Part shown: positions 1 through 64,000 of the stretch, piece after piece
Numbering within the stretch: position 1 is the stretch's first letter
How the letters are laid out: each line of letters begins with the position of its first letter
Assembly (NCBI GenBank): GCA_017510925.1
Contig: JAFWLT010000008.1
Location: 1-64,000 of the forward strand
DNA: 64,000 nucleotides
From: Candidatus Saccharimonadota bacterium
GTDB lineage: Bacteria; Patescibacteriota; Saccharimonadia; Saccharimonadales; Saccharimonadaceae
Direction: 5' to 3'
Made by a program: the position numbers and the translations under genes
The notes under the pieces: generated by a model
The model's database searches: none
What the model saw: the letters and a program-made list of their open reading frames with translations, nothing else
Told to the model about the DNA's origin: nothing

Positions 1-60
1 AGTTAGCCCAATCCAGACTTGCTTATCGGAAGGAATCACCACACTAGCTATTCTAGCCAT
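1..60 (-). CDS. rpsM: 30S ribosomal protein S13, N-terminal 20 residues (cut by window edge)
   Basis: The minus strand opens with an ATG at 60 and reads MARIASVVIPSDKQVWIGLT, matching the S13 N-terminus (MARIAGVxIPxxKxVxIxLT). S13 sits in the head of the 30S subunit and contacts P-site tRNA and the 50S subunit. It follows infA and rpmJ, the usual infA-rpmJ-rpsM order of the alpha operon. It starts 3 nt after the L36 stop. The remainder lies outside the window. Confidence 0.9.
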   Translation of the reverse strand, partial: MARIASVVIPSDKQVWIGLT

Positions 61-63
61 AGT

Positions 64-180
64 TTAACCCTGCCTTTGCTTATTCTTAGGTTTTTTCTTG
101 TTGATAACACGAAGCACACCCTTGCGGCGTACAATAATGTCATCAGGGGAAATTTTTTTAACACTTGCACGTACTTTCAT
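64..180 (-). CDS. rpmJ: 50S ribosomal protein L36, cysteine-free form
   Basis: A 38-residue basic protein starting [10 protein letters not shown] and ending PKNKQRQG, the diagnostic ends of L36. The usual zinc ribbon (C-x2-C-x12-C-x4-H) is absent: serine and aspartate stand where the first cysteines should be, and there is no cysteine at all. This is the C-minus type, which folds without zinc. It lies between infA and rpsM as in most bacteria. An A/G-rich ribosome binding site (AGGAAAGG) lies about 13 nt upstream of the ATG. Confidence 0.95.
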
Positions 181-243
181 AGTGTCAAAATATCCTTTCC
201 TGTTATGTTACAACTCCACACGACAAAGAGAGTAACGTTAATA

Positions 244-468
244 TTAATCCTTGAGCCTAAAGGAGATTCTACCCTTTGTAAGATCGTAAGGGGTTAACTC
301 TACCTCGACTCTGTCACCCGGCACAAGGCGAATATAATTCTTTCGCATCTTGCCGCTCATGTGGGCAACAATAATATGACCATTCTCGAGTTCGACCCGA
401 AATTGGGTATTAGGCAGTGCCTCAACGACAATACCCGTGAGTTTAATCACTTCCTTTTGACTAGCCAT
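244..468 (-). CDS. infA: Translation initiation factor IF-1
   Basis: A 74-residue single OB-fold protein. It shows the family pattern of a [19 protein letters not shown] strand-loop, then the H[32 protein letters not shown] core, ending in a basic FRLKD. IF-1 binds the 30S A site during initiation. It has its own promoter (482-510) and leads into rpmJ and rpsM. In many bacteria secY-adk-map precede it; here a FISUMP surface gene and a sortase gene separate it from secY. Confidence 0.97.
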
Positions 469-481
469 AAATTACACTATT

Positions 482-510
482 ATTATAGCGCAAAAAATTC
501 AAAATGTAAA
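482..510 (-). promoter_or_regulatory. Promoter of infA-rpmJ-rpsM
   Basis: On the minus strand a TTTACA -35 (505-510) and a TATAAT -10 (482-487, in the context GCTATAAT) are separated by exactly 17 nt. The -10 lies 13 nt before the infA ATG. The promoter sits between the FISUMP gene end and infA. Confidence 0.8.
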
Positions 511-524
511 CACTTTTTTTATTC

Positions 525-1901
525 CTAGACCCCAGCGAACACACAACGGACGGAACTGCCAAAGTAACGAGAGTTACCGTTGGCCGAATTCACGCGAGAA
601 CTACCGAAGTTAAAATAGTAGGCGCTACCAGAAGAGTAAGAGGACGAAGACCAATAGAAGCCGCCCGTCCCGCCACTGTAGAGCCTATTGGAGCTGTAGT
701 AGCCAGCGAGCAAGAAATTAGGGAGAGTACCTGGGCCTGCGTTGTTATAGAAATTGGCTGAGCTTACAGAATTTTGGGATTCTAAGTTAACACCGTAAGC
801 AGTGGCAAGTTTATAGAAGTCACCTTTCTTATATCCGGTAGTAGAAGTAGCTGAAGTGTCAGAACTATTGCCTGATTTTGGTAGTCTCCAACCTTTTGGA
901 CAGATAGAATAAGGTGCATCCTCGCCATTGCCGGTGACGGCAGTGCCTGAAGCGTCTTTTCCACCGGCAGTAGCAGCCAGCCAGGAATAGTAAGAGTTGC
1001 AACCTGGAGAAGTGTTACAATCTGCCTGATTTGTGGTCTCGTTGCCGGTATTATAGACATAAGCTACAGTACTGTCCGAGAAGCCTGTGGCACTAGAAGC
1101 TGGGAGGGTATAGTAACCTACCCCAGCAGATTCCGGGTAACCAGCTGGAACGTTGGAGGTCTCTGAATATAGTTTGGTGCCACCAGCAAGGTTAAGGTTA
1201 GATGTCATCCAAATTTGGCCATCTGCTAACTTAGCTGCGGTATAAGTTTTGCCATCTCTTGTGTCGGTGAGAGTACCAGAGGTGCCAATGGCCATGTCTG
1301 GGCATGGGTTAAAGGTTTGCATCACGCCAGAAATAGTAGTATCACAAAGTGGATTAACCATGCCGGTAAAGACCAAGCTAAGCGCGTAAGACCCGGCAGA
1401 TTGATTCCAATCAATCTTAGAAGCAAAAGAAAGAGTAGTTTCGTCTTCATTGGTTGCTACATTATTTTCTAGGAGTTTAACACCGGAAACATATGGAATA
1501 AAGTTACCAGAATCTTTTTTATAGCCCCAAGTGTTATCTGTGAGTGAAGCTGCTGTAGATCCTGCTTCTGCAGATAGGGTTGGGATTGTTGCATTTTTGC
1601 CATCTACTGTATTGTCTCTTACCAAGTCTGTAGCATTGCCAGTAGAAGACATAGTAAGTTGGTATCCAGTCATATTATTAGTGGATACTTTAATATTTAA
1701 GTCTTTGCTATCAGATGTTTTAGTATTTGGATTAAGATCTAGTACTACGTTATCAGTAGAAAGAGTAATATTAAGGCTTGGTGCTACGTTCACGATGTAA
1801 TCTACAGTATCTGCATTGGCAGAGCTACCGGAAAAGACCAAAATTGAGAGTACAAATAACAAGCATACGCAACAAATCAGATTACGCACAACCTTAAGCA
1901 T
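525..1901 (-). CDS. Secreted FISUMP-domain surface protein
   Basis: About 458 residues. An N-terminal signal peptide (hydrophobic core ICCVCLLFVLSILVF, then SSANA) precedes a beta-rich domain of about 200 residues with no clear family. The C-terminal half has the Fibrobacter succinogenes major paralogous (FISUMP) pattern: DxRDGKxYxxxKLADGQxWMTSNLNL, CPKGWRLP, YWSSSS and a final SVRCV. The function of FISUMP domains is unknown; a cell-surface role is inferred. I chose the ATG at 1901, not the in-frame ATG at 1922, because a TATAAT lies only 6 nt before it, so the longer start would be upstream of the transcription start. No LPxTG motif or C-terminal anchor is visible, although a sortase gene is next door. 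The FISUMP half is very close to that of the protein at 21836-23536. Confidence 0.8.
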   Translation of the reverse strand: MLKVVRNLICCVCLLFVLSILVFSGSSANADTVDYIVNVAPSLNITLSTDNVVLDLNPNTKTSDSKDLNIKVSTNNMTGYQLTMSSTGNATDLVRDNTVDGKNATIPTLSAEAGSTAASLTDNTWGYKKDSGNFIPYVSGVKLLENNVATNEDETTLSFASKIDWNQSAGSYALSLVFTGMVNPLCDTTISGVMQTFNPCPDMAIGTSGTLTDTRDGKTYTAAKLADGQIWMTSNLNLAGGTKLYSETSNVPAGYPESAGVGYYTLPASSATGFSDSTVAYVYNTGNETTNQADCNTSPGCNSYYSWLAATAGGKDASGTAVTGNGEDAPYSICPKGWRLPKSGNSSDTSATSTTGYKKGDFYKLATAYGVNLESQNSVSSANFYNNAGPGTLPNFLLAGYYSSNRLYSGGTGGFYWSSSSYSSGSAYYFNFGSSRVNSANGNSRYFGSSVRCVFAGV

Positions 1902-1907
1902 AATACT

Positions 1908-1936
1908 ATTATATACTACCAAATTTTATTTTGCAA
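1908..1936 (-). promoter_or_regulatory. Promoter giving a leaderless FISUMP mRNA
   Basis: A TTGCAA -35 (1931-1936) and TATAAT -10 (1908-1913) with a 17-nt spacer on the minus strand. The -10 ends 6 nt before the ATG at 1901, so transcription should start at or next to the start codon. It lies between the sortase stop and the FISUMP gene. Confidence 0.8.
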
Positions 1937-1939
1937 ATG

Positions 1940-2617
1940 CTAATTTATAAGAATTGCACGCACAAATTGGCGAGACATATAAGTCTTTTGTTGATCAGAC
2001 CATTCACCAGCACAAGAGATCAAAGTTAAAGATTCCCTACCCATAGTTGGTGTTCTGATAGCTGTAGCCATATAATCATTAGCATCAGATAGAGCGATCA
2101 TATTATTTTCTACCACCGAGTATTTAAAGATTTCGCCATCGCCACGTTCAATCACGATGATATCGCCCTCTTGGAGGCTTGGCAAAGCCTTAAACACACC
2201 CTGTACGTGTGGACCACCATTGTGTCCATCGATTAAGAGTGTACCACCTTTACCTGGTTTACCAGAATTATAATACCAACCCACATCAAAGATATTGTTT
2301 GGCGTAGAAAGTTCCCCTGCTGCATTTACGCCCATCGGAAGCACTCTAGCTTTAGAAATACCAAGTTTTTCAATCGATAAGTATCTTGGCCGATCAGCAG
2401 CCACCCGATACTCTTCTACCTCCGTAGTGGATGGAGCCACTTCTACCAATTCTTCATCCATTTCTATAGCGATAGCACGCTGGCTACCTTCTTTATCTTC
2501 GTAATAAAGTTTTTCCCAAATTGCAGTCTTAAAGAAAAATACCAAGAACAAAACTAGAAGCAGGATAATTACTACCCACCTAAAGATTTCCCTCCCGTTG
2601 CCTAATTTAAGACTCAT
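1940..2617 (-). CDS. Membrane-anchored sortase
   Basis: 225 residues with one N-terminal membrane segment (about 13-32) followed by an extracellular domain. The sortase triad is visible: histidine in LIDGHNGG (about residue 131), cysteine in LTLISCAGEW (about 203) and arginine in MSRQFVRA (about 217). Sortases cleave a sorting signal and join proteins to a surface nucleophile. The ATG lies inside the last codons of secY (11-nt overlap), suggesting translational coupling to the translocon. The next gene is a secreted FISUMP protein, but it has no classical LPxTG signal, so the substrate is unknown. I cannot assign the sortase class from sequence alone. Confidence 0.85.
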   Translation of the reverse strand: MSLKLGNGREIFRWVVIILLLVLFLVFFFKTAIWEKLYYEDKEGSQRAIAIEMDEELVEVAPSTTEVEEYRVAADRPRYLSIEKLGISKARVLPMGVNAAGELSTPNNIFDVGWYYNSGKPGKGGTLLIDGHNGGPHVQGVFKALPSLQEGDIIVIERGDGEIFKYSVVENNMIALSDANDYMATAIRTPTMGRESLTLISCAGEWSDQQKTYMSRQFVRAILIN

Positions 2618-4031
2618 TTTGAAAATCGTCGTAAGTTATCATTAGAGCTCTAGAATCCACCGACCTTAGATTCTCTAGTGCCACCGTTACTACGATAAGA
2701 AGCCCCGTACCAGAGATAGAAAGCCCTAGTGGTGCTCCAGTTGTAAGGATAAATACATAATCAGTAGCAAATGGTAGCATTGCAATAAAACCTAGTGCCA
2801 AAGCGCCAAAGAGATCTAGTCTTCTTACTACTTTGCCAAGATATTCGGCTGTTTTTTCGCCAGGACGAACGCCTTCAATAAAGCCACCTTGCTTTTGAAG
2901 GTTATCTGCAATCTCTTTGGTATTAAAGATAATCGAGGTGTAGAAATATGTGAAGGCAAATACTAGTAGGAAGTACATAATTGGGTATACAAACCATTGC
3001 CCAGTGATACCATCTGGATACATCGTAGCATAGTTAGAAGCTGATGGTGCTGAAAAGACTGTAGTGAGCCACGCACCTACTTCGTTGCCTGCGTCAAGTG
3101 AGGTAATCACCTGCCCTACAAGCGCCGGCAAAGACAAGAATGCTGTGGCAAAGATTACTGGCACCACGCCAGCTGCAATTAGCTTGATAGGGAGAATTGA
3201 TTTAATACCACCATACATAGAGTTGCCACGCACTCTCTTGGCATAATTAATAGTAATAATTCTCTGTGCCTCGTTGAGCTTGACTAATAGATAAATCACT
3301 ACTAGCATCGCAATTGCAAAACCTACGATAATCCAGAATACCGTAGCGTTGATAGGAAATTCTGCGCCAAATAGATTGAGAGCACCACTTGAAGTGTCTG
3401 TAAGTGCTGAGCCAAGCTGTGCCATAGTATGTGGAAGCTGAGAAATAATTGATGCAAAGATGAGCATAGAAATACCATTGCCAATACCTTGCTCGGTGAT
3501 TAACTCACCCATCCACATCAAGATAAGAGAACCAGCCGTCATAGCTGTAACAGATAGTACCCAGTCTCCCATAGATGGCACGAAATCTGTAGAAATATTT
3601 GCCGAGATGGTAGACTGATACAGGATAAAGATATAAGCAATAGATTGGATAATCGCAAGAGGCACAGTAAGCATTCTAGTCCACTGATTAATCTTTCTTC
3701 TGCCAGTTTCGCCATCGTTAGAAAGCTCTTCTAACTTTGGAATCGCCTTAGATAAAAGCTACATTACGATAGAACCAGTAATATATGGTGAAAGACCAAC
3801 TAGGATAATACTAAACGAAGCCAAACCACCACCAGAAATAAGATTCAAGAAGTTAGAAAAATCCGATTTTTCTAGTAAGTTAGACACGGTCTCCTTAAAG
3901 GTGGAAGCATCGCCCATTGGCACTGGGATCTGAGCAAGTAGTCTATAAGCTACAATAATACCAAGAATAATGCCAATTCTTTTTAGCATATCTTTATTTT
4001 TGAAACTCTTGAAAATCGTCTTGAAATGCAT
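2607..4031 (-). pseudogene. secY: Preprotein translocase subunit SecY, interrupted by an in-frame amber codon
   Basis: The reading frame from 4031 to 2607 encodes a full-length SecY of 474 codons, but codon 91 (3759-3761) is TAG. Upstream are the N-terminus and first membrane segments (VPMGD, SGGGLASFSIILVGLSPYI). Downstream, in the same frame, come LLSKAIPKLEEL, the GETGRRKINQWTR loop and the remaining membrane segments. SecY homologues have glutamine after the I-x-M/I of this helix, so CAG to TAG explains the break. SecY is the essential channel that works with SecA (55957-58605). The start has an AGAGG site 4 nt upstream and lies 10 nt after the GT4 gene. The TAG could be a sequencing or assembly error, a strain polymorphism, a decayed copy or suppressed. 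I cannot tell these apart here. Confidence 0.9.
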
Positions 4032-4041
4032 ATAACCTCTA

Positions 4042-5292
4042 CTATAGTCTTTTCCTATTGTAGCATACTTTCTGATAAATTTCTAGAAACTTATCTATAG
4101 TTTTGTCGAGCGAATGTTCATTTGCTATTTCTATAGATTTTTTAGACATTTTTTCCCTTAAAGCATCGTCGGAAAGTAGCCGATACAAGGCCCCAGACAT
4201 TGCCACCACATCACCTGGTTTAATCAAAAATCCATTCTCAGTATTCTTACAAACTTCGGCTACAGCCCCAGCATCTACAGCAATGAGAGGAAGTCCCGTT
4301 GCAGCTGCCTCAATCAAAACTATGCCCTGAGTTTCTATTTCGGAAGCTGTAGCAAATACATCACCGAGCTTATATAATTCTGCCAAATCTGGGCCAGTTA
4401 CTCTACCTAAGAATCTCACTGAATCTGCCACGCCAATAGACCTAGCCTCTTCCATTAGTCTTGGCTTATCCACTCCATCACCAACCACAACAAACAATGT
4501 TTTTGACAGCTTGTCAATTTTGTTGCTTTTACATCTGTAGAGAAAATCGGCAAAAGCTCTAAGGACTAGCCCTACCTTCTTTTCTGGATCTACGCGCCCT
4601 ATATATAATACTATTGGTACATTTTGTTCTATCTTATATTTTTTATAAATTTCAGCGCTTGGCTTCCCTGGTTTAAATGCCGATAAATCCACACCATTAC
4701 TTACTGCCTCTACTGGCACTCCCAAATTTTGAGTTCCAATTAATTTTTTGATCGCAAGCTTGGTAGGCATCGTCACATAGTCACTCTTTTTTTGTCTTTT
4801 TACGAAATAGGATGACAGCATATTATTTACTGGTTTTCTGGTAAAACCTGGCATTTTGAGCGACTGGGTAAGCACCTCTGGCTGGTTATGCTCAGTAGTA
4901 ACTACTGGAATCTTATTTTTCTTAGCATAAGAAACCGTGGCCACGCCAATCGGGTCCGAACCTTGCACGTGCACTACATCTGGGCGAAACCCAGAAAGTG
5001 CCCTCTTGATCTGGCCAGCTGGAAAAATCGAAGCTTTCAGCCCGTGTTTGTAGAACAGTTTTTTCTTTGGCACATCGTGGATTTGATCTGGATAAACCTT
5101 CACATCCGTAGAGCTAAGATAAACCACTTTTATGCCATCTACCATATCAGTATGGCGATATTTATTTTGAGAAGGTGTAAGTACTAAAACCTCGTGCCCA
5201 CGCGAAACCAAACCTTTTGCGAGATTGTAAGAAAACATTGCTACCCCATTTATCATTGGATAAAAGACTGGCGTAGCTATTGCAATTTTCAT
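4042..5292 (-). CDS. Family 4 glycosyltransferase (GT-B fold)
   Basis: 416 residues. The N-terminal Rossmann half starts MKIAIATPVFYPMINGVA with the glycine loop of GT4 acceptor-binding domains. The C-terminal half has the sugar-nucleotide site: VLYIGRVDPEKKV, then E-x7-E in SEIETQGIVLIEAAATGLP. Closest in look to monoglucosyl-diacylglycerol synthase-type or PimB-type transferases that glycosylate membrane lipids, but the acceptor cannot be read from sequence. The ATG overlaps the TGA of the S41 protease by 4 nt (ATGA), so the two are translationally coupled. It lies 10 nt upstream of secY, in one run with ftsE, ftsX and the PcsB-like gene. Confidence 0.85.
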   Translation of the reverse strand: MKIAIATPVFYPMINGVAMFSYNLAKGLVSRGHEVLVLTPSQNKYRHTDMVDGIKVVYLSSTDVKVYPDQIHDVPKKKLFYKHGLKASIFPAGQIKRALSGFRPDVVHVQGSDPIGVATVSYAKKNKIPVVTTEHNQPEVLTQSLKMPGFTRKPVNNMLSSYFVKRQKKSDYVTMPTKLAIKKLIGTQNLGVPVEAVSNGVDLSAFKPGKPSAEIYKKYKIEQNVPIVLYIGRVDPEKKVGLVLRAFADFLYRCKSNKIDKLSKTLFVVVGDGVDKPRLMEEARSIGVADSVRFLGRVTGPDLAELYKLGDVFATASEIETQGIVLIEAAATGLPLIAVDAGAVAEVCKNTENGFLIKPGDVVAMSGALYRLLSDDALREKMSKKSIEIANEHSLDKTIDKFLEIYQKVCYNRKRL

Positions 5293-6506
5293 AGACTTTT
5301 TGCCTTATCCATTTGAGGATCACGCATTTTGTTGATGTCCTCTACAGTCATTTCTACTTCTACGTCTGGCACTACACCATTATTATTAATAGAGTCGCCA
5401 TTTGGAGTAAGCCATTCTGCAGTAGTAACCTTAAGAATCCCACCACCAGAAAGATTATACATCTTTTGTACTACGCCTTTACCATAAGTCTTGGTACCTA
5501 CAATTGTAGCTTTTTTGTGATCTTTAAGAGCTGCTGCTGTGATTTCTGACGCTGAAGCCGTAGAACCATTTACAAGTACGATAGTCTTCATATCTTTGAG
5601 AATGGCTTTACCAGAAGATGTAGACATTCTTTCTTCACCAAAGTGCGTTGATTTTTGGGTTAAGACCAACTTGCCATCGAGCCACAAAGAAAGTAAATCT
5701 TGAGCTGCCGATACATAGCCACCACCATTGCCTCTAAGATCCAAAATTACTTTAGAAATGCCTTTTTCTTTAAATTTCGCGGCTTCTTTTTGAACTTCCA
5801 TCCCAGTATTATTATCAAATCTAGTCACAGTGATAATTGCCGTATTGCCGTCATAAGTTACATATTCAGAAACATTATTGATCTCTTCTCTAATCATTGT
5901 AAAATCTAATTCTTTGCCGTCTCTAGCTACAGTCACTGTCACTTCTGTGCCTGGATCGCCTCTAAGGACTTTAGCGATTTCTGAAGAAGACCAAGTATAA
6001 ACCTCTTCACCATTTACTTTGTATATAATATCGCCAATCAAAATACCAGCTCTAAGTGCTGGGTTATTTGGAAGAAGCCGGAGCACCCTCACATAACCAT
6101 CGCGAAGTCCCATTTCTACACCGATACCACCACCAACATTGCCGTGGAGTACATTGTTAGTATAAATTTCGGCTTCGTCTTTATCCATATATTCAGTATA
6201 AACATCGCCTACAGCTTCCACCATACCTTTTTTGGCGCCCTCAGAAAGCTTAACCTCATCTACTTCACCATTGTAAGCTTCGAGAAGTTTGTTATAAATC
6301 TCATCGAGACCAGAACGGTTGACCTCTGCATTTTTAGATGCACCGAGATAAACCCCAAATCCACCAAAGATATTATTAAAGTTAGCACCGATTACCCCAC
6401 CAATTACAGCAAGTACAGCGCCAATAATAATTGCATTACCGAGTGAAACCTTTTTTTCTTGCCACTCAGGATAATCTGTTTTTTTCACAGTTTTCTTTTT
6501 TGCCAT
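5289..6506 (-). CDS. ctpA: C-terminal processing protease, S41 family with PDZ domain
   Basis: 405 residues: N-terminal membrane anchor (about 20-45), a PDZ domain around residues 115-195 (GGIGVEMGLRDG, LRAGILIGDIIYKVNGEEV) and the S41 protease core. The catalytic serine lies in NGSTASASEI (about 318) and the lysine in TYGKGVVQ (about 343). Such proteases trim or degrade extracytoplasmic proteins, including cell-wall hydrolases. It follows the PcsB-like hydrolase gene, so that protein is a plausible substrate (inference). A TAAAAT -10 (6513-6518) lies 6 nt before the ATG with TTTGAA 17 nt further up, giving a leaderless start inside the run. Confidence 0.92.
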   Translation of the reverse strand: MAKKKTVKKTDYPEWQEKKVSLGNAIIIGAVLAVIGGVIGANFNNIFGGFGVYLGASKNAEVNRSGLDEIYNKLLEAYNGEVDEVKLSEGAKKGMVEAVGDVYTEYMDKDEAEIYTNNVLHGNVGGGIGVEMGLRDGYVRVLRLLPNNPALRAGILIGDIIYKVNGEEVYTWSSSEIAKVLRGDPGTEVTVTVARDGKELDFTMIREEINNVSEYVTYDGNTAIITVTRFDNNTGMEVQKEAAKFKEKGISKVILDLRGNGGGYVSAAQDLLSLWLDGKLVLTQKSTHFGEERMSTSSGKAILKDMKTIVLVNGSTASASEITAAALKDHKKATIVGTKTYGKGVVQKMYNLSGGGILKVTTAEWLTPNGDSINNNGVVPDVEVEMTVEDINKMRDPQMDKAKSL

Positions 6507-6532
6507 ATAACTATTTTACCACTATGCTTATT

Positions 6533-7684
6533 TTATTCAAAGTGCACAAACCACATTCCGGCCGAACCAACATTCTTACGTGAACAGAAGTCACCGATAT
6601 TACAACCAATTGAAGACCAGTTTACGTTATATTCAGTAATATTCACCGAACCGTTTTCATTTACACTCTCTACCCACATTACGTGACCATACTGACCACC
6701 AGTCTGCACAGCGATTGTATATGGAGCTGGATTCCTATCTACATATGTATTGATACCAGTAGCAGGTACATAGTAACCCTTGGCATTTACGTAATTGTAA
6801 GCGTTGCCACCCCAAGTGTTACTAATACCCCATTTTTCTTTGGCTTTCCAAGAAGCATAGCTAGTACACTGACAAACTGCACCACCATAAGCGCTGTATC
6901 TTACGTTGTCTCTAGGACAATTATTCTGATATGGATATGTATTAGCTACACCCCACCATCTAGAGCCATTACCACTAGTATTTGAAGGTGGTGTCCAAGC
7001 CAATTTCTTTAGTTTTTCTTCCCAATATGAAGCTAGTGCCGAAGCGTCGTCGGCCTTTTTGTCGTATTCGGCTTTAAGAGCATTCTTTTCTGCCCTATCA
7101 TTATCTGCTTCTTTTTTGGCAGCTTCGCTTTCTTGCTTGGCTTGCTCAGCCTCGTCCTTTTTCTTATTTAAATCTTCTTTGATTTCTTTGATCTTCTTAG
7201 AAGCTGCTACAATCTCCTCGTTTGCTGTGTCTTCGCGTGCCTGTTTCTCAGCATAATCAGAAATCGAATTACTACCGGCTAAAAGTGAAATTGGTTCCGT
7301 ACCAGAACTAAAATGCATATCAATCAGCATTTCGGCAAGTGCAGCCTGGTGATCGGCTAACTTCTTCTCGTTCTTTTCGATCTCTGCGTTTAATTCTTTG
7401 ATTCTTGTCTCATTTGCAGCGATCTTAGCATTTAAAGCTGCGATATTTGCATCAATCTGTTTAATTCTTTCTGCTACAGAATTTGCTTCTCTAGTATTGG
7501 CATTAGCTTCTGCACGGTTCTGATTCATATTATCTTTGGCTTCTTGACAAGCCGTGTCGCCAGTTTTACAGTTATATGCGCTGGAATTTACAGCGAATAC
7601 AGAAAAAAGCACTCCCAAAGTTAATAGGAATGTGTAAATAAATGCCCGCTTCAAAACTAAATTTTTGTTTTTGCGCTTACGCAT
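6533..7684 (-). CDS. PcsB-like peptidoglycan hydrolase: coiled coil plus CHAP domain
   Basis: 383 residues: signal peptide (about 12-35), a long alanine/glutamate/lysine-rich coiled coil (about 50-225, with a short break around SSGTEPISLLAG) and a C-terminal CHAP domain with cysteine in CQCTSYASW (about 273) and histidine in YGHVMWVES (about 334). This is the layout of PcsB and related proteins, which are activated through their coiled coil by FtsEX. The immediately upstream genes are ftsE and ftsX, so the assignment rests on both domains and context. CHAP enzymes cut peptidoglycan amide or peptide bonds. A TATAAT -10 (7691-7696) lies 6 nt before the ATG. Confidence 0.88.
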   Translation of the reverse strand: MRKRKNKNLVLKRAFIYTFLLTLGVLFSVFAVNSSAYNCKTGDTACQEAKDNMNQNRAEANANTREANSVAERIKQIDANIAALNAKIAANETRIKELNAEIEKNEKKLADHQAALAEMLIDMHFSSGTEPISLLAGSNSISDYAEKQAREDTANEEIVAASKKIKEIKEDLNKKKDEAEQAKQESEAAKKEADNDRAEKNALKAEYDKKADDASALASYWEEKLKKLAWTPPSNTSGNGSRWWGVANTYPYQNNCPRDNVRYSAYGGAVCQCTSYASWKAKEKWGISNTWGGNAYNYVNAKGYYVPATGINTYVDRNPAPYTIAVQTGGQYGHVMWVESVNENGSVNITEYNVNWSSIGCNIGDFCSRKNVGSAGMWFVHFE

Positions 7685-7705
7685 ATTTATATTATAGCAT
7701 AAGCG

Positions 7706-8725
7706 CTACATTTTATGCAAGTACTTAGAGACAGCAAGCATAGAAGCCACACGCCCAATAATAAAGCCTGATGCGATAAATACTAGAAATACTAAGATCA
7801 ATTGATTTGATTGCAATATGCTATTAATAGAAGAAACATCAATGCCATAGCCTGCAAGCTTTGGAGATAGGAACATAAAACCAAAGTAGCTTGCTGTAGC
7901 TGCAATTACGCCAGCAATTACGCCACAAATCTCTGCTTCAACTAAGAATGGCCCTCTAATAAATCTTTTATCTGCTCCCACTAGTTTCATCATATAAATT
8001 TCTTCCCTACGAGAGAAAATCGCCATTCTAATTGTAGAGAAAATGATAAGAATTGAAATAACAAGAAATACTACAGCGAGAATAATGCCACCAGTTCTTG
8101 CAATCCTTGCCCAGGAAGTAATAGTAGCGATTTCTTTTTGGTTTACATCATAAGTTGGTGCAAATTCATCATCTAGATTATTTACAAACAATGGGTCTTC
8201 TTCTACGATTGCTTTGACACTTGTAATGTCATCAATATTCCAGACTTTAATTCTCATTGTAGCTTGCATTCTAGAAACCATCACTTTTTTCATTTCTTCA
8301 TCAAGAATATTAGTGATGTCTTCATCGTTAGCTTTCTCTGCTTTGAATTTTTCAAACTCTTGTTCGGAGTTAGAAACTACTACACTCTTAATATTTTTAT
8401 CAGCCGAAATCACTGTATTTAATTCCTGCAAAACTTCGTCTGAAGTATTTGGCTTCAAGAAAATCGTAATATCAATTTTGTCTTTCATCATTTCGGCAGT
8501 GTTGGTAAGAATTACGCTTGCAACCACCGTTACAAACAGAATAATCATTGTGACAGACATCACGATGGTAGAAGCAGCAGACAACCAAATATTTCTAAAG
8601 AAACCCTTGGCGCCATATTTCATAATCCGGCCTTCTTTTCTCACCGGATGGTGAGCCTTGGCCTTATTCATAGCCTTGAGACCACGCTTTGATGCACTTT
8701 TTAGATCTGTGTTTTTCTCACCCAT
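7706..8725 (-). CDS. ftsX: Cell division protein FtsX
   Basis: 339 residues. A cytoplasmic basic N-terminus of about 40 residues is followed by membrane segment 1 (about 46-75), an extracellular domain of about 130 residues, and three C-terminal membrane segments (about 215-340) with the MAIFSRREEIYMMKLVGAD loop typical of FtsX. FtsX passes the ATP cycle of FtsE to an extracellular hydrolase. ftsE lies 8 nt upstream and the PcsB-like gene 21 nt downstream. The start has an AAGGAAC site 4 nt before the ATG. Confidence 0.93.
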   Translation of the reverse strand: MGEKNTDLKSASKRGLKAMNKAKAHHPVRKEGRIMKYGAKGFFRNIWLSAASTIVMSVTMIILFVTVVASVILTNTAEMMKDKIDITIFLKPNTSDEVLQELNTVISADKNIKSVVVSNSEQEFEKFKAEKANDEDITNILDEEMKKVMVSRMQATMRIKVWNIDDITSVKAIVEEDPLFVNNLDDEFAPTYDVNQKEIATITSWARIARTGGIILAVVFLVISILIIFSTIRMAIFSRREEIYMMKLVGADKRFIRGPFLVEAEICGVIAGVIAATASYFGFMFLSPKLAGYGIDVSSINSILQSNQLILVFLVFIASGFIIGRVASMLAVSKYLHKM

Positions 8726-8733
8726 TTTGTTCC

Positions 8734-9669
8734 TTAGATTACGTTACTCTTAGTTATTTTACGTTTTCTTACAGCCGGTCTAACAGCATTCTTTGTAACT
8801 GAAGCCACTGGTCTTTTAGCTACTGGCTTGGCAGCTGGTTTTGCCACAGGTTTTTCTACAGGTTTTACAGTATTAATTACTTTCTTTTCTTGTAATTTTC
8901 TAGCAATTTGAGGGTTAAGCGCGTGCCCTGGGGCTTGGATAATACGCCCAGCCATCGATACAGAAACATCAAGTGGTGCTTCATCCAATTTATAAATACC
9001 GTGGTTCTTTTGATCGTCTACAATTCTACCTTTTTTGAGCGTTACCACACGTTTACCAAGATTGTTTACGATATTTTCATTATGAGTAGTAACTAAAATT
9101 GTAGTACCAAAATCATTAATTTTTCTAAGTAGATCGATAATTTCTTCTGTGGTAAGTTTATCTAGCTGGCCAGTAGGCTCATCAGCAATCAAAATCTTTG
9201 GCTGTCTTGCCACCGAACGAGCAATCGACACCCTTTGCTGTTGACCACCAGAAAGTTGACCCGGGAACTTATTAGCCTGTGGAAGAAGATCTACGAGCTC
9301 CAGAACTTTTGGCACAGTCTTTCTAATATCTTTAGAACTCATACCAATGATTTCTAGCGCAAATGCTACGTTCTCATAAACTGTTCTTCTTGGGAGCAAC
9401 TTAAAGTCCTGGAAAACCACACCGAGTCTTCTTCTATAGCTTGGGATGTGACGCTTTTTTACGTAATCTAGATCAATCCCACCTACTACGATCTTGCCAG
9501 AGTCTGGAATCTCTTCCTTGGTGAGCATCTTAATTAAAGTAGATTTACCTGCCCCTGATTTACCAACCAAAAATACAAATTCGTTTGGCTCAATATGTAG
9601 AGAAACACCATCTAGTGCCGGCTCAGCGTCACCTGGATATTTCTTGGTAACAGAATCAAGCAAAATCAT
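8734..9669 (-). CDS. ftsE: Cell division ATP-binding protein FtsE with basic C-terminal tail
   Basis: 311 residues. The ABC ATPase core (about 1-225) has Walker A GKSGAGKST, the Q-loop VVFQDFKLLP, signature LSGGQQQR and Walker B ILIADEPTG. FtsE usually ends near residue 225. Here a lysine/proline/alanine/valine-rich tail of about 80 residues follows, a feature seen on many core proteins of this genome. Partner of FtsX. The -10 box is 6 nt before the ATG, so the mRNA of the ftsE-ftsX-pcsB-like run is predicted to be leaderless. Confidence 0.95.
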   Translation of the reverse strand: MILLDSVTKKYPGDAEPALDGVSLHIEPNEFVFLVGKSGAGKSTLIKMLTKEEIPDSGKIVVGGIDLDYVKKRHIPSYRRRLGVVFQDFKLLPRRTVYENVAFALEIIGMSSKDIRKTVPKVLELVDLLPQANKFPGQLSGGQQQRVSIARSVARQPKILIADEPTGQLDKLTTEEIIDLLRKINDFGTTILVTTHNENIVNNLGKRVVTLKKGRIVDDQKNHGIYKLDEAPLDVSVSMAGRIIQAPGHALNPQIARKLQEKKVINTVKPVEKPVAKPAAKPVAKRPVASVTKNAVRPAVRKRKITKSNVI

Positions 9670-9675
9670 AATTCT

Positions 9676-9704
9676 ATTTTACCATAAACGAAATGAAATG
9701 CAAA
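9676..9704 (-). promoter_or_regulatory. Promoter of the ftsE run
   Basis: Minus-strand TTTGCA (9699-9704) and TAAAAT (9676-9681) with a 17-nt spacer fill the gap between pheT and ftsE. The -10 ends 6 nt before the ftsE ATG. Confidence 0.75.
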
Positions 9705-12053
9705 TTATTTTATCTTTTCGAGATCTTGCATTAGAGAATCTTCAATCTTTTGTTTGAACTCTAGGTGCACCGAGATGTGTTTAATTTCTTCTGGTTGATA
9801 AATTGCAAGTGGTGTAATTTTAGCTTCTAGATTATTCTTGGCAAGAATTTCTTTAATTTTAGCAATGATTTCACCATAGGTCTTGTCGGTTTCTACTGTA
9901 AGATCACGTTTTTCTACTACTGGCTCTACATCTATTTCGGAAGTAGGTTGATATAACTCCACGAGCTTGTCAAAGTCGAGTTCAAAGCCGGCAAGATAGT
10001 CGCCAAGTTTGAAATTACGTTTTACTGAACTTCTAAATTCGCCAACTACACCAATAGTTTCGCCATTAACAAGAATTTCTGCTGCACGCTTTTTCTCAAA
10101 TGGCCTTGCTTCAGGAGCTGTAGACTTGAGTGGCTTAATCTCTGCTTTGATATTAAGCGCCTCAAGCAAATTCTCTACATAATATTTAGCTTTGTAATAT
10201 GCTGTGCCCTGGTTTTTACGCTCAGCTAGTACAAAACCAAGCCGAGATTTTTCTGCTGGTACATTTTCTTTATCTACGCCCCAAGATTTTTGGTAGACTT
10301 TGTTAATTTCAAAAATTGCAAATTTATCTACTGGCAACTTTTGGTTTATAAAAGTCTTGTCTAAAAGACTTGGTACAATAGACTGACGAATTAACTGTAG
10401 TTCTGGCGAAATAGAATTTACGATCTTATAAGAATTTTTAATATCTAGTCCTGCTTTTTCTAGAAGTTTTGAGCTTACAAAGCTATAAGTTAGAACCTCA
10501 TTAGAACCAAAGCTAGAAAGAATATCACGGATTTTGGTCTTGAGCTCTAGGAATTTATTTTTCTCGGCTGTACCGTGAAGTGGTAATACTGGAGCAATAT
10601 TATCATAGCCAAGTAGTCTTCCTACTTCCTCAATGATATCTTCTTTGATATGAATGTCTGTACGCCAAAGTGGAGAAATTACTTTGAGATTATCACCAGA
10701 AATTTCAATCTTAAAACCAACGTTTGTTAAGGTTTTTACAATTAATTCTTTAGTGTAATCCGTACCAAGTAAACCATTAATCTCATCTACACTTACAGCG
10801 ACCGTGATGTATTCTTCTGGATTTGCCATCGTGTCGGCTACAGCTGCCACCTTGAAGCCACCAGCAAGCATTTCTGATGCTGCTTCGGCCACGCGCAAGG
10901 TTTGATATGGTGGTTGACCCTTAGTAAATCTAGTAATTGCTTCCGAGAAAATACCGTGTGCCATTTGAGTTTTGCGAAGATTATAAAGTGAGAAGGTCGC
11001 AGACTCGATAATAATATTTTTGGTATTTTCGTCGATCATAGTAGACTTACCACCCATCGCGCCAGCAAGGGCTACTGGAATGTCGCCACTACAAATTACA
11101 ATATCAGTATCAACAAGCTCTACTACCGTATCATCCAAAAGCTCTAGTTTTTCGCCTTTTTTAGCGAGTCTTACATTGATTTCTGGTTTTGTTGTACCAC
11201 CAACTGCTACAAACTTGTCATAATCAAAGGCGTGAAGTGGTTGGCCAGTAAGAAGCATCAAGAAGTTTGTGACATCTACTATTTCGGAAATTGGCTTCAT
11301 ACCGGATTTAGACAAAATCGTATCCATCCAGGTAAGATATTTTTTCTTGAGTTCACCGTGTTTTTCTAATACTACTGCAGAATATCTAGCACAAATGTTT
11401 TTATCAAGAATTTTTACTTTAAGATCAGAAGAAGGGGTGAGTTTGGTTTCTTGGTATTCAAAATTGAAGCTCTGTCCAAGAATTCCGGCTACCTCGCGAG
11501 AAAAGCCGATCACGCCAAAGGTATCAGGCCTGTGGGTTAGAGATTTATTTTCGATGTCGAGAATTTTATCATTTAGCTCAAATACGTCTTTTAGAAGATC
11601 ACCCGGCTTTGCCATATTTGGGTCGATCTCAACAATGCCAGAATGATCATCGCCAAAATCAAGCTCATCTGCACCGGCTAGCATGCCATTGGAATCGTAT
11701 TTGTTTAGCATCTTACGTTTACCAATAATAAATGGTGTATCTTCGTGGACAGAAGCTGGCACCATTGCTCCTGGCGCAATCCAAGCAGCGAGCATTCCTT
11801 CTCTCACGTTTGGAGCTCCACACACTACTTGAACCGTCTCTTTTTGACCAACATCTATTTGACAAAGTGTCAAATGTGTGTCAGGGATTTTTTCAGCCGA
11901 AACCACTTTTACTACATATATATTATTGTATTTTTCGGTTTCGTCGATTACGCCTTCTACTTCTACTAATCTTGCGCCAATCAATTTTACTAGCTCATCA
12001 TCAGAAACTGGCACTTCTACATATTTTTTAATCCAATTTAAAGAAATCTTCAT
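9705..12053 (-). CDS. pheT: Phenylalanyl-tRNA synthetase beta subunit
   Basis: 782 residues, normal length. The order of domains fits bacterial PheT: an N-terminal MKISLNWIKKYVEVP start, the OB-fold EMAP/tRNA-binding domain (KVVSAEKIPDTHLTLCQIDVG through CGAPNVR), the B3/B4 editing region, B5 domains, the catalytic-like core, and a C-terminal ferredoxin-like anticodon-binding domain (VEPVVEKRDLTVETDKTYGEI). It charges tRNA-Phe as an alpha2-beta2 tetramer with PheS, whose gene lies 10 nt upstream. The start has a GGAGCC site about 5 nt before the ATG. Confidence 0.96.
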   Translation of the reverse strand: MKISLNWIKKYVEVPVSDDELVKLIGARLVEVEGVIDETEKYNNIYVVKVVSAEKIPDTHLTLCQIDVGQKETVQVVCGAPNVREGMLAAWIAPGAMVPASVHEDTPFIIGKRKMLNKYDSNGMLAGADELDFGDDHSGIVEIDPNMAKPGDLLKDVFELNDKILDIENKSLTHRPDTFGVIGFSREVAGILGQSFNFEYQETKLTPSSDLKVKILDKNICARYSAVVLEKHGELKKKYLTWMDTILSKSGMKPISEIVDVTNFLMLLTGQPLHAFDYDKFVAVGGTTKPEINVRLAKKGEKLELLDDTVVELVDTDIVICSGDIPVALAGAMGGKSTMIDENTKNIIIESATFSLYNLRKTQMAHGIFSEAITRFTKGQPPYQTLRVAEAASEMLAGGFKVAAVADTMANPEEYITVAVSVDEINGLLGTDYTKELIVKTLTNVGFKIEISGDNLKVISPLWRTDIHIKEDIIEEVGRLLGYDNIAPVLPLHGTAEKNKFLELKTKIRDILSSFGSNEVLTYSFVSSKLLEKAGLDIKNSYKIVNSISPELQLIRQSIVPSLLDKTFINQKLPVDKFAIFEINKVYQKSWGVDKENVPAEKSRLGFVLAERKNQGTAYYKAKYYVENLLEALNIKAEIKPLKSTAPEARPFEKKRAAEILVNGETIGVVGEFRSSVKRNFKLGDYLAGFELDFDKLVELYQPTSEIDVEPVVEKRDLTVETDKTYGEIIAKIKEILAKNNLEAKITPLAIYQPEEIKHISVHLEFKQKIEDSLMQDLEKIK

Positions 12054-12063
12054 AACAGGCTCC

Positions 12064-13023
12064 TTATTTAAAATTCCTTAAGAAATTAAGATTACCAGAT
12101 TCAAAATAACGCACATCCTTAAGACCGTAGCGAAGCATCACTAACCTATCGATCCCACCACCCCACGCAAAACCGTGATATTTAGTTGGATCAATGCCAG
12201 CCATTTTGAGCACATTTGGATGGATCATACCACAGCCAAGCATCTCAAGGAAGTCGCCCTTTTTACCACCAAGAGACTTTGGTTTTTCAATCATAAATTC
12301 TAAGCTTGGTTCTGTGAATGGGAAATAACCCGGCTGAGTTCTGATATTTAATTTTTGCTCATAATATTTTTCGAAGAATTCTCTAAGAATACCTAGCATT
12401 TGACCCATCGTACAATTAGGCGAAACATATACACCTTCACATTGATAAAAAGTATGTTCGTGGGTAGCATCTACGTCTTCGTTACGATAAACTCTGCCTG
12501 GCACTACTACAGCGATTTCTTTACCTTCATCAAGTTTAGACTTAAAAGCTTTCAAAACTCTGTTTTGCATAGTAGAAGTGTGAGCAGGTGGGATATAGCC
12601 TTCTTCAGTTCTAAAAGTGTCGTAGCCATCTCTAGCTGGATGTTCTTTGGCGAAGTTAAGAGAGTCAAACATATGATATTCATCGTCTAGTTGACGACTT
12701 TCTACCACATCAAAGCCCATAGATTGATAAATTTCGCGTACTCTGTCTAGTTCTACCATCAAAGGGTGTCTAGACCCATCAAGCACAGAATAAAACGCTG
12801 GTAAATCCTCGTTTGGTGCACATGGTGCTGTAATGTCGAGACTAGCAACCTCGGCGTCATTTCTGGCTTCTTCAGCTTTCATGATTTTATCAAGCAAAGC
12901 CATTTTTTTAGCATTTAGCTCTTTGCCAAATTCGCCACGTTTTTCGGCTGGCACATCTTTAATTTTCGCATATTCTGCGTTCAAATCTTTTAACTCTTTT
13001 TTGAGCTTCTCTACTTCGTCCAT
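12064..13023 (-). CDS. pheS: Phenylalanyl-tRNA synthetase alpha subunit
   Basis: 319 residues: N-terminal coiled coil (about 1-50) and class II catalytic core with motif 1 (HPLMVELDRVREIYQSMGF), motif 2 (GRVYRNEDVDATHEHTFYQCEG) and motif 3 (GFAWGGGIDRLVMLRYG). Motif 3 with its glycine triplet is the ATP site. It pairs with pheT just downstream. A TATAAT -10 is 10 nt before the ATG with no Shine-Dalgarno between, so the leader is very short. Confidence 0.96.
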   Translation of the reverse strand: MDEVEKLKKELKDLNAEYAKIKDVPAEKRGEFGKELNAKKMALLDKIMKAEEARNDAEVASLDITAPCAPNEDLPAFYSVLDGSRHPLMVELDRVREIYQSMGFDVVESRQLDDEYHMFDSLNFAKEHPARDGYDTFRTEEGYIPPAHTSTMQNRVLKAFKSKLDEGKEIAVVVPGRVYRNEDVDATHEHTFYQCEGVYVSPNCTMGQMLGILREFFEKYYEQKLNIRTQPGYFPFTEPSLEFMIEKPKSLGGKKGDFLEMLGCGMIHPNVLKMAGIDPTKYHGFAWGGGIDRLVMLRYGLKDVRYFESGNLNFLRNFK

Positions 13024-13034
13024 ACTATATATTA

Positions 13035-15932
13035 TTATACCACAAAATTACGGGTACGAAGATCATCGTATTCGGCTTGCTTGGAATACCAAGCATAAAG
13101 TTGTAATGCAACCTCATCGCTGTGATATTCTAGGATTGGTTTTTCAAATGAAATCACTGGCGCGCCCATTCTACGAGTGGACGGATCGTAATTAGCGATC
13201 TCATTAAGATAGTCTGCGTAAGCTAGCGCAATCTCTGCCTCACCCTTAGTCATTCCAGAGCGGCGTGAAATTATACCGGCTCTAGAATAATCTTTTGGAT
13301 GAGTTGCATAGTATGCATTACGGATTTTAGCCGTTTCACTCTCTTCTTCGGTTAGGAGGGATTTTACTTCTGTATAAAGTGCGTAGCCAGAGAGTAATTC
13401 GTTTTTCTCTGCGTCAATAGCTTCTGAGCCAAAGCTATATGCTGCACCAGTAAAGTATGCTAATTTTTCTTTTTCTGATTCTAGAATCTCATCATAATCA
13501 TCAACCTCGATCTTGCAAACTTCATATGTACCAAACATATTCTTAAAGAAATTACCGATCGCATCGAAAATACCATTATCATAGATTTCGTGATATCTTT
13601 CGCAAACATCTGCATCTTTCGTGCCGACCGAAGAATACCTATCCATAGCTAGTTTAACAAATTCCTCGTATTCTTCTTCACTCACTGCTTCATCCCAATC
13701 TTCTTGTGTGTTGGCCATATATTCTGTGCTCACCGTGTTATGAGAAGTACAATAAAGGTCCCCCTCTATAGCGCCTGCACTGCCAACTGTCTCACAACCA
13801 ATTCCACTCATTGTGGAAAATTCTTTATCATAGCTGTCTGCTACAGCTGAGCCGGTTAACCCTGCCATAGCTTTGCCAGTAGTAGCCCCAATTGAATTTA
13901 CTACCGAGTTTAAGCTTGAACCATAATTTCCAAGTACAGAAGTAGAAATATTATGCACAATAGAGCCTAAGAATGTGTACGGAGATGATATATCAAATGG
14001 GCTCTTTGATGCTCTTTCTGCTTCAGCCTTTCTAGCCATCACTTTTTCTACTTCTTGATGATACTCAGCAATTTTACCAGCGTCGGACGGCATTGCACCA
14101 ATTACGTGCATATTGATAGTGTTAGAGAGCATCGAACCCCCCTCAATGATTCTATTGCCACCTATTACGCTTTGGAAATTTTCAGAATTATAGTTAGCTT
14201 TCGAAAGCTCAACATTTTCATTTGCCTTAGCCACTATATCGGCTTCTGCTTCACCACCGGTTTTACCGTTTCTTACTACGGAGTTAGAACTTTCCTTACC
14301 ACCAGTGCCTACTGTGGTTTTTTTAATGATATCCGTATCGGCCTGCTCAGTAGTCTTAAGCACCCTATCACGCCCAAAATTCTGAGCCTCTTCTTTATCG
14401 TATTTACTATCCGAAACTACGGCTCGGAAATTTTTGGTTTCTAGGATTGAACGATTCGTAGTTTCTATCCCACCAGTTTCTACATTTTGATAGGAGACTT
14501 CCTTACCACGCGTGAGAGCATTCATCACGTGATTAACAGGCCCGTTGCCATCTACTCTTGCGCGTTGAATCGACTCTTCCACTACGATAAACGCATTAGA
14601 GGCAAGATATGGCTCGCTAGAAGATACAGCTGTGTTGAGAAGTTCTGCTGCCCGCTTAGTGGAGTTTTCACTGTATACTGGTTTCCATTCTGGCAAACCT
14701 GTATCTTCATTTATACCCCACTCCCATCTAATAATATATTCTTTAGTGTTTTCTGATACTTGCCCAGACATTTCTGCCGTCTCCATATTAGAAACATCTC
14801 TACAATAGGTGCCACCGTCACTACCTGTTTCACAAGGGCTCGACTTATCTTCTAGGTCCTCTATCATAATTTCGCCATCTGGATTGTCTTTTCTATCATC
14901 ATAAGCGCCCCCTACTACTACATCAGAACCAAAATCAAGCGCATCGTTTAAAATCTCATAAAACCTTGCGTCGTCTTCTGAATAATTACCTGTAACATCA
15001 AAATCATTAAAGTTCCCTCTAGAAAGCCCCATATCCTTATAAACATTTTCTACATCCTCACCATAATAATATTTTGTAGAAATATCAGCTGCCGTAGAAT
15101 AAGCAGCATATAAATTTGGATCCGATTCTACTGCAGCTACAAAATCATCAGCAGTAATAACTTTGCCATTCCAAAGCATAGCAAGCTCGCCTTCGTCTTC
15201 GCTAATATATGAAAAACCTGAAGCCGAAGCTATTAGATCGTCTCGATCTTCAATATTTGCAATATAAGTATCAGTCCTGATAAAGTCACCATTTGCCGTT
15301 ACCTGTCCTACATCAATTCCGTTTGCCACAAGATCATTAAAATATTTGTTTGGCATTTTACCGTTTTTAGCAAATTCTGCCGTTACATGTTCGCCCTGTT
15401 CTTCTAGGATCCCAACAGTCTCAGTAAAACCTAAAACTCTCATTAAATTAAAATCAAGTGCACCGATCATCATTATTGGTAGGCTAACAATCAAAGTTAT
15501 AATAGCAATTAACGCAATTAGTAGTAGTAAGATTGGCCCCATCACAGCTAAAGCAATCTTCATACCACCAGACATTTTAAAAGAAGGGCCATCTTCATCG
15601 TCACCATTAGCGCCCGATTTGCTCCCACGATCTCCTTTGTAAAAACCTGGCTTTTTCTCTCCGGCTTCGGCTTTTTCGGCACCGGATTTCAACCCTTCCG
15701 ACACAGCATTTTTGGCACCAGCAGCGCTCTTGGTTCCACCAGCAGCTGCACTAGCACCGGCACTACCACCACTGCCACCTTTAGATGCTACTAGCATTGC
15801 AGCTTGCTCGGCTGCATTCAAAAGTTGCTTACCTTTGCTTTCGCCGTCGCCATTGCCACCCAAAAAACCCGGCCGAATATCTTTTTTTTCGGAATCAAGC
15901 ATATCATTATACGGGTCGTTATCGGCTGCCAT
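13035..15932 (-). CDS. Large membrane-anchored protein of unknown function (965 residues)
   Basis: I do not recognise this family. Residues 1-120 are low-complexity (Gly, Ala, Ser, Lys), then a strongly hydrophobic segment at about 125-160 that could cross the membrane once or form a hairpin, then about 800 acidic residues. The large part has seven or so scattered cysteines, including paired ones (CETGSDGGTYC, CETVGSAGAIEGDLYC), which suits an exported, disulfide-bonded domain. There is no signal peptidase site, so the N-terminus is probably cytoplasmic. The gene lies between pheS (11 nt downstream) and a small tail-anchored protein upstream. A TATAAT (GTGCTATAAT) lies 11 nt before the ATG. 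Large single-anchor proteins in secretion or pilus clusters have a similar plan, but nothing nearby supports that role. Confidence 0.8.
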   Translation of the reverse strand: MAADNDPYNDMLDSEKKDIRPGFLGGNGDGESKGKQLLNAAEQAAMLVASKGGSGGSAGASAAAGGTKSAAGAKNAVSEGLKSGAEKAEAGEKKPGFYKGDRGSKSGANGDDEDGPSFKMSGGMKIALAVMGPILLLLIALIAIITLIVSLPIMMIGALDFNLMRVLGFTETVGILEEQGEHVTAEFAKNGKMPNKYFNDLVANGIDVGQVTANGDFIRTDTYIANIEDRDDLIASASGFSYISEDEGELAMLWNGKVITADDFVAAVESDPNLYAAYSTAADISTKYYYGEDVENVYKDMGLSRGNFNDFDVTGNYSEDDARFYEILNDALDFGSDVVVGGAYDDRKDNPDGEIMIEDLEDKSSPCETGSDGGTYCRDVSNMETAEMSGQVSENTKEYIIRWEWGINEDTGLPEWKPVYSENSTKRAAELLNTAVSSSEPYLASNAFIVVEESIQRARVDGNGPVNHVMNALTRGKEVSYQNVETGGIETTNRSILETKNFRAVVSDSKYDKEEAQNFGRDRVLKTTEQADTDIIKKTTVGTGGKESSNSVVRNGKTGGEAEADIVAKANENVELSKANYNSENFQSVIGGNRIIEGGSMLSNTINMHVIGAMPSDAGKIAEYHQEVEKVMARKAEAERASKSPFDISSPYTFLGSIVHNISTSVLGNYGSSLNSVVNSIGATTGKAMAGLTGSAVADSYDKEFSTMSGIGCETVGSAGAIEGDLYCTSHNTVSTEYMANTQEDWDEAVSEEEYEEFVKLAMDRYSSVGTKDADVCERYHEIYDNGIFDAIGNFFKNMFGTYEVCKIEVDDYDEILESEKEKLAYFTGAAYSFGSEAIDAEKNELLSGYALYTEVKSLLTEEESETAKIRNAYYATHPKDYSRAGIISRRSGMTKGEAEIALAYADYLNEIANYDPSTRRMGAPVISFEKPILEYHSDEVALQLYAWYSKQAEYDDLRTRNFVV

Positions 15933-15975
15933 ATATAATATATATTATAGCACTTATGCTTAAAAATCTAAAAAA

Positions 15976-16218
15976 TTAGCCTCTAGATGCTGGCGTAAAA
16001 ATGATTACAAGTGAAATAATTGCAAGCACAATCAAAACCACCCATACCCACGCGAATCTATTGGTTTTGGTAGTTTCACGGATATATTCGGAATCACTAG
16101 CAAAATCCGTAACTTCACCATCATCAAAAGTTTCAACTGCTTTTGCTCTTAAATCTGCAGAAATTCTACGTTCCAAATCTGCGTTTTTGTTATCTTCTTT
16201 ATTTACAATAATGCCCAT
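15976..16218 (-). CDS. Small tail-anchored membrane protein, unknown function
   Basis: 80 residues: a charged N-terminal part (about 1-52, rich in Asp, Glu, Arg, Lys) and one C-terminal membrane segment (about 54-75, WVWVVLIVLAIISLVIIF) ending in five short residues. I know no family for it. The start is supported by an AGGAAAA site about 6 nt upstream. A TATGCTATAAT promoter element lies about 33 nt before the ATG. It is divergent from the aquaporin gene, and their -10 boxes (16251-16256 and 16272-16277) are only 15 nt apart. Confidence 0.7.
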   Translation of the reverse strand: MGIIVNKEDNKNADLERRISADLRAKAVETFDDGEVTDFASDSEYIRETTKTNRFAWVWVVLIVLAIISLVIIFTPASRG

Positions 16219-16305
16219 AATATTTTCCTAAATAAGTTTTGTATTTTTCCATTATAGCATAATTTTTGTGATATAATAAAGCTAAATATTATTTAAAGGA
16301 GGAAT

Positions 16306-17220
16306 ATGGCAACCAAAAAGCCAAAGTCGTCTGCAAAGTCTAAGACTGCTAAAACGACCAAACCAAAAGCTACCAAAACCGTAGCTTCCGAAACCAAAAA
16401 GGTGGGGCACGCAGAAGTTATCGCAAGCAAGACCGAGAAAAAATCCTGTTTTGCCGGTTTCTTCTCCAAAAAATATGATGAGAACGAAAGCGTTCTTACC
16501 ATTTTCAAAAATCATAAATTCTACGGCGCATTGCTCGGTGAAATAATTGGGACTCTCCTAATTACTTTGCTCCTATTTGCATTGTCACTTATGGGGCTTT
16601 CCAGCATCGCTACATATTCATTTGCAGTTATCGCTATCTTCGTAGGCGTTTACGCATTTTCTGGCGCTTGCCTCAACCCAATCATTACTGTGGGTATGAT
16701 GGCATCTCGCAGAATGTCCGTCATCCGTGGCGTTATGTACATTCTTGCAGAAATCGTAGGTGCCTGGCTCGGCTGGCTCATTTTCAATTCATTCCAGCTC
16801 GCCGGTGGCGACAGCGCATATGCTGTTCCTGCAATGGCAGAAGTTGCCGAAGGCAAATTCTTCGTAGTAGCAATGATTGAAATGATCGCTGCTATAATCG
16901 TAGCATTCCTATATGCTCGCGCACTTAAATACAAAAAGAGCGTATTCACCTTCGCTGCAGTTGTAGCTGGTGGCTTCGCACTTGTAATGGTTGTATCGTA
17001 TGTAATTTCTGCAGCCTTCCTAGGCCTAAATGCAAACTTCATCGTCAACCCAGCAGCAGCATTAATGTTCCAAATCTTCCCAACTGCAGGTGCAAACTTT
17101 GGCGAGATCTTTGGTGGTATTTGCCAAGCTCTCTCCATCTATGTACTTCTTCCTGCAATTGGTGGCGTACTCGGTTTCTATCTATCCGATTTCGCTGGCA
17201 AATTGTCTGACGAAGACTAA
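16306..17220 (+). CDS. Aquaporin/MIP-family channel with a lysine-rich N-terminal extension
   Basis: 304 residues. The first 45-60 are basic and low-complexity (Lys, Ala, Thr, Ser) and probably cytoplasmic. Six membrane segments follow. The two half-helix motifs of the MIP family are visible: SGACLNPIITVGM in the first half (NPI instead of NPA) and NFIVNPAAALM in the second (NPA kept). MIP channels pass water or small neutral solutes such as glycerol. An AAAGGAGG ribosome binding site lies 5 nt before the ATG, the strongest in the window. The gene is one of few on the plus strand here and ends at the bidirectional element 17229-17347. Confidence 0.82.
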   Translation: MATKKPKSSAKSKTAKTTKPKATKTVASETKKVGHAEVIASKTEKKSCFAGFFSKKYDENESVLTIFKNHKFYGALLGEIIGTLLITLLLFALSLMGLSSIATYSFAVIAIFVGVYAFSGACLNPIITVGMMASRRMSVIRGVMYILAEIVGAWLGWLIFNSFQLAGGDSAYAVPAMAEVAEGKFFVVAMIEMIAAIIVAFLYARALKYKKSVFTFAAVVAGGFALVMVVSYVISAAFLGLNANFIVNPAAALMFQIFPTAGANFGEIFGGICQALSIYVLLPAIGGVLGFYLSDFAGKLSDED

Positions 17221-17228
17221 TGCATATT

Positions 17229-17347
17229 AAAAAAATAAAACGACACTCACGAGGGAATCCGGAGCGCGGCAGCGCGAGGACGAGCGCCGACTGCCCGTGG
17301 CGACGGGCCAGTCGGACGCGGCCCGAGAGAGTGCGTTTTATTTTTTT
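17229..17347. repeat. GC-rich three-arm intergenic element, copy 1 (terminator-like)
   Basis: An outer inverted repeat, 17229-17248 against 17329-17347 (A-run side and T-run side, one bulged A), encloses a GC-rich core. The core folds into a GGCA-loop hairpin (17264-17275, stem GCGC/GCGC) and a longer hairpin with loop GGCG (17288-17314, one bulged C). The core matches the second copy at 24981-25041 over 61 columns without gaps. Eight of the eleven differences form four compensating base pairs. Transcripts from either strand would end in a U-run after the outer stem. It sits between the convergent aquaporin and metG genes and overlaps the metG stop codon. Confidence 0.85.
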
Positions 17348-18753
17348 GGGAATAGTGGCGTTTCCGGCGGCATAATTTCGTTTACAAAAATCTTAGCAAT
17401 TTTATCAGAAGTTTCTGGCAAAAATGGCGAGAGTAGTTTATTTACCTCTGTAATATCAGTCACTAATTCTTTCAGGACTTCGGATAGTTCTTTTTCTTTA
17501 TTTTCCTTGGCTAGAACCCAAGGCTTTTTATCGTCAATTTTCTTATTGATATTTTGCACCTTATCCCACGCAAAATCAAACGCATCCTTAAATCTAAATT
17601 CGTTCATCAAATCTTGATATTCTTTTGAAATTTCGATTTCTGGAGCGTCAGAAAGTGAGAAGCCATTCTTCTTGCACATAGTAGCAAGCCTTTGCACTAA
17701 ATTACCAAGGTCATTAGCAAGCTCATTATTGTATGCATCTTCAAACTTATCCCAGGTAAAATCAGAATCAGCAAAAGTATCGATATGGCGCAAAAAATAA
17801 TAACGAAACGCTTCTGTACCGTGTTTATCAAGCACTTCAAGAGGATCTACTACATTACCGATCGATTTAGACATCTTTTGCCCATTCACGAGAATCATAC
17901 CGTGAGAAACAATCGTTTTTGGAAGTGGAAGACCTAGTGCCATTAACATTGCTGGCCAAAGGATAGTGTGAAATCTAAGAATGTCCTTACCTACAAACTG
18001 AGCATAGGCTGGCCAAAAATCCGAAATATCTTTATCTGGATAGCCAAGCACCGTAATGTAGTTAGACAAAGCATCCATCCACACATACATTACCTGATTT
18101 TCGTCATCAGGCACTGGCACGCCCCAAGTTAATTGTGACTTAGGCCGAGAAATAGAAACATCCGGAGAATCATCTAAAAGCTTCAAAATTTCTTTTTCTC
18201 TAAATTCTGGAAGAATCAATATCTCGTGAGAAGAAATTGCTTCTCTAATTTTATCTTTAAAATCAGCGAGTCTAAAATAATAATTTTCTTCGGCTAGTTT
18301 CTCATATGGTTTCTGGTGGTCTGGACAAACACCGTGGTTTTCTTCGTATTCTTTGTCGGTGATGTATCTCTCACAACCCGTACAATACCAACCTTCATAT
18401 TTAGCAAGGTAAATATGATCCGAAAGTTTTTTCCAAATTTCTTGGACTCTTTTTTCGTGGTCTTTGTCTGTAGTTCTTACAAAATCAGTATACTCTGCGC
18501 CAAGTAAATGAATAAAATCCTGAAATTTTTTGGCATTTTCATCTACATATTCTTGCACTGGCACATTAAGTTCTTTAGCTTTTTGAAAAATCTTGTTGCC
18601 GTGCTCGTCTGTACCTGCCTGAAAACGCACATCATTTCCTAGCATTTTTTGATATCTAGAACAAGTGTCAGCCAAAAGATAATCAAGAGCGTGACCTACG
18701 TGTGGCACGCCATTTACATACGGAATTGCAGTGGTAATATAGATTTTTTCCAT
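17338..18753 (-). CDS. metG: Methionyl-tRNA synthetase
   Basis: 471 residues, class I synthetase. It shows the HIGH-type motif in PYVNGVPHVGHAL, a zinc knuckle region (CTGCERYIT and CPDHQKP), and KMSKS in NGQKMSKSIGN, followed by the helical anticodon domain with WVLAKE. The C-terminal dimerisation (OB) domain found in longer MetRS is absent, so this is the short monomeric type. The -10 box (TAAAAT, 18760-18765) lies 6 nt before the ATG with TTGAAA 17 nt further up: a leaderless mRNA. The last codons lie in the T-run of the three-arm element. Confidence 0.96.
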   Translation of the reverse strand: MEKIYITTAIPYVNGVPHVGHALDYLLADTCSRYQKMLGNDVRFQAGTDEHGNKIFQKAKELNVPVQEYVDENAKKFQDFIHLLGAEYTDFVRTTDKDHEKRVQEIWKKLSDHIYLAKYEGWYCTGCERYITDKEYEENHGVCPDHQKPYEKLAEENYYFRLADFKDKIREAISSHEILILPEFREKEILKLLDDSPDVSISRPKSQLTWGVPVPDDENQVMYVWMDALSNYITVLGYPDKDISDFWPAYAQFVGKDILRFHTILWPAMLMALGLPLPKTIVSHGMILVNGQKMSKSIGNVVDPLEVLDKHGTEAFRYYFLRHIDTFADSDFTWDKFEDAYNNELANDLGNLVQRLATMCKKNGFSLSDAPEIEISKEYQDLMNEFRFKDAFDFAWDKVQNINKKIDDKKPWVLAKENKEKELSEVLKELVTDITEVNKLLSPFLPETSDKIAKIFVNEIMPPETPLFPKK

Positions 18754-18790
18754 AATTATATTTTACAATAATTTTTAAAACTTTTCAACA

Positions 18791-18819
18791 AAAATGGAGT
18801 CTTGTGCAGACTCCATTTT
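18791..18819 (-). terminator. Intrinsic terminator after the Pro/Ala-rich protein gene
   Basis: A perfect 12-bp inverted repeat (18791-18802 with 18808-18819, loop of 5) followed on the minus strand by a T-run. It lies 11 nt beyond the stop of 18831-19481 and before the metG promoter. Confidence 0.85.
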
Positions 18820-18830
18820 GTTTAAATTGT

Positions 18831-19481
18831 TTAAAGTACACCCGTGGCGACCATTACTAGAACACCAATGAGAAGTACGATCATCAAAACAGCTACACAG
18901 GCGATCAAAATCAAGGTTTTCTTGCTCATTTTGGTTTTGATCGTTAGTTTATCAAGGAATGAATTCTTGTTGGTTTGTGGAGCAGCATTTGCTGTCATTG
19001 AATTTTCTGCCCCCATTTGAGCTGGGTCATTAAAAGCTACGTTGGTTGGAGCATTAGCATCTGCAGGGCCAGAAACTGCGCTACCGATAGAACCAGGAGC
19101 TGGAGCTGCTGCTTTGAGTGGAGCTTTTAATTCTTCTTCTACTGGATCCACTGGCTTTGGGCCTTCTGGTACAGAAATAGCTGTAGTTTCATCGAGTACG
19201 CCACCTTGATTTGCTGGCTGGGGCTGGAACATTTGGTTCATAGACATCTGAGCTGGGGCGCCTGGTGCTGCTGGAGCAGGAGCTACTGGAGCACCTGGTG
19301 CTGCTGGAGCAGTAGGAGCTACCACTGGATTTACCGGTGGGTTTAGAGCTGCATTAGCTACGTCTGGATTTACAGCCGGAGCTGCTGGAGCTGCCGGAGC
19401 TGGAGCTGGGGCTGCTGGAGCCTCTGGAGCTGGTGCGACCGGTGCCTCATTTGGTACTGGATTATTATTTGTTGGATCCAT
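18831..19481 (-). CDS. Pro/Ala-rich protein with C-terminal membrane anchor, unknown function
   Basis: 216 residues. Residues 1-90 are almost only Pro, Ala, Val, Asn and Gly, with imperfect APAAPxAP repeats; the middle is mixed and acidic; residues about 190-213 form one membrane segment (TLILIACVAVLMIVLLIGVLVM) preceded by a lysine-rich stretch. The long disordered part should be cytoplasmic if the protein inserts as a tail anchor. I recognise no domain. It is a monocistronic unit between ldh and metG, with a terminator behind it. An AAAAGGAAAA site precedes the ATG. Confidence 0.75.
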   Translation of the reverse strand: MDPTNNNPVPNEAPVAPAPEAPAAPAPAPAAPAAPAVNPDVANAALNPPVNPVVAPTAPAAPGAPVAPAPAAPGAPAQMSMNQMFQPQPANQGGVLDETTAISVPEGPKPVDPVEEELKAPLKAAAPAPGSIGSAVSGPADANAPTNVAFNDPAQMGAENSMTANAAPQTNKNSFLDKLTIKTKMSKKTLILIACVAVLMIVLLIGVLVMVATGVL

Positions 19482-19537
19482 AAATTTTCCTTTTAATTAT
19501 TAGTTTCTACTTAACGCTTACGCTTATTATATATCTT

Positions 19538-20455
19538 TTATAAATTTTTGCAACTTTTAATTGCCTTATTAAGAGCGTTGATGGATTTTTGAAGGTCCAT
19601 ACCTTCTTTTTCAGAAATAGTTAAATCTAGTCTTCTAATCACGCCTTTTCTACCAACTACGCTTGGCCAACCAAAACAAGTTCCCGAGAAAGAATCAAAA
19701 GATGAGACCGGCAAAATCCTTAACTCGTCATCGAAAATAGAATTCAAAATCCTAATCACAGAATCTGCGATACCATAATAAGTAGCACCTTTGCGATTGA
19801 TGATTTCGTAAGCTTCATTTTTTACAAATTCAGAAATGTTATTTCTGGTAGGTTCGTCTAGGAGTTCGGTAATCTTTTGACCACCAGCATCAGCAAGCGA
19901 CCACAAAGTGAGTTCTGTGTCACCGTGCTCCCCTACTTGATGAGCGTGCACGGATTTTGGATTGATATTGAGATAATTAGCAATACGCTCTCTGAGTCTA
20001 GCAGAATCTAGCACTGTACCAGAGCCGATCACCCTCTCAGCTGGGAGCCCAGAAAATTTCAAAGTATAATAAGTAAGCACATCCATCGGGTTGGTTACTA
20101 CTAAGAAGATTCCGTTAAATCCACTTTCCATAATTTGCGCCACCATATCTTTTAAGATCTCCACATTTTTGGTAAGAAGATCCATCCTGGATTCGCCTGG
20201 TTTTTGTGGCACGCCAGCAGTAATTACCACTACGTCACAATCTTTGGCATCTTTATAGGTGCCGTTTGATATTTTTATGTAGCTAGGAGAAACAGCAAGG
20301 GCGTCTCTTAAGTCCATCGCCTCGCCTTCGGCGTCTTCTGCTACAATGTCGGTTAAAATTATTTCGTTTATCGAGGTTCGCTGGTTTAAAGCTGCAAAAG
20401 CGATACTAGCTCCTACGTTGCCAGTGCCCACAATCATCACTTTGTTATTGTCCAT
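19538..20455 (-). CDS. ldh: L-lactate dehydrogenase
   Basis: 305 residues. NAD-binding GTGNVGAS near the N-terminus; the substrate loop VPQKPGESR has the glutamine that marks lactate rather than malate dehydrogenase. The catalytic GEHGDTE histidine and the DSARLR arginine motif are present. It reduces pyruvate to lactate and regenerates NAD+, which suits a fermentative, small-genome organism. A TATAAT -10 (20462-20467) lies 6 nt before the ATG, so the mRNA is predicted leaderless. Confidence 0.95.
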   Translation of the reverse strand: MDNNKVMIVGTGNVGASIAFAALNQRTSINEIILTDIVAEDAEGEAMDLRDALAVSPSYIKISNGTYKDAKDCDVVVITAGVPQKPGESRMDLLTKNVEILKDMVAQIMESGFNGIFLVVTNPMDVLTYYTLKFSGLPAERVIGSGTVLDSARLRERIANYLNINPKSVHAHQVGEHGDTELTLWSLADAGGQKITELLDEPTRNNISEFVKNEAYEIINRKGATYYGIADSVIRILNSIFDDELRILPVSSFDSFSGTCFGWPSVVGRKGVIRRLDLTISEKEGMDLQKSINALNKAIKSCKNL

Positions 20456-20482
20456 AACAAAATTATACCATAAGCATTAAAT

Positions 20483-21811
20483 TCACGCTAATGATTCTAG
20501 ATAAAGTTTTAGTTCTTCTTTCACAAAATCGTCTTCCACGGTTTCTAGTTCTGCCAAAAATCTTGGCAACTGTCTTTCTAATCTTGCGTGACGATACTTT
20601 TCCCATTCTTCGTTTTCTTTTTCACTTAGAGTTTCCGGGAAATTCCGTCCCTTGTAGTGTAATAATAATTCTGGAAGCCTCTCATCATCAAACTCTGGGT
20701 GAAAATCTGCCAACTTATTTTTATCAGCATTTCTTACGGCCTCTACTTTGACACGATCTTTGTCATTTAAAAATCCGTCATAAATTGCCTCTTCTGGCTC
20801 TTTAGCTTCCGGGAATTCAGGCGCCTGTTCGTTTTCCGATCGCCTCTGTTCTACGAATTCTGGGTGTTTTGCCAAAATTTGCAAATTTTTCCGAACAATC
20901 TCAGACGAAAGCCCAATTTTTTCCCAACCATCGACCTTTTCTAAAACATTAAGTGGCGCCACAGCTGGGCATTTATTATAACAAAGTTCTTTTACTACTG
21001 GGTAAAAACTGTCTTTTTCCAAAATCTCTTCTAGGTTGTATCTAAGATCATAAACTAGCACATTGCCGTTACGGCTTGGCGCAATTGGCACTACTACGGA
21101 AGTTTTGTTAAACTCGCTAGAGAATCTGCCCGAAGCATAAACTACTGGCTGAGGATTTTCTAAATTTACCATTTTTTGCACTTCTTTTTTGCCACGATTT
21201 TCAAACAAAAATTTAAATAATTCTGGCTGTTTCTCTTTAATCATTTTAGCTACGGCAATTGTCGCAAAAACATCAGACAAAGCATCATGCGCATGCTCGT
21301 GTGAAAGTCCATTCTCTTTTGTGAGAAGTTCTAGTCTATTAGTAGGTTTACCGTCGGGCCGAAATGGCCAATTAATCCCCTCTGGCCTTAGTGCCCTCGT
21401 AAGTCTCACTACGTCCAACATATCCCAACGCGATCTGCCATCTTTCCACTCCCACTCGTATGGATCGTAAAAATTTCGCCAAAAAATCGCACGCATAAAT
21501 TCATCGTCAAACCGTACGGTATTATAGCCGAGCACACACGTACCCGGCGTAAAAATCTCTTCGGTTACGTATTTACAGAACTCGGCTTCGGATATGCCAT
21601 CGGTAAGAGTCTGTTGTGGGGTAATTCCAGTAACATTGATGGCCCCAGGAGAAGGTAAAGCATCATCGGTTATTTTTACTAAGATATTTACTGGCTCACC
21701 AATCGGTTCTAAATCTAGCGTGGTTCTTTGCCCAGCAAACTGCATAATCCGATCTTCTCTAGCCTTTAATCCTGAAGTTTCGAGATCATAAAAGAAAAAA
21801 CTCTGGTTCAT
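20483..21811 (-). CDS. sbcB: Exodeoxyribonuclease I (3'-5' ssDNA exonuclease)
   Basis: About 442 residues. DEDDh exonuclease motifs: FFFYDLETSG (motif I), GYNTVRFDDEFMR (motif II) and HEHAHDALSDVFAT (motif III). The C-terminal part resembles the SH3-like and helical regions of ExoI. The enzyme degrades single-stranded DNA in recombination and mismatch repair. I placed the start at the ATG at 21811, not at the in-frame TTG at 21817, because a TATAAT lies 7 nt before the ATG. No partner genes are adjacent. Confidence 0.9.
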   Translation of the reverse strand: MNQSFFFYDLETSGLKAREDRIMQFAGQRTTLDLEPIGEPVNILVKITDDALPSPGAINVTGITPQQTLTDGISEAEFCKYVTEEIFTPGTCVLGYNTVRFDDEFMRAIFWRNFYDPYEWEWKDGRSRWDMLDVVRLTRALRPEGINWPFRPDGKPTNRLELLTKENGLSHEHAHDALSDVFATIAVAKMIKEKQPELFKFLFENRGKKEVQKMVNLENPQPVVYASGRFSSEFNKTSVVVPIAPSRNGNVLVYDLRYNLEEILEKDSFYPVVKELCYNKCPAVAPLNVLEKVDGWEKIGLSSEIVRKNLQILAKHPEFVEQRRSENEQAPEFPEAKEPEEAIYDGFLNDKDRVKVEAVRNADKNKLADFHPEFDDERLPELLLHYKGRNFPETLSEKENEEWEKYRHARLERQLPRFLAELETVEDDFVKEELKLYLESLA

Positions 21812-21835
21812 ACCCAATATTATATCACAAAGAGA

Positions 21836-23536
21836 CTAGCGTAGGATGCAACGGACGGAAAAGCCGAGGCGCCGACCGTAATAGTACGCCGAACCCACGC
21901 TCGAACTATCGAAGTACAAAGTGTGGGCGAGAGTAGAAGAGCCGGAAGACGAAGACCAATAGTAGCCGTACGTCCCGCCATAGCGGAACGTACTGGAGTT
22001 ATAGTAGCCAGCGAGCAAGAAATTAGGGAGCGTACCTGGACCGGCGATAGTATTAAATGTTGGAGTAGAATCTGGATCTGCGTAATAACCATTTGGAAGG
22101 CTAGTTACGCCTTTTACGGCTAAAATCATTTTGTAAAAGTCACCACCAGTATAGCCACCACTATCTCTAGGTATACCTTCTGCAGTAGCGGTAGGTAATC
22201 TCCAGCCTTTAGGGCAAATGGAGTAAGCAGCATTGTAGCTATCGCCGGTGACGGCATTGCCTGAAGCATCTTTTCCACCAGCTGTAGCAGCAAGCCAAGA
22301 GTAGTAAGAGTTACAACCTGGAGAAGTGTTACAATCTGCCTGATTTATAGTTTCGTTACCGGTGTTGTAGACATAAGCTGTGGTATCTGAAGAGAAGCCA
22401 GAGGCAGAAGAGGCAGGAAGAGTATAGTAATTATTTGTAGGTACATCAGAAGTGTCTGCATTAAGTGTGGTACCACCAGCAAGGTTGAGGTTGCTGGTCA
22501 TCCAACACTGGCCATCTGCAAGTCTGGCAATAGTATAGACTTTGTTATCGCGTATATCTATCGCAGTTACCGGCGTAGACGTGCACATAGAAGAAGTGAT
22601 GTTTTGCATAATATATGAGCCACAATACGCCGTAAGTGTAACATTGTTGCCGCCAACATTGTAGGTGGTAGTAGCAGCGTCTTGGTTAGTGATGCTACCA
22701 AAGTCTCCGGAAATGCCCCAACCTAAAAATGTCTTATTAGCAGCACAAGTAGCAGAAATGCCAAGAGCTTGTCCATCTGCCCAGGAACCAGTAGTGACTG
22801 GTGTGATAGTGTCACCATCTACAGAGTTTATTTCTACACTAGCTACATCATTATTGTTTTTAGTTACGGTTACAGTACGCATTTGGATATTGGATGTAGC
22901 AGTAAAGTTAATGACGTTACCATAAAGACCAGCTTTTTGGGTGGTATCTGCATAGGCACCTATATTCATGTCTGTGGTATTGGTACCATCATAACCAGTA
23001 GCAGCAGTACCAGATTTATCTACTGTAGCATTGATGATTCTTTCTGTAGAATCACTGAGTGTCATGTAGGTAGGTGTAGCAGGAGCTACTGCATCACCAG
23101 TTAGAGTGAAGCCCCATTCACCAGCAGCAAGTGATGTGGACACTGTATCATCTAGCATCTCAAACTTGTCTGAATGGCCAGAAAGTGATACTAGGTCTGT
23201 ATTATTGAATGTATGATTACCATCTAGTGAAGTACCTGCTACTTTAGCAGAGAGAGTATAACCTGCTGAGCTATTGGTATTAACTGTAGCAGTAACAGTA
23301 TTAGATAAGGCTTCTGTACCTGGGGTTAGGCCTTCTATACAGAAGGTAGGATCTTCATATGGTGTAGGGCAATCTGTGAGAGTACTAGAAAGAGTTAGTG
23401 TGAGTAATGGAGCAAAAGTAAACTGTACGTCTGAATGAGCTTCGTGGGTGACGATAGCTGAGGCAGAGGAGGCAAGTAAACTGCCACCAAGAAAAATACT
23501 AATAATTGTAAGAATATGCTTGACCTTTGTTTCCAT
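21836..23536 (-). CDS. Secreted FISUMP-domain surface protein, mosaic copy A
   Basis: 566 residues: signal peptide (about 1-28), a beta-rich N-terminal region, a short InlB-like repeat (FLGWGISGDFGSITNQDAATTTYNVGG, about 270-300) and a C-terminal FISUMP domain (IARLADGQCWMTSNLNL, CPKGWRLP, YWSSSS, SVRCI). The first ~318 codons and the promoter are nearly identical to the gene at 35839-37464, whereas the FISUMP half is close to the gene at 525-1901. The gene is therefore a mosaic of the other two. The -10 (TAACAT) is 6 nt before the ATG. There is no C-terminal anchor or LPxTG. Confidence 0.85.
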   Translation of the reverse strand: METKVKHILTIISIFLGGSLLASSASAIVTHEAHSDVQFTFAPLLTLTLSSTLTDCPTPYEDPTFCIEGLTPGTEALSNTVTATVNTNSSAGYTLSAKVAGTSLDGNHTFNNTDLVSLSGHSDKFEMLDDTVSTSLAAGEWGFTLTGDAVAPATPTYMTLSDSTERIINATVDKSGTAATGYDGTNTTDMNIGAYADTTQKAGLYGNVINFTATSNIQMRTVTVTKNNNDVASVEINSVDGDTITPVTTGSWADGQALGISATCAANKTFLGWGISGDFGSITNQDAATTTYNVGGNNVTLTAYCGSYIMQNITSSMCTSTPVTAIDIRDNKVYTIARLADGQCWMTSNLNLAGGTTLNADTSDVPTNNYYTLPASSASGFSSDTTAYVYNTGNETINQADCNTSPGCNSYYSWLAATAGGKDASGNAVTGDSYNAAYSICPKGWRLPTATAEGIPRDSGGYTGGDFYKMILAVKGVTSLPNGYYADPDSTPTFNTIAGPGTLPNFLLAGYYNSSTFRYGGTYGYYWSSSSGSSTLAHTLYFDSSSVGSAYYYGRRLGFSVRCILR

Positions 23537-23579
23537 AACTTTATGTTAGCATAGGCGTGATAAAAATGCAACAAAAAAA
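22572..23579 (-). repeat. Long inverted repeat, arm A (promoter plus 5' part of a FISUMP gene)
   Basis: From the T-run upstream of the promoter to codon ~318 of the FISUMP gene, the sequence is nearly the same as 35797-36791 on the opposite strand. Differences are scattered, mostly single bases. Similarity stops abruptly after the CTSTP codons. The two arms have their promoters facing each other across about 12 kb that contains L15 to L6, rpoC, rpoB, rpsP and khpA. Confidence 0.9.
23543..23571 (-). promoter_or_regulatory. Promoter of FISUMP gene A
   Basis: TTGCAT (23566-23571) and TAACAT (23543-23548, context TATGCTAACAT) with a 17-nt spacer on the minus strand. The -10 ends 6 nt before the ATG. 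The same elements occur before the copy at 35839, where TAACAT is at 35827-35832. Confidence 0.75.
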
Positions 23580-23582
23580 TTC

Positions 23583-23603
23583 CCCCGGGCCATAGACCCG
23601 GGG
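23583..23603 (-). terminator. Intrinsic terminator after the 136-residue membrane protein gene
   Basis: CCCCGGG (23583-23589) pairs with CCCGGGG (23597-23603) around a 7-nt loop. On the minus strand the hairpin is followed by GGAA and a run of seven T. That T-run is also the upstream end of the FISUMP promoter region. Confidence 0.9.
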
Positions 23604-23609
23604 AAAGTA

Positions 23610-24020
23610 TCATTCTGTTCTCTGTTGGCGCACCTTTCTAAGGTATTTTCGTTTTAATTTCTGCCCAAATACTGACAATTCAACGAATATGCAGTAGATA
23701 AACGCTGCTACTACCGGTACTCCGAAAGTGAACATGATAAGTGACCACATCGGATCATCTTCAGGCCCCAAATGGTTATCCAACATCTGAATAACTCCAG
23801 ATGCACTCTCCACGATCATAACTATCGTTAGAATAACCATCATGATTGCGGCCAGAATGTTTGTAGCAGTGTTGCTCTTACTCCAACGCATTATTCTGTT
23901 ATTTCGCTTATTTAAGTGCAGATTAGATGCACCAAAGGCAATCATCAGAACACATTGAAGTGGCAGAAGCACATACCACCAGTTAAACCCTACAGAAAAT
24001 TCATGATAAAATTCGTTCAT
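23610..24020 (-). CDS. Small membrane protein with three predicted membrane segments, unknown function
   Basis: 136 residues: segments at about 16-34, 51-73 and 91-115, then a basic tail (KLKRKYLRKVRQQRTE). No family recognised. I chose the ATG at 24020 because a strong GGGGGTGG site lies 5 nt upstream; the longer frame from 24092 has none and would start within the leader. It has its own promoter (24106-24134), a leader of about 80 nt with hairpins and its own terminator, so it is a monocistronic unit. Confidence 0.7.
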   Translation of the reverse strand: MNEFYHEFSVGFNWWYVLLPLQCVLMIAFGASNLHLNKRNNRIMRWSKSNTATNILAAIMMVILTIVMIVESASGVIQMLDNHLGPEDDPMWSLIMFTFGVPVVAAFIYCIFVELSVFGQKLKRKYLRKVRQQRTE

Positions 24021-24099
24021 AGTCCACCCCCTAAGTGTGACATTTACACTCCATGAACTGATACTTAGATGTGAATTCGCACCCCAGTTCACGACCTAC
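24021..24099 (-). promoter_or_regulatory. Structured leader of the small membrane protein gene
   Basis: Between the predicted transcription start (about 24099) and the ATG the RNA can form GUGAA/UUCAC and GAUGU/ACAUC pairings that share bases and so exclude each other. A further AGUGU/ACACU hairpin lies directly before the GGGGGUGG ribosome binding site. The stems are short, so this is a candidate only. Confidence 0.4.
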
Positions 24100-24105
24100 A
24101 TCTTT

Positions 24106-24134
24106 ATTATATCACACTTTCACTAAAAAGTCAA
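24106..24134 (-). promoter_or_regulatory. Promoter of the small membrane protein gene
   Basis: TTGACT (24129-24134) and TATAAT (24106-24111, context GTGATATAAT) with a 17-nt spacer on the minus strand. Close to consensus. Confidence 0.85.
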
Positions 24135-24137
24135 TGC

Positions 24138-24911
24138 TTATTCGCCCGTAGGCTGTTGTACTGCCGCTTCTTTTTCGTAATCTATGCCATAATTTGCATA
24201 TTGAAGCATAATCGTAGCAGTATTAAGCTCTGAAAGCACAAATTTTAGAGGCTGATCATTTTCTTTAGCCATAATCATATATCTAATAGGCTTGTTGTAG
24301 CCACCACAAATTTCTTTTTGGTCTTTGTAAGCAAGCGAGCTAGGAATGGTTATTTCCCTGATGCCACCGATCCTAGCGCCGTCCATCCCCATATACCAGC
24401 CTTCAATCAATGAGGAGCCATATAGTTCTTTGATCAACCCTGGATCCAGCATGGTAGCAAAGCCAGTTGCCGAAGATAATTTATCAGTATCTAGCGAAGA
24501 TTCGAACACGCTTTCGTCAGCACACCAACCCACATAATAAGCAAGGTAGTCATCTGCATTTGCCCCAAGCGTACGCCCGTCGCCAACCAAAAGATCTCTA
24601 ATCTGGACCGTAGTAGATTCATTGGCAGCAGTCTCGTTAAAGCCTTTTACCTCTGATAGATATGGTGCAAATTTTTCAAAATCTTCTTTAGTAGTTTCTT
24701 TAAATTTTGCGAGTTTAGAAGCGTAATTATCTTGATAATAAGCCATTCTTTCCTCGCTTAGTTTTTGGGTTTCAGAAGCATTTGATTGGTTATTGCTATT
24801 ACCAACAATAATTGCAGCATATGAGGCAATAACCGAACCCAACATAAAAAACGCAATAATTGATATAGCCACCCTTTGACCGACGCTAGTCTTAAGTTCT
24901 TTTTCTTTCAT
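24138..24911 (-). CDS. Membrane-anchored FKBP-like peptidyl-prolyl isomerase
   Basis: 257 residues: one N-terminal membrane segment (about 13-36), a glutamate/lysine-rich linker, then a domain with the FKBP pattern. A YLAYYVGW strand is followed by SVFESSLDT (FKBP xVFDSS), LIEGWYMGMDGARIGGIREITIPSSLAY (FKBP VIPGWxxGLxGMxxGxxRxxxIPPxLAYG) and a closing hydrophobic strand. An insert of about 20 residues lies between the first two motifs, and two cysteines are present. The role would be folding of exported proteins (inference). The ATG has a GTGGAG site about 8 nt upstream. It lies downstream of the L15 gene beyond the three-arm element. Confidence 0.72.
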   Translation of the reverse strand: MKEKELKTSVGQRVAISIIAFFMLGSVIASYAAIIVGNSNNQSNASETQKLSEERMAYYQDNYASKLAKFKETTKEDFEKFAPYLSEVKGFNETAANESTTVQIRDLLVGDGRTLGANADDYLAYYVGWCADESVFESSLDTDKLSSATGFATMLDPGLIKELYGSSLIEGWYMGMDGARIGGIREITIPSSLAYKDQKEICGGYNKPIRYMIMAKENDQPLKFVLSELNTATIMLQYANYGIDYEKEAAVQQPTGE

Positions 24912-24950
24912 AAAAACTCCACTTATTTCTCTTAATTATACCATATGATT

Positions 24951-25067
24951 AGAGAAAAAAATAGTAGATTGAGGACATTTCGGAGCCTGGCAAGGCGAGA
25001 ATTAGCGCCGGCCGCCCGTGGCGACGGGCCGGCCGGACGCGTGTCCGATATCTACTATTTTTTCTCT
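24951..25067. repeat. GC-rich three-arm intergenic element, copy 2 (terminator-like)
   Basis: Outer inverted repeat 24951-24969 with 25050-25067 (one bulged A). Inside are a GGCA-loop hairpin (24985-24996, stem GCCT/AGGC), a GGCG-loop hairpin (25009-25035, bulged C at 25029) and a third arm GGAC-GCGT-GTCC. Its outer stem differs completely in sequence from copy 1 (17229-17347) but is equally complementary. On the minus strand the element ends in a T-run after the L15 gene, and the 3' side overlaps the last L15 codons and the TAG. Confidence 0.85.
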
Positions 25068-25525
25068 TCTTTGATTGCTGGTCTTTTGAGAATTGCAACT
25101 TTTTTGAAGCTACCACCAGCCTTTTTGATGGCTTCGATAGCAGTCTTAGAAGCAAATTGAGTTTCTAGCTCGATTTTAGCAGTAAGTTCACCTCTGGTGA
25201 TAATCTTTACTTTGTTGTAAGGGTTAGAGATGAGACCTTTTTCTGCTAAGATAAGGTTATCTACTTTGCCCTTAAGATCATTCAATCTATCGGTGTAAAC
25301 TACCTCTGCCTTAGCGTGGAAAGACTTAAAGCCTTTGAGCTTTGGCACAGCCTGCATAATAGCACGTTGGCCACCCATAAATCCAGCTGGCATTTTAGAA
25401 TGACCAGTACGGGATTTTTGACCTTTGGTGCCTCTACCTGCAGTTTTACCCTGGCCAGCAGAGATACCACGGCCCTTACGAGAAGGACGGGTATTCTTTT
25501 CTACTTTGAGATCATTGTATTTCAT
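25055..25525 (-). CDS. rplO: 50S ribosomal protein L15
   Basis: 156 residues. The glycine-rich N-terminal part (GRGISAGQGKTAGRGTKGQKSRTG) and the FMGGQ motif identify L15, a late-assembly 23S rRNA-binding protein. It directly follows rpsE, with the S5 stop and L15 start overlapping by 1 nt; the gene for L30, usually between them, is absent. secY, the usual next gene, is 21 kb away. It ends in TAG within the three-arm element. Confidence 0.96.
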   Translation of the reverse strand: MKYNDLKVEKNTRPSRKGRGISAGQGKTAGRGTKGQKSRTGHSKMPAGFMGGQRAIMQAVPKLKGFKSFHAKAEVVYTDRLNDLKGKVDNLILAEKGLISNPYNKVKIITRGELTAKIELETQFASKTAIEAIKKAGGSFKKVAILKRPAIKEEKK

Positions 25526-26265
25526 TACTTAGCCTCCTTTTTAGAAGCAGCTTTTTTGGCTGGAGCCTTCTTAGCAGCTGGTTTTTTAGCAGCTGGTTTC
25601 TTTGCTGGAGCAGCTTTTTCTGCTTTAGCTGGCTTTTCTGCCTTAGAATCAGCAGCACCTTCAGCTCTTACCCAATCTTTGCGTGGAACCTGAGCCTTGA
25701 GGCCTTCCATTACTGCGTAAGCAATGTTTACCTTGTTGGTAGAGCCAAGGGATTTAGAAATCAAGTTCTTTACCCCAGTAAGACCCATAATGGAACGTAC
25801 GGTACCACCAGCGATAATACCAGTACCAGGAGCAGCTGGCTTCATCAAAACGTCTGCGCCAGTTACCTTAGTACGGGTTTCGTGGCAAATAGTTTCGCCG
25901 TCCATATTAAAGGTAATCATACTCTTTTTAGCTTTGGAAGTAGCTTTGTTTACAGCAGTAGTAACATCGTTACCTTTAGCTACACCAATACCAACCTTAT
26001 TCTTGTGGTTACCAATTGCAACAAGAGCTTTGAATCTCATTCTGCGACCACCGGCCACGGTACGAGATACGCGATCGATTGCAATGGTAATTTCATCAAA
26101 TTCTTTTGGCCCAGTCTCAGCTTTTACTCTATCACGGCGACCTCTGCGATCCATTTTCTTGCCAGTAATATCTCTGGCTTGCTTGGTTGCAGCAACCTTG
26201 TCGTCCATCTTAAGAGTACCGGACTTGTTAATTACTCTTGGGGCCTTATTTGCATCTTCTGCCAT
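25525..26265 (-). CDS. rpsE: 30S ribosomal protein S5 with basic C-terminal tail
   Basis: 246 residues; typical S5 has about 165. The dsRNA-binding-like N-domain (FDEITIAIDRVSRTVAGGRRMRF) and the GTGIIAGGTVRSIMGLTGVKNLISKSLGS region are clear. An N-terminal extension of about 45 residues and a C-terminal Lys/Ala/Pro tail of about 35 residues are extra. S5 shapes mRNA entry and decoding accuracy. It sits between rplR (1 nt away) and rplO. Confidence 0.96.
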   Translation of the reverse strand: MAEDANKAPRVINKSGTLKMDDKVAATKQARDITGKKMDRRGRRDRVKAETGPKEFDEITIAIDRVSRTVAGGRRMRFKALVAIGNHKNKVGIGVAKGNDVTTAVNKATSKAKKSMITFNMDGETICHETRTKVTGADVLMKPAAPGTGIIAGGTVRSIMGLTGVKNLISKSLGSTNKVNIAYAVMEGLKAQVPRKDWVRAEGAADSKAEKPAKAEKAAPAKKPAAKKPAAKKAPAKKAASKKEAK

Positions 26266-26266
26266 T

Positions 26267-26596
26267 TTAGAACTCCAATCCTTCCTTGCGAGCAGCTTCA
26301 GCTAAAGCATTCATTCTGCCTGCGTATAATTTTGCGCCTCTGTCAAATACCACCTTAGAAACTTTAGCAGCTTTAGCCTTTTTGGCAATTTCTTCGCCAA
26401 TTTTAGCAGCTTTTTCAGTCTTGGTGCCAGTCATTTTAGCACCTTTAGTGGTAGCATAAGCTAGAGTAACTTTCTTATCGTCATCAATCACTTGCGCTTC
26501 TATATGCAAATTAGAAAAATGCACAGTGAGTCTTGGTCTGTCAGCTGTACCGTGGATTTTAGCACGAGTACGAGCTTTTTTCATCTTAATGTCCAT
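26267..26596 (-). CDS. rplR: 50S ribosomal protein L18
   Basis: 109 residues. The start KKARTRAKIHGTADRPRLTVHFSN and the end KVVFDRGAKLYAGRMNALAEAARKEGLEF are the L18 signatures for 5S rRNA binding (FDRxGxxYHGRVxALADAAREGGL in others). It overlaps rplF by 1 nt and precedes rpsE by 1 nt, the usual L6-L18-S5 order. Confidence 0.96.
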   Translation of the reverse strand: MDIKMKKARTRAKIHGTADRPRLTVHFSNLHIEAQVIDDDKKVTLAYATTKGAKMTGTKTEKAAKIGEEIAKKAKAAKVSKVVFDRGAKLYAGRMNALAEAARKEGLEF

Positions 26597-27132
26597 TATT
26601 TCTTACCTGCCTTTCCAGCCTTGCGAATGATTACTTCATCCACGTACTTTATACCTTTACCCTTGTATGGTTCTGGCTTCTTAAGTGAACGGATTTCAGC
26701 AGCAACCTGGCCAACTTTTTGCTTATCGATCCCAGAAACTGTGATCTCCATTTTGTTGGTTGCGAGTTGTACGCCTTCTGGAGCTTTATATTTCACTGGA
26801 TGTGAAAAGCCAAGTGCCATTTCGATTTCTTGGCCACCACCAGAAAGACGAAAACCTACGCCGTTTATTTCTAGTTTTTTCTCGTAGCCTTTGGTTACCC
26901 CAATTACGGCATTGTTAATTAATGCTCTTTGGAGACCGTGAAAAGCTCGAGATTTTGGCTCGTCATCCTTACGGGTAACGATAACCTGAGTACCTTCTAC
27001 CTTGGTAGTGGTATTCTCTTGAACCGGAACGATGAGTTGACCCTTTGGGCCAGCGACAGTAATCTCTTTGTCGCCGACCGTGATTGTCACTCCCGCCGGA
27101 ATTTCGATGGGTTGTTTTCCGATACGACTCAT
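26596..27132 (-). CDS. rplF: 50S ribosomal protein L6
   Basis: 178 residues, two repeated L6 domains, MSRIGKQPIEIPAGV at the start and PEPYKGKGIKYVDEVIIRKAGKAGKK at the end. L6 lies near the sarcin-ricin loop. Normally it follows S8; here S8 (43087) is 16 kb away and L6 follows rpoC. Its own TATAAT lies within the 45-nt gap after rpoC, about 30 nt before the ATG, and an AAGGAAAG site lies 2-3 nt before it. Confidence 0.97.
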   Translation of the reverse strand: MSRIGKQPIEIPAGVTITVGDKEITVAGPKGQLIVPVQENTTTKVEGTQVIVTRKDDEPKSRAFHGLQRALINNAVIGVTKGYEKKLEINGVGFRLSGGGQEIEMALGFSHPVKYKAPEGVQLATNKMEITVSGIDKQKVGQVAAEIRSLKKPEPYKGKGIKYVDEVIIRKAGKAGKK

Positions 27133-27177
27133 ATCTTTCCTTATTTTAATATTGTTAACTTTATTATATCACACTTT

Positions 27178-30100
27178 TTAGAGATTTTCAAGATCTTCCT
27201 CTGTAGGGACCTTGGAATCTGGGGTTTCGAAATCTTCGATTGGTGCCACCCCTGTACCTACAGGGATCTTGCGACCAATGATTACGTTCTCTTTGAGGCC
27301 TCTGAGGTGATCTACGCTACCTCTGATAGCTGCGCCGATAAGTACACGGGTAGTATCCTGGAAGGATGCAGCAGATAGGAACGAATCAGAGTAGATAGAA
27401 ACTTTGGTAATACCAAGAAGTTTGTTTGTAAAGGTTGCTGGGGTTTTACCGTCTTTTTCTAGCTCTGCGTTCTCAGAAATAGCATCAGCCTTAGAAACAA
27501 TCTCACCAGACACGAATCTAGAATCACCTGGATCTTTGATTTCTACCTTGGAGAACATTTGGCGAACCAAGATTTCAAGGTGCTTTGGTGAAATTTCGTG
27601 GCCCTGTGCTGAGTACACGGAGAGAACATCGTTCATAATGTAACGTTCAGTGGCTTCGATACCCTTGTAGTTCATCAAATCTTGGAGATTTAGAGAACCA
27701 GTGGTAATTCTGTCACCTGCCTCTACGGTGTCGCCAGTCTTTACTACAAGCTCAGCATCACCAGGGATCTTCATTTCTACAGAGTCAGAAGATTCAGCTA
27801 CAAGAAGGATTGCGTCTTTTACAAGTTCTACAATGCCAGCCTTAGGAGCTTTAATTGCAGCACCTTCTTTATTCTTCTTTACGAGTGTAGCGCCAGCTTT
27901 TACAGATTCACCATCTTTTACGGCTGGTTTTCTGCCACCAAGTTCAATGCGGTCTACTGGACCAGCTTGAGCCTCAATCTTCACGATGTAGTGGTTCTTT
28001 TCATCTTGAACGGTTACTACACCATTGATAGGGGAAACATAGGCTTGACCCTTTGGAGAACGAGCCTCGAGAAGCTCTTCTACACGAGGAAGACCTCTTG
28101 CGATAGCACCAGAACCTGCCACACCAGAACCGTGTTTAGTATCAAGAGTAAGCTGCGTACCTGGCTCACCAAGAGATTGAGCAGCGATTACGCCTACTGG
28201 TTCATTAGCGGCTACGAGCTCACGAGTAGACATATCTACACCATAAGCCTTGCGTGGCACACCTTCTACTGCGGTAGTAGAGAGGATAGATTGAATCTTT
28301 ACGGATTGAATATTTTCATCTGCCTCAATTTGCTCTGCTGCATCTTTAGTGATAAGCTCATCTGCCTCTAGATAGCCTGGAACTGGCTCTGCAGTATAAC
28401 GACCAGCGATTCTAGCTGCAAATTCAATACCAGAAACTTCGCTTTCGTTTCTAAATACTTCGAAACCTGGGTCCTCAGCTTCTTCATCAGTGGTAAATAC
28501 GTCTTGAGACACATCTACGAGACGACGAGTAAGGTAACCAGAGTCTGCAGTACGGAGTGCCGTAGACACCTGACCCTGACGGGCACCACGAGTAGCGATA
28601 AATGATTCGAGTGTATTAAGACCCTTCTTATAAGAAGATTTAACAGGAAGCTCGATTTCGTTGTTGTTAATATCCACCATGATACCAATTTCTGCTGAAG
28701 CGAGCTTAATGTTGGAAATGTTACCACGAGCACCAGAGTTCACCATCACTGCGATATCGGTATCCATCTCAGCAAGTTTGGATGACAAGAAGTCAGAAAT
28801 CTTGCTGTCGATATCGCGCCAGTTAGCGATAGTAAGACGATAACGCTCATCTTCAGTAGTAAGACCATCATCAAAGTCTTGCTGAATCATAGCAGTCTTT
28901 GCATCACCTTCGGCGATGAAGTCTTCGATCTCATCGTAGGTTGGATAATCATCCTTAGCCGTAGAAATAGAAGCGATAGTTTCGTATTCAAAGGCAAGAT
29001 CCTTAAGAGCATCTGCAGTTTTTACAGTTACATCTGCACCGTAAAGATCAAAGATGTCTGCCATCACTTTAGAAAGGTGTTTCTTGGTTTGTACAGAGTT
29101 ATCATATGGATAATCCTTTGGCAAGATCTCGTTGAAGATCACGCGACCAAGAGTAGTATTTCTAGCTTCTTTCTTAGTAAATACACGAATTGGAGTCTGG
29201 AGAGCAATTATACCCTGATCATAGGCCATTTCGGCTTCATATACAGATGAGAAAGCTTTTGGTTTATCGGTATCTGTACCTGGTTTATCATAGGTAAGAT
29301 AGTAAGCGCCAAGCACCACATCCTGATAAATAGCGAGCACCGGAGAACCATCAGCAGGCTTGAGTAAGTTCTTTTCTGCTGTCATAAGTTCTTTAGCTTC
29401 TTTCTGAGCTGCGTCAGAAAGTGGTAGGTGAACTGCCATCTGGTCACCATCGTAGTCAGCGTTGAAGCCGGATGCTACGAGTGGATGAAGTTTGATAGCT
29501 TTACCATCGATAAGTCTTGGCTGGAAAGCCTGTACAGATAGACGGTGAAGTGATGGTGCACGGTTGAGGAGCACATACTTCCCTTCAATTACCTCGTCAA
29601 GAGCATCCCAAACTACGGTTTCTTTAGCTTCAATAAGTCTCGATGCTGCGCGAATATTGTTAGCGTGTTCGTGACTAATAAGCCAAGAAATTACGAATGG
29701 CTTAAATAGCTCAAGAGCCATTTGCTTTGGAAGACCGCATTCGTTAAGTTTTAGTTCTGGACCTACTACGATCACAGAACGACCAGAGTAGTCTACACGT
29801 TTACCAAGAAGGTTTTGACGGAAACGACCTTGCTTACCTTTGAGGAGGTCAGAAAGGGATTTGAGTTTTCTGCGTCCGTTAGTAGAGTTAGCACCACGAG
29901 AACCGTGAGCTGCAGAGTTATCGATAAGTGCATCTACAGCCTCTTGGAGCATACGCATTTCGTTTCTACAGATTACTTCTGGAGCGTTAAGATCAAGAAG
30001 CTTCTTGAGACGATTGTTACGGTTGATTACACGACGATAAAGGTCGTTGAGGTCTGATGTTGCAAAACGGCCACCAGGAAGTGCAATCATAGGACGTAGA

Positions 30101-31011
30101 TCTGGTGGAATTACTGGAACTACAGTAAGTACCAAATCTTCTGGTTTAATACCAGCAGCTTGCATACCTTCAAGAGTCTTGAGACGTTTTTGAATTTTCT
30201 TCTCTTTTTGGCCTTTTGCTTCTTCTGCTTCAGCGTGAAGATCAGCGATAAGTTTATCGAGATCGATTTCGTCAAGAAGTCTCTTGATAGCAGTAGCACC
30301 CATTTCTACGGTGATAAGATCTTCGTATTCTTCTGGAAGGTTACGATAATCTACCTCAGAAATTACGCCACCTTTCTTAAATGAGTCAAGCATATTTTTG
30401 CGAGCAGTATAGTCTTCTTCAAGTTCAGCAAGTTCTGCATCACGAGCCTTAACCAATTCTTCTACGTTGGCACCTTCAGCTTTTGCAGCTTCAGCACAAC
30501 GGATATTGATAGCTTCTCTTGCAGCTACAGTTTGCTGTTCTAGTTGCTCGAGAGCAGATTGTACTGCTTCATCTTTTGCATCTACAATAAGGTAAGTTGC
30601 AAAGTATACTACTTTCTCGATATTTTTTACGGTGATATCAAGAAGAAGTGAAAGTGCAGAAGGCACACCTCTCATAAACCAGATATGTGCAACTGGCGCA
30701 GCAAGTGCAATGTGACCCATACGTTCACGACGAGTGATAGACTTGGTAACCAAGTTGCCCTCTTTATCTACTGCTGCTTCACGGCTACGTACACCTTTAA
30801 GCTTAGAATCGTGTGGATTAATATCTTTGGTTGGACCAAAGATTCTTTCGCAGAAAAGACCATCACGTTCTGGCTTCTGAGTACGATAATTAATGGTTTC
30901 TGGCTTGGTTACTTCGCCATAGCTCCAATTCAAGATGTCGTCACGGCTAGCCACCGTAAGTCTAATCGAATCGAAGTCTGAAGCTGAAATGAAATTATCC
31001 ATCCACGCCAT
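27178..31011 (-). CDS. rpoC: RNA polymerase beta-prime subunit lacking both zinc-site cysteine sets
   Basis: About 1277 residues. The catalytic NADYDGDQMAVH loop with its three aspartates, the bridge-helix region and the trigger-loop region (ANEPVGVIAAQSLGEPGTQLTLDTKH) are all present. The N-terminal zinc ribbon of beta-prime (four cysteines just after GLFCERIFGPTKD) is replaced by INPHDSKLKGVRSREAAVDKEG. The second zinc site before YGVDMSTREL (normally C...CETRRGVCAKCYG) has no cysteine either. I chose the ATG at 31011, after an AGAGGAG site in the end of rpoB, rather than upstream in-frame starts. It follows rpoB without a gap. Confidence 0.97.
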   Translation of the reverse strand: MAWMDNFISASDFDSIRLTVASRDDILNWSYGEVTKPETINYRTQKPERDGLFCERIFGPTKDINPHDSKLKGVRSREAAVDKEGNLVTKSITRRERMGHIALAAPVAHIWFMRGVPSALSLLLDITVKNIEKVVYFATYLIVDAKDEAVQSALEQLEQQTVAAREAINIRCAEAAKAEGANVEELVKARDAELAELEEDYTARKNMLDSFKKGGVISEVDYRNLPEEYEDLITVEMGATAIKRLLDEIDLDKLIADLHAEAEEAKGQKEKKIQKRLKTLEGMQAAGIKPEDLVLTVVPVIPPDLRPMIALPGGRFATSDLNDLYRRVINRNNRLKKLLDLNAPEVICRNEMRMLQEAVDALIDNSAAHGSRGANSTNGRRKLKSLSDLLKGKQGRFRQNLLGKRVDYSGRSVIVVGPELKLNECGLPKQMALELFKPFVISWLISHEHANNIRAASRLIEAKETVVWDALDEVIEGKYVLLNRAPSLHRLSVQAFQPRLIDGKAIKLHPLVASGFNADYDGDQMAVHLPLSDAAQKEAKELMTAEKNLLKPADGSPVLAIYQDVVLGAYYLTYDKPGTDTDKPKAFSSVYEAEMAYDQGIIALQTPIRVFTKKEARNTTLGRVIFNEILPKDYPYDNSVQTKKHLSKVMADIFDLYGADVTVKTADALKDLAFEYETIASISTAKDDYPTYDEIEDFIAEGDAKTAMIQQDFDDGLTTEDERYRLTIANWRDIDSKISDFLSSKLAEMDTDIAVMVNSGARGNISNIKLASAEIGIMVDINNNEIELPVKSSYKKGLNTLESFIATRGARQGQVSTALRTADSGYLTRRLVDVSQDVFTTDEEAEDPGFEVFRNESEVSGIEFAARIAGRYTAEPVPGYLEADELITKDAAEQIEADENIQSVKIQSILSTTAVEGVPRKAYGVDMSTRELVAANEPVGVIAAQSLGEPGTQLTLDTKHGSGVAGSGAIARGLPRVEELLEARSPKGQAYVSPINGVVTVQDEKNHYIVKIEAQAGPVDRIELGGRKPAVKDGESVKAGATLVKKNKEGAAIKAPKAGIVELVKDAILLVAESSDSVEMKIPGDAELVVKTGDTVEAGDRITTGSLNLQDLMNYKGIEATERYIMNDVLSVYSAQGHEISPKHLEILVRQMFSKVEIKDPGDSRFVSGEIVSKADAISENAELEKDGKTPATFTNKLLGITKVSIYSDSFLSAASFQDTTRVLIGAAIRGSVDHLRGLKENVIIGRKIPVGTGVAPIEDFETPDSKVPTEEDLENL

Positions 31012-31012
31012 A

Positions 31013-34000
31013 TTAGAACTCCTCTCCGAGGTCGATAGTGCCATCATCTAGCTCATCAGCCTCTTTTATTTCGATACCTTCTTCGGCCATCATCGCTGCT
31101 GCTTCGTTTTCGTCGAGATCAAGCGTGACTGGCTCGGCATCTTTCTTATGTTGATCATAAATTGATTGATCGTCTTTAGACTTTTCAATTTCTCTAGAAG
31201 TCTTTTCAATCACGTCACCAGCGTCAGCTGATTCACCGTGATCAAGAAGATCTACTTTAAGGCCAAGGCCTTGAAGCTCTTTTACGAGCACGTTGAAGCC
31301 TTCTGGAAGCTTTGGACCTTCGATTGGTTCGTGCTTAATGATAGCCTCATATGCCTTTGCACGTCCGTAAACATCATCTGATTTGATGGTAAGCATTTCC
31401 TGGAGGGTAGTAGCAGCACCATAAGCTTCGAGTGCCCATACCTCCATTTCCCCAAATCTCTGACCACCATTCTGAGCTTTACCACCGAGTGGCTGTTGGG
31501 TAACCATAGTGTAAGGACCAGTAGAACGAGCGTGAATCTTGTCTTCTACCATGTGGTGAAGCTTGAGCATATGCATCACGCCTACAGAAGTTCTTTCATC
31601 AAATGGTTCACCGGTAAGACCATCAAAGAGCTGTACTTTACCATCTCTAGCAAAACCAGCCTTTTCGAGCTCATCGGAGATTACTTCATCCGGCACACCG
31701 TTAAATGGTGGGGTTGCAACCTTATAACCAAGGGCTCTTGCAGCCATACCAAGGTGAATTTCAAAGAGCTGGCCTAGGTTCATACGAGAAGGTACACCCA
31801 TTGGTGAAAGGATGATATCAATTGGAGTACCATCTTCCATGATTGGCATATCTTCTACTGGGAGAACTCTAGATACCACACCTTTATTACCGTGACGACC
31901 AGCGAGCTTATCACCTACGCCAATCTTACGCATCTCAGCTACGTAAATCTTGATTTGTTTGATCACGCCAGCTTTGAGTTCGTGACCTTGTTCACGACAA
32001 GTTTCAGCATCATAAACACGTACGTCTACAACTTTACCAACGGAAGAACCGTTCATACGTACAGATGTATCACGTACATCGTTGGCTTTTTCACCAAAGA
32101 TAGCGCGAAGAAGTCTTTCTTCGGAGCTTAGCTCTCTTTCACCCTTTGGAGTAATTTTGCCTACCAAGATGTCGCCATTCTTAACTTCGGAACCAATAGT
32201 GACGATACCATCTTCACCAAGGTGACGGAGAGAATGTTCAGATACGTTTGGAATATCACGAGTTACCTGTTCTGGACCAAGCTTAGTTTCACGAACTTCT
32301 ACATCAAAGTCCTTGATATTGATAGAAGTAAGCGCATCATCTTCTACTAGACGATTAGAAATTACGATTGCGTCGTCCATATTGTAACCACGCCATGGCA
32401 TAAATGCTACAAGAAGGTCACGACCAAGTGCTAATTCTTTATCATGAATAGAAGCCCCTTCAATAAGAGCATCACCCTTCTTTACTTTTTGGCCACGAGC
32501 AACTACAGTGCGTTGGTTATAACAACGATCGTCGTTGGTCTTTTCGAAGTGAGTAAGTTTATATTCGTGCTTACCACCTTTGTCATATTTAACTATTACG
32601 GATTCACCATCGGCTTTTTCTACTACACCGGTGCCTTCAGCCATAATAAGTTGTGAAGTGTTTTTAGCGACTTCACGCTCAATACCAGTACCAACGATAG
32701 GGTTATCGGTTCTAAGTAGTGGCACTGCCTGTTTCTGCATGGCGCAGGCCATGAGAGAACGGTCAACACGGTTTTTCTCTACAAATGGAATCAAGCTTGC
32801 AGATACACCAAGAATTTCCTTATGTGCGGCGTCCACGTGGGTAACTTTCTTGGCTTCTACCTGGGCTGGTTTGCCGTGAACACGAGCAGACACCCAGTCT
32901 TCTTTAAATTTACCGTTTTTATCTACTTTTACAGATGCATCAGCGATGATTTTGTCGTCTTCTGTGGCGGCGTCCATATAAACGACTTCATCGGTGATTT
33001 TACCATTTTTGACTACAAGATATGGAGCTTCAATGAAGCCATATTCATTGATTCTTGCGTAAGTCGCAAGGTTAAGCACGAGACCTACGTTACCACCTTC
33101 TGGAGTTTCTACAGTACAGATTCTACCGTAATGAGTTGGGTGAGCATCACGTACGTCAAAGCCTGCGCGCTCTCTTGTTAGACCACCAGGGCCCATAGAG
33201 CTTAGACGGCGTTTGTGTGCAAGCTCAGAAAATGGGTTTACTTCATCCATAAGCTGTGAAAGTTGTGAAGTTGAGAAAAATTCCTTCACGGCTGCGACAA
33301 CTGGACGTGGGTTGATAAGCTGAAGTGGTACTGCATCGTCTGGATTTGCCATTGACATTCTATCTAGAATATTGCGTTGCAAACGAAGCATACCAAGACG
33401 GAATTGTCTTTGTACAAGTTCGCCAACCAATTTTACTCTACGGTTTGAGAGAGAATCGATATCATCAGCTGGATCTTGAGTATTATTAAGACGAATAATC
33501 TCAGAAATAATAGCAACTACATCCTTCATTTGGAGAGTGCGATATTCTGGCTCGTTTGGAGTATCAAAACCGAGTCTTCTATTCATCTTGAAACGACCAA
33601 CTTTAGAGTAGTCATAACGCTTTGGATCAAAGAACATTCTGTCGATCATTGATTTTGCGTTTTCTACAGTGGCGAGATCGCCTGGGCGAATTCTACGATA
33701 AACCTCAAGAAGAGCCTCACCTTGTGTAGAGGTTGGGTCTTTTTCTAGGGTAGTTTCGATGAATTTCTTTTCGCCATCATCAACTTTAGCAAATGCTTTC
33801 TTGATTTCGCTTTCTTTCATACCAAGAGCACGAAGGAAAGTAGTTACAGGAATCTTACGACGGCGATCAATTTTTACGCTAATCATACCGTTTGCTGTGG
33901 TTTCAAATTCTAGCCAAGCACCACGACCAGGAATAATTTTTGCACCGTAAAGGTTTTTTACGCCAATATTTTCTGCAGTGAAAAATACACCAGCAGAACG

Positions 34001-34408
34001 AATAAGCTGGGATACAATCACACGCTCAGTACCGTTAATTACGAAGGTAGCTCTATCAGTCATACAAGGATAGTTACCAAAGTAAATTTCTTGTTTTTTC
34101 TTGGCTTTAGTTTTCTTGTTTTCAAGCTCCACAGTCACATAAAGTGGTTTTTCGTAAGTAGCAAGGTTGTACTTTGCTTGCTGCTCAGTCTCTTGTGGAT
34201 CTTTAAATTTATAATCTTTAAAACGGAGCGAGAATTTTTGGCCAGTATAATCGTCGATTGGATTAAGCTCGTCAAAAACCTCTTGCAGTCCGTTTTCTAC
34301 GAAGTCTTCCCAAGATTTTTTCTGGTGAATCACCATATCTGGGACTTCGACAGCTTTGTCCTCATCAGTAAAGAAGACACGCTCTGCCTGCTTTGGTTTT
34401 GTCGCCAT
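31013..34408 (-). CDS. rpoB: RNA polymerase beta subunit
   Basis: 1131 residues. Clear landmarks are the rifampicin region (QLSQLMDEVNPFSELAHKRR), ETPEGGNVGL, the GDKLAGRHGNKGVVS active-site region and the C-terminal GGKAQNGGQRFGEMEVWALEAYGA. The residues most often changed in rifampicin resistance (Asp, His, Ser equivalents) have the sensitive form. The upstream genes in most bacteria, L7/L12 and L10, are absent here. It has its own promoter and a structured 150-nt leader. An AGAGG site lies 3-4 nt before the ATG. Confidence 0.98.
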   Translation of the reverse strand: MATKPKQAERVFFTDEDKAVEVPDMVIHQKKSWEDFVENGLQEVFDELNPIDDYTGQKFSLRFKDYKFKDPQETEQQAKYNLATYEKPLYVTVELENKKTKAKKKQEIYFGNYPCMTDRATFVINGTERVIVSQLIRSAGVFFTAENIGVKNLYGAKIIPGRGAWLEFETTANGMISVKIDRRRKIPVTTFLRALGMKESEIKKAFAKVDDGEKKFIETTLEKDPTSTQGEALLEVYRRIRPGDLATVENAKSMIDRMFFDPKRYDYSKVGRFKMNRRLGFDTPNEPEYRTLQMKDVVAIISEIIRLNNTQDPADDIDSLSNRRVKLVGELVQRQFRLGMLRLQRNILDRMSMANPDDAVPLQLINPRPVVAAVKEFFSTSQLSQLMDEVNPFSELAHKRRLSSMGPGGLTRERAGFDVRDAHPTHYGRICTVETPEGGNVGLVLNLATYARINEYGFIEAPYLVVKNGKITDEVVYMDAATEDDKIIADASVKVDKNGKFKEDWVSARVHGKPAQVEAKKVTHVDAAHKEILGVSASLIPFVEKNRVDRSLMACAMQKQAVPLLRTDNPIVGTGIEREVAKNTSQLIMAEGTGVVEKADGESVIVKYDKGGKHEYKLTHFEKTNDDRCYNQRTVVARGQKVKKGDALIEGASIHDKELALGRDLLVAFMPWRGYNMDDAIVISNRLVEDDALTSINIKDFDVEVRETKLGPEQVTRDIPNVSEHSLRHLGEDGIVTIGSEVKNGDILVGKITPKGERELSSEERLLRAIFGEKANDVRDTSVRMNGSSVGKVVDVRVYDAETCREQGHELKAGVIKQIKIYVAEMRKIGVGDKLAGRHGNKGVVSRVLPVEDMPIMEDGTPIDIILSPMGVPSRMNLGQLFEIHLGMAARALGYKVATPPFNGVPDEVISDELEKAGFARDGKVQLFDGLTGEPFDERTSVGVMHMLKLHHMVEDKIHARSTGPYTMVTQQPLGGKAQNGGQRFGEMEVWALEAYGAATTLQEMLTIKSDDVYGRAKAYEAIIKHEPIEGPKLPEGFNVLVKELQGLGLKVDLLDHGESADAGDVIEKTSREIEKSKDDQSIYDQHKKDAEPVTLDLDENEAAAMMAEEGIEIKEADELDDGTIDLGEEF

Positions 34409-34560
34409 TTTACCTCTTTTATTTAGTATTAGTAGTATCTTTTTGAACCCACAACTTCCTCTAGTCGGGGCTACTTAGCGCCGAAGATTACTGTACTACC
34501 TCCCCCTGGGGATTCGCCGCGTCCCCTAAAGAATTCTGGGCAGCACACACTACTTCTTAG
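34409..34560 (-). promoter_or_regulatory. Structured 5' leader of rpoB-rpoC
   Basis: The RNA between the predicted start (about 34560) and the ATG is GC-rich compared with the surrounding gaps. It can form a GGGGA/UCCCC hairpin (34522-34526 with 34508-34512) and a closing stem GGUAGUA/UACUACU (34494-34500 with 34431-34437). Inside that are CUUC/GAAG (34483-34486 with 34455-34458) and a GGC/GCC hairpin. The CCCC of the first hairpin could instead pair with the following GGGGGA. Leaders of this kind often control RNA polymerase or ribosomal genes, but I cannot match it to a known family. Confidence 0.5.
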
Positions 34561-34565
34561 GAGCC

Positions 34566-34594
34566 ATTTTAGCACACTTTTTCCAAAAAATCAA
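34566..34594 (-). promoter_or_regulatory. Promoter of rpoB-rpoC
   Basis: TTGATT (34589-34594) and TAAAAT (34566-34571, context GTGCTAAAAT) with a 17-nt spacer on the minus strand. Confidence 0.8.
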
Positions 34595-34618
34595 TCAATA
34601 TTTTTATTAAAAAAGTAC

Positions 34619-34647
34619 TTGCATTTGTTAAAAAAGTACTATATAAT
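34619..34647 (+). promoter_or_regulatory. Plus-strand promoter with 13-bp direct repeat, divergent from rpoB
   Basis: TTGCAT (34619-34624) and TATAAT (34642-34647) with a 17-nt spacer. The sequence TTAAAAAAGTACT occurs twice, at 34607-34619 and 34628-34640, exactly 21 bp (two helical turns) apart. One copy abuts the -35 and the other lies in the spacer, so they could be an operator. Confidence 0.65.
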
Positions 34648-34653
34648 AATTCT

Positions 34654-34745
34654 TAAGCTAACTAACTGCGAGCTGGCTTGTAAAGAGGAATGTGTTGAGA
34701 GCTTATATATGTCTAAAAAGCGCCCTAATATTGGGTGTTTTTTGG
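34654..34745 (+). ncRNA. Candidate small RNA of about 90 nt between rpoB and rpsP
   Basis: A consensus plus-strand promoter (34619-34647) is followed about 75 nt later by a terminator: CGCCC (34721-34725) pairs with GGGTG (34733-34737), then six T. No ORF with a ribosome binding site lies in between. UAAGCU near the 5' end can pair with AGCUUA (about 34700), giving a long-range stem. It could also be a leaderless peptide gene, but the frames are short and featureless. Not matched to SRP RNA, 6S or tmRNA. Confidence 0.45.
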
Positions 34746-34765
34746 GCCTAAAAACGAGAACAAAA

Positions 34766-34791
34766 AATAGCCCCGTTAAAGCAGGGCTATT
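34766..34791 (-). terminator. Intrinsic terminator of rpsP
   Basis: AATAGCCC (34766-34773) pairs with GGGCTATT (34784-34791) around a 10-nt loop, followed on the minus strand by a T-run. It lies 5 nt after the rpsP stop. Confidence 0.88.
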
Positions 34792-34795
34792 TCTA

Positions 34796-35209
34796 TTATT
34801 CAGCTGCTGGAGCTTCTTCAGCTGGAGCAGTTTCTTCGGCTGGAGCCTCAGCTGGTGCCTCTTCGGCTGCTGGTGCTTCTGCAGGAGCTTCTTCCTTTGG
34901 CTGGTTTTTGCGAAGCTTATCTGCATGCTTTGCAGTTTTGTTTTTCTTAGGAGCTTCTTTATACCATTTAGGAAGTTTGATCCCATTCTTTTTAAGGATC
35001 ATAGCTACACGGCTTGAAGGCTGTGCGCCATTTTTAAGATATTTTTCTACCAATTCTTTGTTTAGAACAAGGGCTTTGGTAGCTGGGTTGTAATTGCCGA
35101 CCTCAGCCACAACGCGCCCAGAAAGAGGGTGACGCTGGGATTCTTGGACGACTATCCGGTACACTGGTAAATGTGCACGGCCATTACGCTGCATACGAAT
35201 CGCGAGCAT
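34796..35209 (-). CDS. rpsP: 30S ribosomal protein S16 with Ala/Pro/Glu-rich tail
   Basis: 137 residues; the S16 core (MLAIRMQRNGRAHLPVYRIVV, EVGNYNP, NGAQPS) takes about 85 residues and is followed by a basic linker and a tail of repeated APAEE units. S16 stabilises the 30S body. It has a TTGTAT/TAAAAT promoter (17-nt spacer) about 30 nt upstream and an AAAGGAG site 6 nt before the ATG. It is divergent from khpA, a common neighbour of rpsP. Confidence 0.96.
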   Translation of the reverse strand: MLAIRMQRNGRAHLPVYRIVVQESQRHPLSGRVVAEVGNYNPATKALVLNKELVEKYLKNGAQPSSRVAMILKKNGIKLPKWYKEAPKKNKTAKHADKLRKNQPKEEAPAEAPAAEEAPAEAPAEETAPAEEAPAAE

Positions 35210-35327
35210 ATTTTCTCCTTTAAATTTACTATACTTGATATTTTAGCATAAAAATCCTAAAAATACAAGGTGCAAAATGCTTGCCGTGTGCTATAATAGA
35301 GATATAATTTAATAAATTGGAGAAAAT

Positions 35328-35774
35328 ATGGCTACTATTGACCAGCAATTCGTAGAATATATCGTAAAAACCTTAGTGAATAATCCAGACAAAGTATCAG
35401 TAGAGCGCAAAATTGATGAAAAGGGTGTGCTTCTCTCTCTTACGGTGGATCCAGAAGATGTCGGTAGAGTAATTGGCCGTCGTGGCGCAACTGCTCAATC
35501 TATTCGTGTACTATTAAGAGCTCTTGGCACCAAACAAGATGCTAGATATAACCTAAAGATTGTAAACACTGATGAAGAAGGTGAAGAACGTCCAGCAAAA
35601 GCTTCCAAAAAAGAGGCAAAACCGGTAGAAGAAACTGCTGAAGAAGCCGTAGGCGAAACCGAAGAAATCGAAGAACCAGAAGAAGAGGAGGAAGAGGAGG
35701 AAGAAGAAACCACTTCCGAACTTGCCGAAAAAACTCGTGCCGAACTCGCCGATCTAGATGATCTAGATATATAA
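35328..35774 (+). CDS. khpA: KH-domain RNA-binding protein KhpA-like, with acidic tail
   Basis: 148 residues. The first ~75 residues form one type II KH domain with the GxxG loop inside VGRVIGRRGATAQSIRVLLRALG. The remainder is acidic, including an uninterrupted run of about a dozen glutamates. KhpA binds RNA, often with KhpB, and affects cell division and translation in Gram-positive bacteria. Its gene neighbours rpsP in many genomes, and here it is divergent from it. A TATAAT (context GTGCTATAAT) lies about 30 nt before the ATG and a GGAGAAA site 4 nt before it. Confidence 0.85.
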   Translation: MATIDQQFVEYIVKTLVNNPDKVSVERKIDEKGVLLSLTVDPEDVGRVIGRRGATAQSIRVLLRALGTKQDARYNLKIVNTDEEGEERPAKASKKEAKPVEETAEEAVGETEEIEEPEEEEEEEEEETTSELAEKTRAELADLDDLDI

Positions 35775-35781
35775 TAAAAGT

Positions 35782-35803
35782 AGCCCTTCGGGGCTATTTT
35801 TTG
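35782..35803 (+). terminator. Intrinsic terminator of khpA
   Basis: TAGCCC (35782-35787), a TTCG loop, GGGCTA (35792-35797) and then six T. The T-run is also the upstream end of the FISUMP promoter repeat. Confidence 0.92.
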
Positions 35804-36791
35804 TTGCATTTTTATCACGCCTATGCTAACATAAAGTTATGAAAACAAAGGTCAAGCATATTCTTACAATTATTGGTATTTTTCTTGGTGGCAGTTTACT
35901 CACCTCCTCTGCCTCAGCCATCGTCACCTACGAAGGCCATTCAGACGTACAGTTTACTTTTGCTCCATTACTCACACTAACTCTCAGTAGTACTCTCACA
36001 GATTGCCCTACACCATATGAAGATCCTACCTTCTGTATAGAAGGTTTAACCCCGGGTACAGAAGCCTTATCTAACACTGTTACTGCTACAGTTAATACCA
36101 ATAGCTCAGCAGGTTATACTCTTTCTGCTAAAGTAGCAGGTACTTCACTAGACGGTAATCATACTTTCAGTAATACAGACCTAATATCTCTTTCTGGCCA
36201 TTCAGACAAATTCACCATGATAGACGATACTTCATCTACATCACTTGCTGCTGGTGAATGGGGCTTTACTCTAACTGGTGATGCAGTATCTCCTGCTACA
36301 CCTACTTACATGACACTCAGTGATTCTACAGAAAGAATCATCAATGCTACAGTAGATAAATCTGGTACTGCAGCTACTGGCTATGATGGTACCAATACCA
36401 CAGATATGAACATAGGTGCCTATGCAGATACCACCCAAAAAGCTGGTCTTTATGGTAACGTCATTAACTTTACTGCTACATCCAATATCCAAATGCGTAC
36501 TGTAACCGTAGCTAAAAACAATAATGATGTAGCTAGTGTAGAAATAAACTCTGTAGATGGTGATACTATCACACCAGTCACTACTGGTTCCTGGGCAGAT
36601 GGACAAGCTCTTGGCATTTCTGCTACCTGTGCTAATAATACTATCTTCCTTGGCTGGGGTCTATCCGGAGACTTTGGTAGCATCACTAACCAAGATCTTG
36701 CTTCTACTACTTACAACGTTGGTGGCAACAATGTTACACTTACGGCGTATTGCGGCTCATATATTATGCAAAATATCACTTCTTCTATGTG
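35797..36791 (+). repeat. Long inverted repeat, arm B (promoter plus 5' part of a FISUMP gene)
   Basis: Nearly identical to 22572-23579 in inverse orientation, from the terminator T-run through the promoter, signal peptide and about 318 codons. Similarity ends after ACGTCTACGCC, where the two FISUMP domains diverge. Confidence 0.9.
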
Positions 36792-37464
36792 TACGTCTAC
36801 GCCAATCAGCGTGATGGACGCACGTGATGGACAAACTTATAGCATTGCTAGATTAGCTGATAACGAATGCTGGATGCTAGACAACCTCAACCTTGGTGCT
36901 ACTAATATTACTACTGCGTTAACTAGCGATAACACCAATATTCTAGATGTAGACACAATATCTGCAGCCACTTTCAACGCCTGGAGAAAAACTTCTGGCT
37001 CAGAGACCTACACAGACGGAGAATTTATCCCAATCTCTGGCACCGATACAGTTTCTGGCACCAAATATGGCACACTCTATAACTACTGTGCAGCATCAGC
37101 TGGTACTTACTGTTACGACCCAAGCGACGGCATAAATCACGGTAATCTCACCACCGACCTCTGTCCAAAAGGTTGGAAAATACCGACTACTAGCGAATTC
37201 ACTGCAACTGCTACTGCCTATAATAATTCTGTTAGCGAAGTGCACAACCCAGTTAGTAGCAACGGGGCGGCCTTTGCTTTCGCTGGCGTTTTCGCAGATT
37301 CCACACCTAGAGACAGGCAGTCTACAGGCGAGTACTGGACAGCTACCAAATACGGCAATAATAGTAATGGATTTGTGTATAGATTCAGTATCAACCCACA
37401 GGTAGATTTAACAGCTATCAACTTAAGACATAATGGCCTTTCTGTTCGCTGTATACTTAAATAG
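35839..37464 (+). CDS. Secreted FISUMP-domain surface protein, copy B
   Basis: 541 residues with the same signal peptide, beta-rich N-terminal region and InlB-like repeat as the protein at 21836-23536, but a different FISUMP half: DARDGQTYSIARLADNECWMLDNLNL, LCPKGWKIPT, EYWTATKYG and a final SVRCILK. The paired cysteines and the CPKGW motif are kept. The ATG lies 6 nt after a TAACAT -10 (35827-35832), so the mRNA should be leaderless. Its stop lies 2 nt from the convergent rnc stop. Role unknown; surface display or adhesion is inferred. Confidence 0.85.
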   Translation: MKTKVKHILTIIGIFLGGSLLTSSASAIVTYEGHSDVQFTFAPLLTLTLSSTLTDCPTPYEDPTFCIEGLTPGTEALSNTVTATVNTNSSAGYTLSAKVAGTSLDGNHTFSNTDLISLSGHSDKFTMIDDTSSTSLAAGEWGFTLTGDAVSPATPTYMTLSDSTERIINATVDKSGTAATGYDGTNTTDMNIGAYADTTQKAGLYGNVINFTATSNIQMRTVTVAKNNNDVASVEINSVDGDTITPVTTGSWADGQALGISATCANNTIFLGWGLSGDFGSITNQDLASTTYNVGGNNVTLTAYCGSYIMQNITSSMCTSTPISVMDARDGQTYSIARLADNECWMLDNLNLGATNITTALTSDNTNILDVDTISAATFNAWRKTSGSETYTDGEFIPISGTDTVSGTKYGTLYNYCAASAGTYCYDPSDGINHGNLTTDLCPKGWKIPTTSEFTATATAYNNSVSEVHNPVSSNGAAFAFAGVFADSTPRDRQSTGEYWTATKYGNNSNGFVYRFSINPQVDLTAINLRHNGLSVRCILK

Positions 37465-37466
37465 TG

Positions 37467-38222
37467 CTACTCTTTTGCGATATTTTTCTTAAACTCATCA
37501 ATTTCTGGCCCAAGAGTTTTACGAAACTTTTTTACCCCAAGTTTAGCGGCATTGGTTTGAGCATCTTGTTTAGAATGTCCTTCGCCAGAGGCAAATAATT
37601 CACCATTGATATACATACCTACTACAAAATGTTTATCGTGATCTGGGCCATCCTCTCTAAGGGTCCGATAAGTAGGTGTTACCCCTTCTACTTTTTGTGA
37701 AAGCTCTTGCACGTAAGATTTTGGATCTCTCCAAGTACCTTCCTCTATAATCGTATCGATCTTACACAAAATATGCTTATTAATAAATTCTTTCGCTGTA
37801 TCATATCCCTGATCTAGATAGATTGCACCAATGACAGCTTCAAAACAATCAGCCAAAATCACTTCGTGAGCTCTTTCAGACCCCTGTTTCTCACCTTTTG
37901 ATAAACGAACTAATGGCTCGTAGCCAAGCTCAATCCCAGCCGCTCCAATAGATTCTGTACGAACGAGCGCAGACCTAAGAGCAGTCATAATTCCCTCAGA
38001 TTCGTTGTATCTTCGATACAAGAAATCCGAAGAAACTAGTTCCAAAACTGCATCGCCAAGATATTCTAGTCTTTCGTTATGCTCCACTCCGGCTGAACGG
38101 TGTTCATTTACATAACTTCTATGAGTAAGAGCCGTTACAAGTAACATAATATCGTTAAACTCAAACCCTAATTTCTCCTTAGCGAATCTCTCGTAAGGAG
38201 TTGTATCCATAGTTTTTTCCAT
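37467..38222 (-). CDS. rnc: Ribonuclease III
   Basis: 251 residues. The catalytic signature ERLEYLGDAVLEL is followed by the second acidic site (DCFEAVIGAIYLDQG); the C-terminal dsRNA-binding domain (KSYVQELSQK ... GEGHSKQDAQTNAAKLGVKKF) is complete. It cuts double-stranded RNA, including rRNA precursors. It is the last gene of the leuS-to-rnc run and starts 5 nt after the Nudix stop. A second in-frame ATG four codons later is equally possible. Confidence 0.96.
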   Translation of the reverse strand: MEKTMDTTPYERFAKEKLGFEFNDIMLLVTALTHRSYVNEHRSAGVEHNERLEYLGDAVLELVSSDFLYRRYNESEGIMTALRSALVRTESIGAAGIELGYEPLVRLSKGEKQGSERAHEVILADCFEAVIGAIYLDQGYDTAKEFINKHILCKIDTIIEEGTWRDPKSYVQELSQKVEGVTPTYRTLREDGPDHDKHFVVGMYINGELFASGEGHSKQDAQTNAAKLGVKKFRKTLGPEIDEFKKNIAKE

Positions 38223-38227
38223 TTTTT

Positions 38228-38848
38228 TTAATATTCCCCTGCGCGAATTTTGCGCTTTGCAATTAACATTAACTTTTCTATATCGTCATATTCAATTACA
38301 TCAAGAGCGTCGGTAAAGTTAAACCATTTAATACCCTTCATCCATTTTTCGGCTGTTGGTGTCTCACGCGCATCTAATGCCTGAACTAGATAAATTTGCG
38401 TGGTCATCAAAACCAATTTGTCTGCTCTACGATATTTAAAATGAATTTTACCAAGCCAAGTGAGGACATCAAAATTGCGAAGACCAGTTTCTTCTTCAAT
38501 TTCCCGTCTAGCTGTCATTTTAGCTGTTTCGCCTGGCTCAATATGCCCCTTAGGGATCGTCCAACGTCCCTTAGAGTCCTGGATCAACAATATTTCAACA
38601 TCTTTTTTGTCAGCTGTCAAGCGAAAAACAATCCCACCAGAGGTTGGCTCACGCACAATTTCTTGAATTGCGGTCTTTTTTCTAAAAACTGCCGAAGTAA
38701 TTTTCTTTAGAGGTGACTGTTTGATTGCTTCCGTCGGTAAAGCTTCTGGTACCTTAAGCGCTCTTCTTTGCGCTGTCGGCTCCCCCGTCGGTTCCTTTAC
38801 CATCATCGGTCTTTTCGGCATCCTTTTTGTTGGTCCGTTTTGGTTCAT
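38228..38848 (-). CDS. Nudix hydrolase with basic N-terminal extension
   Basis: 206 residues. A Nudix box (G-x5-E-x7-REUxEExGU) is intact in [23 protein letters not shown]. Nudix enzymes cleave nucleoside diphosphates linked to another group; the substrate is not evident. About 60 basic, proline-rich residues precede the domain. With the ATG at 38848 the gene overlaps nusB by 95 nt in another frame. In-frame ATGs closer to the domain would shorten this, so the exact start is uncertain. Confidence 0.85.
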
Positions 38849-39290
38849 CTTCTTCTACTACAATTCCGAGCTTTTTAAAGGCAGTACCGAGCACTCCATT
38901 TACGAATCTAGATGAAGAGTCGGAACCAAAAGCCTTGGCTAGCTCCACAGCCTCGTTGATAGCAACTTTCGGTGGCACAGTATCTTGGCATTCCGAAAGT
39001 TCATAAAGTCCCATCCGTAGCACATTGCGATCAATTGCTGAAATTGCCGAAATCGGCCATTCTGGTGCCATTGGGGCGAGAGCAGTATCGAGAGTTTCAA
39101 AATTGTCTACTACTTTATGAGTGAGATCATAAACAAACTCGGTATCACCCAAAGTCCCTTCATATGGCTCAATATTTTTCGCAATAATTGTGTCAAGATC
39201 GACTTCTGGGTCTTTTGCGAGAGTCCTGCACTCGTATTCATACAAGCTTTGCAGAACAATAACTCTACCTAAATGTCGATTACTTGCCAT
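38754..39290 (-). CDS. nusB: Transcription antitermination factor NusB with acidic/basic tail
   Basis: 178 residues. The helical NusB fold is recognisable by [12 protein letters not shown] near the start and by [46 protein letters not shown] near the end. NusB with S10 promotes antitermination on rRNA operons. A tail of about 30 Asp/Lys/Gly-rich residues follows and overlaps the Nudix gene. It starts 3 nt after rpmF. Confidence 0.94.
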
Positions 39291-39293
39291 AAA

Positions 39294-39470
39294 CTACGCT
39301 TTCTTTTTTACTGTTTTTGAGGTTTTTACTCTGAGGTTTGGGGTCTTTTTCTTGGTTTCGAAGACCTTTACCGGAGATGTCTTATTAACTTTGCGAGCCA
39401 ATTTGAGACGGAGATGGCTTCTTCTAAGCCCCGTCTTTCTTGGGCTACTCTGTTTTTTAGGTTCAGGCAT
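39294..39470 (-). CDS. rpmF: 50S ribosomal protein L32, cysteine-free
   Basis: 58 residues: MPEPKKQSSPRKTGLRRSHLRLKL, matching the L32 start (MAVPKxKxSxxRxxxRRSHxxL), then a very basic tail. The usual zinc-binding CxxC...C pairs are missing and there is no cysteine in the protein. An AAGGAGC site lies 4 nt before the ATG. It stands just upstream of nusB. Confidence 0.88.
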   Translation of the reverse strand: MPEPKKQSSPRKTGLRRSHLRLKLARKVNKTSPVKVFETKKKTPNLRVKTSKTVKKKA

Positions 39471-39514
39471 TTTGCTCCTTAATTATATATAATTTTACCC
39501 ATTGTACCACTATT

Positions 39515-39715
39515 TTAGAGATTACGCAAGGCTTTCTTGATAGCAGGACGGTCAAAACCCACGATTTTCTGCCCATTTATCTCCGTAACTGGCACAGCGG
39601 TGATGTCAGGCTCTTTGGTAGCATCCATTTCTTTGTATTCTACCCCCATCTCGTCTAGCCAATTCATTAAAGCATGACAATACGCGCAGGTTGGAGTTGT
39701 ATATACTTTTATCAT
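39515..39715 (-). CDS. Glutaredoxin-like small thioredoxin
   Basis: 66 residues with a CAYC active site (TTPTCAYCHAL), the cis-proline loop (TAVPVTEING) and the GFDRPAI helix: a NrdH/glutaredoxin-type minimal thioredoxin fold. It probably reduces disulfides in the cytoplasm. The partner is unknown; no ribonucleotide reductase is in the window. It overlaps the SpoU gene by 4 nt (ATGA). Confidence 0.9.
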   Translation of the reverse strand: MIKVYTTPTCAYCHALMNWLDEMGVEYKEMDATKEPDITAVPVTEINGQKIVGFDRPAIKKALRNL

Positions 39716-40215
39716 AAATTCATTATAGCATAAATAGCAATGCTTGCCGCTACGGACACATTGAAGGATTCTTTTTTACCTTTCATCGGGATTTCTACAA
39801 AAAGATCAATTAAATTATAAAAATCCTCAGAGATACCATCAACTTCCTCGCCCAAAAATAGCACAATTTTATCGTCTAATTTTTCCTTCAACTTCGGATC
39901 ATTGATTTGACAAATATCCTGTTTTATGTTGTTTTCTAAGCCCACAATCTGGTAACCTTTGGCTTTTAAACCTAGAATTTTAGCTTTAATATCATCTGTG
40001 TCGATAATATCAAGCATATCTTCTGCCCCTAGGGCAGTTTTGTGAATCTCTTTATCTAATTTTTCTCTTAGATGTGGTAAGAGATTTTTATCGTGCACCC
40101 TCGGCGTATAACCAGACAAAATCACAGAAGATACCCCAAAACCTTCAGCAGATCTAAGAATTGCCCCCACATTGTAACAGGATCTAATATTATGTAAAAC
40201 TAAAACGATTTCCAT
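39712..40215 (-). CDS. SpoU/TrmH-family RNA 2'-O-methyltransferase
   Basis: 167 residues, the short form without an extra RNA-binding domain. Motif 1 is in VLHNIRSCYNVGAILRSAEGFG, motif 2 in VLFLGEEVDGIS and motif 3 in VEIPMKGKKESFNVSVAASIAIY, which build the SPOUT knot and SAM site. The target (tRNA or rRNA) is not evident. It is coupled to the Erm-like gene by a TAATG overlap. Confidence 0.9.
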   Translation of the reverse strand: MEIVLVLHNIRSCYNVGAILRSAEGFGVSSVILSGYTPRVHDKNLLPHLREKLDKEIHKTALGAEDMLDIIDTDDIKAKILGLKAKGYQIVGLENNIKQDICQINDPKLKEKLDDKIVLFLGEEVDGISEDFYNLIDLFVEIPMKGKKESFNVSVAASIAIYAIMNL

Positions 40216-40775
40216 TATAGCTCCTTTATCCTTTTTGCCTCAAATAACACCGTTGGCACTGCCGGTGGTGGAGTGAAATCTGTCGGCTTCATAGGATAAC
40301 GAATTTTAGTTTGGTAACTAGAAATTAGCTGCATCCCGAGTTGAGAAGTATAGTGTCTATCTGTATTCAAAAGCTTCAAAGCAAATTGCTTTTGCAAAAT
40401 TAAATAAAACGCCTCTGGTGGATTTTCTGCTTCGATTAGTTTGTGCACAATCTTCGAACTTAAATGAAATGGTGGATTAGCAAAAACCTTATATTCTTCT
40501 CTTGGGAGCTCAAAATCCAAAAAATCCTGCTCTACAATTTCTACATTTAATACTCCGGTTTTTTTCAGATTTTCCCTTAGCTTATTAGCAGTTTTTGGGT
40601 CCGACTCAACAGCAATCACTCTTGCTGCCTTTTTAGAAAGAGCCGTCGTGATTACCCCAGAACCAGCCCCAACCTCTACTACTAAATCTCGCTTTTTGAT
40701 ATTTGAGTGCCCAATCAACATCAGAGCTAATCTTGGGCTTCTTAAAAAATGTTGCGATAAAAGATGGTTGCGCAT
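40215..40775 (-). CDS. Erm/KsgA-family rRNA adenine dimethyltransferase, short form
   Basis: 186 residues. It has SQHFLRSPRLALMLI (Erm/KsgA N-terminus), the SAM loop VVEVGAGSGVIT, an acidic residue in VIAVESD, and the target motif FANPPFHLSSKIV. The last has NPPF where KsgA has NIPY (true in the second copy at 60251) and Erm has NIPF. The C-terminal helical domain of KsgA/Erm is largely absent. True KsgA is encoded separately, so this paralogue may methylate 23S rRNA as Erm does; that is inference. It starts 1 nt after leuS and overlaps the SpoU gene. Confidence 0.82.
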   Translation of the reverse strand: MRNHLLSQHFLRSPRLALMLIGHSNIKKRDLVVEVGAGSGVITTALSKKAARVIAVESDPKTANKLRENLKKTGVLNVEIVEQDFLDFELPREEYKVFANPPFHLSSKIVHKLIEAENPPEAFYLILQKQFALKLLNTDRHYTSQLGMQLISSYQTKIRYPMKPTDFTPPPAVPTVLFEAKRIKEL

Positions 40776-40776
40776 T

Positions 40777-43026
40777 CTATACTACTAAATTCACTAGCTT
40801 GGCTTTTTTGACAAAAATCTGCTTTTTGATACCATCTTCGGTATATTTTTGCACCTTTCTATCAGAAAGTACCATATCCATAATTTTCTTTTCGTCTTCT
40901 AAATCATCGGCAGATACTTCTAATTTAGCACGAAGTTTGCCATTGATTTGCACTACTACTGTCACAGTATCAGATACTAAATATTTTTCATCCCACTTTG
41001 GCCATTCGTCGTCAGCATCTAGTTTTTCTAGCATCTCTGATGCAAGATGTGGTGCAAATGGCTTCAATAACTTAGCCAAAGTTACCAAATCTTCAGAAGA
41101 AGCACCTACCTTATAAAGCTCATTTACATATTCCATAAGTGCCGCCACCGCAGTGTTGAAGTTATACTTGTGAATGTCTTCGGTAACTTTCTTAATAGTC
41201 TTATTTCTGATAATAATATTATCTACTTCTTTGATATCGCCTAGTAAGTTGTAACAACGATTAAGGAAGCGGTACACACCACCAACCGATCGTGGGTCCC
41301 ATGCTGCATCCATATCATATGGACCAATAAACATTTCATAGGTCCTTAAAGTATCTGCACCGTAACCGTCATTAATTACATCAAGAGGATCAATCACGTT
41401 CCCCTTAGACTTACTCATTTTCTTACCATCTGGCGCGTTGATATAACCATTATAGAGGAGTCTCTTGATTGGTTCTCTAAATGGTAGATATCCCTGGTCA
41501 GCAAAGAATTTACACCAAAATCTAATATAAAGAAGATGTGCTACGGCGTGGTCTGCACCTACATAATAATCTACTGGCTCCCAATACTTAATAGCTTCAG
41601 AATCCCAAGCAGCTTTGTTATCGTGTGGCGAAGCATAACGCCAAAGATACCAAGAAGAACAGGCATAGCCATCCAAAGTATCGGTTTCTCTAGTCATTTC
41701 TTCGCCGTCGATAGTAACCTTGAGCCAATCTTTAGCTTTGGCTAAAGCAGAACGCCCAGAATTGTCTGGTTGATAATCTTCTACCTCTGGGATTATTACT
41801 GGAAGTTGATCTTCTGGGATTGGATGTGGATTTCCCTCTTTATCGTAAGCGATTGGGATCGGGCAACCCCAATATCTTTGTCTGGAAATTAACCAATCAC
41901 GCATTTTGTAGGTAACTTTTGGCGTACCATAAAGATCTCTGTCCACGAGCTCTGTCTCTACGATAGGAAGATCGAATTTTTCGGCAAATTCGCGATCTCT
42001 ATCGTCCATTGCTGGTACTGCCATAATCGCACCAGTGCCATAACCAGCTAGTACATAATCTGCTACCCAAATTGGAATTTTTTCTTTGGTCGCTGGATTA
42101 ACAGCATAAGACCCTGTAAATACACCGGTTTTTTCCTTGTTTTCTTGGCGCTCTACTTCTGATTTTTTCAATGCATCAGCTTTGTATTTCATTACAGCAT
42201 CTTTACAGTCATCAGTTACAATAAAATCAAGCCCTTGGTACTCTGGGGCAAGCACGATAAACGTGGCACCCTTAATTGTATCCGGACGCGTGGTAAAGAC
42301 GGTAATATTCTTGCCATTATCAGCTTTAAAATCGATTTCGGCGCCTGCAGATCTTCCGATCCAATTCTTCTGCATTGTTTTGATTTTTTCTGGCCACTCC
42401 AGATTATCAATTTCATCAAGAAGTTCATCGGCATATTCAGTGATCTTAAAGAACCACTGCTTCATCTTTTTCTTTTCTACTTCGTGACCACAACGCCAAC
42501 ATTTACCATTTTCTACCTGCTCATTCGCAAGCACAGTTTGGTCTTCTGGGCACCACCACTGGTAAGACTCTTTTTGATAAGCCAAGCCCTTCTTGTAGAG
42601 TTGCAAAAAACACCATTGGGTCCATTTGTAATATTCTGGGTCCGAAGTATTTACCTCTCTAGACCAATCAATTGCAAAACCAAGCTTTTTGGCTTGTTTT
42701 CTGAAGTTATCAATGTTAACTTTTGTTATTTCTTGAGGTGCTGTACCAGTTTTAATAGCATAATTCTCGGCTGGAAGCCCAAAAGTATCATAACCGAATG
42801 GCCTAAGTACATTTAGCCCTTGCTGACGATAGAAACGAGTTAAAACATCTACGATAGTAAAATTACGAACGTGCCCAACGTGAAGACCAGCCCCAGATGG
42901 GTATGGGAACATCTCGGCAAGCATCATTTTTGGCATGCCGTCAATTTCTTTAGCAGAAAAAGCCTCAGTTTCTTCCCAAATTTTTTGCCATTTTTCTTCA
43001 ATTTTGAGTGGTTCGTATCTATCCAT
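40777..43026 (-). CDS. leuS: Leucyl-tRNA synthetase
   Basis: 749 residues, shorter than the usual 800-870. HIGH motif in FPYPSGAGLHVGHVRN, a zinc-like insert (CPEDQ ... CWRCG), the CP1 editing domain with FTTRPDT and GTGAIMAVPAMDDRDREFA, and KMSKS in GKKMSKSKGN. The reduction lies mainly after the editing pocket (between PIVETEL and YKMRDWLISRQRYWG) and at the C-terminus. The -10 box TATAAT (43034-43039) lies 7 nt before the ATG. Confidence 0.96.
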   Translation of the reverse strand: MDRYEPLKIEEKWQKIWEETEAFSAKEIDGMPKMMLAEMFPYPSGAGLHVGHVRNFTIVDVLTRFYRQQGLNVLRPFGYDTFGLPAENYAIKTGTAPQEITKVNIDNFRKQAKKLGFAIDWSREVNTSDPEYYKWTQWCFLQLYKKGLAYQKESYQWWCPEDQTVLANEQVENGKCWRCGHEVEKKKMKQWFFKITEYADELLDEIDNLEWPEKIKTMQKNWIGRSAGAEIDFKADNGKNITVFTTRPDTIKGATFIVLAPEYQGLDFIVTDDCKDAVMKYKADALKKSEVERQENKEKTGVFTGSYAVNPATKEKIPIWVADYVLAGYGTGAIMAVPAMDDRDREFAEKFDLPIVETELVDRDLYGTPKVTYKMRDWLISRQRYWGCPIPIAYDKEGNPHPIPEDQLPVIIPEVEDYQPDNSGRSALAKAKDWLKVTIDGEEMTRETDTLDGYACSSWYLWRYASPHDNKAAWDSEAIKYWEPVDYYVGADHAVAHLLYIRFWCKFFADQGYLPFREPIKRLLYNGYINAPDGKKMSKSKGNVIDPLDVINDGYGADTLRTYEMFIGPYDMDAAWDPRSVGGVYRFLNRCYNLLGDIKEVDNIIIRNKTIKKVTEDIHKYNFNTAVAALMEYVNELYKVGASSEDLVTLAKLLKPFAPHLASEMLEKLDADDEWPKWDEKYLVSDTVTVVVQINGKLRAKLEVSADDLEDEKKIMDMVLSDRKVQKYTEDGIKKQIFVKKAKLVNLVV

Positions 43027-43044
43027 AAAATATATTATAACACA

Positions 43045-43072
43045 AAAATCTCCCTTTTAACAGGGAGATTTT
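43045..43072 (-). terminator. Intrinsic terminator after rpsH
   Basis: AAAATCTCCCT (43045-43055) pairs with AGGGAGATTTT (43062-43072) around a 6-nt loop; on the minus strand TTTTTG follows. It ends the L3-to-S8 run before the leuS promoter. Confidence 0.9.
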
Positions 43073-43086
43073 TGCCAAAAGCCTGA

Positions 43087-43488
43087 TTACCAAACTCTGA
43101 TTAGAATTTCGCCACCAAGATGGTTTTTCTTGGCTTCTTTACCAGTCATTAGACCTTTTGAGGTAGATACAATTACCATACCACGACCAGATTTAATGGT
43201 TGGGATTTCAGCTGCACCGGAATATACACGGCGACCTGGTTTAGAAATCTTAGTGATTTCAGAAATCTTAGCTACTGTGCCTGGTTCATTAATTACTACG
43301 TGAAGTAATGCACGAGGAGTACCCTCTACCACGTCACAGGAAGCAAGATAACCATTTTTTACCAAAATTTCTGCGACCTTAAGCTTCAATTTTGAAGTAG
43401 GAACGAGAATTTCAGTCTTATTTACCATCACTGCATTACGAATGCGAGAGATGAAGTCAGCGATTTGATCTGTAGATTGTAATGACAT
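43087..43488 (-). CDS. rpsH: 30S ribosomal protein S8
   Basis: 133 residues. The N-terminus (DQIADFISRIRNAVMVNK) and the C-terminal RGMVIVSTSKGLMTGKEAKKNHLGGEILIRVW are diagnostic. It binds the central domain of 16S rRNA and represses the spc operon in E. coli. It is the last gene of the L3-to-S8 run; L6, the usual next gene, has been separated by 16 kb. Confidence 0.97.
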   Translation of the reverse strand: MSLQSTDQIADFISRIRNAVMVNKTEILVPTSKLKLKVAEILVKNGYLASCDVVEGTPRALLHVVINEPGTVAKISEITKISKPGRRVYSGAAEIPTIKSGRGMVIVSTSKGLMTGKEAKKNHLGGEILIRVW

Positions 43489-43503
43489 ATTTTCTCCTTT
43501 CTC

Positions 43504-43773
43504 CTACCAGCTACTCTTAGTTACACCAGGAATTTCACCTTTGCTTGCTTTTTCCCGGAAATTAATTCTAGATAAACCAAAGCGACGCATATAACCACGT
43601 GGACGACCGTCCAAGAGGTCGCGATTCTTAAGGCGAGTAGGCGATGCGTTTCTTGGGAGTTTTTGAAGACCTTCAAGATCACCAGCAGCCTTTAGTTCTG
43701 CGCGTTTTGCTTTGTATTTCTCATTCATTTTGCGCCGTTTTTCGTCGCGAAGTACTGCAGATTTCTTAGCCAT
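43504..43773 (-). CDS. rpsN: 30S ribosomal protein S14, cysteine-free
   Basis: 89 residues with [51 protein letters not shown], the conserved C-terminal half. No CxxC pairs are present, so this is the zinc-independent long type. Overlaps the L5 stop by 1 nt (TAATG). Confidence 0.97.
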
Positions 43774-44366
43774 TACTTCTCTCCTTTCTCAAACGGCATT
43801 CCGAAAGATTCTAGCAATTTATAGCTTCCTTCCTTTGAACCATTTTTAATAATAAATGTAATTTCGAGGCCGTGAAGAACAGATGCATCTTCGAAAGTAA
43901 TTTCTGGGAATACGGTTTGTTCTTTAAGACCAAGGTTGTAGTTACCTTGCTTATCGAAAGCTTTGGCAGACACACCGTGGAAATCACGTACGTGTGGCAA
44001 AGCTACATTGATAAGTCTGTCTACGAACTCATACATTTTGTCATTTCTAAGGGTGGTAAGGTAACCAACTGGGGCGCCCATACCTTTTCTGATCTTGAAG
44101 GTTGCAATAGACTTTTTAGCGAGTCTAGAAGTAGCAGCCTGACCAGTAATCTTAGCGAGAGTAAGTTCTACTGTTTCAGTGAATTTCTTATCTTCGCGCT
44201 TTTTACCAACACCAGAAGATACTACAACTTTGGTAAGTTCTGGCACTTGGTTGATATTGTCTAGCCCCAATTCTTTTTGGAGCTTTGCCTTTAGCTCTGA
44301 ATTATAGAGAGCTTTGAGGCGTGGTTGTGCTGTAGCTTTTACAGCAGCCGTTTTCTTTTCCGCCAT
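43773..44366 (-). CDS. rplE: 50S ribosomal protein L5
   Basis: 197 residues; an N-terminal basic extension of about 15 residues precedes [18 protein letters not shown]. The [14 protein letters not shown] and [22 protein letters not shown] motifs identify L5, which binds 5S rRNA and the P-site tRNA. Coupled by TAATG to both neighbours. Confidence 0.97.
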
Positions 44367-44653
44367 TACTTAGCTCCTTTCTTTGCTTTTTTATCGGCCT
44401 TTTTATCAGCTTTCTTAGCTTCAAATTTGGCAGCTTCTTTGAGCTTCAAATTTGAAAGATCAATGCCAAGGTGGATAGTTTTCTTACCACCACGAGGGTT
44501 GTACTGAGTTCTCTTGAGGTTTTTCTCACGAACTCCAACACCTTCAAGGCAAGCTCTGCCATTTTCACGGTCAATCTTTACGATTTTAGCCTCGGTACCC
44601 TTATGAGAACCGGCGATTACAATAACTTTGTCATTTACTTTAAGACTTTTCAT
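44366..44653 (-). CDS. rplX: 50S ribosomal protein L24 with basic tail
   Basis: 95 residues. The KOW motif lies in VNDKVIVIAGSHKGTEAKIVKIDRENGRACLEGV. L24 starts 50S assembly. The tail from about residue 78 is a run of Lys/Ala/Asp repeats not usual in L24. It lies between rplN and rplE with overlapping stop and start codons. Confidence 0.96.
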   Translation of the reverse strand: MKSLKVNDKVIVIAGSHKGTEAKIVKIDRENGRACLEGVGVREKNLKRTQYNPRGGKKTIHLGIDLSNLKLKEAAKFEAKKADKKADKKAKKGAK

Positions 44654-45021
44654 TATAGTACCTCCGGCGCAAGGCTAATAATCTTGTTAAACCCAAGGTC
44701 ACGAAGCTCGCGAGGGATTGGCCCAAATACACGAGTACCACGTGGGGTTTTGTCGTCATTTACAAGTACGGCTGCATTTTCGTCAAATCTGATGGTAGAA
44801 CCATCTGGACGACGAATTGGATAAACAGTACGTACAATTACAGCTTTCACTACAGCTTTTTTCTTTACACCACCAGTAGGGGAAGCTTCCTTTACAGAAC
44901 AAGTTACAATGTCACCAACGTGAGCATAGCGAGCACGAGTACCACCAAGTACACGGATTACGCCAAGTTCCTTAGCGCCACTGTTGTCTGCAACTTTGAG
45001 TCTAGTTTCTTGCTGTATCAT
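44653..45021 (-). CDS. rplN: 50S ribosomal protein L14
   Basis: 122 residues, standard length: [27 protein letters not shown] at the start and [28 protein letters not shown] at the end. L14 forms an intersubunit bridge with 16S rRNA. It directly follows rpsQ. Confidence 0.98.
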
Positions 45022-45417
45022 TTATTTATCCCCCTTCTCAGCCTTTTCAGCTTCTTTAGCGGCTTTAGCAGCTGCTTTTTCTGCTTCTTTGGCTTTCTTT
45101 TCACGGGCGATTTCATCTGCCCCTACTTTTTTCTCTTCTTTAATCTCAGTAACGTTCTCTTTAAGCTCTACTGTACCACGTGCCTTCTCAATCACCTTTA
45201 CCAAAGTATATGCCTTGGTTGCTGAAATTGGACGGCAAGATGCGATTTCTACTCTGTCGCCCTTATGAGCCTCATTTTTCTCATCGTGAGCAGTGTACTT
45301 ACGAGTTTTAGTGTACTGCTTGCGATAAAGTGGATGAGTTTCACGAGAAATGATGGAGACGGTAATGGTCTTATCGCGCTTATCAGAAGTTACGGTTCCA
45401 ACTAAAGTGTGTGCCAT
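45022..45417 (-). CDS. rpsQ: 30S ribosomal protein S17 with charged C-terminal extension
   Basis: 131 residues. The S17 core (LVGTVTSDKRDKTITV, HPLYRKQYTKTRKYTAHDEKNEAHKGDRVEIASCRPISATKAYTLVKV) ends near residue 85. It is followed by about 45 Lys/Glu/Ala residues, likely a helix. The gene starts 1 nt after the L16 stop; rpmC (L29), normally between them, is absent. Confidence 0.96.
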   Translation of the reverse strand: MAHTLVGTVTSDKRDKTITVSIISRETHPLYRKQYTKTRKYTAHDEKNEAHKGDRVEIASCRPISATKAYTLVKVIEKARGTVELKENVTEIKEEKKVGADEIAREKKAKEAEKAAAKAAKEAEKAEKGDK

Positions 45418-45418
45418 T

Positions 45419-45838
45419 TTAAAACTCCTCTTTCTTAATTATTTTACATTTCACTGGCAATTTGTGAGAAGCGAGTCTAAGAGCTTCTTTTGCCTGCTCA
45501 TCAGTTACGTCAGCAATTTCAAACATTACAGTTCCAGCTTTTACTTTAGCTACAAAGAACTGTGGTTCACCTTTACCGGAACCCATTTTTACATCAAGTG
45601 GTTTCTTGGTTACAGGCGTATGTGGGAAAATCCGAATCCAGATTTTACCACCACGCTTGATATAACGGTTGATTGCCTGACGAGCTGCCTCGATTTGGCG
45701 AGAGGTTACGCGTTCGTTGTCTAGAGACATTAGGCCATAATCACCAAATGCTACGGTATTACAACGAGTAGCGATACCTTCATTTTTGCCTTTTTTCACC
45801 TTACGGTGTGCAGTTTTTCTTGGAAGTAAAATAGCCAT
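45419..45838 (-). CDS. rplP: 50S ribosomal protein L16
   Basis: 139 residues; MAILLPRKTAHRKVKKG at the start, the RQIEAARQAINRYIKRGGKIWIRIFPHTPVTKKPLDVKMGSGKGEPQFFVAKVKAG core, and a normal end. L16 organises the A-site region of the 50S subunit. It follows rpsC by 2 nt. Confidence 0.98.
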   Translation of the reverse strand: MAILLPRKTAHRKVKKGKNEGIATRCNTVAFGDYGLMSLDNERVTSRQIEAARQAINRYIKRGGKIWIRIFPHTPVTKKPLDVKMGSGKGEPQFFVAKVKAGTVMFEIADVTDEQAKEALRLASHKLPVKCKIIKKEEF

Positions 45839-45840
45839 AA

Positions 45841-46467
45841 TTATTTCTCCCCCTTATAAATCCAGACCTTTACACCCACGATACCTGCAATAGTTGGTGC
45901 GTGATGACAATAAAAGTCGATATCGGCTCTTAAAGTATGTAGAGGCACTGAACCTTCGATGAATTTTTCACGACGGCTCATTTCAGCACCGTTAAGACGG
46001 CCTGCTACCTCGATACGAACACCTTTTGCACCAGCGTTCATAGTAGAAGCAAGTGCCATCTTTACGGCGCGACGAAAATTCATACGCTTGCCGAGTTGGA
46101 AACCAATGTTCTCTGCTACAAGTTTAGCGTTAAGTTCTGGTTTTTTCACTTCTTCTACGTTGATCCTGATTGGACCTTCTACGATTTTCTCAAGGCTCTT
46201 CTTGAGTTCATTGATGCCTGCACCTTGCTTACCAATCACAGCACCTGCTTTTGCAGTTAAGATGGTGATAGTAGTAAGATTAGCAGAGCGTTCAATGTTG
46301 ATCCTAGCAATTGTAGGACGAGATTTAAATTTGTCCTCAATCAGATTACGGATTTTGTCGTCTTCTACAAGCCAACGGCGAAAGTCGCTCTTTCTGGTGA
46401 ACCATTTAGAGGACCAGTCTTTGCTGACTTGGAGACGGTAAGAGATGGGATTAACCTTCTGACCCAT
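45841..46467 (-). CDS. rpsC: 30S ribosomal protein S3
   Basis: 208 residues. MGQKVNPISYRLQVSKDWSSKW start, a KH domain with AVIGKQGAGINELK, and the C-terminal GRLNGAEMSRREKFIEGSVPLHTLRADIDFY motif. It is at the short end of the family, lacking the usual C-terminal tail. S3 lines the mRNA entry tunnel. Confidence 0.97.
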   Translation of the reverse strand: MGQKVNPISYRLQVSKDWSSKWFTRKSDFRRWLVEDDKIRNLIEDKFKSRPTIARINIERSANLTTITILTAKAGAVIGKQGAGINELKKSLEKIVEGPIRINVEEVKKPELNAKLVAENIGFQLGKRMNFRRAVKMALASTMNAGAKGVRIEVAGRLNGAEMSRREKFIEGSVPLHTLRADIDFYCHHAPTIAGIVGVKVWIYKGEK

Positions 46468-46468
46468 A

Positions 46469-46897
46469 TTACTTTTTCTCCTTTTCTGCTTTCTTAGCCT
46501 CTGGCTTCTTAGACTCTGCAGCCTTCTTAGCTTCCGGCTTCTTTACTTTCTCTTCGCCTGCGACCTCGACGAATATATTGCTTGAAATCTTTTCAAATGG
46601 AAGAGCGCGACCTCTAGATGCTGGCATATATCTACGCATTCTGCTACCAGCAGTCACTACGATTCTAGCGATTCTAATGGTTTTTGGATCAATAGAAACT
46701 TTAGAATTGTTTAGTAGGTTTGCGTTTGCAGACTCTACAGCCTTCCTTACAGCAGTTGCTGCTTTTCTTGGGGTATTTTCCAAAATTACGATAGCATCAG
46801 ACATGTAACGATCTCTTACTAGAGAAGCTACGATGTTAGTCTTTCTAGGTTGGATATCAATACCCTTTTCATATGCGTGTGCGAAAATCGTTGCCAT
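46469..46897 (-). CDS. rplV: 50S ribosomal protein L22 with Lys/Glu tail
   Basis: 142 residues. The core (IQPRKTNIVASLVRDR, KAATAVRKAVESANANLLNN, KTIRIARIVVTAGSRMRRYMPASRGRA) reaches about residue 108; a tail of repeated KKPEAKKA units follows. The L22 loop lines the exit tunnel. Confidence 0.96.
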   Translation of the reverse strand: MATIFAHAYEKGIDIQPRKTNIVASLVRDRYMSDAIVILENTPRKAATAVRKAVESANANLLNNSKVSIDPKTIRIARIVVTAGSRMRRYMPASRGRALPFEKISSNIFVEVAGEEKVKKPEAKKAAESKKPEAKKAEKEKK

Positions 46898-46899
46898 AA

Positions 46900-47193
46900 T
46901 TATGCCTTTCCTTTCGCAGCTGCAGCTTCAGCAGCTTTCTTACCACCGTGTCTCTTAAACTTACGGGTCGGCGCAAATTCACCAAGTTTATGACCAACCA
47001 TATTTTCCGAGATAAACACAGGAACGTGAACTTTACCGTTATGTACAGCGATAGTTCTACCTACCATTTCTGGAGAAATAGTAGATTGACGTGCCCAAGT
47101 TTTAATTACGGTGCGATCATCAGCGGAAAGTGCGGCGATTTTCTTGGCTAGTTTGTAGTCCACGAATGGACCTTTCTTCATACTCCTAGACAT
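46900..47193 (-). CDS. rpsS: 30S ribosomal protein S19
   Basis: 97 residues: [19 protein letters not shown] start, [57 protein letters not shown] core. Head of the 30S subunit, near S13. The start overlaps the L2 stop. Confidence 0.98.
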
Positions 47194-48029
47194 TATTTCC
47201 TCTTTCCTTCGTGGCGACTGCGCACGATCATTTTATTAGTTTTCTTGTTGTGACGAGTTCTGTAGCCAAGAGTCAATTGACCCCAAGGGGTACGTGGTGC
47301 TTTACCAGTACCGTGACGGCCACCGTCACCACCACCGTGTGGGTGGTCAGTAGCGTTCATCACTACACCTCTCACTGTCGGGCGAATCCCCTTGCGACGT
47401 CTACGACCAGCAGCACCGATCTTTACGTTTTGATGCTGAAGGTTGGAAACTGTACCAATTGATGCCTCGCAAGCTGCGAGTACTTTACGAACTTCGCCAG
47501 ATGGCATTTTGAGAGTGGCATAGCCATTTTCTTTTGCCATTAACTGTGCTTGTGCACCTGCAGCACGCACCATTTGTGCGCCTCTGCCTGGAGCAAGCTC
47601 AATTGCGTAAACAAAGGTACCAACTGGGATGTTTTCTAGTGGCATCCGGTTGGATTCTTCTACCTCAATCTCGTTGCCGGTCTTGAAGGTAGAACCTTTT
47701 TTCATCTTGGTATCAGCAAGAACATAGTAATATACACCGTTTTCATCTTTAACTCTAGCGATGCGAGCAGAACGGTTTGGATCGTATTCGATTTCTTCTA
47801 CAGTAAAGGTAAGATCCTTTGGTAGATTGTAGGTCATAATACGATAATGTCTTTTAACGCCACCACCACGATGTCTCACAGTGATGCGGCCCTGGTTATT
47901 TTTACCAGCTTGTTGCTTTTTAGCACGAGTCAAAGATTTGAGAGGTTTTTTGGTCGTAATTTGATCATAATCCTCAGTAGTCTTTTGACGTTGAGCTGGA
48001 GTCATTGGGCGATATGCTTTAATACTCAT
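47193..48029 (-). CDS. rplB: 50S ribosomal protein L2
   Basis: 278 residues, standard length. The peptidyl-transferase-proximal motif [30 protein letters not shown] is intact, with the conserved histidine. The N-terminal region [17 protein letters not shown] is also typical. It sits between rplW and rpsS with overlapping ends. Confidence 0.98.
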
Positions 48030-48373
48030 TACTTCTTCTCCTTCCCGTCTTGCTCTTCAAATACCTTGATAGAGTTGCCCTCTTTCAAGGTAACGTAAGC
48101 AAACTTTTTGTCTTGACGGTGAGTAATTCCAGGGTAAGCATGCTTGCCCTTAGAATATTTGGTCTTCTTGCCATCGCGAATTAATGTGCGAACATCAGTT
48201 ACAGTTACATTAAATTCTTCTTCGACAAGTTTTGCAATTGCTTGTTTGCTCATATTTTTCTTAACTGGAAAGACATAAGTTCTCTTAAATGATTCTGCAT
48301 AAGTCTTTTCTGTAGCGCGTGGTTCAAGAAGTTTCACGGCAAGCTTTGCAGTAGTTTTCTTAGTATCTGCCAT
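48029..48373 (-). CDS. rplW: 50S ribosomal protein L23
   Basis: 114 residues. LLEPRATEKTYAESFKRTYVFPVKKNMSKQAIAKLVEEEFNVTVTDVRTLIRDGKKTKYSKGK is the L23 pattern. L23 is the docking site at the tunnel exit for trigger factor and SRP. It follows rplD immediately. Confidence 0.96.
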   Translation of the reverse strand: MADTKKTTAKLAVKLLEPRATEKTYAESFKRTYVFPVKKNMSKQAIAKLVEEEFNVTVTDVRTLIRDGKKTKYSKGKHAYPGITHRQDKKFAYVTLKEGNSIKVFEEQDGKEKK

Positions 48374-48969
48374 TACTTATCTCCTTTCAACCACTCGACG
48401 GTAGCTTTTAGGCCATTTTCAGAAAATACGATTGCATCAGCATTCATAATGTCAAATACGTTGAGATATTGTGCTCTCACGAGTTTGAGGTTAGAAATGT
48501 TGTTAGTAGAGCGAAGAACTTCTGGAGTTTTCTCTGCTGCTACTGCAAGTACGTTTTTGCCTTCGAGTTTAAGATCTTTTAGTACTTTTACTGCATCTTT
48601 AGTTTTGCCAGTAAGTTTTACTGGAGTTTCTAGTACGATTACAGCTTTATCTGCATTTTTGATAGAAAGAGCCTGAGCTACTGCTTGTCTCTTTGCTTTT
48701 ACGGAAATCTTCTTAGTGAAGTTTTCTTCGCCGGTGCGACCAAATGCCACACCACCGTGACGCCAAATTGGGTTACGAGTAGAACCAAAACGTGCTCTAC
48801 CAGTACCTTTTTGCTTCCACGGTTTCTTACCACCACCACGAACTTCACCACGCTTTAAAGTTTTGGCGTGAGAACTTCTGGAGTTTGCAAGATATGCATC
48901 GTAAGCGAGTTTCACGAGCTCATAGTTTTCTACTTTTAGACCGAAAATGTCTTTATCAAGTGTAGCCAT
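48373..48969 (-). CDS. rplD: 50S ribosomal protein L4
   Basis: 198 residues. The extended loop RGEVRGGGKKPWKQKGTGRARFGSTRNPIWRHGGVAFG is unmistakable. In E. coli L4 represses the S10 operon through its leader RNA. That makes it one candidate ligand for the leader before L3, where no S10 gene is present. Confidence 0.97.
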   Translation of the reverse strand: MATLDKDIFGLKVENYELVKLAYDAYLANSRSSHAKTLKRGEVRGGGKKPWKQKGTGRARFGSTRNPIWRHGGVAFGRTGEENFTKKISVKAKRQAVAQALSIKNADKAVIVLETPVKLTGKTKDAVKVLKDLKLEGKNVLAVAAEKTPEVLRSTNNISNLKLVRAQYLNVFDIMNADAIVFSENGLKATVEWLKGDK

Positions 48970-48970
48970 A

Positions 48971-49591
48971 TTACTCCTTTCCCTCTACTGTTACGATTGA
49001 TTTCTTTGGACCTGGGACTGCGCCCTTAAGACCGATAAGATTGTTAGCTGCATCAATGTATGCAACCTCCAAATTCTTAACAGTCACTTGTTCGTAGCCC
49101 ATTCTACCTGGCATTTTCTTACCCTTAAAAACTTTTTGTGGGTACATAGAGCCGATAGAACCAACTCTTCTAATATTACCCTTAAAGCCGTGGGTATTTC
49201 TGGATTCGTTGAAGTTCCAACGTTTCACAGTACCAGCATAGCCTTTACCCTTGGAGGTACCAGTTACTGCTACCTTATCACCAAGGTTAAAACTTTCTAC
49301 GGTGATTTGATCACCGAGGTTGATCCCTTCTGGGATCTCATTTACCCTAAATTCTTTGAGAACTTTAGGGGTGATGTCTTTACCGGCCTTTTTTACGTGG
49401 CCAGCCACCGACTTGCTCAGATTCTTACCCTGACCGTAGCCCACTTGCACAGCATTATAACCATCGGATTCGGTGGTCTTTATCTGAGTCACTGTGCACG
49501 GACCGGCTTGAAGGATGGTGACAGGAGTCACAATACCATCTTCACCGATAATCTGGGTCATACCAATTTTGGTGCCGAGAATGACTTGCAT
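48971..49591 (-). CDS. rplC: 50S ribosomal protein L3
   Basis: 206 residues: MQVILGTKIGMTQI start, KGKGYAGTVKRWNF, and GSIGSMYPQKVFKGKKMPGRMGYEQVTVKNL. L3 reaches towards the peptidyl-transferase centre. It is the first gene of the run; S10 (rpsJ), usually first, is not here. An AAAGGAAAGG site lies about 7 nt before the ATG, just after the leader pseudoknot. Confidence 0.97.
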   Translation of the reverse strand: MQVILGTKIGMTQIIGEDGIVTPVTILQAGPCTVTQIKTTESDGYNAVQVGYGQGKNLSKSVAGHVKKAGKDITPKVLKEFRVNEIPEGINLGDQITVESFNLGDKVAVTGTSKGKGYAGTVKRWNFNESRNTHGFKGNIRRVGSIGSMYPQKVFKGKKMPGRMGYEQVTVKNLEVAYIDAANNLIGLKGAVPGPKKSIVTVEGKE

Positions 49592-49698
49592 CTTTGCCTT
49601 TCCTTTAATTTTATAACACTCTTAAAACTAGATTTACGAGCCGGTTTCCTAGCAGAGTGTTGATAGCAACTAGGACCTAACCCCATATCTAGTTATTA
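49592..49698 (-). promoter_or_regulatory. Pseudoknot-capable leader of the L3 ribosomal protein run
   Basis: The minus-strand leader can form an 8-bp outer stem (49687-49694 with 49626-49633). Inside it are GGTT/AACC (49643-49646 with 49679-49682) and a 6-bp stem (49670-49675 with 49647-49652). The loop of this hairpin holds AACACUCU (49654-49661), perfectly complementary to AGAGUGUU (49615-49622) located after the outer stem. That would be an 8-bp pseudoknot ending about 9 nt from the ribosome binding site. The layout suggests autoregulation by a ribosomal protein. Confidence 0.6.
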
Positions 49699-49704
49699 CA
49701 GCTA

Positions 49705-49733
49705 ATTTTAGCACAGTTTTTCTCTTTTGTAAA
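49705..49733 (-). promoter_or_regulatory. Promoter of the L3-to-S8 run
   Basis: TTTACA (49728-49733) and TAAAAT (49705-49710, context GTGCTAAAAT) with a 17-nt spacer on the minus strand, between prfB and the L3 leader. Confidence 0.82.
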
Positions 49734-49752
49734 GAGGTTTTTTAGGAGAAAA

Positions 49753-50826
49753 TTAGAGATTTTCCAGATAAGCGTCTATAAATTCATCAATTCTACCATC
49801 TAGAACCCCATCAGTATCGGCTGTTTCGTGCCCGGTTCTAGTGTCTTTTACTAATCTGTAAGGTTGAAGTACATAATTTCTAATTTGTTGTCCCCAACCA
49901 GCTGATTCGCCAGCTCTAAGCTCAGAAATCGTAGCAGCATTTTGTTCCATTTGCATTTGCGCCAATTTACCTCTCAAAATTTCCATAGCTTTTTCTTTAT
50001 TTTGATGGAAATTACGCTCATTCTGAATTGCTACGGCAATACCAGTAGGAAGGTGGGTAATTCTAACGGCCGAGTTTGTGGTATTAACCCCTTGGCCACC
50101 GTGTCCACCAGAATGATAGGTATCTACTCTAAGATCTTTTTCATCAATCACCACGTCTGTATCGGTATCGATTACCGGTAAAATTTCAACCAGTGCAAAC
50201 GAAGTTTGCCTTAAATTATTGGCATTAAATGGCGAAAGACGCACTAATCTATGCACACCGTGCTCAGATTTAAGCGTACCATAAGCATTTGATCCAGTTA
50301 TTTCATAAACTGCCGTTTTAATCCCAGCTTCTTCACCTTCGGTCCGGTCTAAAAGCGCTGCTTTAAACCCTTTTTTCTCAAAAAATCTCAGATACATTCT
50401 TTCCAAAATTCCGGCCCAATCCATCGCTTCGGTACCACCAGCACCAGAAGTGATTCTAATAATTGCATTTTTGGAGTCATACGGTCCAGTAAACCTCAAG
50501 GCTTTTTTAAGCTCAACTAGGTTTTCTTCCATAGCTATAAGTTGGCCTTCAATTTCGCCCTTCAGCTCTTCATCAGAAATAGAAATCAGTTCCTTAAGAT
50601 CATTAATTTGGGTTTTAAGGAGTATAAATGGCTGAGCTTCTTCAGAAAGAGCAGCTAATTCTTGATTCTTCTTAGTAGCTTCCTCTACATTTCGCCAAAT
50701 TTCCGGCTCTGCTACCTCTTTTTCGAGCTTAGCAATCTGCTCTAACTTCTCGTCAATCTTAAGTTTTTCATAAACTCCCAAAAAATCAGCCTCTAAACTA
50801 GCTAGCCTTTTCTCGAGTTCTTGCAT
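49753..50826 (-). CDS. prfB: Peptide chain release factor 2
   Basis: 357 residues. The GGQ motif is in GGHGGQGVNTTNSAVRITHLP and the stop-codon recognition tripeptide SPF in VRLSPFNANNLR, which marks RF2 (UAA, UGA) rather than RF1. The reading frame is continuous from the first ATG, so the programmed frameshift common in prfB genes is absent. A TATAAT -10 lies 7 nt before the ATG. The dus gene ends 1 nt upstream. Confidence 0.95.
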   Translation of the reverse strand: MQELEKRLASLEADFLGVYEKLKIDEKLEQIAKLEKEVAEPEIWRNVEEATKKNQELAALSEEAQPFILLKTQINDLKELISISDEELKGEIEGQLIAMEENLVELKKALRFTGPYDSKNAIIRITSGAGGTEAMDWAGILERMYLRFFEKKGFKAALLDRTEGEEAGIKTAVYEITGSNAYGTLKSEHGVHRLVRLSPFNANNLRQTSFALVEILPVIDTDTDVVIDEKDLRVDTYHSGGHGGQGVNTTNSAVRITHLPTGIAVAIQNERNFHQNKEKAMEILRGKLAQMQMEQNAATISELRAGESAGWGQQIRNYVLQPYRLVKDTRTGHETADTDGVLDGRIDEFIDAYLENL

Positions 50827-50827
50827 A

Positions 50828-51778
50828 TTAACTATTATACACGTTTTCTAGCACTTTGCGAGCCTCTGGGATGGAGTGAGTTTCCATCAGCTTAGCTCTA
50901 AGGTCCGACGCCCCTGGAAAATTGTTGATGTAAATTTTGTAGTAATGTTTGAGAGGTTCATAGCTTACTTGGTGCTTCTTGCTATATTCCTCATATAAAT
51001 CTAGGTGTAAATTTAAAAGTCCCATCAAATCTTCGCGCGAAGCCAGGTGGTCTGTAAAACAATACGGATTAGCGAAAACCCCACGACCAATCATAAACCC
51101 ATCCACTTCTGGATATTTCTCGTGGAGTTCTACTACCTGCGCCCTATCTCTGATATCACCATTGACGATTAGTTTAGTTTCTGGGCTAATTTCATTTCTC
51201 ATCTTGACGATTTCTGGAATTATTTCATAGTGTGCAGGGACTTTACTCATTTCTTTCTTGGTTCTGAGGTGCACCGTGAGAGCTGCTGGATGTTCGATTA
51301 AAAGCCGTGGAATCCACTCTTTAAATTCTTCTACCTTGGCCCAGCCAAGTCTAGTTTTTATAGACACTGGAAGATTGGTGTTTGCTTTGGCATTTCTAAA
51401 GCATTCTACGGCAAGCTCCGGTGTTTTGATCATCGCAGCGCCACCACCAGCCTTATTTACATTCTTGTCTGGGCAACCAAAATTAATATCTACCCCAGAA
51501 AAGCCAAGACTTTCAAGTGCCCCGGCAGTTTTTGCAAAATGCTCCGGTTCTTTACCCCAAATCTGAGCAATAATCGGAGAATCAGAAGGTGCTATCTCCA
51601 GCCTTTCAAGGGCATTATTTCTACCTTTTTCAGATGCATAAGAAGATACATTGGTGAATTCCGTAAAAAAGAGATCTGGCCGGCCAGCTTTCGCTATCAC
51701 CTGCCGAAAAACAATATCCGTTACCCCTTCCATCGGAGCCAAAATTAAAAACGGTTTCTCTAATTCTTCCCAAATCAT
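50828..51778 (-). CDS. dus: tRNA-dihydrouridine synthase
   Basis: 316 residues. FMN TIM-barrel with LAPMEGVTDIVFRQV at the start, catalytic cysteine in DINFGCPDKNV, SIKTRLGW and GDIRDRAQVVE. It reduces uridine to dihydrouridine in tRNA. The exact position specificity cannot be read. A TATAAT -10 lies 7 nt before the ATG. Confidence 0.94.
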   Translation of the reverse strand: MIWEELEKPFLILAPMEGVTDIVFRQVIAKAGRPDLFFTEFTNVSSYASEKGRNNALERLEIAPSDSPIIAQIWGKEPEHFAKTAGALESLGFSGVDINFGCPDKNVNKAGGGAAMIKTPELAVECFRNAKANTNLPVSIKTRLGWAKVEEFKEWIPRLLIEHPAALTVHLRTKKEMSKVPAHYEIIPEIVKMRNEISPETKLIVNGDIRDRAQVVELHEKYPEVDGFMIGRGVFANPYCFTDHLASREDLMGLLNLHLDLYEEYSKKHQVSYEPLKHYYKIYINNFPGASDLRAKLMETHSIPEARKVLENVYNS

Positions 51779-51803
51779 TTTACATATTATAACATTTTTA
51801 TGC

Positions 51804-51930
51804 TATACTTAAAACAGCTCATGCTAAACTTCGGTCACTGGCATAGAGAAAAGTTTAACGGTCTCGTGGTATCGTCATTTATACCCCTGACTTTGAGCCG
51901 CATCTTAGGCTCACATAAATGACTTCTATC
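51804..51930 (+). promoter_or_regulatory. Promoter and multi-hairpin leader of a small unknown gene
   Basis: A TATACT -10 (51804-51809, context TGCTATACT) starts a leader of about 135 nt. Hairpins: TAAACTT/AAGTTTA (51825-51831 with 51851-51857), GGTAT/ATACC (51868-51872 with 51881-51885), GTCATTTAT/ATAAATGAC (51874-51882 with 51915-51923) and an inner GAGCC/GGCTC (51895-51899 with 51908-51912). The second and third share bases at 51881-51882 and are interleaved, so they compete. An AAGGAG site follows at about 51940. The arrangement is riboswitch-like or protein-responsive. Confidence 0.55.
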
Positions 51931-51951
51931 AATCTAAACAAGGAGTCTTTT

Positions 51952-52203
51952 ATGAAAAACTTTAACAAAAACCAACAAGAGAAGGTCGAAGTAATGGCAC
52001 TTTTCGGTTACGAAATGACGCCATGCCAGCCACTCACCTTTAGGAGACGTGGTGAAGCCGAGACCGAGGTCACGGAGCTTCTCCGTACCCAAATTCGGTT
52101 TGTGGGGCAAACTACGCTTCACATCTTTGACGTTCTCGTGGGCAAAGAAAAGATGCGCCTAGAGTTCAACTCTGTGGATCTTTCCTGGACCCTACTAGCC
52201 TAA
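51952..52203 (+). CDS. Small protein of unknown function (83 residues)
   Basis: MKNFNKNQQEKVEVMALFGYE at the start, a basic patch FRRRG, then a mixed strand-like second half; no membrane segment. No family recognised. The ATG at 51952 is chosen because an AAGGAG site lies 7 nt before it. Codon use is richer in G and C at third positions than in neighbouring genes. The gene is monocistronic, with an elaborate leader and a strong terminator (52220-52244), so it appears to be a well-regulated unit. Confidence 0.65.
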   Translation: MKNFNKNQQEKVEVMALFGYEMTPCQPLTFRRRGEAETEVTELLRTQIRFVGQTTLHIFDVLVGKEKMRLEFNSVDLSWTLLA

Positions 52204-52219
52204 AATCTAGTACAAAAAG

Positions 52220-52244
52220 CCGGAGCAAAACGCTCCGGTTTTTT
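52220..52244 (+). terminator. Intrinsic terminator of the small unknown gene
   Basis: CCGGAGC (52220-52226) pairs with GCTCCGG (52232-52238) around a 5-nt loop, followed by six T. Confidence 0.95.
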
Positions 52245-52278
52245 GTCTATTGCTCTTAAATATGGTATAATAAAATGT

Positions 52279-53514
52279 ATGAAAATTTTACTACTCGGCT
52301 ATGGAAAAGAAGGCAAAGCCGTAGAAAATTATTTTAAATCCAAGGACAAAAATATCACATTTGATATATTAGAAAATTTCTCTGCCGAAGAATTACAACA
52401 GAGAGATTATTCGTCCTATGATATAATTTTTAGAAGCCCTAGCGTCCCTCCGATGCATCTTGATAACGAATTTAGCGCCACTAGATATTTCTTTGACCAC
52501 TGTCCGTGCCCTATCATCGGTGTCACCGGCACCAAGGGCAAAGGCACTACCTGTTCTTTTATTAAAGCAATTCTAGACGCGCTAGGCGAAGACGCTCACC
52601 TAGTTGGCAACATCGGTTTTCCTGCTATTGATGCCCTGGACAGCCTTAAACCTACCTCTGTAGTAGTATTTGAAATGAGCAGTTTCCAGCTCTGGGATCT
52701 AGAAAAATCCCCTCATATTTCTGTAGTTCTAAGAATCGAAGCCGACCATCTCAATGTTCACCACGGTTACGACGATTACGTAAATGCCAAAGGTCATATT
52801 GCTGAATATCAGACCAAAGAAGATAGTGTAATCTACTTTAAAGATAATGAAGATTCTATTAAGATCGCCGACAAAAGCGTTGGCAAACATTTCTCTTATC
52901 CTATTGAACAAAAATCCGAAAAGCTAAAAGAGCTTCTAGATTCTCTTAAAGTTCCAGGCGAACACAACAAAGAGGATGCTGAAGCTGCCCTTATCGCTGT
53001 TTCTGCTTACTACAATATCCCTCTAGATGAATTTATTGACCAAAACTTTGATAAGCTAAAAGCCGGCCTTCAAAGCTTCAGAGGCCTTCCTCATCATATC
53101 GAATTCGTAAAAACTGTTAACAATGTAGATTATTACGACGACAGCTTCTCTGCCTCTTATCCATCCCTAGAAGTTGCTATCAAAGCCTTCCCAGAGAAAA
53201 GAGTCTTCCTAATCGCCGGTGGCAAAGATAGAGGTTTGGATCTCACCCCTATCAAAAATGCTATTTTTAACGCACCAAATCTAGAAAAAGCTATTTTGAT
53301 TGGCGAAACTAGCTATAAATTAGCAGAAAATGAGGATTCAGAAAAATATATTTTGGCAAACACCCTAAATGAAGCCGTAGAAACTGCCAAAAATCTAGCC
53401 GAAAAAGCTTCTAATGCCGTGGTACTCCTAAGCCCTGGTGCTGCTAGCTTCGATATGTTTAAAGATTTTTATGATCGCGGCGACCAGTTCCAAGAGATCA
53501 TAAAGGGGTTTTAA
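52279..53514 (+). CDS. murD: UDP-N-acetylmuramoyl-L-alanine-glutamate ligase (MurD type)
   Basis: About 411 residues. ATP loop GVTGTKGKGTTCS, the EMSSFQLWDLE and IEADHLNVHHGYDDYVNAK motifs, and the C-terminal domain with DDSFSASYPSLEVAIKAF and IAGGKDRGLD. It adds glutamate to UDP-MurNAc-L-Ala. The start is at 52279, 7 nt after a TATAAT, rather than at the earlier ATG. Since murL follows with a TAATG overlap, this MurD probably uses L-glutamate as MurD2 does (inference). Confidence 0.9.
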   Translation: MKILLLGYGKEGKAVENYFKSKDKNITFDILENFSAEELQQRDYSSYDIIFRSPSVPPMHLDNEFSATRYFFDHCPCPIIGVTGTKGKGTTCSFIKAILDALGEDAHLVGNIGFPAIDALDSLKPTSVVVFEMSSFQLWDLEKSPHISVVLRIEADHLNVHHGYDDYVNAKGHIAEYQTKEDSVIYFKDNEDSIKIADKSVGKHFSYPIEQKSEKLKELLDSLKVPGEHNKEDAEAALIAVSAYYNIPLDEFIDQNFDKLKAGLQSFRGLPHHIEFVKTVNNVDYYDDSFSASYPSLEVAIKAFPEKRVFLIAGGKDRGLDLTPIKNAIFNAPNLEKAILIGETSYKLAENEDSEKYILANTLNEAVETAKNLAEKASNAVVLLSPGAASFDMFKDFYDRGDQFQEIIKGF

Positions 53515-54692
53515 TGTTTACATTTTTAGACTATAATTACGACAAATTGTCAAATACAGCCACTTTTCGCTATCAAGGCAAAGATAATATCATTTTTACC
53601 GAAAAAGTCAAATTTGCCGGCCAAATTACAGATTATAATGAAAAAATCTTAGACAGTGCTCTCTTTTTAGCTTTTGTTATTCTTGGCACTTCTTACTACA
53701 AAGCCGAACCTACCACCTCTGTGAAATTACCTCAAAAGATTGACAAGGCTAAGAAATTTTTCTTTGATAAAATCTACCAAGAAGGTCTAAGCCAATTTGC
53801 TTTCGAAAACCACCTAAAAAGATCTAATCTAGCTAATTTTGAAGCTAAAGAACCTCTAGAAAGCTCAACAACAAATACCATCTCTGGCCCAGAAAAGACT
53901 CTTTGTCTCGTTAGCGGCGGCAAAGATTCGCTTTTGTCTTTTGAAAAATTAAGGCAGCAAGGCAAAAATCTTGAAATTGCCTACATTTCGGCAAATGGTG
54001 CATATCCTAGAATTTTAGATGAGCTAGGCACACCTCTCATTATTAACCGTGAAATAGATAAAGAAAATCTAAAAAAGGCTGGTGGACTCAATGGTCACGT
54101 ACCAGTTACCCTAATAAACGAAGCGATTTCTCTTGTCCAGGCTATCCTAATCGGCACAAGCCATATTGAGTTTGGCATCGGAAGAGAGGGTCTAGAACCT
54201 CACGCTTGGATCGATGATCTCCCTGTTAACCACCAATGGTCCAAGACCGAGGAAGCCCAAAATCTTATCAAAAATTATATCAAGACTTACGTAGCTAAGA
54301 ATATTACTGTTGGCTCCTGCCTAGAGAATTTCACCGAGCTTCAAATTGCTAAAGAATTTGCCGAAAAATGCTGGGACAAATATGCCGGCAAGTTTTCTTC
54401 CTGCAATGTCGCCAATTACAAACAAGACGAAGACAATAAAACTCTCAAATGGTGTGGTAAATGTGCCAAATGTGCCAACTCTTATCTGTTATTTTGCCCA
54501 TTTGTATCTTTTGAAAAGCAAAAAGAAATCTTTGGACGCGATCTCTTCGAAGATCCAGAACTTAAAGAAATTTTCAAAGGCCTGCTTGGCATTGACGGCG
54601 TAATGAAACCATTCGAATGCATCGCCAGCATCGACGAACTTCGCTGGGCTTACGAGCACAAGTTGCCTGGCTACGGTGAATTGAACTTCTAG
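53514..54692 (+). CDS. murL: MurL-like UDP-MurNAc-L-Ala-L-Glu epimerase
   Basis: 392 residues. An ATP PP-loop SGGKDS (about 135), the AISLVQAILIGTSHIEFGIGREGLEPH region and a cysteine-rich segment CGKCAKCANSYLLFCPF near the end give the pattern of MurL. In Xanthomonas, MurL epimerises the L-glutamate just added by MurD2 and so replaces glutamate racemase. The adjacent, overlapping MurD gene supports the call. The stop TAG shares its CTAG palindrome with the stop of the convergent M16 gene. Other PP-loop enzymes (QueC, asparagine synthase) lack the rest of this pattern. Confidence 0.75.
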   Translation: MFTFLDYNYDKLSNTATFRYQGKDNIIFTEKVKFAGQITDYNEKILDSALFLAFVILGTSYYKAEPTTSVKLPQKIDKAKKFFFDKIYQEGLSQFAFENHLKRSNLANFEAKEPLESSTTNTISGPEKTLCLVSGGKDSLLSFEKLRQQGKNLEIAYISANGAYPRILDELGTPLIINREIDKENLKKAGGLNGHVPVTLINEAISLVQAILIGTSHIEFGIGREGLEPHAWIDDLPVNHQWSKTEEAQNLIKNYIKTYVAKNITVGSCLENFTELQIAKEFAEKCWDKYAGKFSSCNVANYKQDEDNKTLKWCGKCAKCANSYLLFCPFVSFEKQKEIFGRDLFEDPELKEIFKGLLGIDGVMKPFECIASIDELRWAYEHKLPGYGELNF

Positions 54693-55960
54693 AAGTTCAG
54701 CTTAGCTTCCAGCTCAGTTAGCGCAGCCTTCTCAACCGAAGATACCGTGGCAAACCCTTTAATCCCTGATCCTGCAAACTCACGCGATAATTCAATCATC
54801 TTAGCCTTATCAATCCCCTTAATGATATTTGGCATATTATCGTATTTGTCTACTTCTTCATTAGCAAAGTAATTCTCGGCATAATAATCAGCAATTTGCC
54901 CCACAGTCTGTGCCCCCATCTGAAATCTACCTAGCGCATATTGTTTAGCTGCCTCAAAATCTTTGTCAGAAACTTCCCCGTTAAGAGCTTTCATTAACTC
55001 TGTCTGAATCAAAGAGAATAATTTTTCGGCATTTTCTTCGTTTACTTCACCATCAAAATCCCAATAAGTACTGTGCGCGTTGCTGCAAATCGCACTTCCC
55101 ATCCCATAAACCAAGCCCCGTTTTCTAGCTACCCCAAAGATTTTAGAGTTCATTGTGCCATTTAAGATATGATTGAGACAGTTCATCGCAAATACTTCTT
55201 TAGAGTTAAGATGCCTTGGCGTTACCAAAGAAAACCCAAAAGTAATATTAGAAGCATCTTTTCTTCTGATTGCCACCATCTCTGTAGAATGAAGATCGGC
55301 AATTGGGATCTCAAATTTTTCACCTTCTTTTAGAGGCCAAGATTCTAATTCACTTATAATTTTGTGCTTCCGACCGTGAATTTTGCCAGCAATAATAAAC
55401 ATCATATTTTTGGCTGTATGAGTGCGCCTATAATGTTCCCGGATATCTTTAAGCTCGATATTAGAGATTGTCTCGCGTCTCTCAGCAAGATCCAAAATAT
55501 CTTCACCTACTGCTTGCTGTACTCTAGGCCACAATAATCTGTAATAATCATTCATATAGCCTGTAAGCTCCGAGCGAACATTGGCTTTTTCAGACTTCAG
55601 TTCCTCTTCATTGAATCTCGGCTCAGCAATAGAAAGTCTCTGGAGTTCCATAATTCTGTCCCACTCAAAATCAGCACATTCTGTCTCATAGCAAACCGAT
55701 ACATCAGAGGTCCAGGCATTGTGATATGCCCCATTCTTGGTAAATTCAGCCTCAAAATCTTGCTCATCTTTATATTTGGCGTTAGCACCAAAAGCTAGAT
55801 GTTCTACCACATGAGGGAGCTCGTAAATATCCTTATTTTTGGCATAAAGCATACCAGCCCTAAATTGAATCCTAGTAGCCATCACCGTAGCACCAGGGAT
55901 GTCAATTAAAAGCCCACGCGCACCATTCTTAAGTTGGACTTCTTCTACAGCGTGTTTCAC
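54689..55960 (-). CDS. M16-family zinc peptidase
   Basis: 423 residues. The inverse zinc motif HxxEH is in LPHVVEHLAFG (about residue 50), with the distal glutamate in ELKSEKANVRSEL about 75 residues later. A second, non-catalytic M16 half follows. Such enzymes (pitrilysin/processing peptidase type) degrade or trim peptides. No signal peptide, so cytoplasmic. The start is GTG at 55960, overlapping the TGA of secA by 4 nt (GTGA). Confidence 0.88.
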   Translation of the reverse strand: MKHAVEEVQLKNGARGLLIDIPGATVMATRIQFRAGMLYAKNKDIYELPHVVEHLAFGANAKYKDEQDFEAEFTKNGAYHNAWTSDVSVCYETECADFEWDRIMELQRLSIAEPRFNEEELKSEKANVRSELTGYMNDYYRLLWPRVQQAVGEDILDLAERRETISNIELKDIREHYRRTHTAKNMMFIIAGKIHGRKHKIISELESWPLKEGEKFEIPIADLHSTEMVAIRRKDASNITFGFSLVTPRHLNSKEVFAMNCLNHILNGTMNSKIFGVARKRGLVYGMGSAICSNAHSTYWDFDGEVNEENAEKLFSLIQTELMKALNGEVSDKDFEAAKQYALGRFQMGAQTVGQIADYYAENYFANEEVDKYDNMPNIIKGIDKAKMIELSREFAGSGIKGFATVSSVEKAALTELEAKLNF

Positions 55961-58605
55961 TTTTTCTTCTTCTTGGACTTCTTTTTCTTAGACTTTTTAG
56001 TAGCTTTTTTCTGCCCAGAACCAGTTGCTCCTGGGGTCTTTTTCTTAAATTCGTCGTCCAAGTTTTTCTCACCAGCCGAGATTTCGTTTACACCTTTATC
56101 GTTACCAGATGCCATCTTAGTAAGCTCAGATTCATATTCTTCGCCATCAGTGACATTATCTTCTGCAGCTTCTGTAGGAGTAATCGTGAGAAGAATCTTA
56201 AGTACTTCTTCTCTAAGATTTCTCTGAAGACCATCAAATAATTTTTGCGATTCTGAACGGTATTCTACCAAAGGATCTCTCTGGCCAACTGAACGCCAGT
56301 GGATACCCTCACGAAGATGCTGCATGTTCTCAAGATGTTGCATCCAGAGCATATCAAGCACCTTTAGATATACCTCACGTTCAACTTTACGCATCGTTTC
56401 TGCGCCAAAACGCTCTTCTTGTTTCTTGTAGGCTTCTTCGATAGCCTCAAGAGCTAATTGATAACGCTCTTTCTCTTTGCGTTTAACACCGATCTCGTGA
56501 ATAAGGTCATCATCAAAGCTAAACACTGCCTTAAATTCTTCATCGAAATTCTTATTTACTCTAGAAGAAAATTCGGTAAGAGTTTTAGCTTCATCTCTCA
56601 TCAATCTCTTGATTTCTGGGAAAATGTCGTCACCCTCAAGAATCTTCCTACGCATCATATAAACTACGCGACGGTGTCTATTGATAACGTTATCGTACTG
56701 TACCACATTTTTACGGGAATCAAAGTTAAAGCCTTCAATGCGTTTTTGAGCAGATTCAAGAGTCTTAGAAATTGCCCGAGTCTGAATTGGTGTATCCTCA
56801 TCTACGCCAAGACGAGTCATTAACATCTTTACTCTGTCACCCTGGAAAATACGCATCAAATCATCTTCACAAGATACAAAGAATTGAGTAGTACCAGGAT
56901 CACCCTGACGGCCACCACGGCCTCTAAGCTGATTATCTACACGTCTAGAATCGTGACGGGCTGAACCAATCACCACAAGACCACCAAGTTCTTTTACGCC
57001 TTTACCTAGTTTAATATCGGTACCACGACCTGCCATATTAGTAGCAAGCGTAATTGCACCTTTTTCACCGGCTTTAGCGATAATTGCAGCCTCACGCTCG
57101 TTGTTCTTAGCGTTCAAAATCTCATATGGTAGATTAAATTGATCTAGATACTTAGCGATTTCCTCGTTATTTGCAATAGAATCAGAACCAACAAGTACTG
57201 GCTGGCCCTTAGCGTGATACTCTTGAATTGCCTTTGCAATAGCTTTGAGCTTGCCTGCCTTAGTCTTATAAATCAAATCGTCCTTATCTACACGAATAAT
57301 TGGCTTATTAGGTGGAATTTGAATTACATCAAGCGCATAAATCTGCTGGAATTCCTCTGCTTCAGTAAAGGCTGTACCAGTCATACCAGAAAGCTTATTA
57401 TAAAGCCTAAAGAAGTTCTGGAACGAAATAGTAGCAAGTGTCATTGATTCTTGTTTGACTGCTACGCCTTCTTTAGCTTCAATTGCCTGATGAAGACCTT
57501 CGTTATAGCGACGACCTTGCATCAAACGCCAAGTATATTCATCTACGATAATTACTTCGCCAGAGTTAGTTACCACATAATCTTTGTCTCTCTTAAAGAG
57601 GACTTCGGCTCTTAAAGCTTGCTCCAAATGATAAACTAGAGGTGTATTCTTGGTAGAATAAAGATTTTCTACCCCTAACATCTTCTGGATTTTATCGATT
57701 CCCTCATCTGTAAGGGTAACAGAACGACGTTTTTCATCCAAAATATAATCTTCTGGGGTAAGTCTAGCCGTAATCTTAGCAAATTGATAGTATAATGCTG
57801 GATTATCGCCAGCTGGAGCAGAGATAATAAGAGGAGTTCTGGCCTCATCGATTAAGATTGAGTCTACCTCATCTACGATCGCAAAGTTAAGCTCTCTCTG
57901 ACGAAGATTCTGTACTTCAGAAGTCATATTATCTCTAAGATAATCAAAGCCAAATTCATTGTTAGTGCCGTAGGTAATATCGGCATTGTAAGCCTCTTTT
58001 CTGGTACAAGGTTTAAGATGACGGAATCTTTCATCATCGTGGGCTTCGTTTTCATATTTTGCGTCATAAATAAATGAAGCATCGTTGATAATTACACCTA
58101 CTGATACCCCAAGAAAATCATAAACTGGACCATTCCAGCCAGCATCACGCTGAGCAAGATAATCGTTTACCGTAACTACGTGCACACCTTTACCAGTAAG
58201 TGCGTTAAGATAAGCTGGGAGCATTGCTACGAGAGTTTTACCTTCACCGGTCTTCATTTCGGCTACAGCGCCTTCGTGAAGTACCATACCACCGATAAGC
58301 TGCACATCGTATGGACGCATTTTAAGGACACGTTTTGATGCCTCTCTAGCTACGGCAAAAGCTTCTGGGAGGATTTTATCTAAAGATTCTTTATTTTCTA
58401 TGCGCTTTTTAAACTTTTCGGTCTGAGCTTTTAAGTCTTTTACGCTCATTTTTTCATATTTTGGCTCTAATTCATTAATAGCCTGAGCCTTTTTCCATAG
58501 TTTTTTCAGAACTTTTTTCTGTGCGTCACCAAACACCCCCTGCAAGAATTTGGTCAATGCAGTTTTGTCAGCCAATTTATCACTGGGCTTTTTCTCTTTT
58601 GCCAT
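55957..58605 (-). CDS. secA: Preprotein translocase ATPase SecA
   Basis: About 882 residues. Walker A in AEMKTGEGKTLVAMLPAYL, DEAD-type VDEVDSILIDEARTPLIIS, and VLVGSDSI, GRGTDIKLG, GRGGRQGDPG motifs of the second motor half. The C-terminal zinc-binding segment found in many SecA proteins is missing; the chain ends in a poly-lysine tail. The ATG at 58605 has a GAGGAGAAG site and a GTGCTATAAT -10 about 25 nt upstream, overlapping the hpf stop. It works with SecY, whose gene here has an amber codon. Confidence 0.97.
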   Translation of the reverse strand: MAKEKKPSDKLADKTALTKFLQGVFGDAQKKVLKKLWKKAQAINELEPKYEKMSVKDLKAQTEKFKKRIENKESLDKILPEAFAVAREASKRVLKMRPYDVQLIGGMVLHEGAVAEMKTGEGKTLVAMLPAYLNALTGKGVHVVTVNDYLAQRDAGWNGPVYDFLGVSVGVIINDASFIYDAKYENEAHDDERFRHLKPCTRKEAYNADITYGTNNEFGFDYLRDNMTSEVQNLRQRELNFAIVDEVDSILIDEARTPLIISAPAGDNPALYYQFAKITARLTPEDYILDEKRRSVTLTDEGIDKIQKMLGVENLYSTKNTPLVYHLEQALRAEVLFKRDKDYVVTNSGEVIIVDEYTWRLMQGRRYNEGLHQAIEAKEGVAVKQESMTLATISFQNFFRLYNKLSGMTGTAFTEAEEFQQIYALDVIQIPPNKPIIRVDKDDLIYKTKAGKLKAIAKAIQEYHAKGQPVLVGSDSIANNEEIAKYLDQFNLPYEILNAKNNEREAAIIAKAGEKGAITLATNMAGRGTDIKLGKGVKELGGLVVIGSARHDSRRVDNQLRGRGGRQGDPGTTQFFVSCEDDLMRIFQGDRVKMLMTRLGVDEDTPIQTRAISKTLESAQKRIEGFNFDSRKNVVQYDNVINRHRRVVYMMRRKILEGDDIFPEIKRLMRDEAKTLTEFSSRVNKNFDEEFKAVFSFDDDLIHEIGVKRKEKERYQLALEAIEEAYKKQEERFGAETMRKVEREVYLKVLDMLWMQHLENMQHLREGIHWRSVGQRDPLVEYRSESQKLFDGLQRNLREEVLKILLTITPTEAAEDNVTDGEEYESELTKMASGNDKGVNEISAGEKNLDDEFKKKTPGATGSGQKKATKKSKKKKSKKKKK

Positions 58606-58637
58606 ACTTCTCCTCACTTTCCCCCTATTATAGCACA

Positions 58638-59000
58638 CTAACTTCTCTTGATAAAGAGATTTTTAAGGCTTCTTTTTTGGCGATGTGGTTGCATTTCTAG
58701 CTTATAGCGTCGAATCTGCCCTGTCACCTTAGCCTCAAGTAGATCCACCCCAGCAAAAATGTTTGTACATTCATCTTTAGCAGCAATTACTTTGCCACCA
58801 GGAATTTCCATTGCCACGGAAATTTCGTATTTATCAGTCTTACCCTTACCAATTTCGGTTACAATTACCTTGGCTACGATGTCTTTTTTGAAGCCTCTAG
58901 GAAGATATTTATCAAGCTTTCCAATCCGTTTTTCAACGTATTTTCTTAGGCTTTCTTCTACTTTATAACCATTCCCAGTAATCTCAATTTTTTCTATCAT
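58638..59000 (-). CDS. hpf: Ribosome hibernation promoting factor (HPF/RaiA family, short)
   Basis: 120 residues, the short type without the C-terminal dimerisation domain. IEKIEITGNGYKVEESLRKYVEKRIGKLDKYLP matches the beta-alpha-beta start of the family, and the basic C-terminus follows. It binds the 30S decoding region and stops translation during rest. It is next to secA, a linkage also seen in Firmicutes. An AGGAGGAAT site precedes the ATG. Confidence 0.92.
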   Translation of the reverse strand: MIEKIEITGNGYKVEESLRKYVEKRIGKLDKYLPRGFKKDIVAKVIVTEIGKGKTDKYEISVAMEIPGGKVIAAKDECTNIFAGVDLLEAKVTGQIRRYKLEMQPHRQKRSLKNLFIKRS

Positions 59001-59012
59001 ATTCCTCCTTTT

Positions 59013-60257
59013 TTATAGTTCTGTTTTTCCACCTAAATATGGCTGAAGTACTTTTGGCACCTCTAGCTTACCACCCTCGCGAGCATAATTCTCGAGAATT
59101 ACCACGAGAGCTCTTGCAAATGGAATTGCCGTACCATTTAAGGTATGTACAAATTCTACTGAGCCATCTTTTCTTCTTACTCTCACATTACAAGCTCTAG
59201 CCTGAAAATCGGTACAGTTAGAGCAGCTCGTAATCTCTTGATATTTCTGATTTACAGGGGACCAATATTCCATATCGTACTTTTTGGCTGCTGGTGCACC
59301 AAGGTCGCCTGCAGCGATGTTGATCACGTGATAAGGAATTTCAAGCCCTTGCCAAATATCTTCTTCTATCGCCAAAATCTTTTCGTGAATTTCTTTACTC
59401 TGTTCAGGAAGACAAAATGCATACATCTCTAGTTTATTAAACTGATGTACTCTAAACAAACCTCTGGTATATTTACCGTAAGTCCCAGCTTCTTTTCTAA
59501 AACAAGCTGAATAACCGGCATAGAATAGTGGGAGCTTATCTTCGTCCAAAATTTCATCCATATGATAACCAGTAAGTGGCATCTCTGCCGTGGCAATCAT
59601 TGCAAGATCTTCACCCTCAATGTAATATTCATCAGACTGTTCACTTGTTCTAGGGTTAAATCCACAACCCTCAAGTACTCTAGAAGACACCATATCTGGC
59701 ACCGTCATAAAGGTAAAACCGTGCTCGATCACCTTAGAAAGACCATATTGAAGAAGAGCATTCTCAAGCAGTGCTAAATCACCCTTAAGATAATAAAATT
59801 TAGCTCCGGCTACTTTTGCACCTCTCTCAAAATCTAGCCAATCACGAGAAACAGCATAATCCAAGTGATCTACACCTGTTTCGTGATTTTTACCCCATTT
59901 TTTGACTTCTACAGAACATTCTTCACCACCTAGTGGCACATCGTCGAAGATTACGTTTGGTACCTGTTTTAGAAGTTCTTTTAGCTCAGTTTCTACGGTA
60001 GAAAGCGCCTGTTCCTTTTCCGACACCTCTGTTTTAATCTTCTTACCTTCTTCGATCAGCTCTGGGGCAGGCTTGCCACCCTTCATCTTACCGGCAATTT
60101 CGTTCCTTTTGGCTCTAAGCGTTTCTACTTCGCTCAAAATCTCCTTTCTCTTGTCATCAAGAGAGAGTACTTCTTCTATGTTGATTTTGTAGCCTTTTTC
60201 TTTTGTGGACTTTTCTACAAGTTCTAGGTTTTCTCTGATAAACTTCACATCTAACAT
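59013..60257 (-). CDS. serS: Seryl-tRNA synthetase
   Basis: 414 residues. Long N-terminal coiled coil (about 30-105) and class II core with motif 2 (ACFRKEAGTYGKYTRGLFRVHQFNKLEMY) and motif 3 (HTLNGTAIPFARALVVILENY). The start codon at 60257 overlaps the rsmA stop by 7 nt. A TATAAT -10 (60264-60269) inside the end of rsmA lies 6 nt before it, which gives serS its own leaderless transcript. Confidence 0.97.
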   Translation of the reverse strand: MLDVKFIRENLELVEKSTKEKGYKINIEEVLSLDDKRKEILSEVETLRAKRNEIAGKMKGGKPAPELIEEGKKIKTEVSEKEQALSTVETELKELLKQVPNVIFDDVPLGGEECSVEVKKWGKNHETGVDHLDYAVSRDWLDFERGAKVAGAKFYYLKGDLALLENALLQYGLSKVIEHGFTFMTVPDMVSSRVLEGCGFNPRTSEQSDEYYIEGEDLAMIATAEMPLTGYHMDEILDEDKLPLFYAGYSACFRKEAGTYGKYTRGLFRVHQFNKLEMYAFCLPEQSKEIHEKILAIEEDIWQGLEIPYHVINIAAGDLGAPAAKKYDMEYWSPVNQKYQEITSCSNCTDFQARACNVRVRRKDGSVEFVHTLNGTAIPFARALVVILENYAREGGKLEVPKVLQPYLGGKTEL

Positions 60258-60949
60258 AGACTCATTATAGCATAATAATCGTCTAAATGTAGATTTTCTG
60301 GTCTTAGGTTTGCATATTTTTCAGGAATATTAGGAATACTGTGTTTTAACTTTTTTCTTGGGTTCCTGAAAGCCATTTTAATAATCTTAAAAATCTCATC
60401 TGGGTATTTTGGCGCCTCTAGAGGTTCTAAGATCAGAACCTGTGAATCCACCTTCGGTGCTGGTTCAAATTCAGATCGGAGAACCACCGGCCCAAGAGAC
60501 GGGACAGCCCGATTTTTGACAAATAAAGATAACATTGATTCTTTATCATCACAAATCCGTTCAGCCACCTCTTTTTGCATCAATAAAACAATTCTCTCTG
60601 GAAGATTTGGGGCTAGAAGTAACTTTTCCACAATTGGGCTAGTAATATAGTATGGAATGTTCCCAGCCACAAAATAAGGGGTAGGAACTGTGGAAAAGTC
60701 AAATTTAAGAATATCTTCGTTTTTAACTTCCAAATTCTTACCTGGAAATGATTTTGGTAAATTAGCAGCCAATTTAGCATCAAATTCAATTGCAAGCACC
60801 TTTTCAAAGCGTTTAAGAAGCGATGAGGTCAAAGTGCCAAGACCAGGCCCAATTTCTATACAAAGGGCTCCTGAACCCGTTAAATCGGCAATCTCGTCAA
60901 GAATAGCCCGATTCTTGAGCCAATGCTGTCCTAGAGATTTATTTACCAT
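60251..60949 (-). CDS. rsmA: 16S rRNA dimethyladenosine transferase RsmA (KsgA)
   Basis: About 232 residues. SLGQHWL start, SAM loop IEIGPGLGTLTSSLL, and target motif AGNIPYYITSPIV. It dimethylates the two adjacent adenines in helix 45 of 16S rRNA. The ATG at 60949 is chosen because it begins the conserved VNKSLGQ block and overlaps the stop of the upstream G5 gene by 11 nt. The rpfB/yabE-rsmA order is the same as in Actinobacteria and Firmicutes. Confidence 0.93.
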   Translation of the reverse strand: MVNKSLGQHWLKNRAILDEIADLTGSGALCIEIGPGLGTLTSSLLKRFEKVLAIEFDAKLAANLPKSFPGKNLEVKNEDILKFDFSTVPTPYFVAGNIPYYITSPIVEKLLLAPNLPERIVLLMQKEVAERICDDKESMLSLFVKNRAVPSLGPVVLRSEFEPAPKVDSQVLILEPLEAPKYPDEIFKIIKMAFRNPRKKLKHSIPNIPEKYANLRPENLHLDDYYAIMSLC

Positions 60950-62027
60950 TTCTATTAGTCCAGTCTGTAGCGATATCAAACTGCTCTGGGTTGGTTTTTG
61001 CAAAATCACCGGTATCATAAACCCTACCGGCACCCACCGAAGTTTGTACTACCGAACAGCGAGGATACTTAGAAAGATTAGCAGCTACAAGCACATAGCC
61101 TTCAGCGTCCACCTTTACACCATCTTCACGTACTTTGTAGGTAGGTTGAACACCACAGTATATTGCAGCATATTCCATCACTCTGGACATATTAAGGTCA
61201 TAATAAGTCTCTTTTCTGTCTACATAAGAGCCATCAGCCTTAGCCACAGTATAAATCACCGTACCCTTTGAAGCCGTTAAGGTTTGTTGACCAATTTTGG
61301 CAGCACCCACAGCTACAATCTTCTTTACTGGCTCTCTTACAACACTTTCAGAAACTAAGGTCTTAGAAACCTCTTCACCATCGACATAGAGAACCTCATA
61401 ACTTGAGACTTTCATACCTACCTCACCAAGTTGTCTAATTTCTCTCTGACCTGGTGCCAAATTATAATCCTTAATTTCCTCAGTTTCAAATGGGATTTCT
61501 GTCTCTACGGTAACTGCATTAGCACCATTTCTAATCACTTCATAAACCATCGCCACCCCTGTTTCAAGGAAGTAGGCATTTTCTACTACTCTTATTTCAT
61601 CACCATCATAAACGGTAATTCCGGCTTCTTTTAGGATGGTTTTTGGATCTGAGCTAGCCGTCATAACGTATTTTTCATTTAAACCGACTTTTACAAGAGC
61701 AGGACGTGATCTATAAATATTAATAAAGAAATTATCTCTATCAATCTTGGTATCAAGCGCTGGTTCTACCTTATCAGAGGTAGATACCTTATAACCAGCC
61801 TTATCAAGCGCTTCTTTTACGGTCTTAGCCGTGGTTTTAACGGTCAATTTCTTACCGTCATCATAAAAAGTCACAAAATGTTCCTCGGCTTCCTGATAAA
61901 CACCGTCTTCGGTCTCTGCATAAGTATTCACGCTTAAATTTTTAGCAAAAGTCACGCCAAAAACAAAAGACAGCATAAATACAATGCCTAAAAACATTAT
62001 CTTATCAAGCTTATGATCAAGCTTCAT
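60939..62027 (-). CDS. RpfB/YabE-like cell-wall protein with ubiquitin-like (DUF348) and G5 domains
   Basis: About 362 residues: N-terminal membrane segment (about 9-30), two DUF348 repeats (around TVKEALDKAGYKVSTSDKVEPALDT and PKTILKEAGITVYDGDEI), a G5 domain (about 190-265: EIPFETEEIKDYNL, EVLYVDGEEVSKTLVSESVV) and a C-terminal domain resembling 3D/lytic domains (VGAGRVYDTGDFAKTNPEQFDIATDW). This is the layout of YabE/RpfB cell-wall proteins. I placed the start at 62027, 7 nt after a TATAAT; the frame from 62081 would run through a terminator hairpin. rsmA follows with overlap. Confidence 0.82.
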   Translation of the reverse strand: MKLDHKLDKIMFLGIVFMLSFVFGVTFAKNLSVNTYAETEDGVYQEAEEHFVTFYDDGKKLTVKTTAKTVKEALDKAGYKVSTSDKVEPALDTKIDRDNFFINIYRSRPALVKVGLNEKYVMTASSDPKTILKEAGITVYDGDEIRVVENAYFLETGVAMVYEVIRNGANAVTVETEIPFETEEIKDYNLAPGQREIRQLGEVGMKVSSYEVLYVDGEEVSKTLVSESVVREPVKKIVAVGAAKIGQQTLTASKGTVIYTVAKADGSYVDRKETYYDLNMSRVMEYAAIYCGVQPTYKVREDGVKVDAEGYVLVAANLSKYPRCSVVQTSVGAGRVYDTGDFAKTNPEQFDIATDWTNRNGK

Positions 62028-62055
62028 ATCTTCTATTATATCACACTTTTGCTTA

Positions 62056-62180
62056 AAAATAAACCCCTTAACGGGGTTCATTCCAATTTCTAGGTGAAAA
62101 TATAGCCAAAGTAACTCAACACTCTCACTACACTTCCCAATCGATTCAGGCCTCTCTCAACGTCAGATCGATCTGAATCT
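62056..62180 (-). ncRNA. Candidate small RNA or attenuator leader upstream of the G5 gene
   Basis: A consensus promoter (62187-62214) is followed 110 nt later by an intrinsic terminator (AACCCC 62062-62067 with GGGGTT 62073-62078, then TATTTTT). In between, GATTCAG/CTGAATC (62143-62149 with 62173-62179) can pair, and a perfect 14-nt palindrome lies at 62163-62176. The G5 gene has its own -10 beyond the terminator. The region could be an independent small RNA of about 125 nt or a premature-termination leader. It does not match the ydaO riboswitch often found before rpf/yabE genes, nor SRP RNA. Confidence 0.5.
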
Positions 62181-62186
62181 AATTCT

Positions 62187-62214
62187 ATTTTAGCATAGCC
62201 AGAATCAATGTCAA
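62187..62214 (-). promoter_or_regulatory. Promoter of the candidate small RNA/leader
   Basis: TTGACA (62209-62214) and TAAAAT (62187-62192, context ATGCTAAAAT) with a 16-nt spacer on the minus strand; the -35 is a perfect consensus. Confidence 0.82.
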
Positions 62215-62307
62215 TATTGATTTTTCAAAAAGTTTATGTTCTAATTATGCTTGACAAATACACAAAATATTGTGCGCATAATAGAGAAAATGTGCTATAA
62301 TAAGCTT

Positions 62308-62907
62308 ATGAATTGGAGGAAATGGCTTGATGACTTTGTTTTAGCCGGCAAAGGAATCTTAATGGCCACAAAAGAAAAACGTTTTTGGTACGGCTTTGTT
62401 CCTACATTTATTTTCTTTGCTATGCTTATAAACTTACTTTCTGCTGGCTTTTCTAAATTTCAACTAATGTTTTCTAGCCCAGAAGCTTTCGGGTTAGTCA
62501 TAAGAGACGCATTTTTGAGCATTTTTGGCGTAAATCAGGTATTTTTAGATTGGCTACCGGTTTCTCTTCTCTGTTTACTGCAGGGCACTTTGGTAGGTCT
62601 CATCGTCTTTCTCTGGCACAAAAAACGTGAAAAAGGCGCTAATTCTGCCGGCGTAGAAAAAGCCGGTATTATCACTGGCCTAGTCGCTCTTGGCGCCGGC
62701 TGTCCTACCTGTGGCACCACGCTAATCACCCCACTTCTTGGCGCAATTTTCTCTACCGGCTCCCTAGCTATCGCCGGCGCCATCTCTATAATCGTCACTA
62801 TCCTCGCCGTAATTATCGCAATTTTATCTTTAAAACGATTGGGTCTCGAAACCTATGTTATAATAATAGATGAAAAGTATAGGAGTAAAAATGCAAAAAG
62901 TCGCTAG
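62308..62907 (+). CDS. Four-helix membrane protein with intramembrane CPTC motif
   Basis: About 199 residues with four predicted membrane segments (about 26-50, 83-105, 121-150, 153-178). GAGCPTCGTTLITPLLGAIF starts the third-helix end. The CxxC inside or at the edge of the membrane and the overlapping DsbA-like gene suggest a redox partner role, in the manner of DsbB, VKOR or CcdA, but the sequence does not match these families as far as I can tell. The ATG at 62308 lies 6 nt after TATAAT (62296-62301), so it is leaderless. Confidence 0.7.
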   Translation: MNWRKWLDDFVLAGKGILMATKEKRFWYGFVPTFIFFAMLINLLSAGFSKFQLMFSSPEAFGLVIRDAFLSIFGVNQVFLDWLPVSLLCLLQGTLVGLIVFLWHKKREKGANSAGVEKAGIITGLVALGAGCPTCGTTLITPLLGAIFSTGSLAIAGAISIIVTILAVIIAILSLKRLGLETYVIIIDEKYRSKNAKSR

Positions 62908-63583
62908 AATTCTTGGCATTATTGCCATTTTCGGTGTTATCATCGCTGCTATGATTGCCAGTTTCAACCAAAAAACCCCAAATTCCGAAAAAGTCTGGGA
63001 TAAAGACACTACCGTAGGTAATATGGAAGCCGATAATTACTTTATTATCTACTCCGACATCGTCTGTCCTTACTGTGTAGCCTTCGAAAACGCCATCATC
63101 GAGCACGAAGAAGAGTTTCAACAGTACATCAAAGAAAACGATATTCTAGTAGAAGTTCGCCTCTCAGATTTCCTTTATGAATACGGTCAATCTAACCCAA
63201 TCTCCTCTAGATACAGCGCCGAGGCCGTTTATTGCGCCAAAAAAGAGGGCAAATTCTGGGATTATTATAATCACGTCATCCCTACCGTCTGGAATAATTA
63301 TTTCAAGATCGCCGGCAAAAATGCCTTTATAGAGTTAAATGCCAAAGATAAAAGTTTCTGGATTTCAATTGGCAAAGAAGTAGGCCTAGGCGATAGCTTC
63401 GAAAAATGCGTCAAAAACGACGAAGTCCTCCCAGAAGTTATGGAAATCGCCAGAAAAACCGTTGAGCATATCGATGGTATGCCATATTTCAAGTTCAATA
63501 AATACATCTTCTCTGGTTTCAGCCTCGACCAAGGTTGGGAACACGTCAAAATGCACTTCGCTACCGGTCTAAAAAACAGATAA
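62891..63583 (+). CDS. DsbA-like membrane-anchored thiol oxidoreductase
   Basis: About 230 residues: membrane anchor (about 5-25), then a thioredoxin fold with a helical insert. The active site CPYC is in IIYSDIVCPYCVAFE, and the cis-proline loop is IDGMPYFKFNKYIFSG near the end. DsbA-type proteins make or shuffle disulfides in exported proteins. Start at 62891, with GGAG 5 nt upstream; it overlaps the upstream CPTC gene by 17 nt. The many paired cysteines in the FISUMP and 965-residue proteins could be its substrates (inference). Confidence 0.85.
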   Translation: MQKVARILGIIAIFGVIIAAMIASFNQKTPNSEKVWDKDTTVGNMEADNYFIIYSDIVCPYCVAFENAIIEHEEEFQQYIKENDILVEVRLSDFLYEYGQSNPISSRYSAEAVYCAKKEGKFWDYYNHVIPTVWNNYFKIAGKNAFIELNAKDKSFWISIGKEVGLGDSFEKCVKNDEVLPEVMEIARKTVEHIDGMPYFKFNKYIFSGFSLDQGWEHVKMHFATGLKNR

Positions 63584-63584
63584 A

Positions 63585-64000
63585 TTATTCAAATTCTTTG
63601 ATTCTGTATTTTTTGGATGCTACTTCGGCATCACCAATCACAATCGCCGATTTAGCAATCTTAGAAGCGTATTTCATCTTGTCGCCAAGTTTTTTGCCAC
63701 CAGCTACCACTGTGGCTGACGAACCTTTTTCACGCATCTCAGATGCCACTGTCATAGCATATTGATTTTCTTTGTCAGAAATTGGCACCACTGCTACATC
63801 TAATGGTTTCTCGGATTCAAGATTGATTAATTTCTTCTCTCTCAAGACGAAGAATAGGCGATTAAGCCCAATTGAACCACCTACACCTGGGAACTTCTGA
63901 TCGGTAAAGTATTCAGCTAGATTCTCATATCTACCACCACCACAAACCGAACCGATATCCTTATGTTCAGGAAGTACAAATTCAAACACCGTACCAGTAT
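63585..64000 (-). CDS. hisS: Histidyl-tRNA synthetase, C-terminal part (cut by window edge)
   Basis: The open frame runs off the window at 64000. It contains TGTVFEFVLP, the histidine-A region GSVCGGGRYENLAEYF, motif 3 (PGVGGSIGLNRLFFVLRE) and the anticodon-binding domain (DVAVVPISDKENQYAMTVASEMREKG). HisRS charges tRNA-His. The stop lies 1 nt from the convergent DsbA-like gene end. Confidence 0.92.
   Translation of the reverse strand, partial: TGTVFEFVLPEHKDIGSVCGGGRYENLAEYFTDQKFPGVGGSIGLNRLFFVLREKKLINLESEKPLDVAVVPISDKENQYAMTVASEMREKGSSATVVAGGKKLGDKMKYASKIAKSAIVIGDAEVASKKYRIKEFE

Follow-up and report, generated by a model that had tools for sequence, protein, structure and literature searches.

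The secY locus and its genomic setting

The DNA analysed here, referred to as the window, is a stretch of 64,000 nucleotides that corresponds to positions 1-64000 of contig C7 in a 9-contig assembly, which totals 661,755 bases and is estimated to be 98.64% complete. The minus strand of the window carries a secY gene of 474 codons and a terminal stop (2607..4031), which is interrupted at codon 91 by a TAG (3759..3761, minus strand). Translation of the frame from 4031 to 2607 revealed this TAG, at 3761-3759, as its single internal stop, and the sequence-only reading from which this analysis started had therefore described both the frame and its coordinates correctly. It had also placed SecY on both flanks of the TAG, which is corroborated by the profile search conducted with the two halves of the gene. 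Codons 1-90, lying 5' of the TAG (3762..4031, minus strand), match positions 2-71 of TIGR00967, and the part after the TAG matches positions 103-408; this profile is the top match for each half, although each alone scores below the full-length cut-off. When the TAG is read through, the whole stretch matches positions 1-304 of the 306 of PF00344 at 309.8 bits, with the one TAG inside, and the whole-protein profile match (TIGR00967/PF00344) assigns the product to the SecY translocase channel. The longest open reading frame 3' of the TAG encodes 355 aa (2607..3674, minus strand) and begins at an in-frame ATG located 29 codons past the TAG.

A profile search of the assembly, covering the whole of its 661,755 bases and 98.64% estimated completeness, returned no second secY, so the earlier suggestion that another copy might exist was not borne out, and nothing that could replace SecY was found in the assembly. 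The genome has one intact match to SecE, and SecA is encoded in the window at 55957-58638. Since secY is single-copy, the SecE match is intact and SecA is present in the window, SecY should be needed by the organism. The named relatives are Candidatus Saccharibacteria, mostly metagenome-assembled, many of them from the gut of sheep, goat, yak or water buffalo. As the named congeners are mostly of this kind, the source genome is probably a metagenome-assembled genome as well, derived from an uncultured Saccharibacterium of the gut.

The block in which secY lies (window 525-6506) also contains a sortase-like gene whose best match is class F, a FISUMP-domain protein, a glycosyltransferase and a C-terminal processing protease. 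It is located apart from the ribosomal genes (S8, S14) read at 43087-43773. In the region 37467-43488 of the window, leuS (749 aa by its open reading frame) lies directly 3' of rpsH (S8) and is followed by RsmA/Erm-like and RlmB-like genes, resembling rRNA methyltransferases, and by nusB and RNase III; rplF does not come next after rpsH, unlike in the usual order of the spc operon. Elsewhere in the genome, Rfam RF00023 gave a tmRNA match of 82.2 bits at G000:C4:179031-179385, which was not reported by ARAGORN.

Codon 91 in relatives and stray stops in sister assemblies

The secY survey encompassed 174 genomes of the genus, the source genome included, and secY was found in 159 of them. In 29 of 29 congeners CAG or CAA stands at codon 91, and 78 further relative sequences have CAG (54) or CAA (24) there. 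Glutamine thus occupies this position in all 107 relatives read, as the sequence-only reading had held for homologues; this total counts sequences, and some of the 78 may be the same genomes under public names. Among the matches listed, no other congener has an internal secY stop: the flagged sequences were fetched and realigned, and the stops either lay at query position 472, at the C-terminus, or disappeared. The nearest genome, G018, shares 96% identity with the source organism in SecY and about 79% in aligned DNA and, given these values, is a different species. It had been proposed that relatives with CAG at this position would make the TAG a sequencing error. The relatives do agree with that expectation; strictly, the alignments show that the codon 91 stop is private to the source assembly, and no more than this.

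The remainder of the gene appears to be well preserved. In comparison with G018, crude counts give a pS of 0.64, a pN of 0.017 and a pN/pS of 0.026, and at the 310 sites that are invariant in 29 relatives only two private changes are present, A48T and the stop itself. The low ratio and the scarcity of private changes at invariant sites show, as far as substitution counts can, that secY is not decaying and is under strong purifying selection. Neither the several lesions nor the relaxed selection of a decaying pseudogene was observed, the gene carrying one lesion only.

The frequency of such stops in sister assemblies was evaluated by comparing the rpoB and rpoC genes of the window with those of congeners and by fetching and realigning the candidate stops. 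Three were retained. In rpoB, G108 has a TGA at residue 165, where the source genome has TGG, and G015 has a TAA at residue 456, where the source genome has TAT; in rpoC, G106 has a TAA at residue 1023, within a less conserved stretch, where the source genome has AAG. Other apparent rpoC stops were discarded: those near codons 4-11 precede the conserved start, and another, near 1285, is terminal. The resulting background is 3 stops in about 356,000 codons (about 150 x 1130 + 145 x 1289, the genome counts being approximate). At this rate, about 0.6 stops would be expected in the secY survey (about 75,000 codons), and 1 was observed; for the source genome, with 206,776 codons in open reading frames of at least 90 aa, some of them spurious, about 1.7 would be expected, and 1 was observed. 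With secY included, there are 4 stops in 431,000 codons; on the assumption that all of them are random substitutions, this is equivalent to a frequency of wrong bases of roughly 1e-4 per base.

The stops of G108, G015 and G106, known from the assemblies alone, resemble that of secY in being isolated nonsense codons in a conserved gene with both flanks in frame; they differ from it in lying in other genes and in being TGA or TAA, whereas that of secY is TAG. Since a cell can no more do without these polymerase subunits than without SecY, such stops seem best explained as base-level faults of draft assemblies or as non-viable alleles. Errors of local assembly, and possibly frames that are chimeric, have been discussed for uncurated metagenome-assembled genomes (PMC7111523). 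The source assembly may contain another such fault: in a DUF362-domain gene (C4:117458-118356), whose G018 counterpart encodes 294 aa, one base appears to be missing by comparison with G018. The resulting apparent frameshift, near C4:117.7 kb, leaves overlapping open reading frames of 117 and 199 aa, and this may be a second base fault or a real lesion. The other frameshifts examined against G018 were attributable to over-extended, merged or doubtful open reading frames of G018; two more apparent frameshifts, at C1:9.4 kb and C4:175 kb, stand apart from this set.

The lesion in secY is private, and its rate matches this background. We consider it very probable, from these comparisons, that the TAG is either a wrong consensus base or a minority or non-viable allele that entered a draft and probably metagenome-derived genome; the comparable stops that sister assemblies show in rpoB and rpoC, at about the same rate, and the lack of anything found in the genome that could read through the TAG favour this proposition. 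On the other side, the contig is long and secY has only one other private change (A48T) at the sites invariant in the relatives, so that the area is not visibly error-ridden. A related but unlikely explanation is that of a true nonsense allele present at appreciable frequency, whose carriers would be dead or sick, or would survive by near-cognate read-through, and which the assembler picked. It would account for a private single-base change in a secY otherwise free of lesions, but such an allele should be rare, given that the gene is single-copy and strongly conserved, and comparable lesions occur in sister rpoB and rpoC at about the expected background rate.

TAG as a stop codon and the capacity to decode it

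TAG terminates 131 of the 605 open reading frames of the source genome. TAG closes 106 of the conserved genes that were paired with G018, and 100 of these end within 6 residues of the end of the G018 protein; the stop used by G018 at TAG-ended genes of the source genome is TAA in 43 cases and TGA in 7. Because so many conserved genes end there, nearly all at the place where the G018 protein ends, TAG is a working stop in this genome. The gene for RF1 is intact (462.5 bits, no stop inside). The earlier statements that TAG ends many other genes and that general recoding is excluded are thus upheld by the 106 conserved genes and the intact RF1. The genome-wide comparison of in-frame stops, based on 502 open reading frames matched to G018, found a convincing internal stop in secY only among about 500 conserved genes. 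The other four hits fell in three short open reading frames of 91-94 aa, which looked antisense or spurious when judged by eye. The signs of UAG reassignment are therefore lacking in this assembly: in-frame TAGs at conserved sense positions are limited to the one in secY, no tRNA with a CUA anticodon was found, RF1 is retained and TAG is not rare as a stop.

Every known change of stop codon in bacteria reassigns UGA (PMC8629427), to glycine in Absconditabacteria/Gracilibacteria and to tryptophan in Mycoplasmatales and others. These systems share with secY an in-frame stop at a conserved residue, but they are genome-wide and concern UGA, whereas the present case involves one TAG codon, with RF1 present and no cognate tRNA.

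A more restricted form of decoding, in which an amber suppressor tRNA, or a decoding system altered by mutation in this strain, inserts glutamine or some other residue at a fixed TAG, was also considered. Laboratory amber alleles of essential genes in Escherichia coli survive by means of suppressor tRNAs; they are comparable to secY in having an amber codon in an essential gene, but no suppressor tRNA was found here. A glutamine codon is one base from amber, and about 1.4% of the genome is estimated to be missing, so that a suppressor gene could sit in a gap. Against this, 45 tRNA genes were found that make up a complete standard set, none of them with the anticodon CUA, and the amber suppressor offered as one explanation by the sequence-only reading was thus not recovered. 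The tRNAs for glutamine and tyrosine are normal-looking: tRNA-Tyr has the same sequence as its G018 counterpart, and the anticodon stem of tRNA-Gln(CUG) has the normal 5 bp, with compensatory changes. This speaks against the idea, drawn from PMC13092985, of read-through by a tRNA whose anticodon stem has 4 bp. Titles and abstracts of the literature on secY, amber and suppressor tRNA yielded nothing on point. As no CUA tRNA was found, RF1 is intact and TAG is a working stop, the suppression of a single fixed amber is not supported, within an assembly that is slightly incomplete, and we regard it as highly improbable.

It is equally improbable that a fixed TAG allows a low level of SecY through natural read-through, by a near-cognate tRNA-Gln or by a suppressor tRNA located in an assembly gap; if this were true, termination efficiency would limit protein export. 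A split SecY, in which codons 1-90 and a product re-started at the ATG at 3674 would form a working translocon, draws on the 355-aa open reading frame that this ATG opens, but is scarcely credible, since the fragments would lose the conserved stretch LLSKAIPKLEELSNDGETGRRKINQWTR between them, no in-frame ATG, GTG or TTG lies closer to the TAG, and no such split was seen in other congeners among the matches listed.

Interpretation of the codon 91 stop

Four explanations had been put forward for the TAG: a wrong base, a mixed population, an amber suppressor or another secY. The first two are the ones that remain, favoured by the background in rpoB and rpoC, and neither the suppressor nor the second gene was found. 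Under the reading of a base error or minority allele, living cells would make SecY from an ordinary continuous gene with glutamine at codon 91; the TAG would have arisen as a sequencing or assembly error, or as a rare or non-viable allele picked by the assembler, and no translational mechanism would be needed. We infer that the TAG is not fixed in living cells and that glutamine is to be expected in the reads. Our verdict is that the TAG in secY is not a real biological feature.

By our estimate, about one or two in-frame stops in essential genes are to be expected in each draft genome of this kind. This calls for caution: where a draft genome shows an in-frame stop in an essential gene, claims of recoding or suppression should wait for the reads. 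Were the TAG nevertheless fixed in this organism, secY would offer a striking example of an essential gene dependent on stop-codon read-through.
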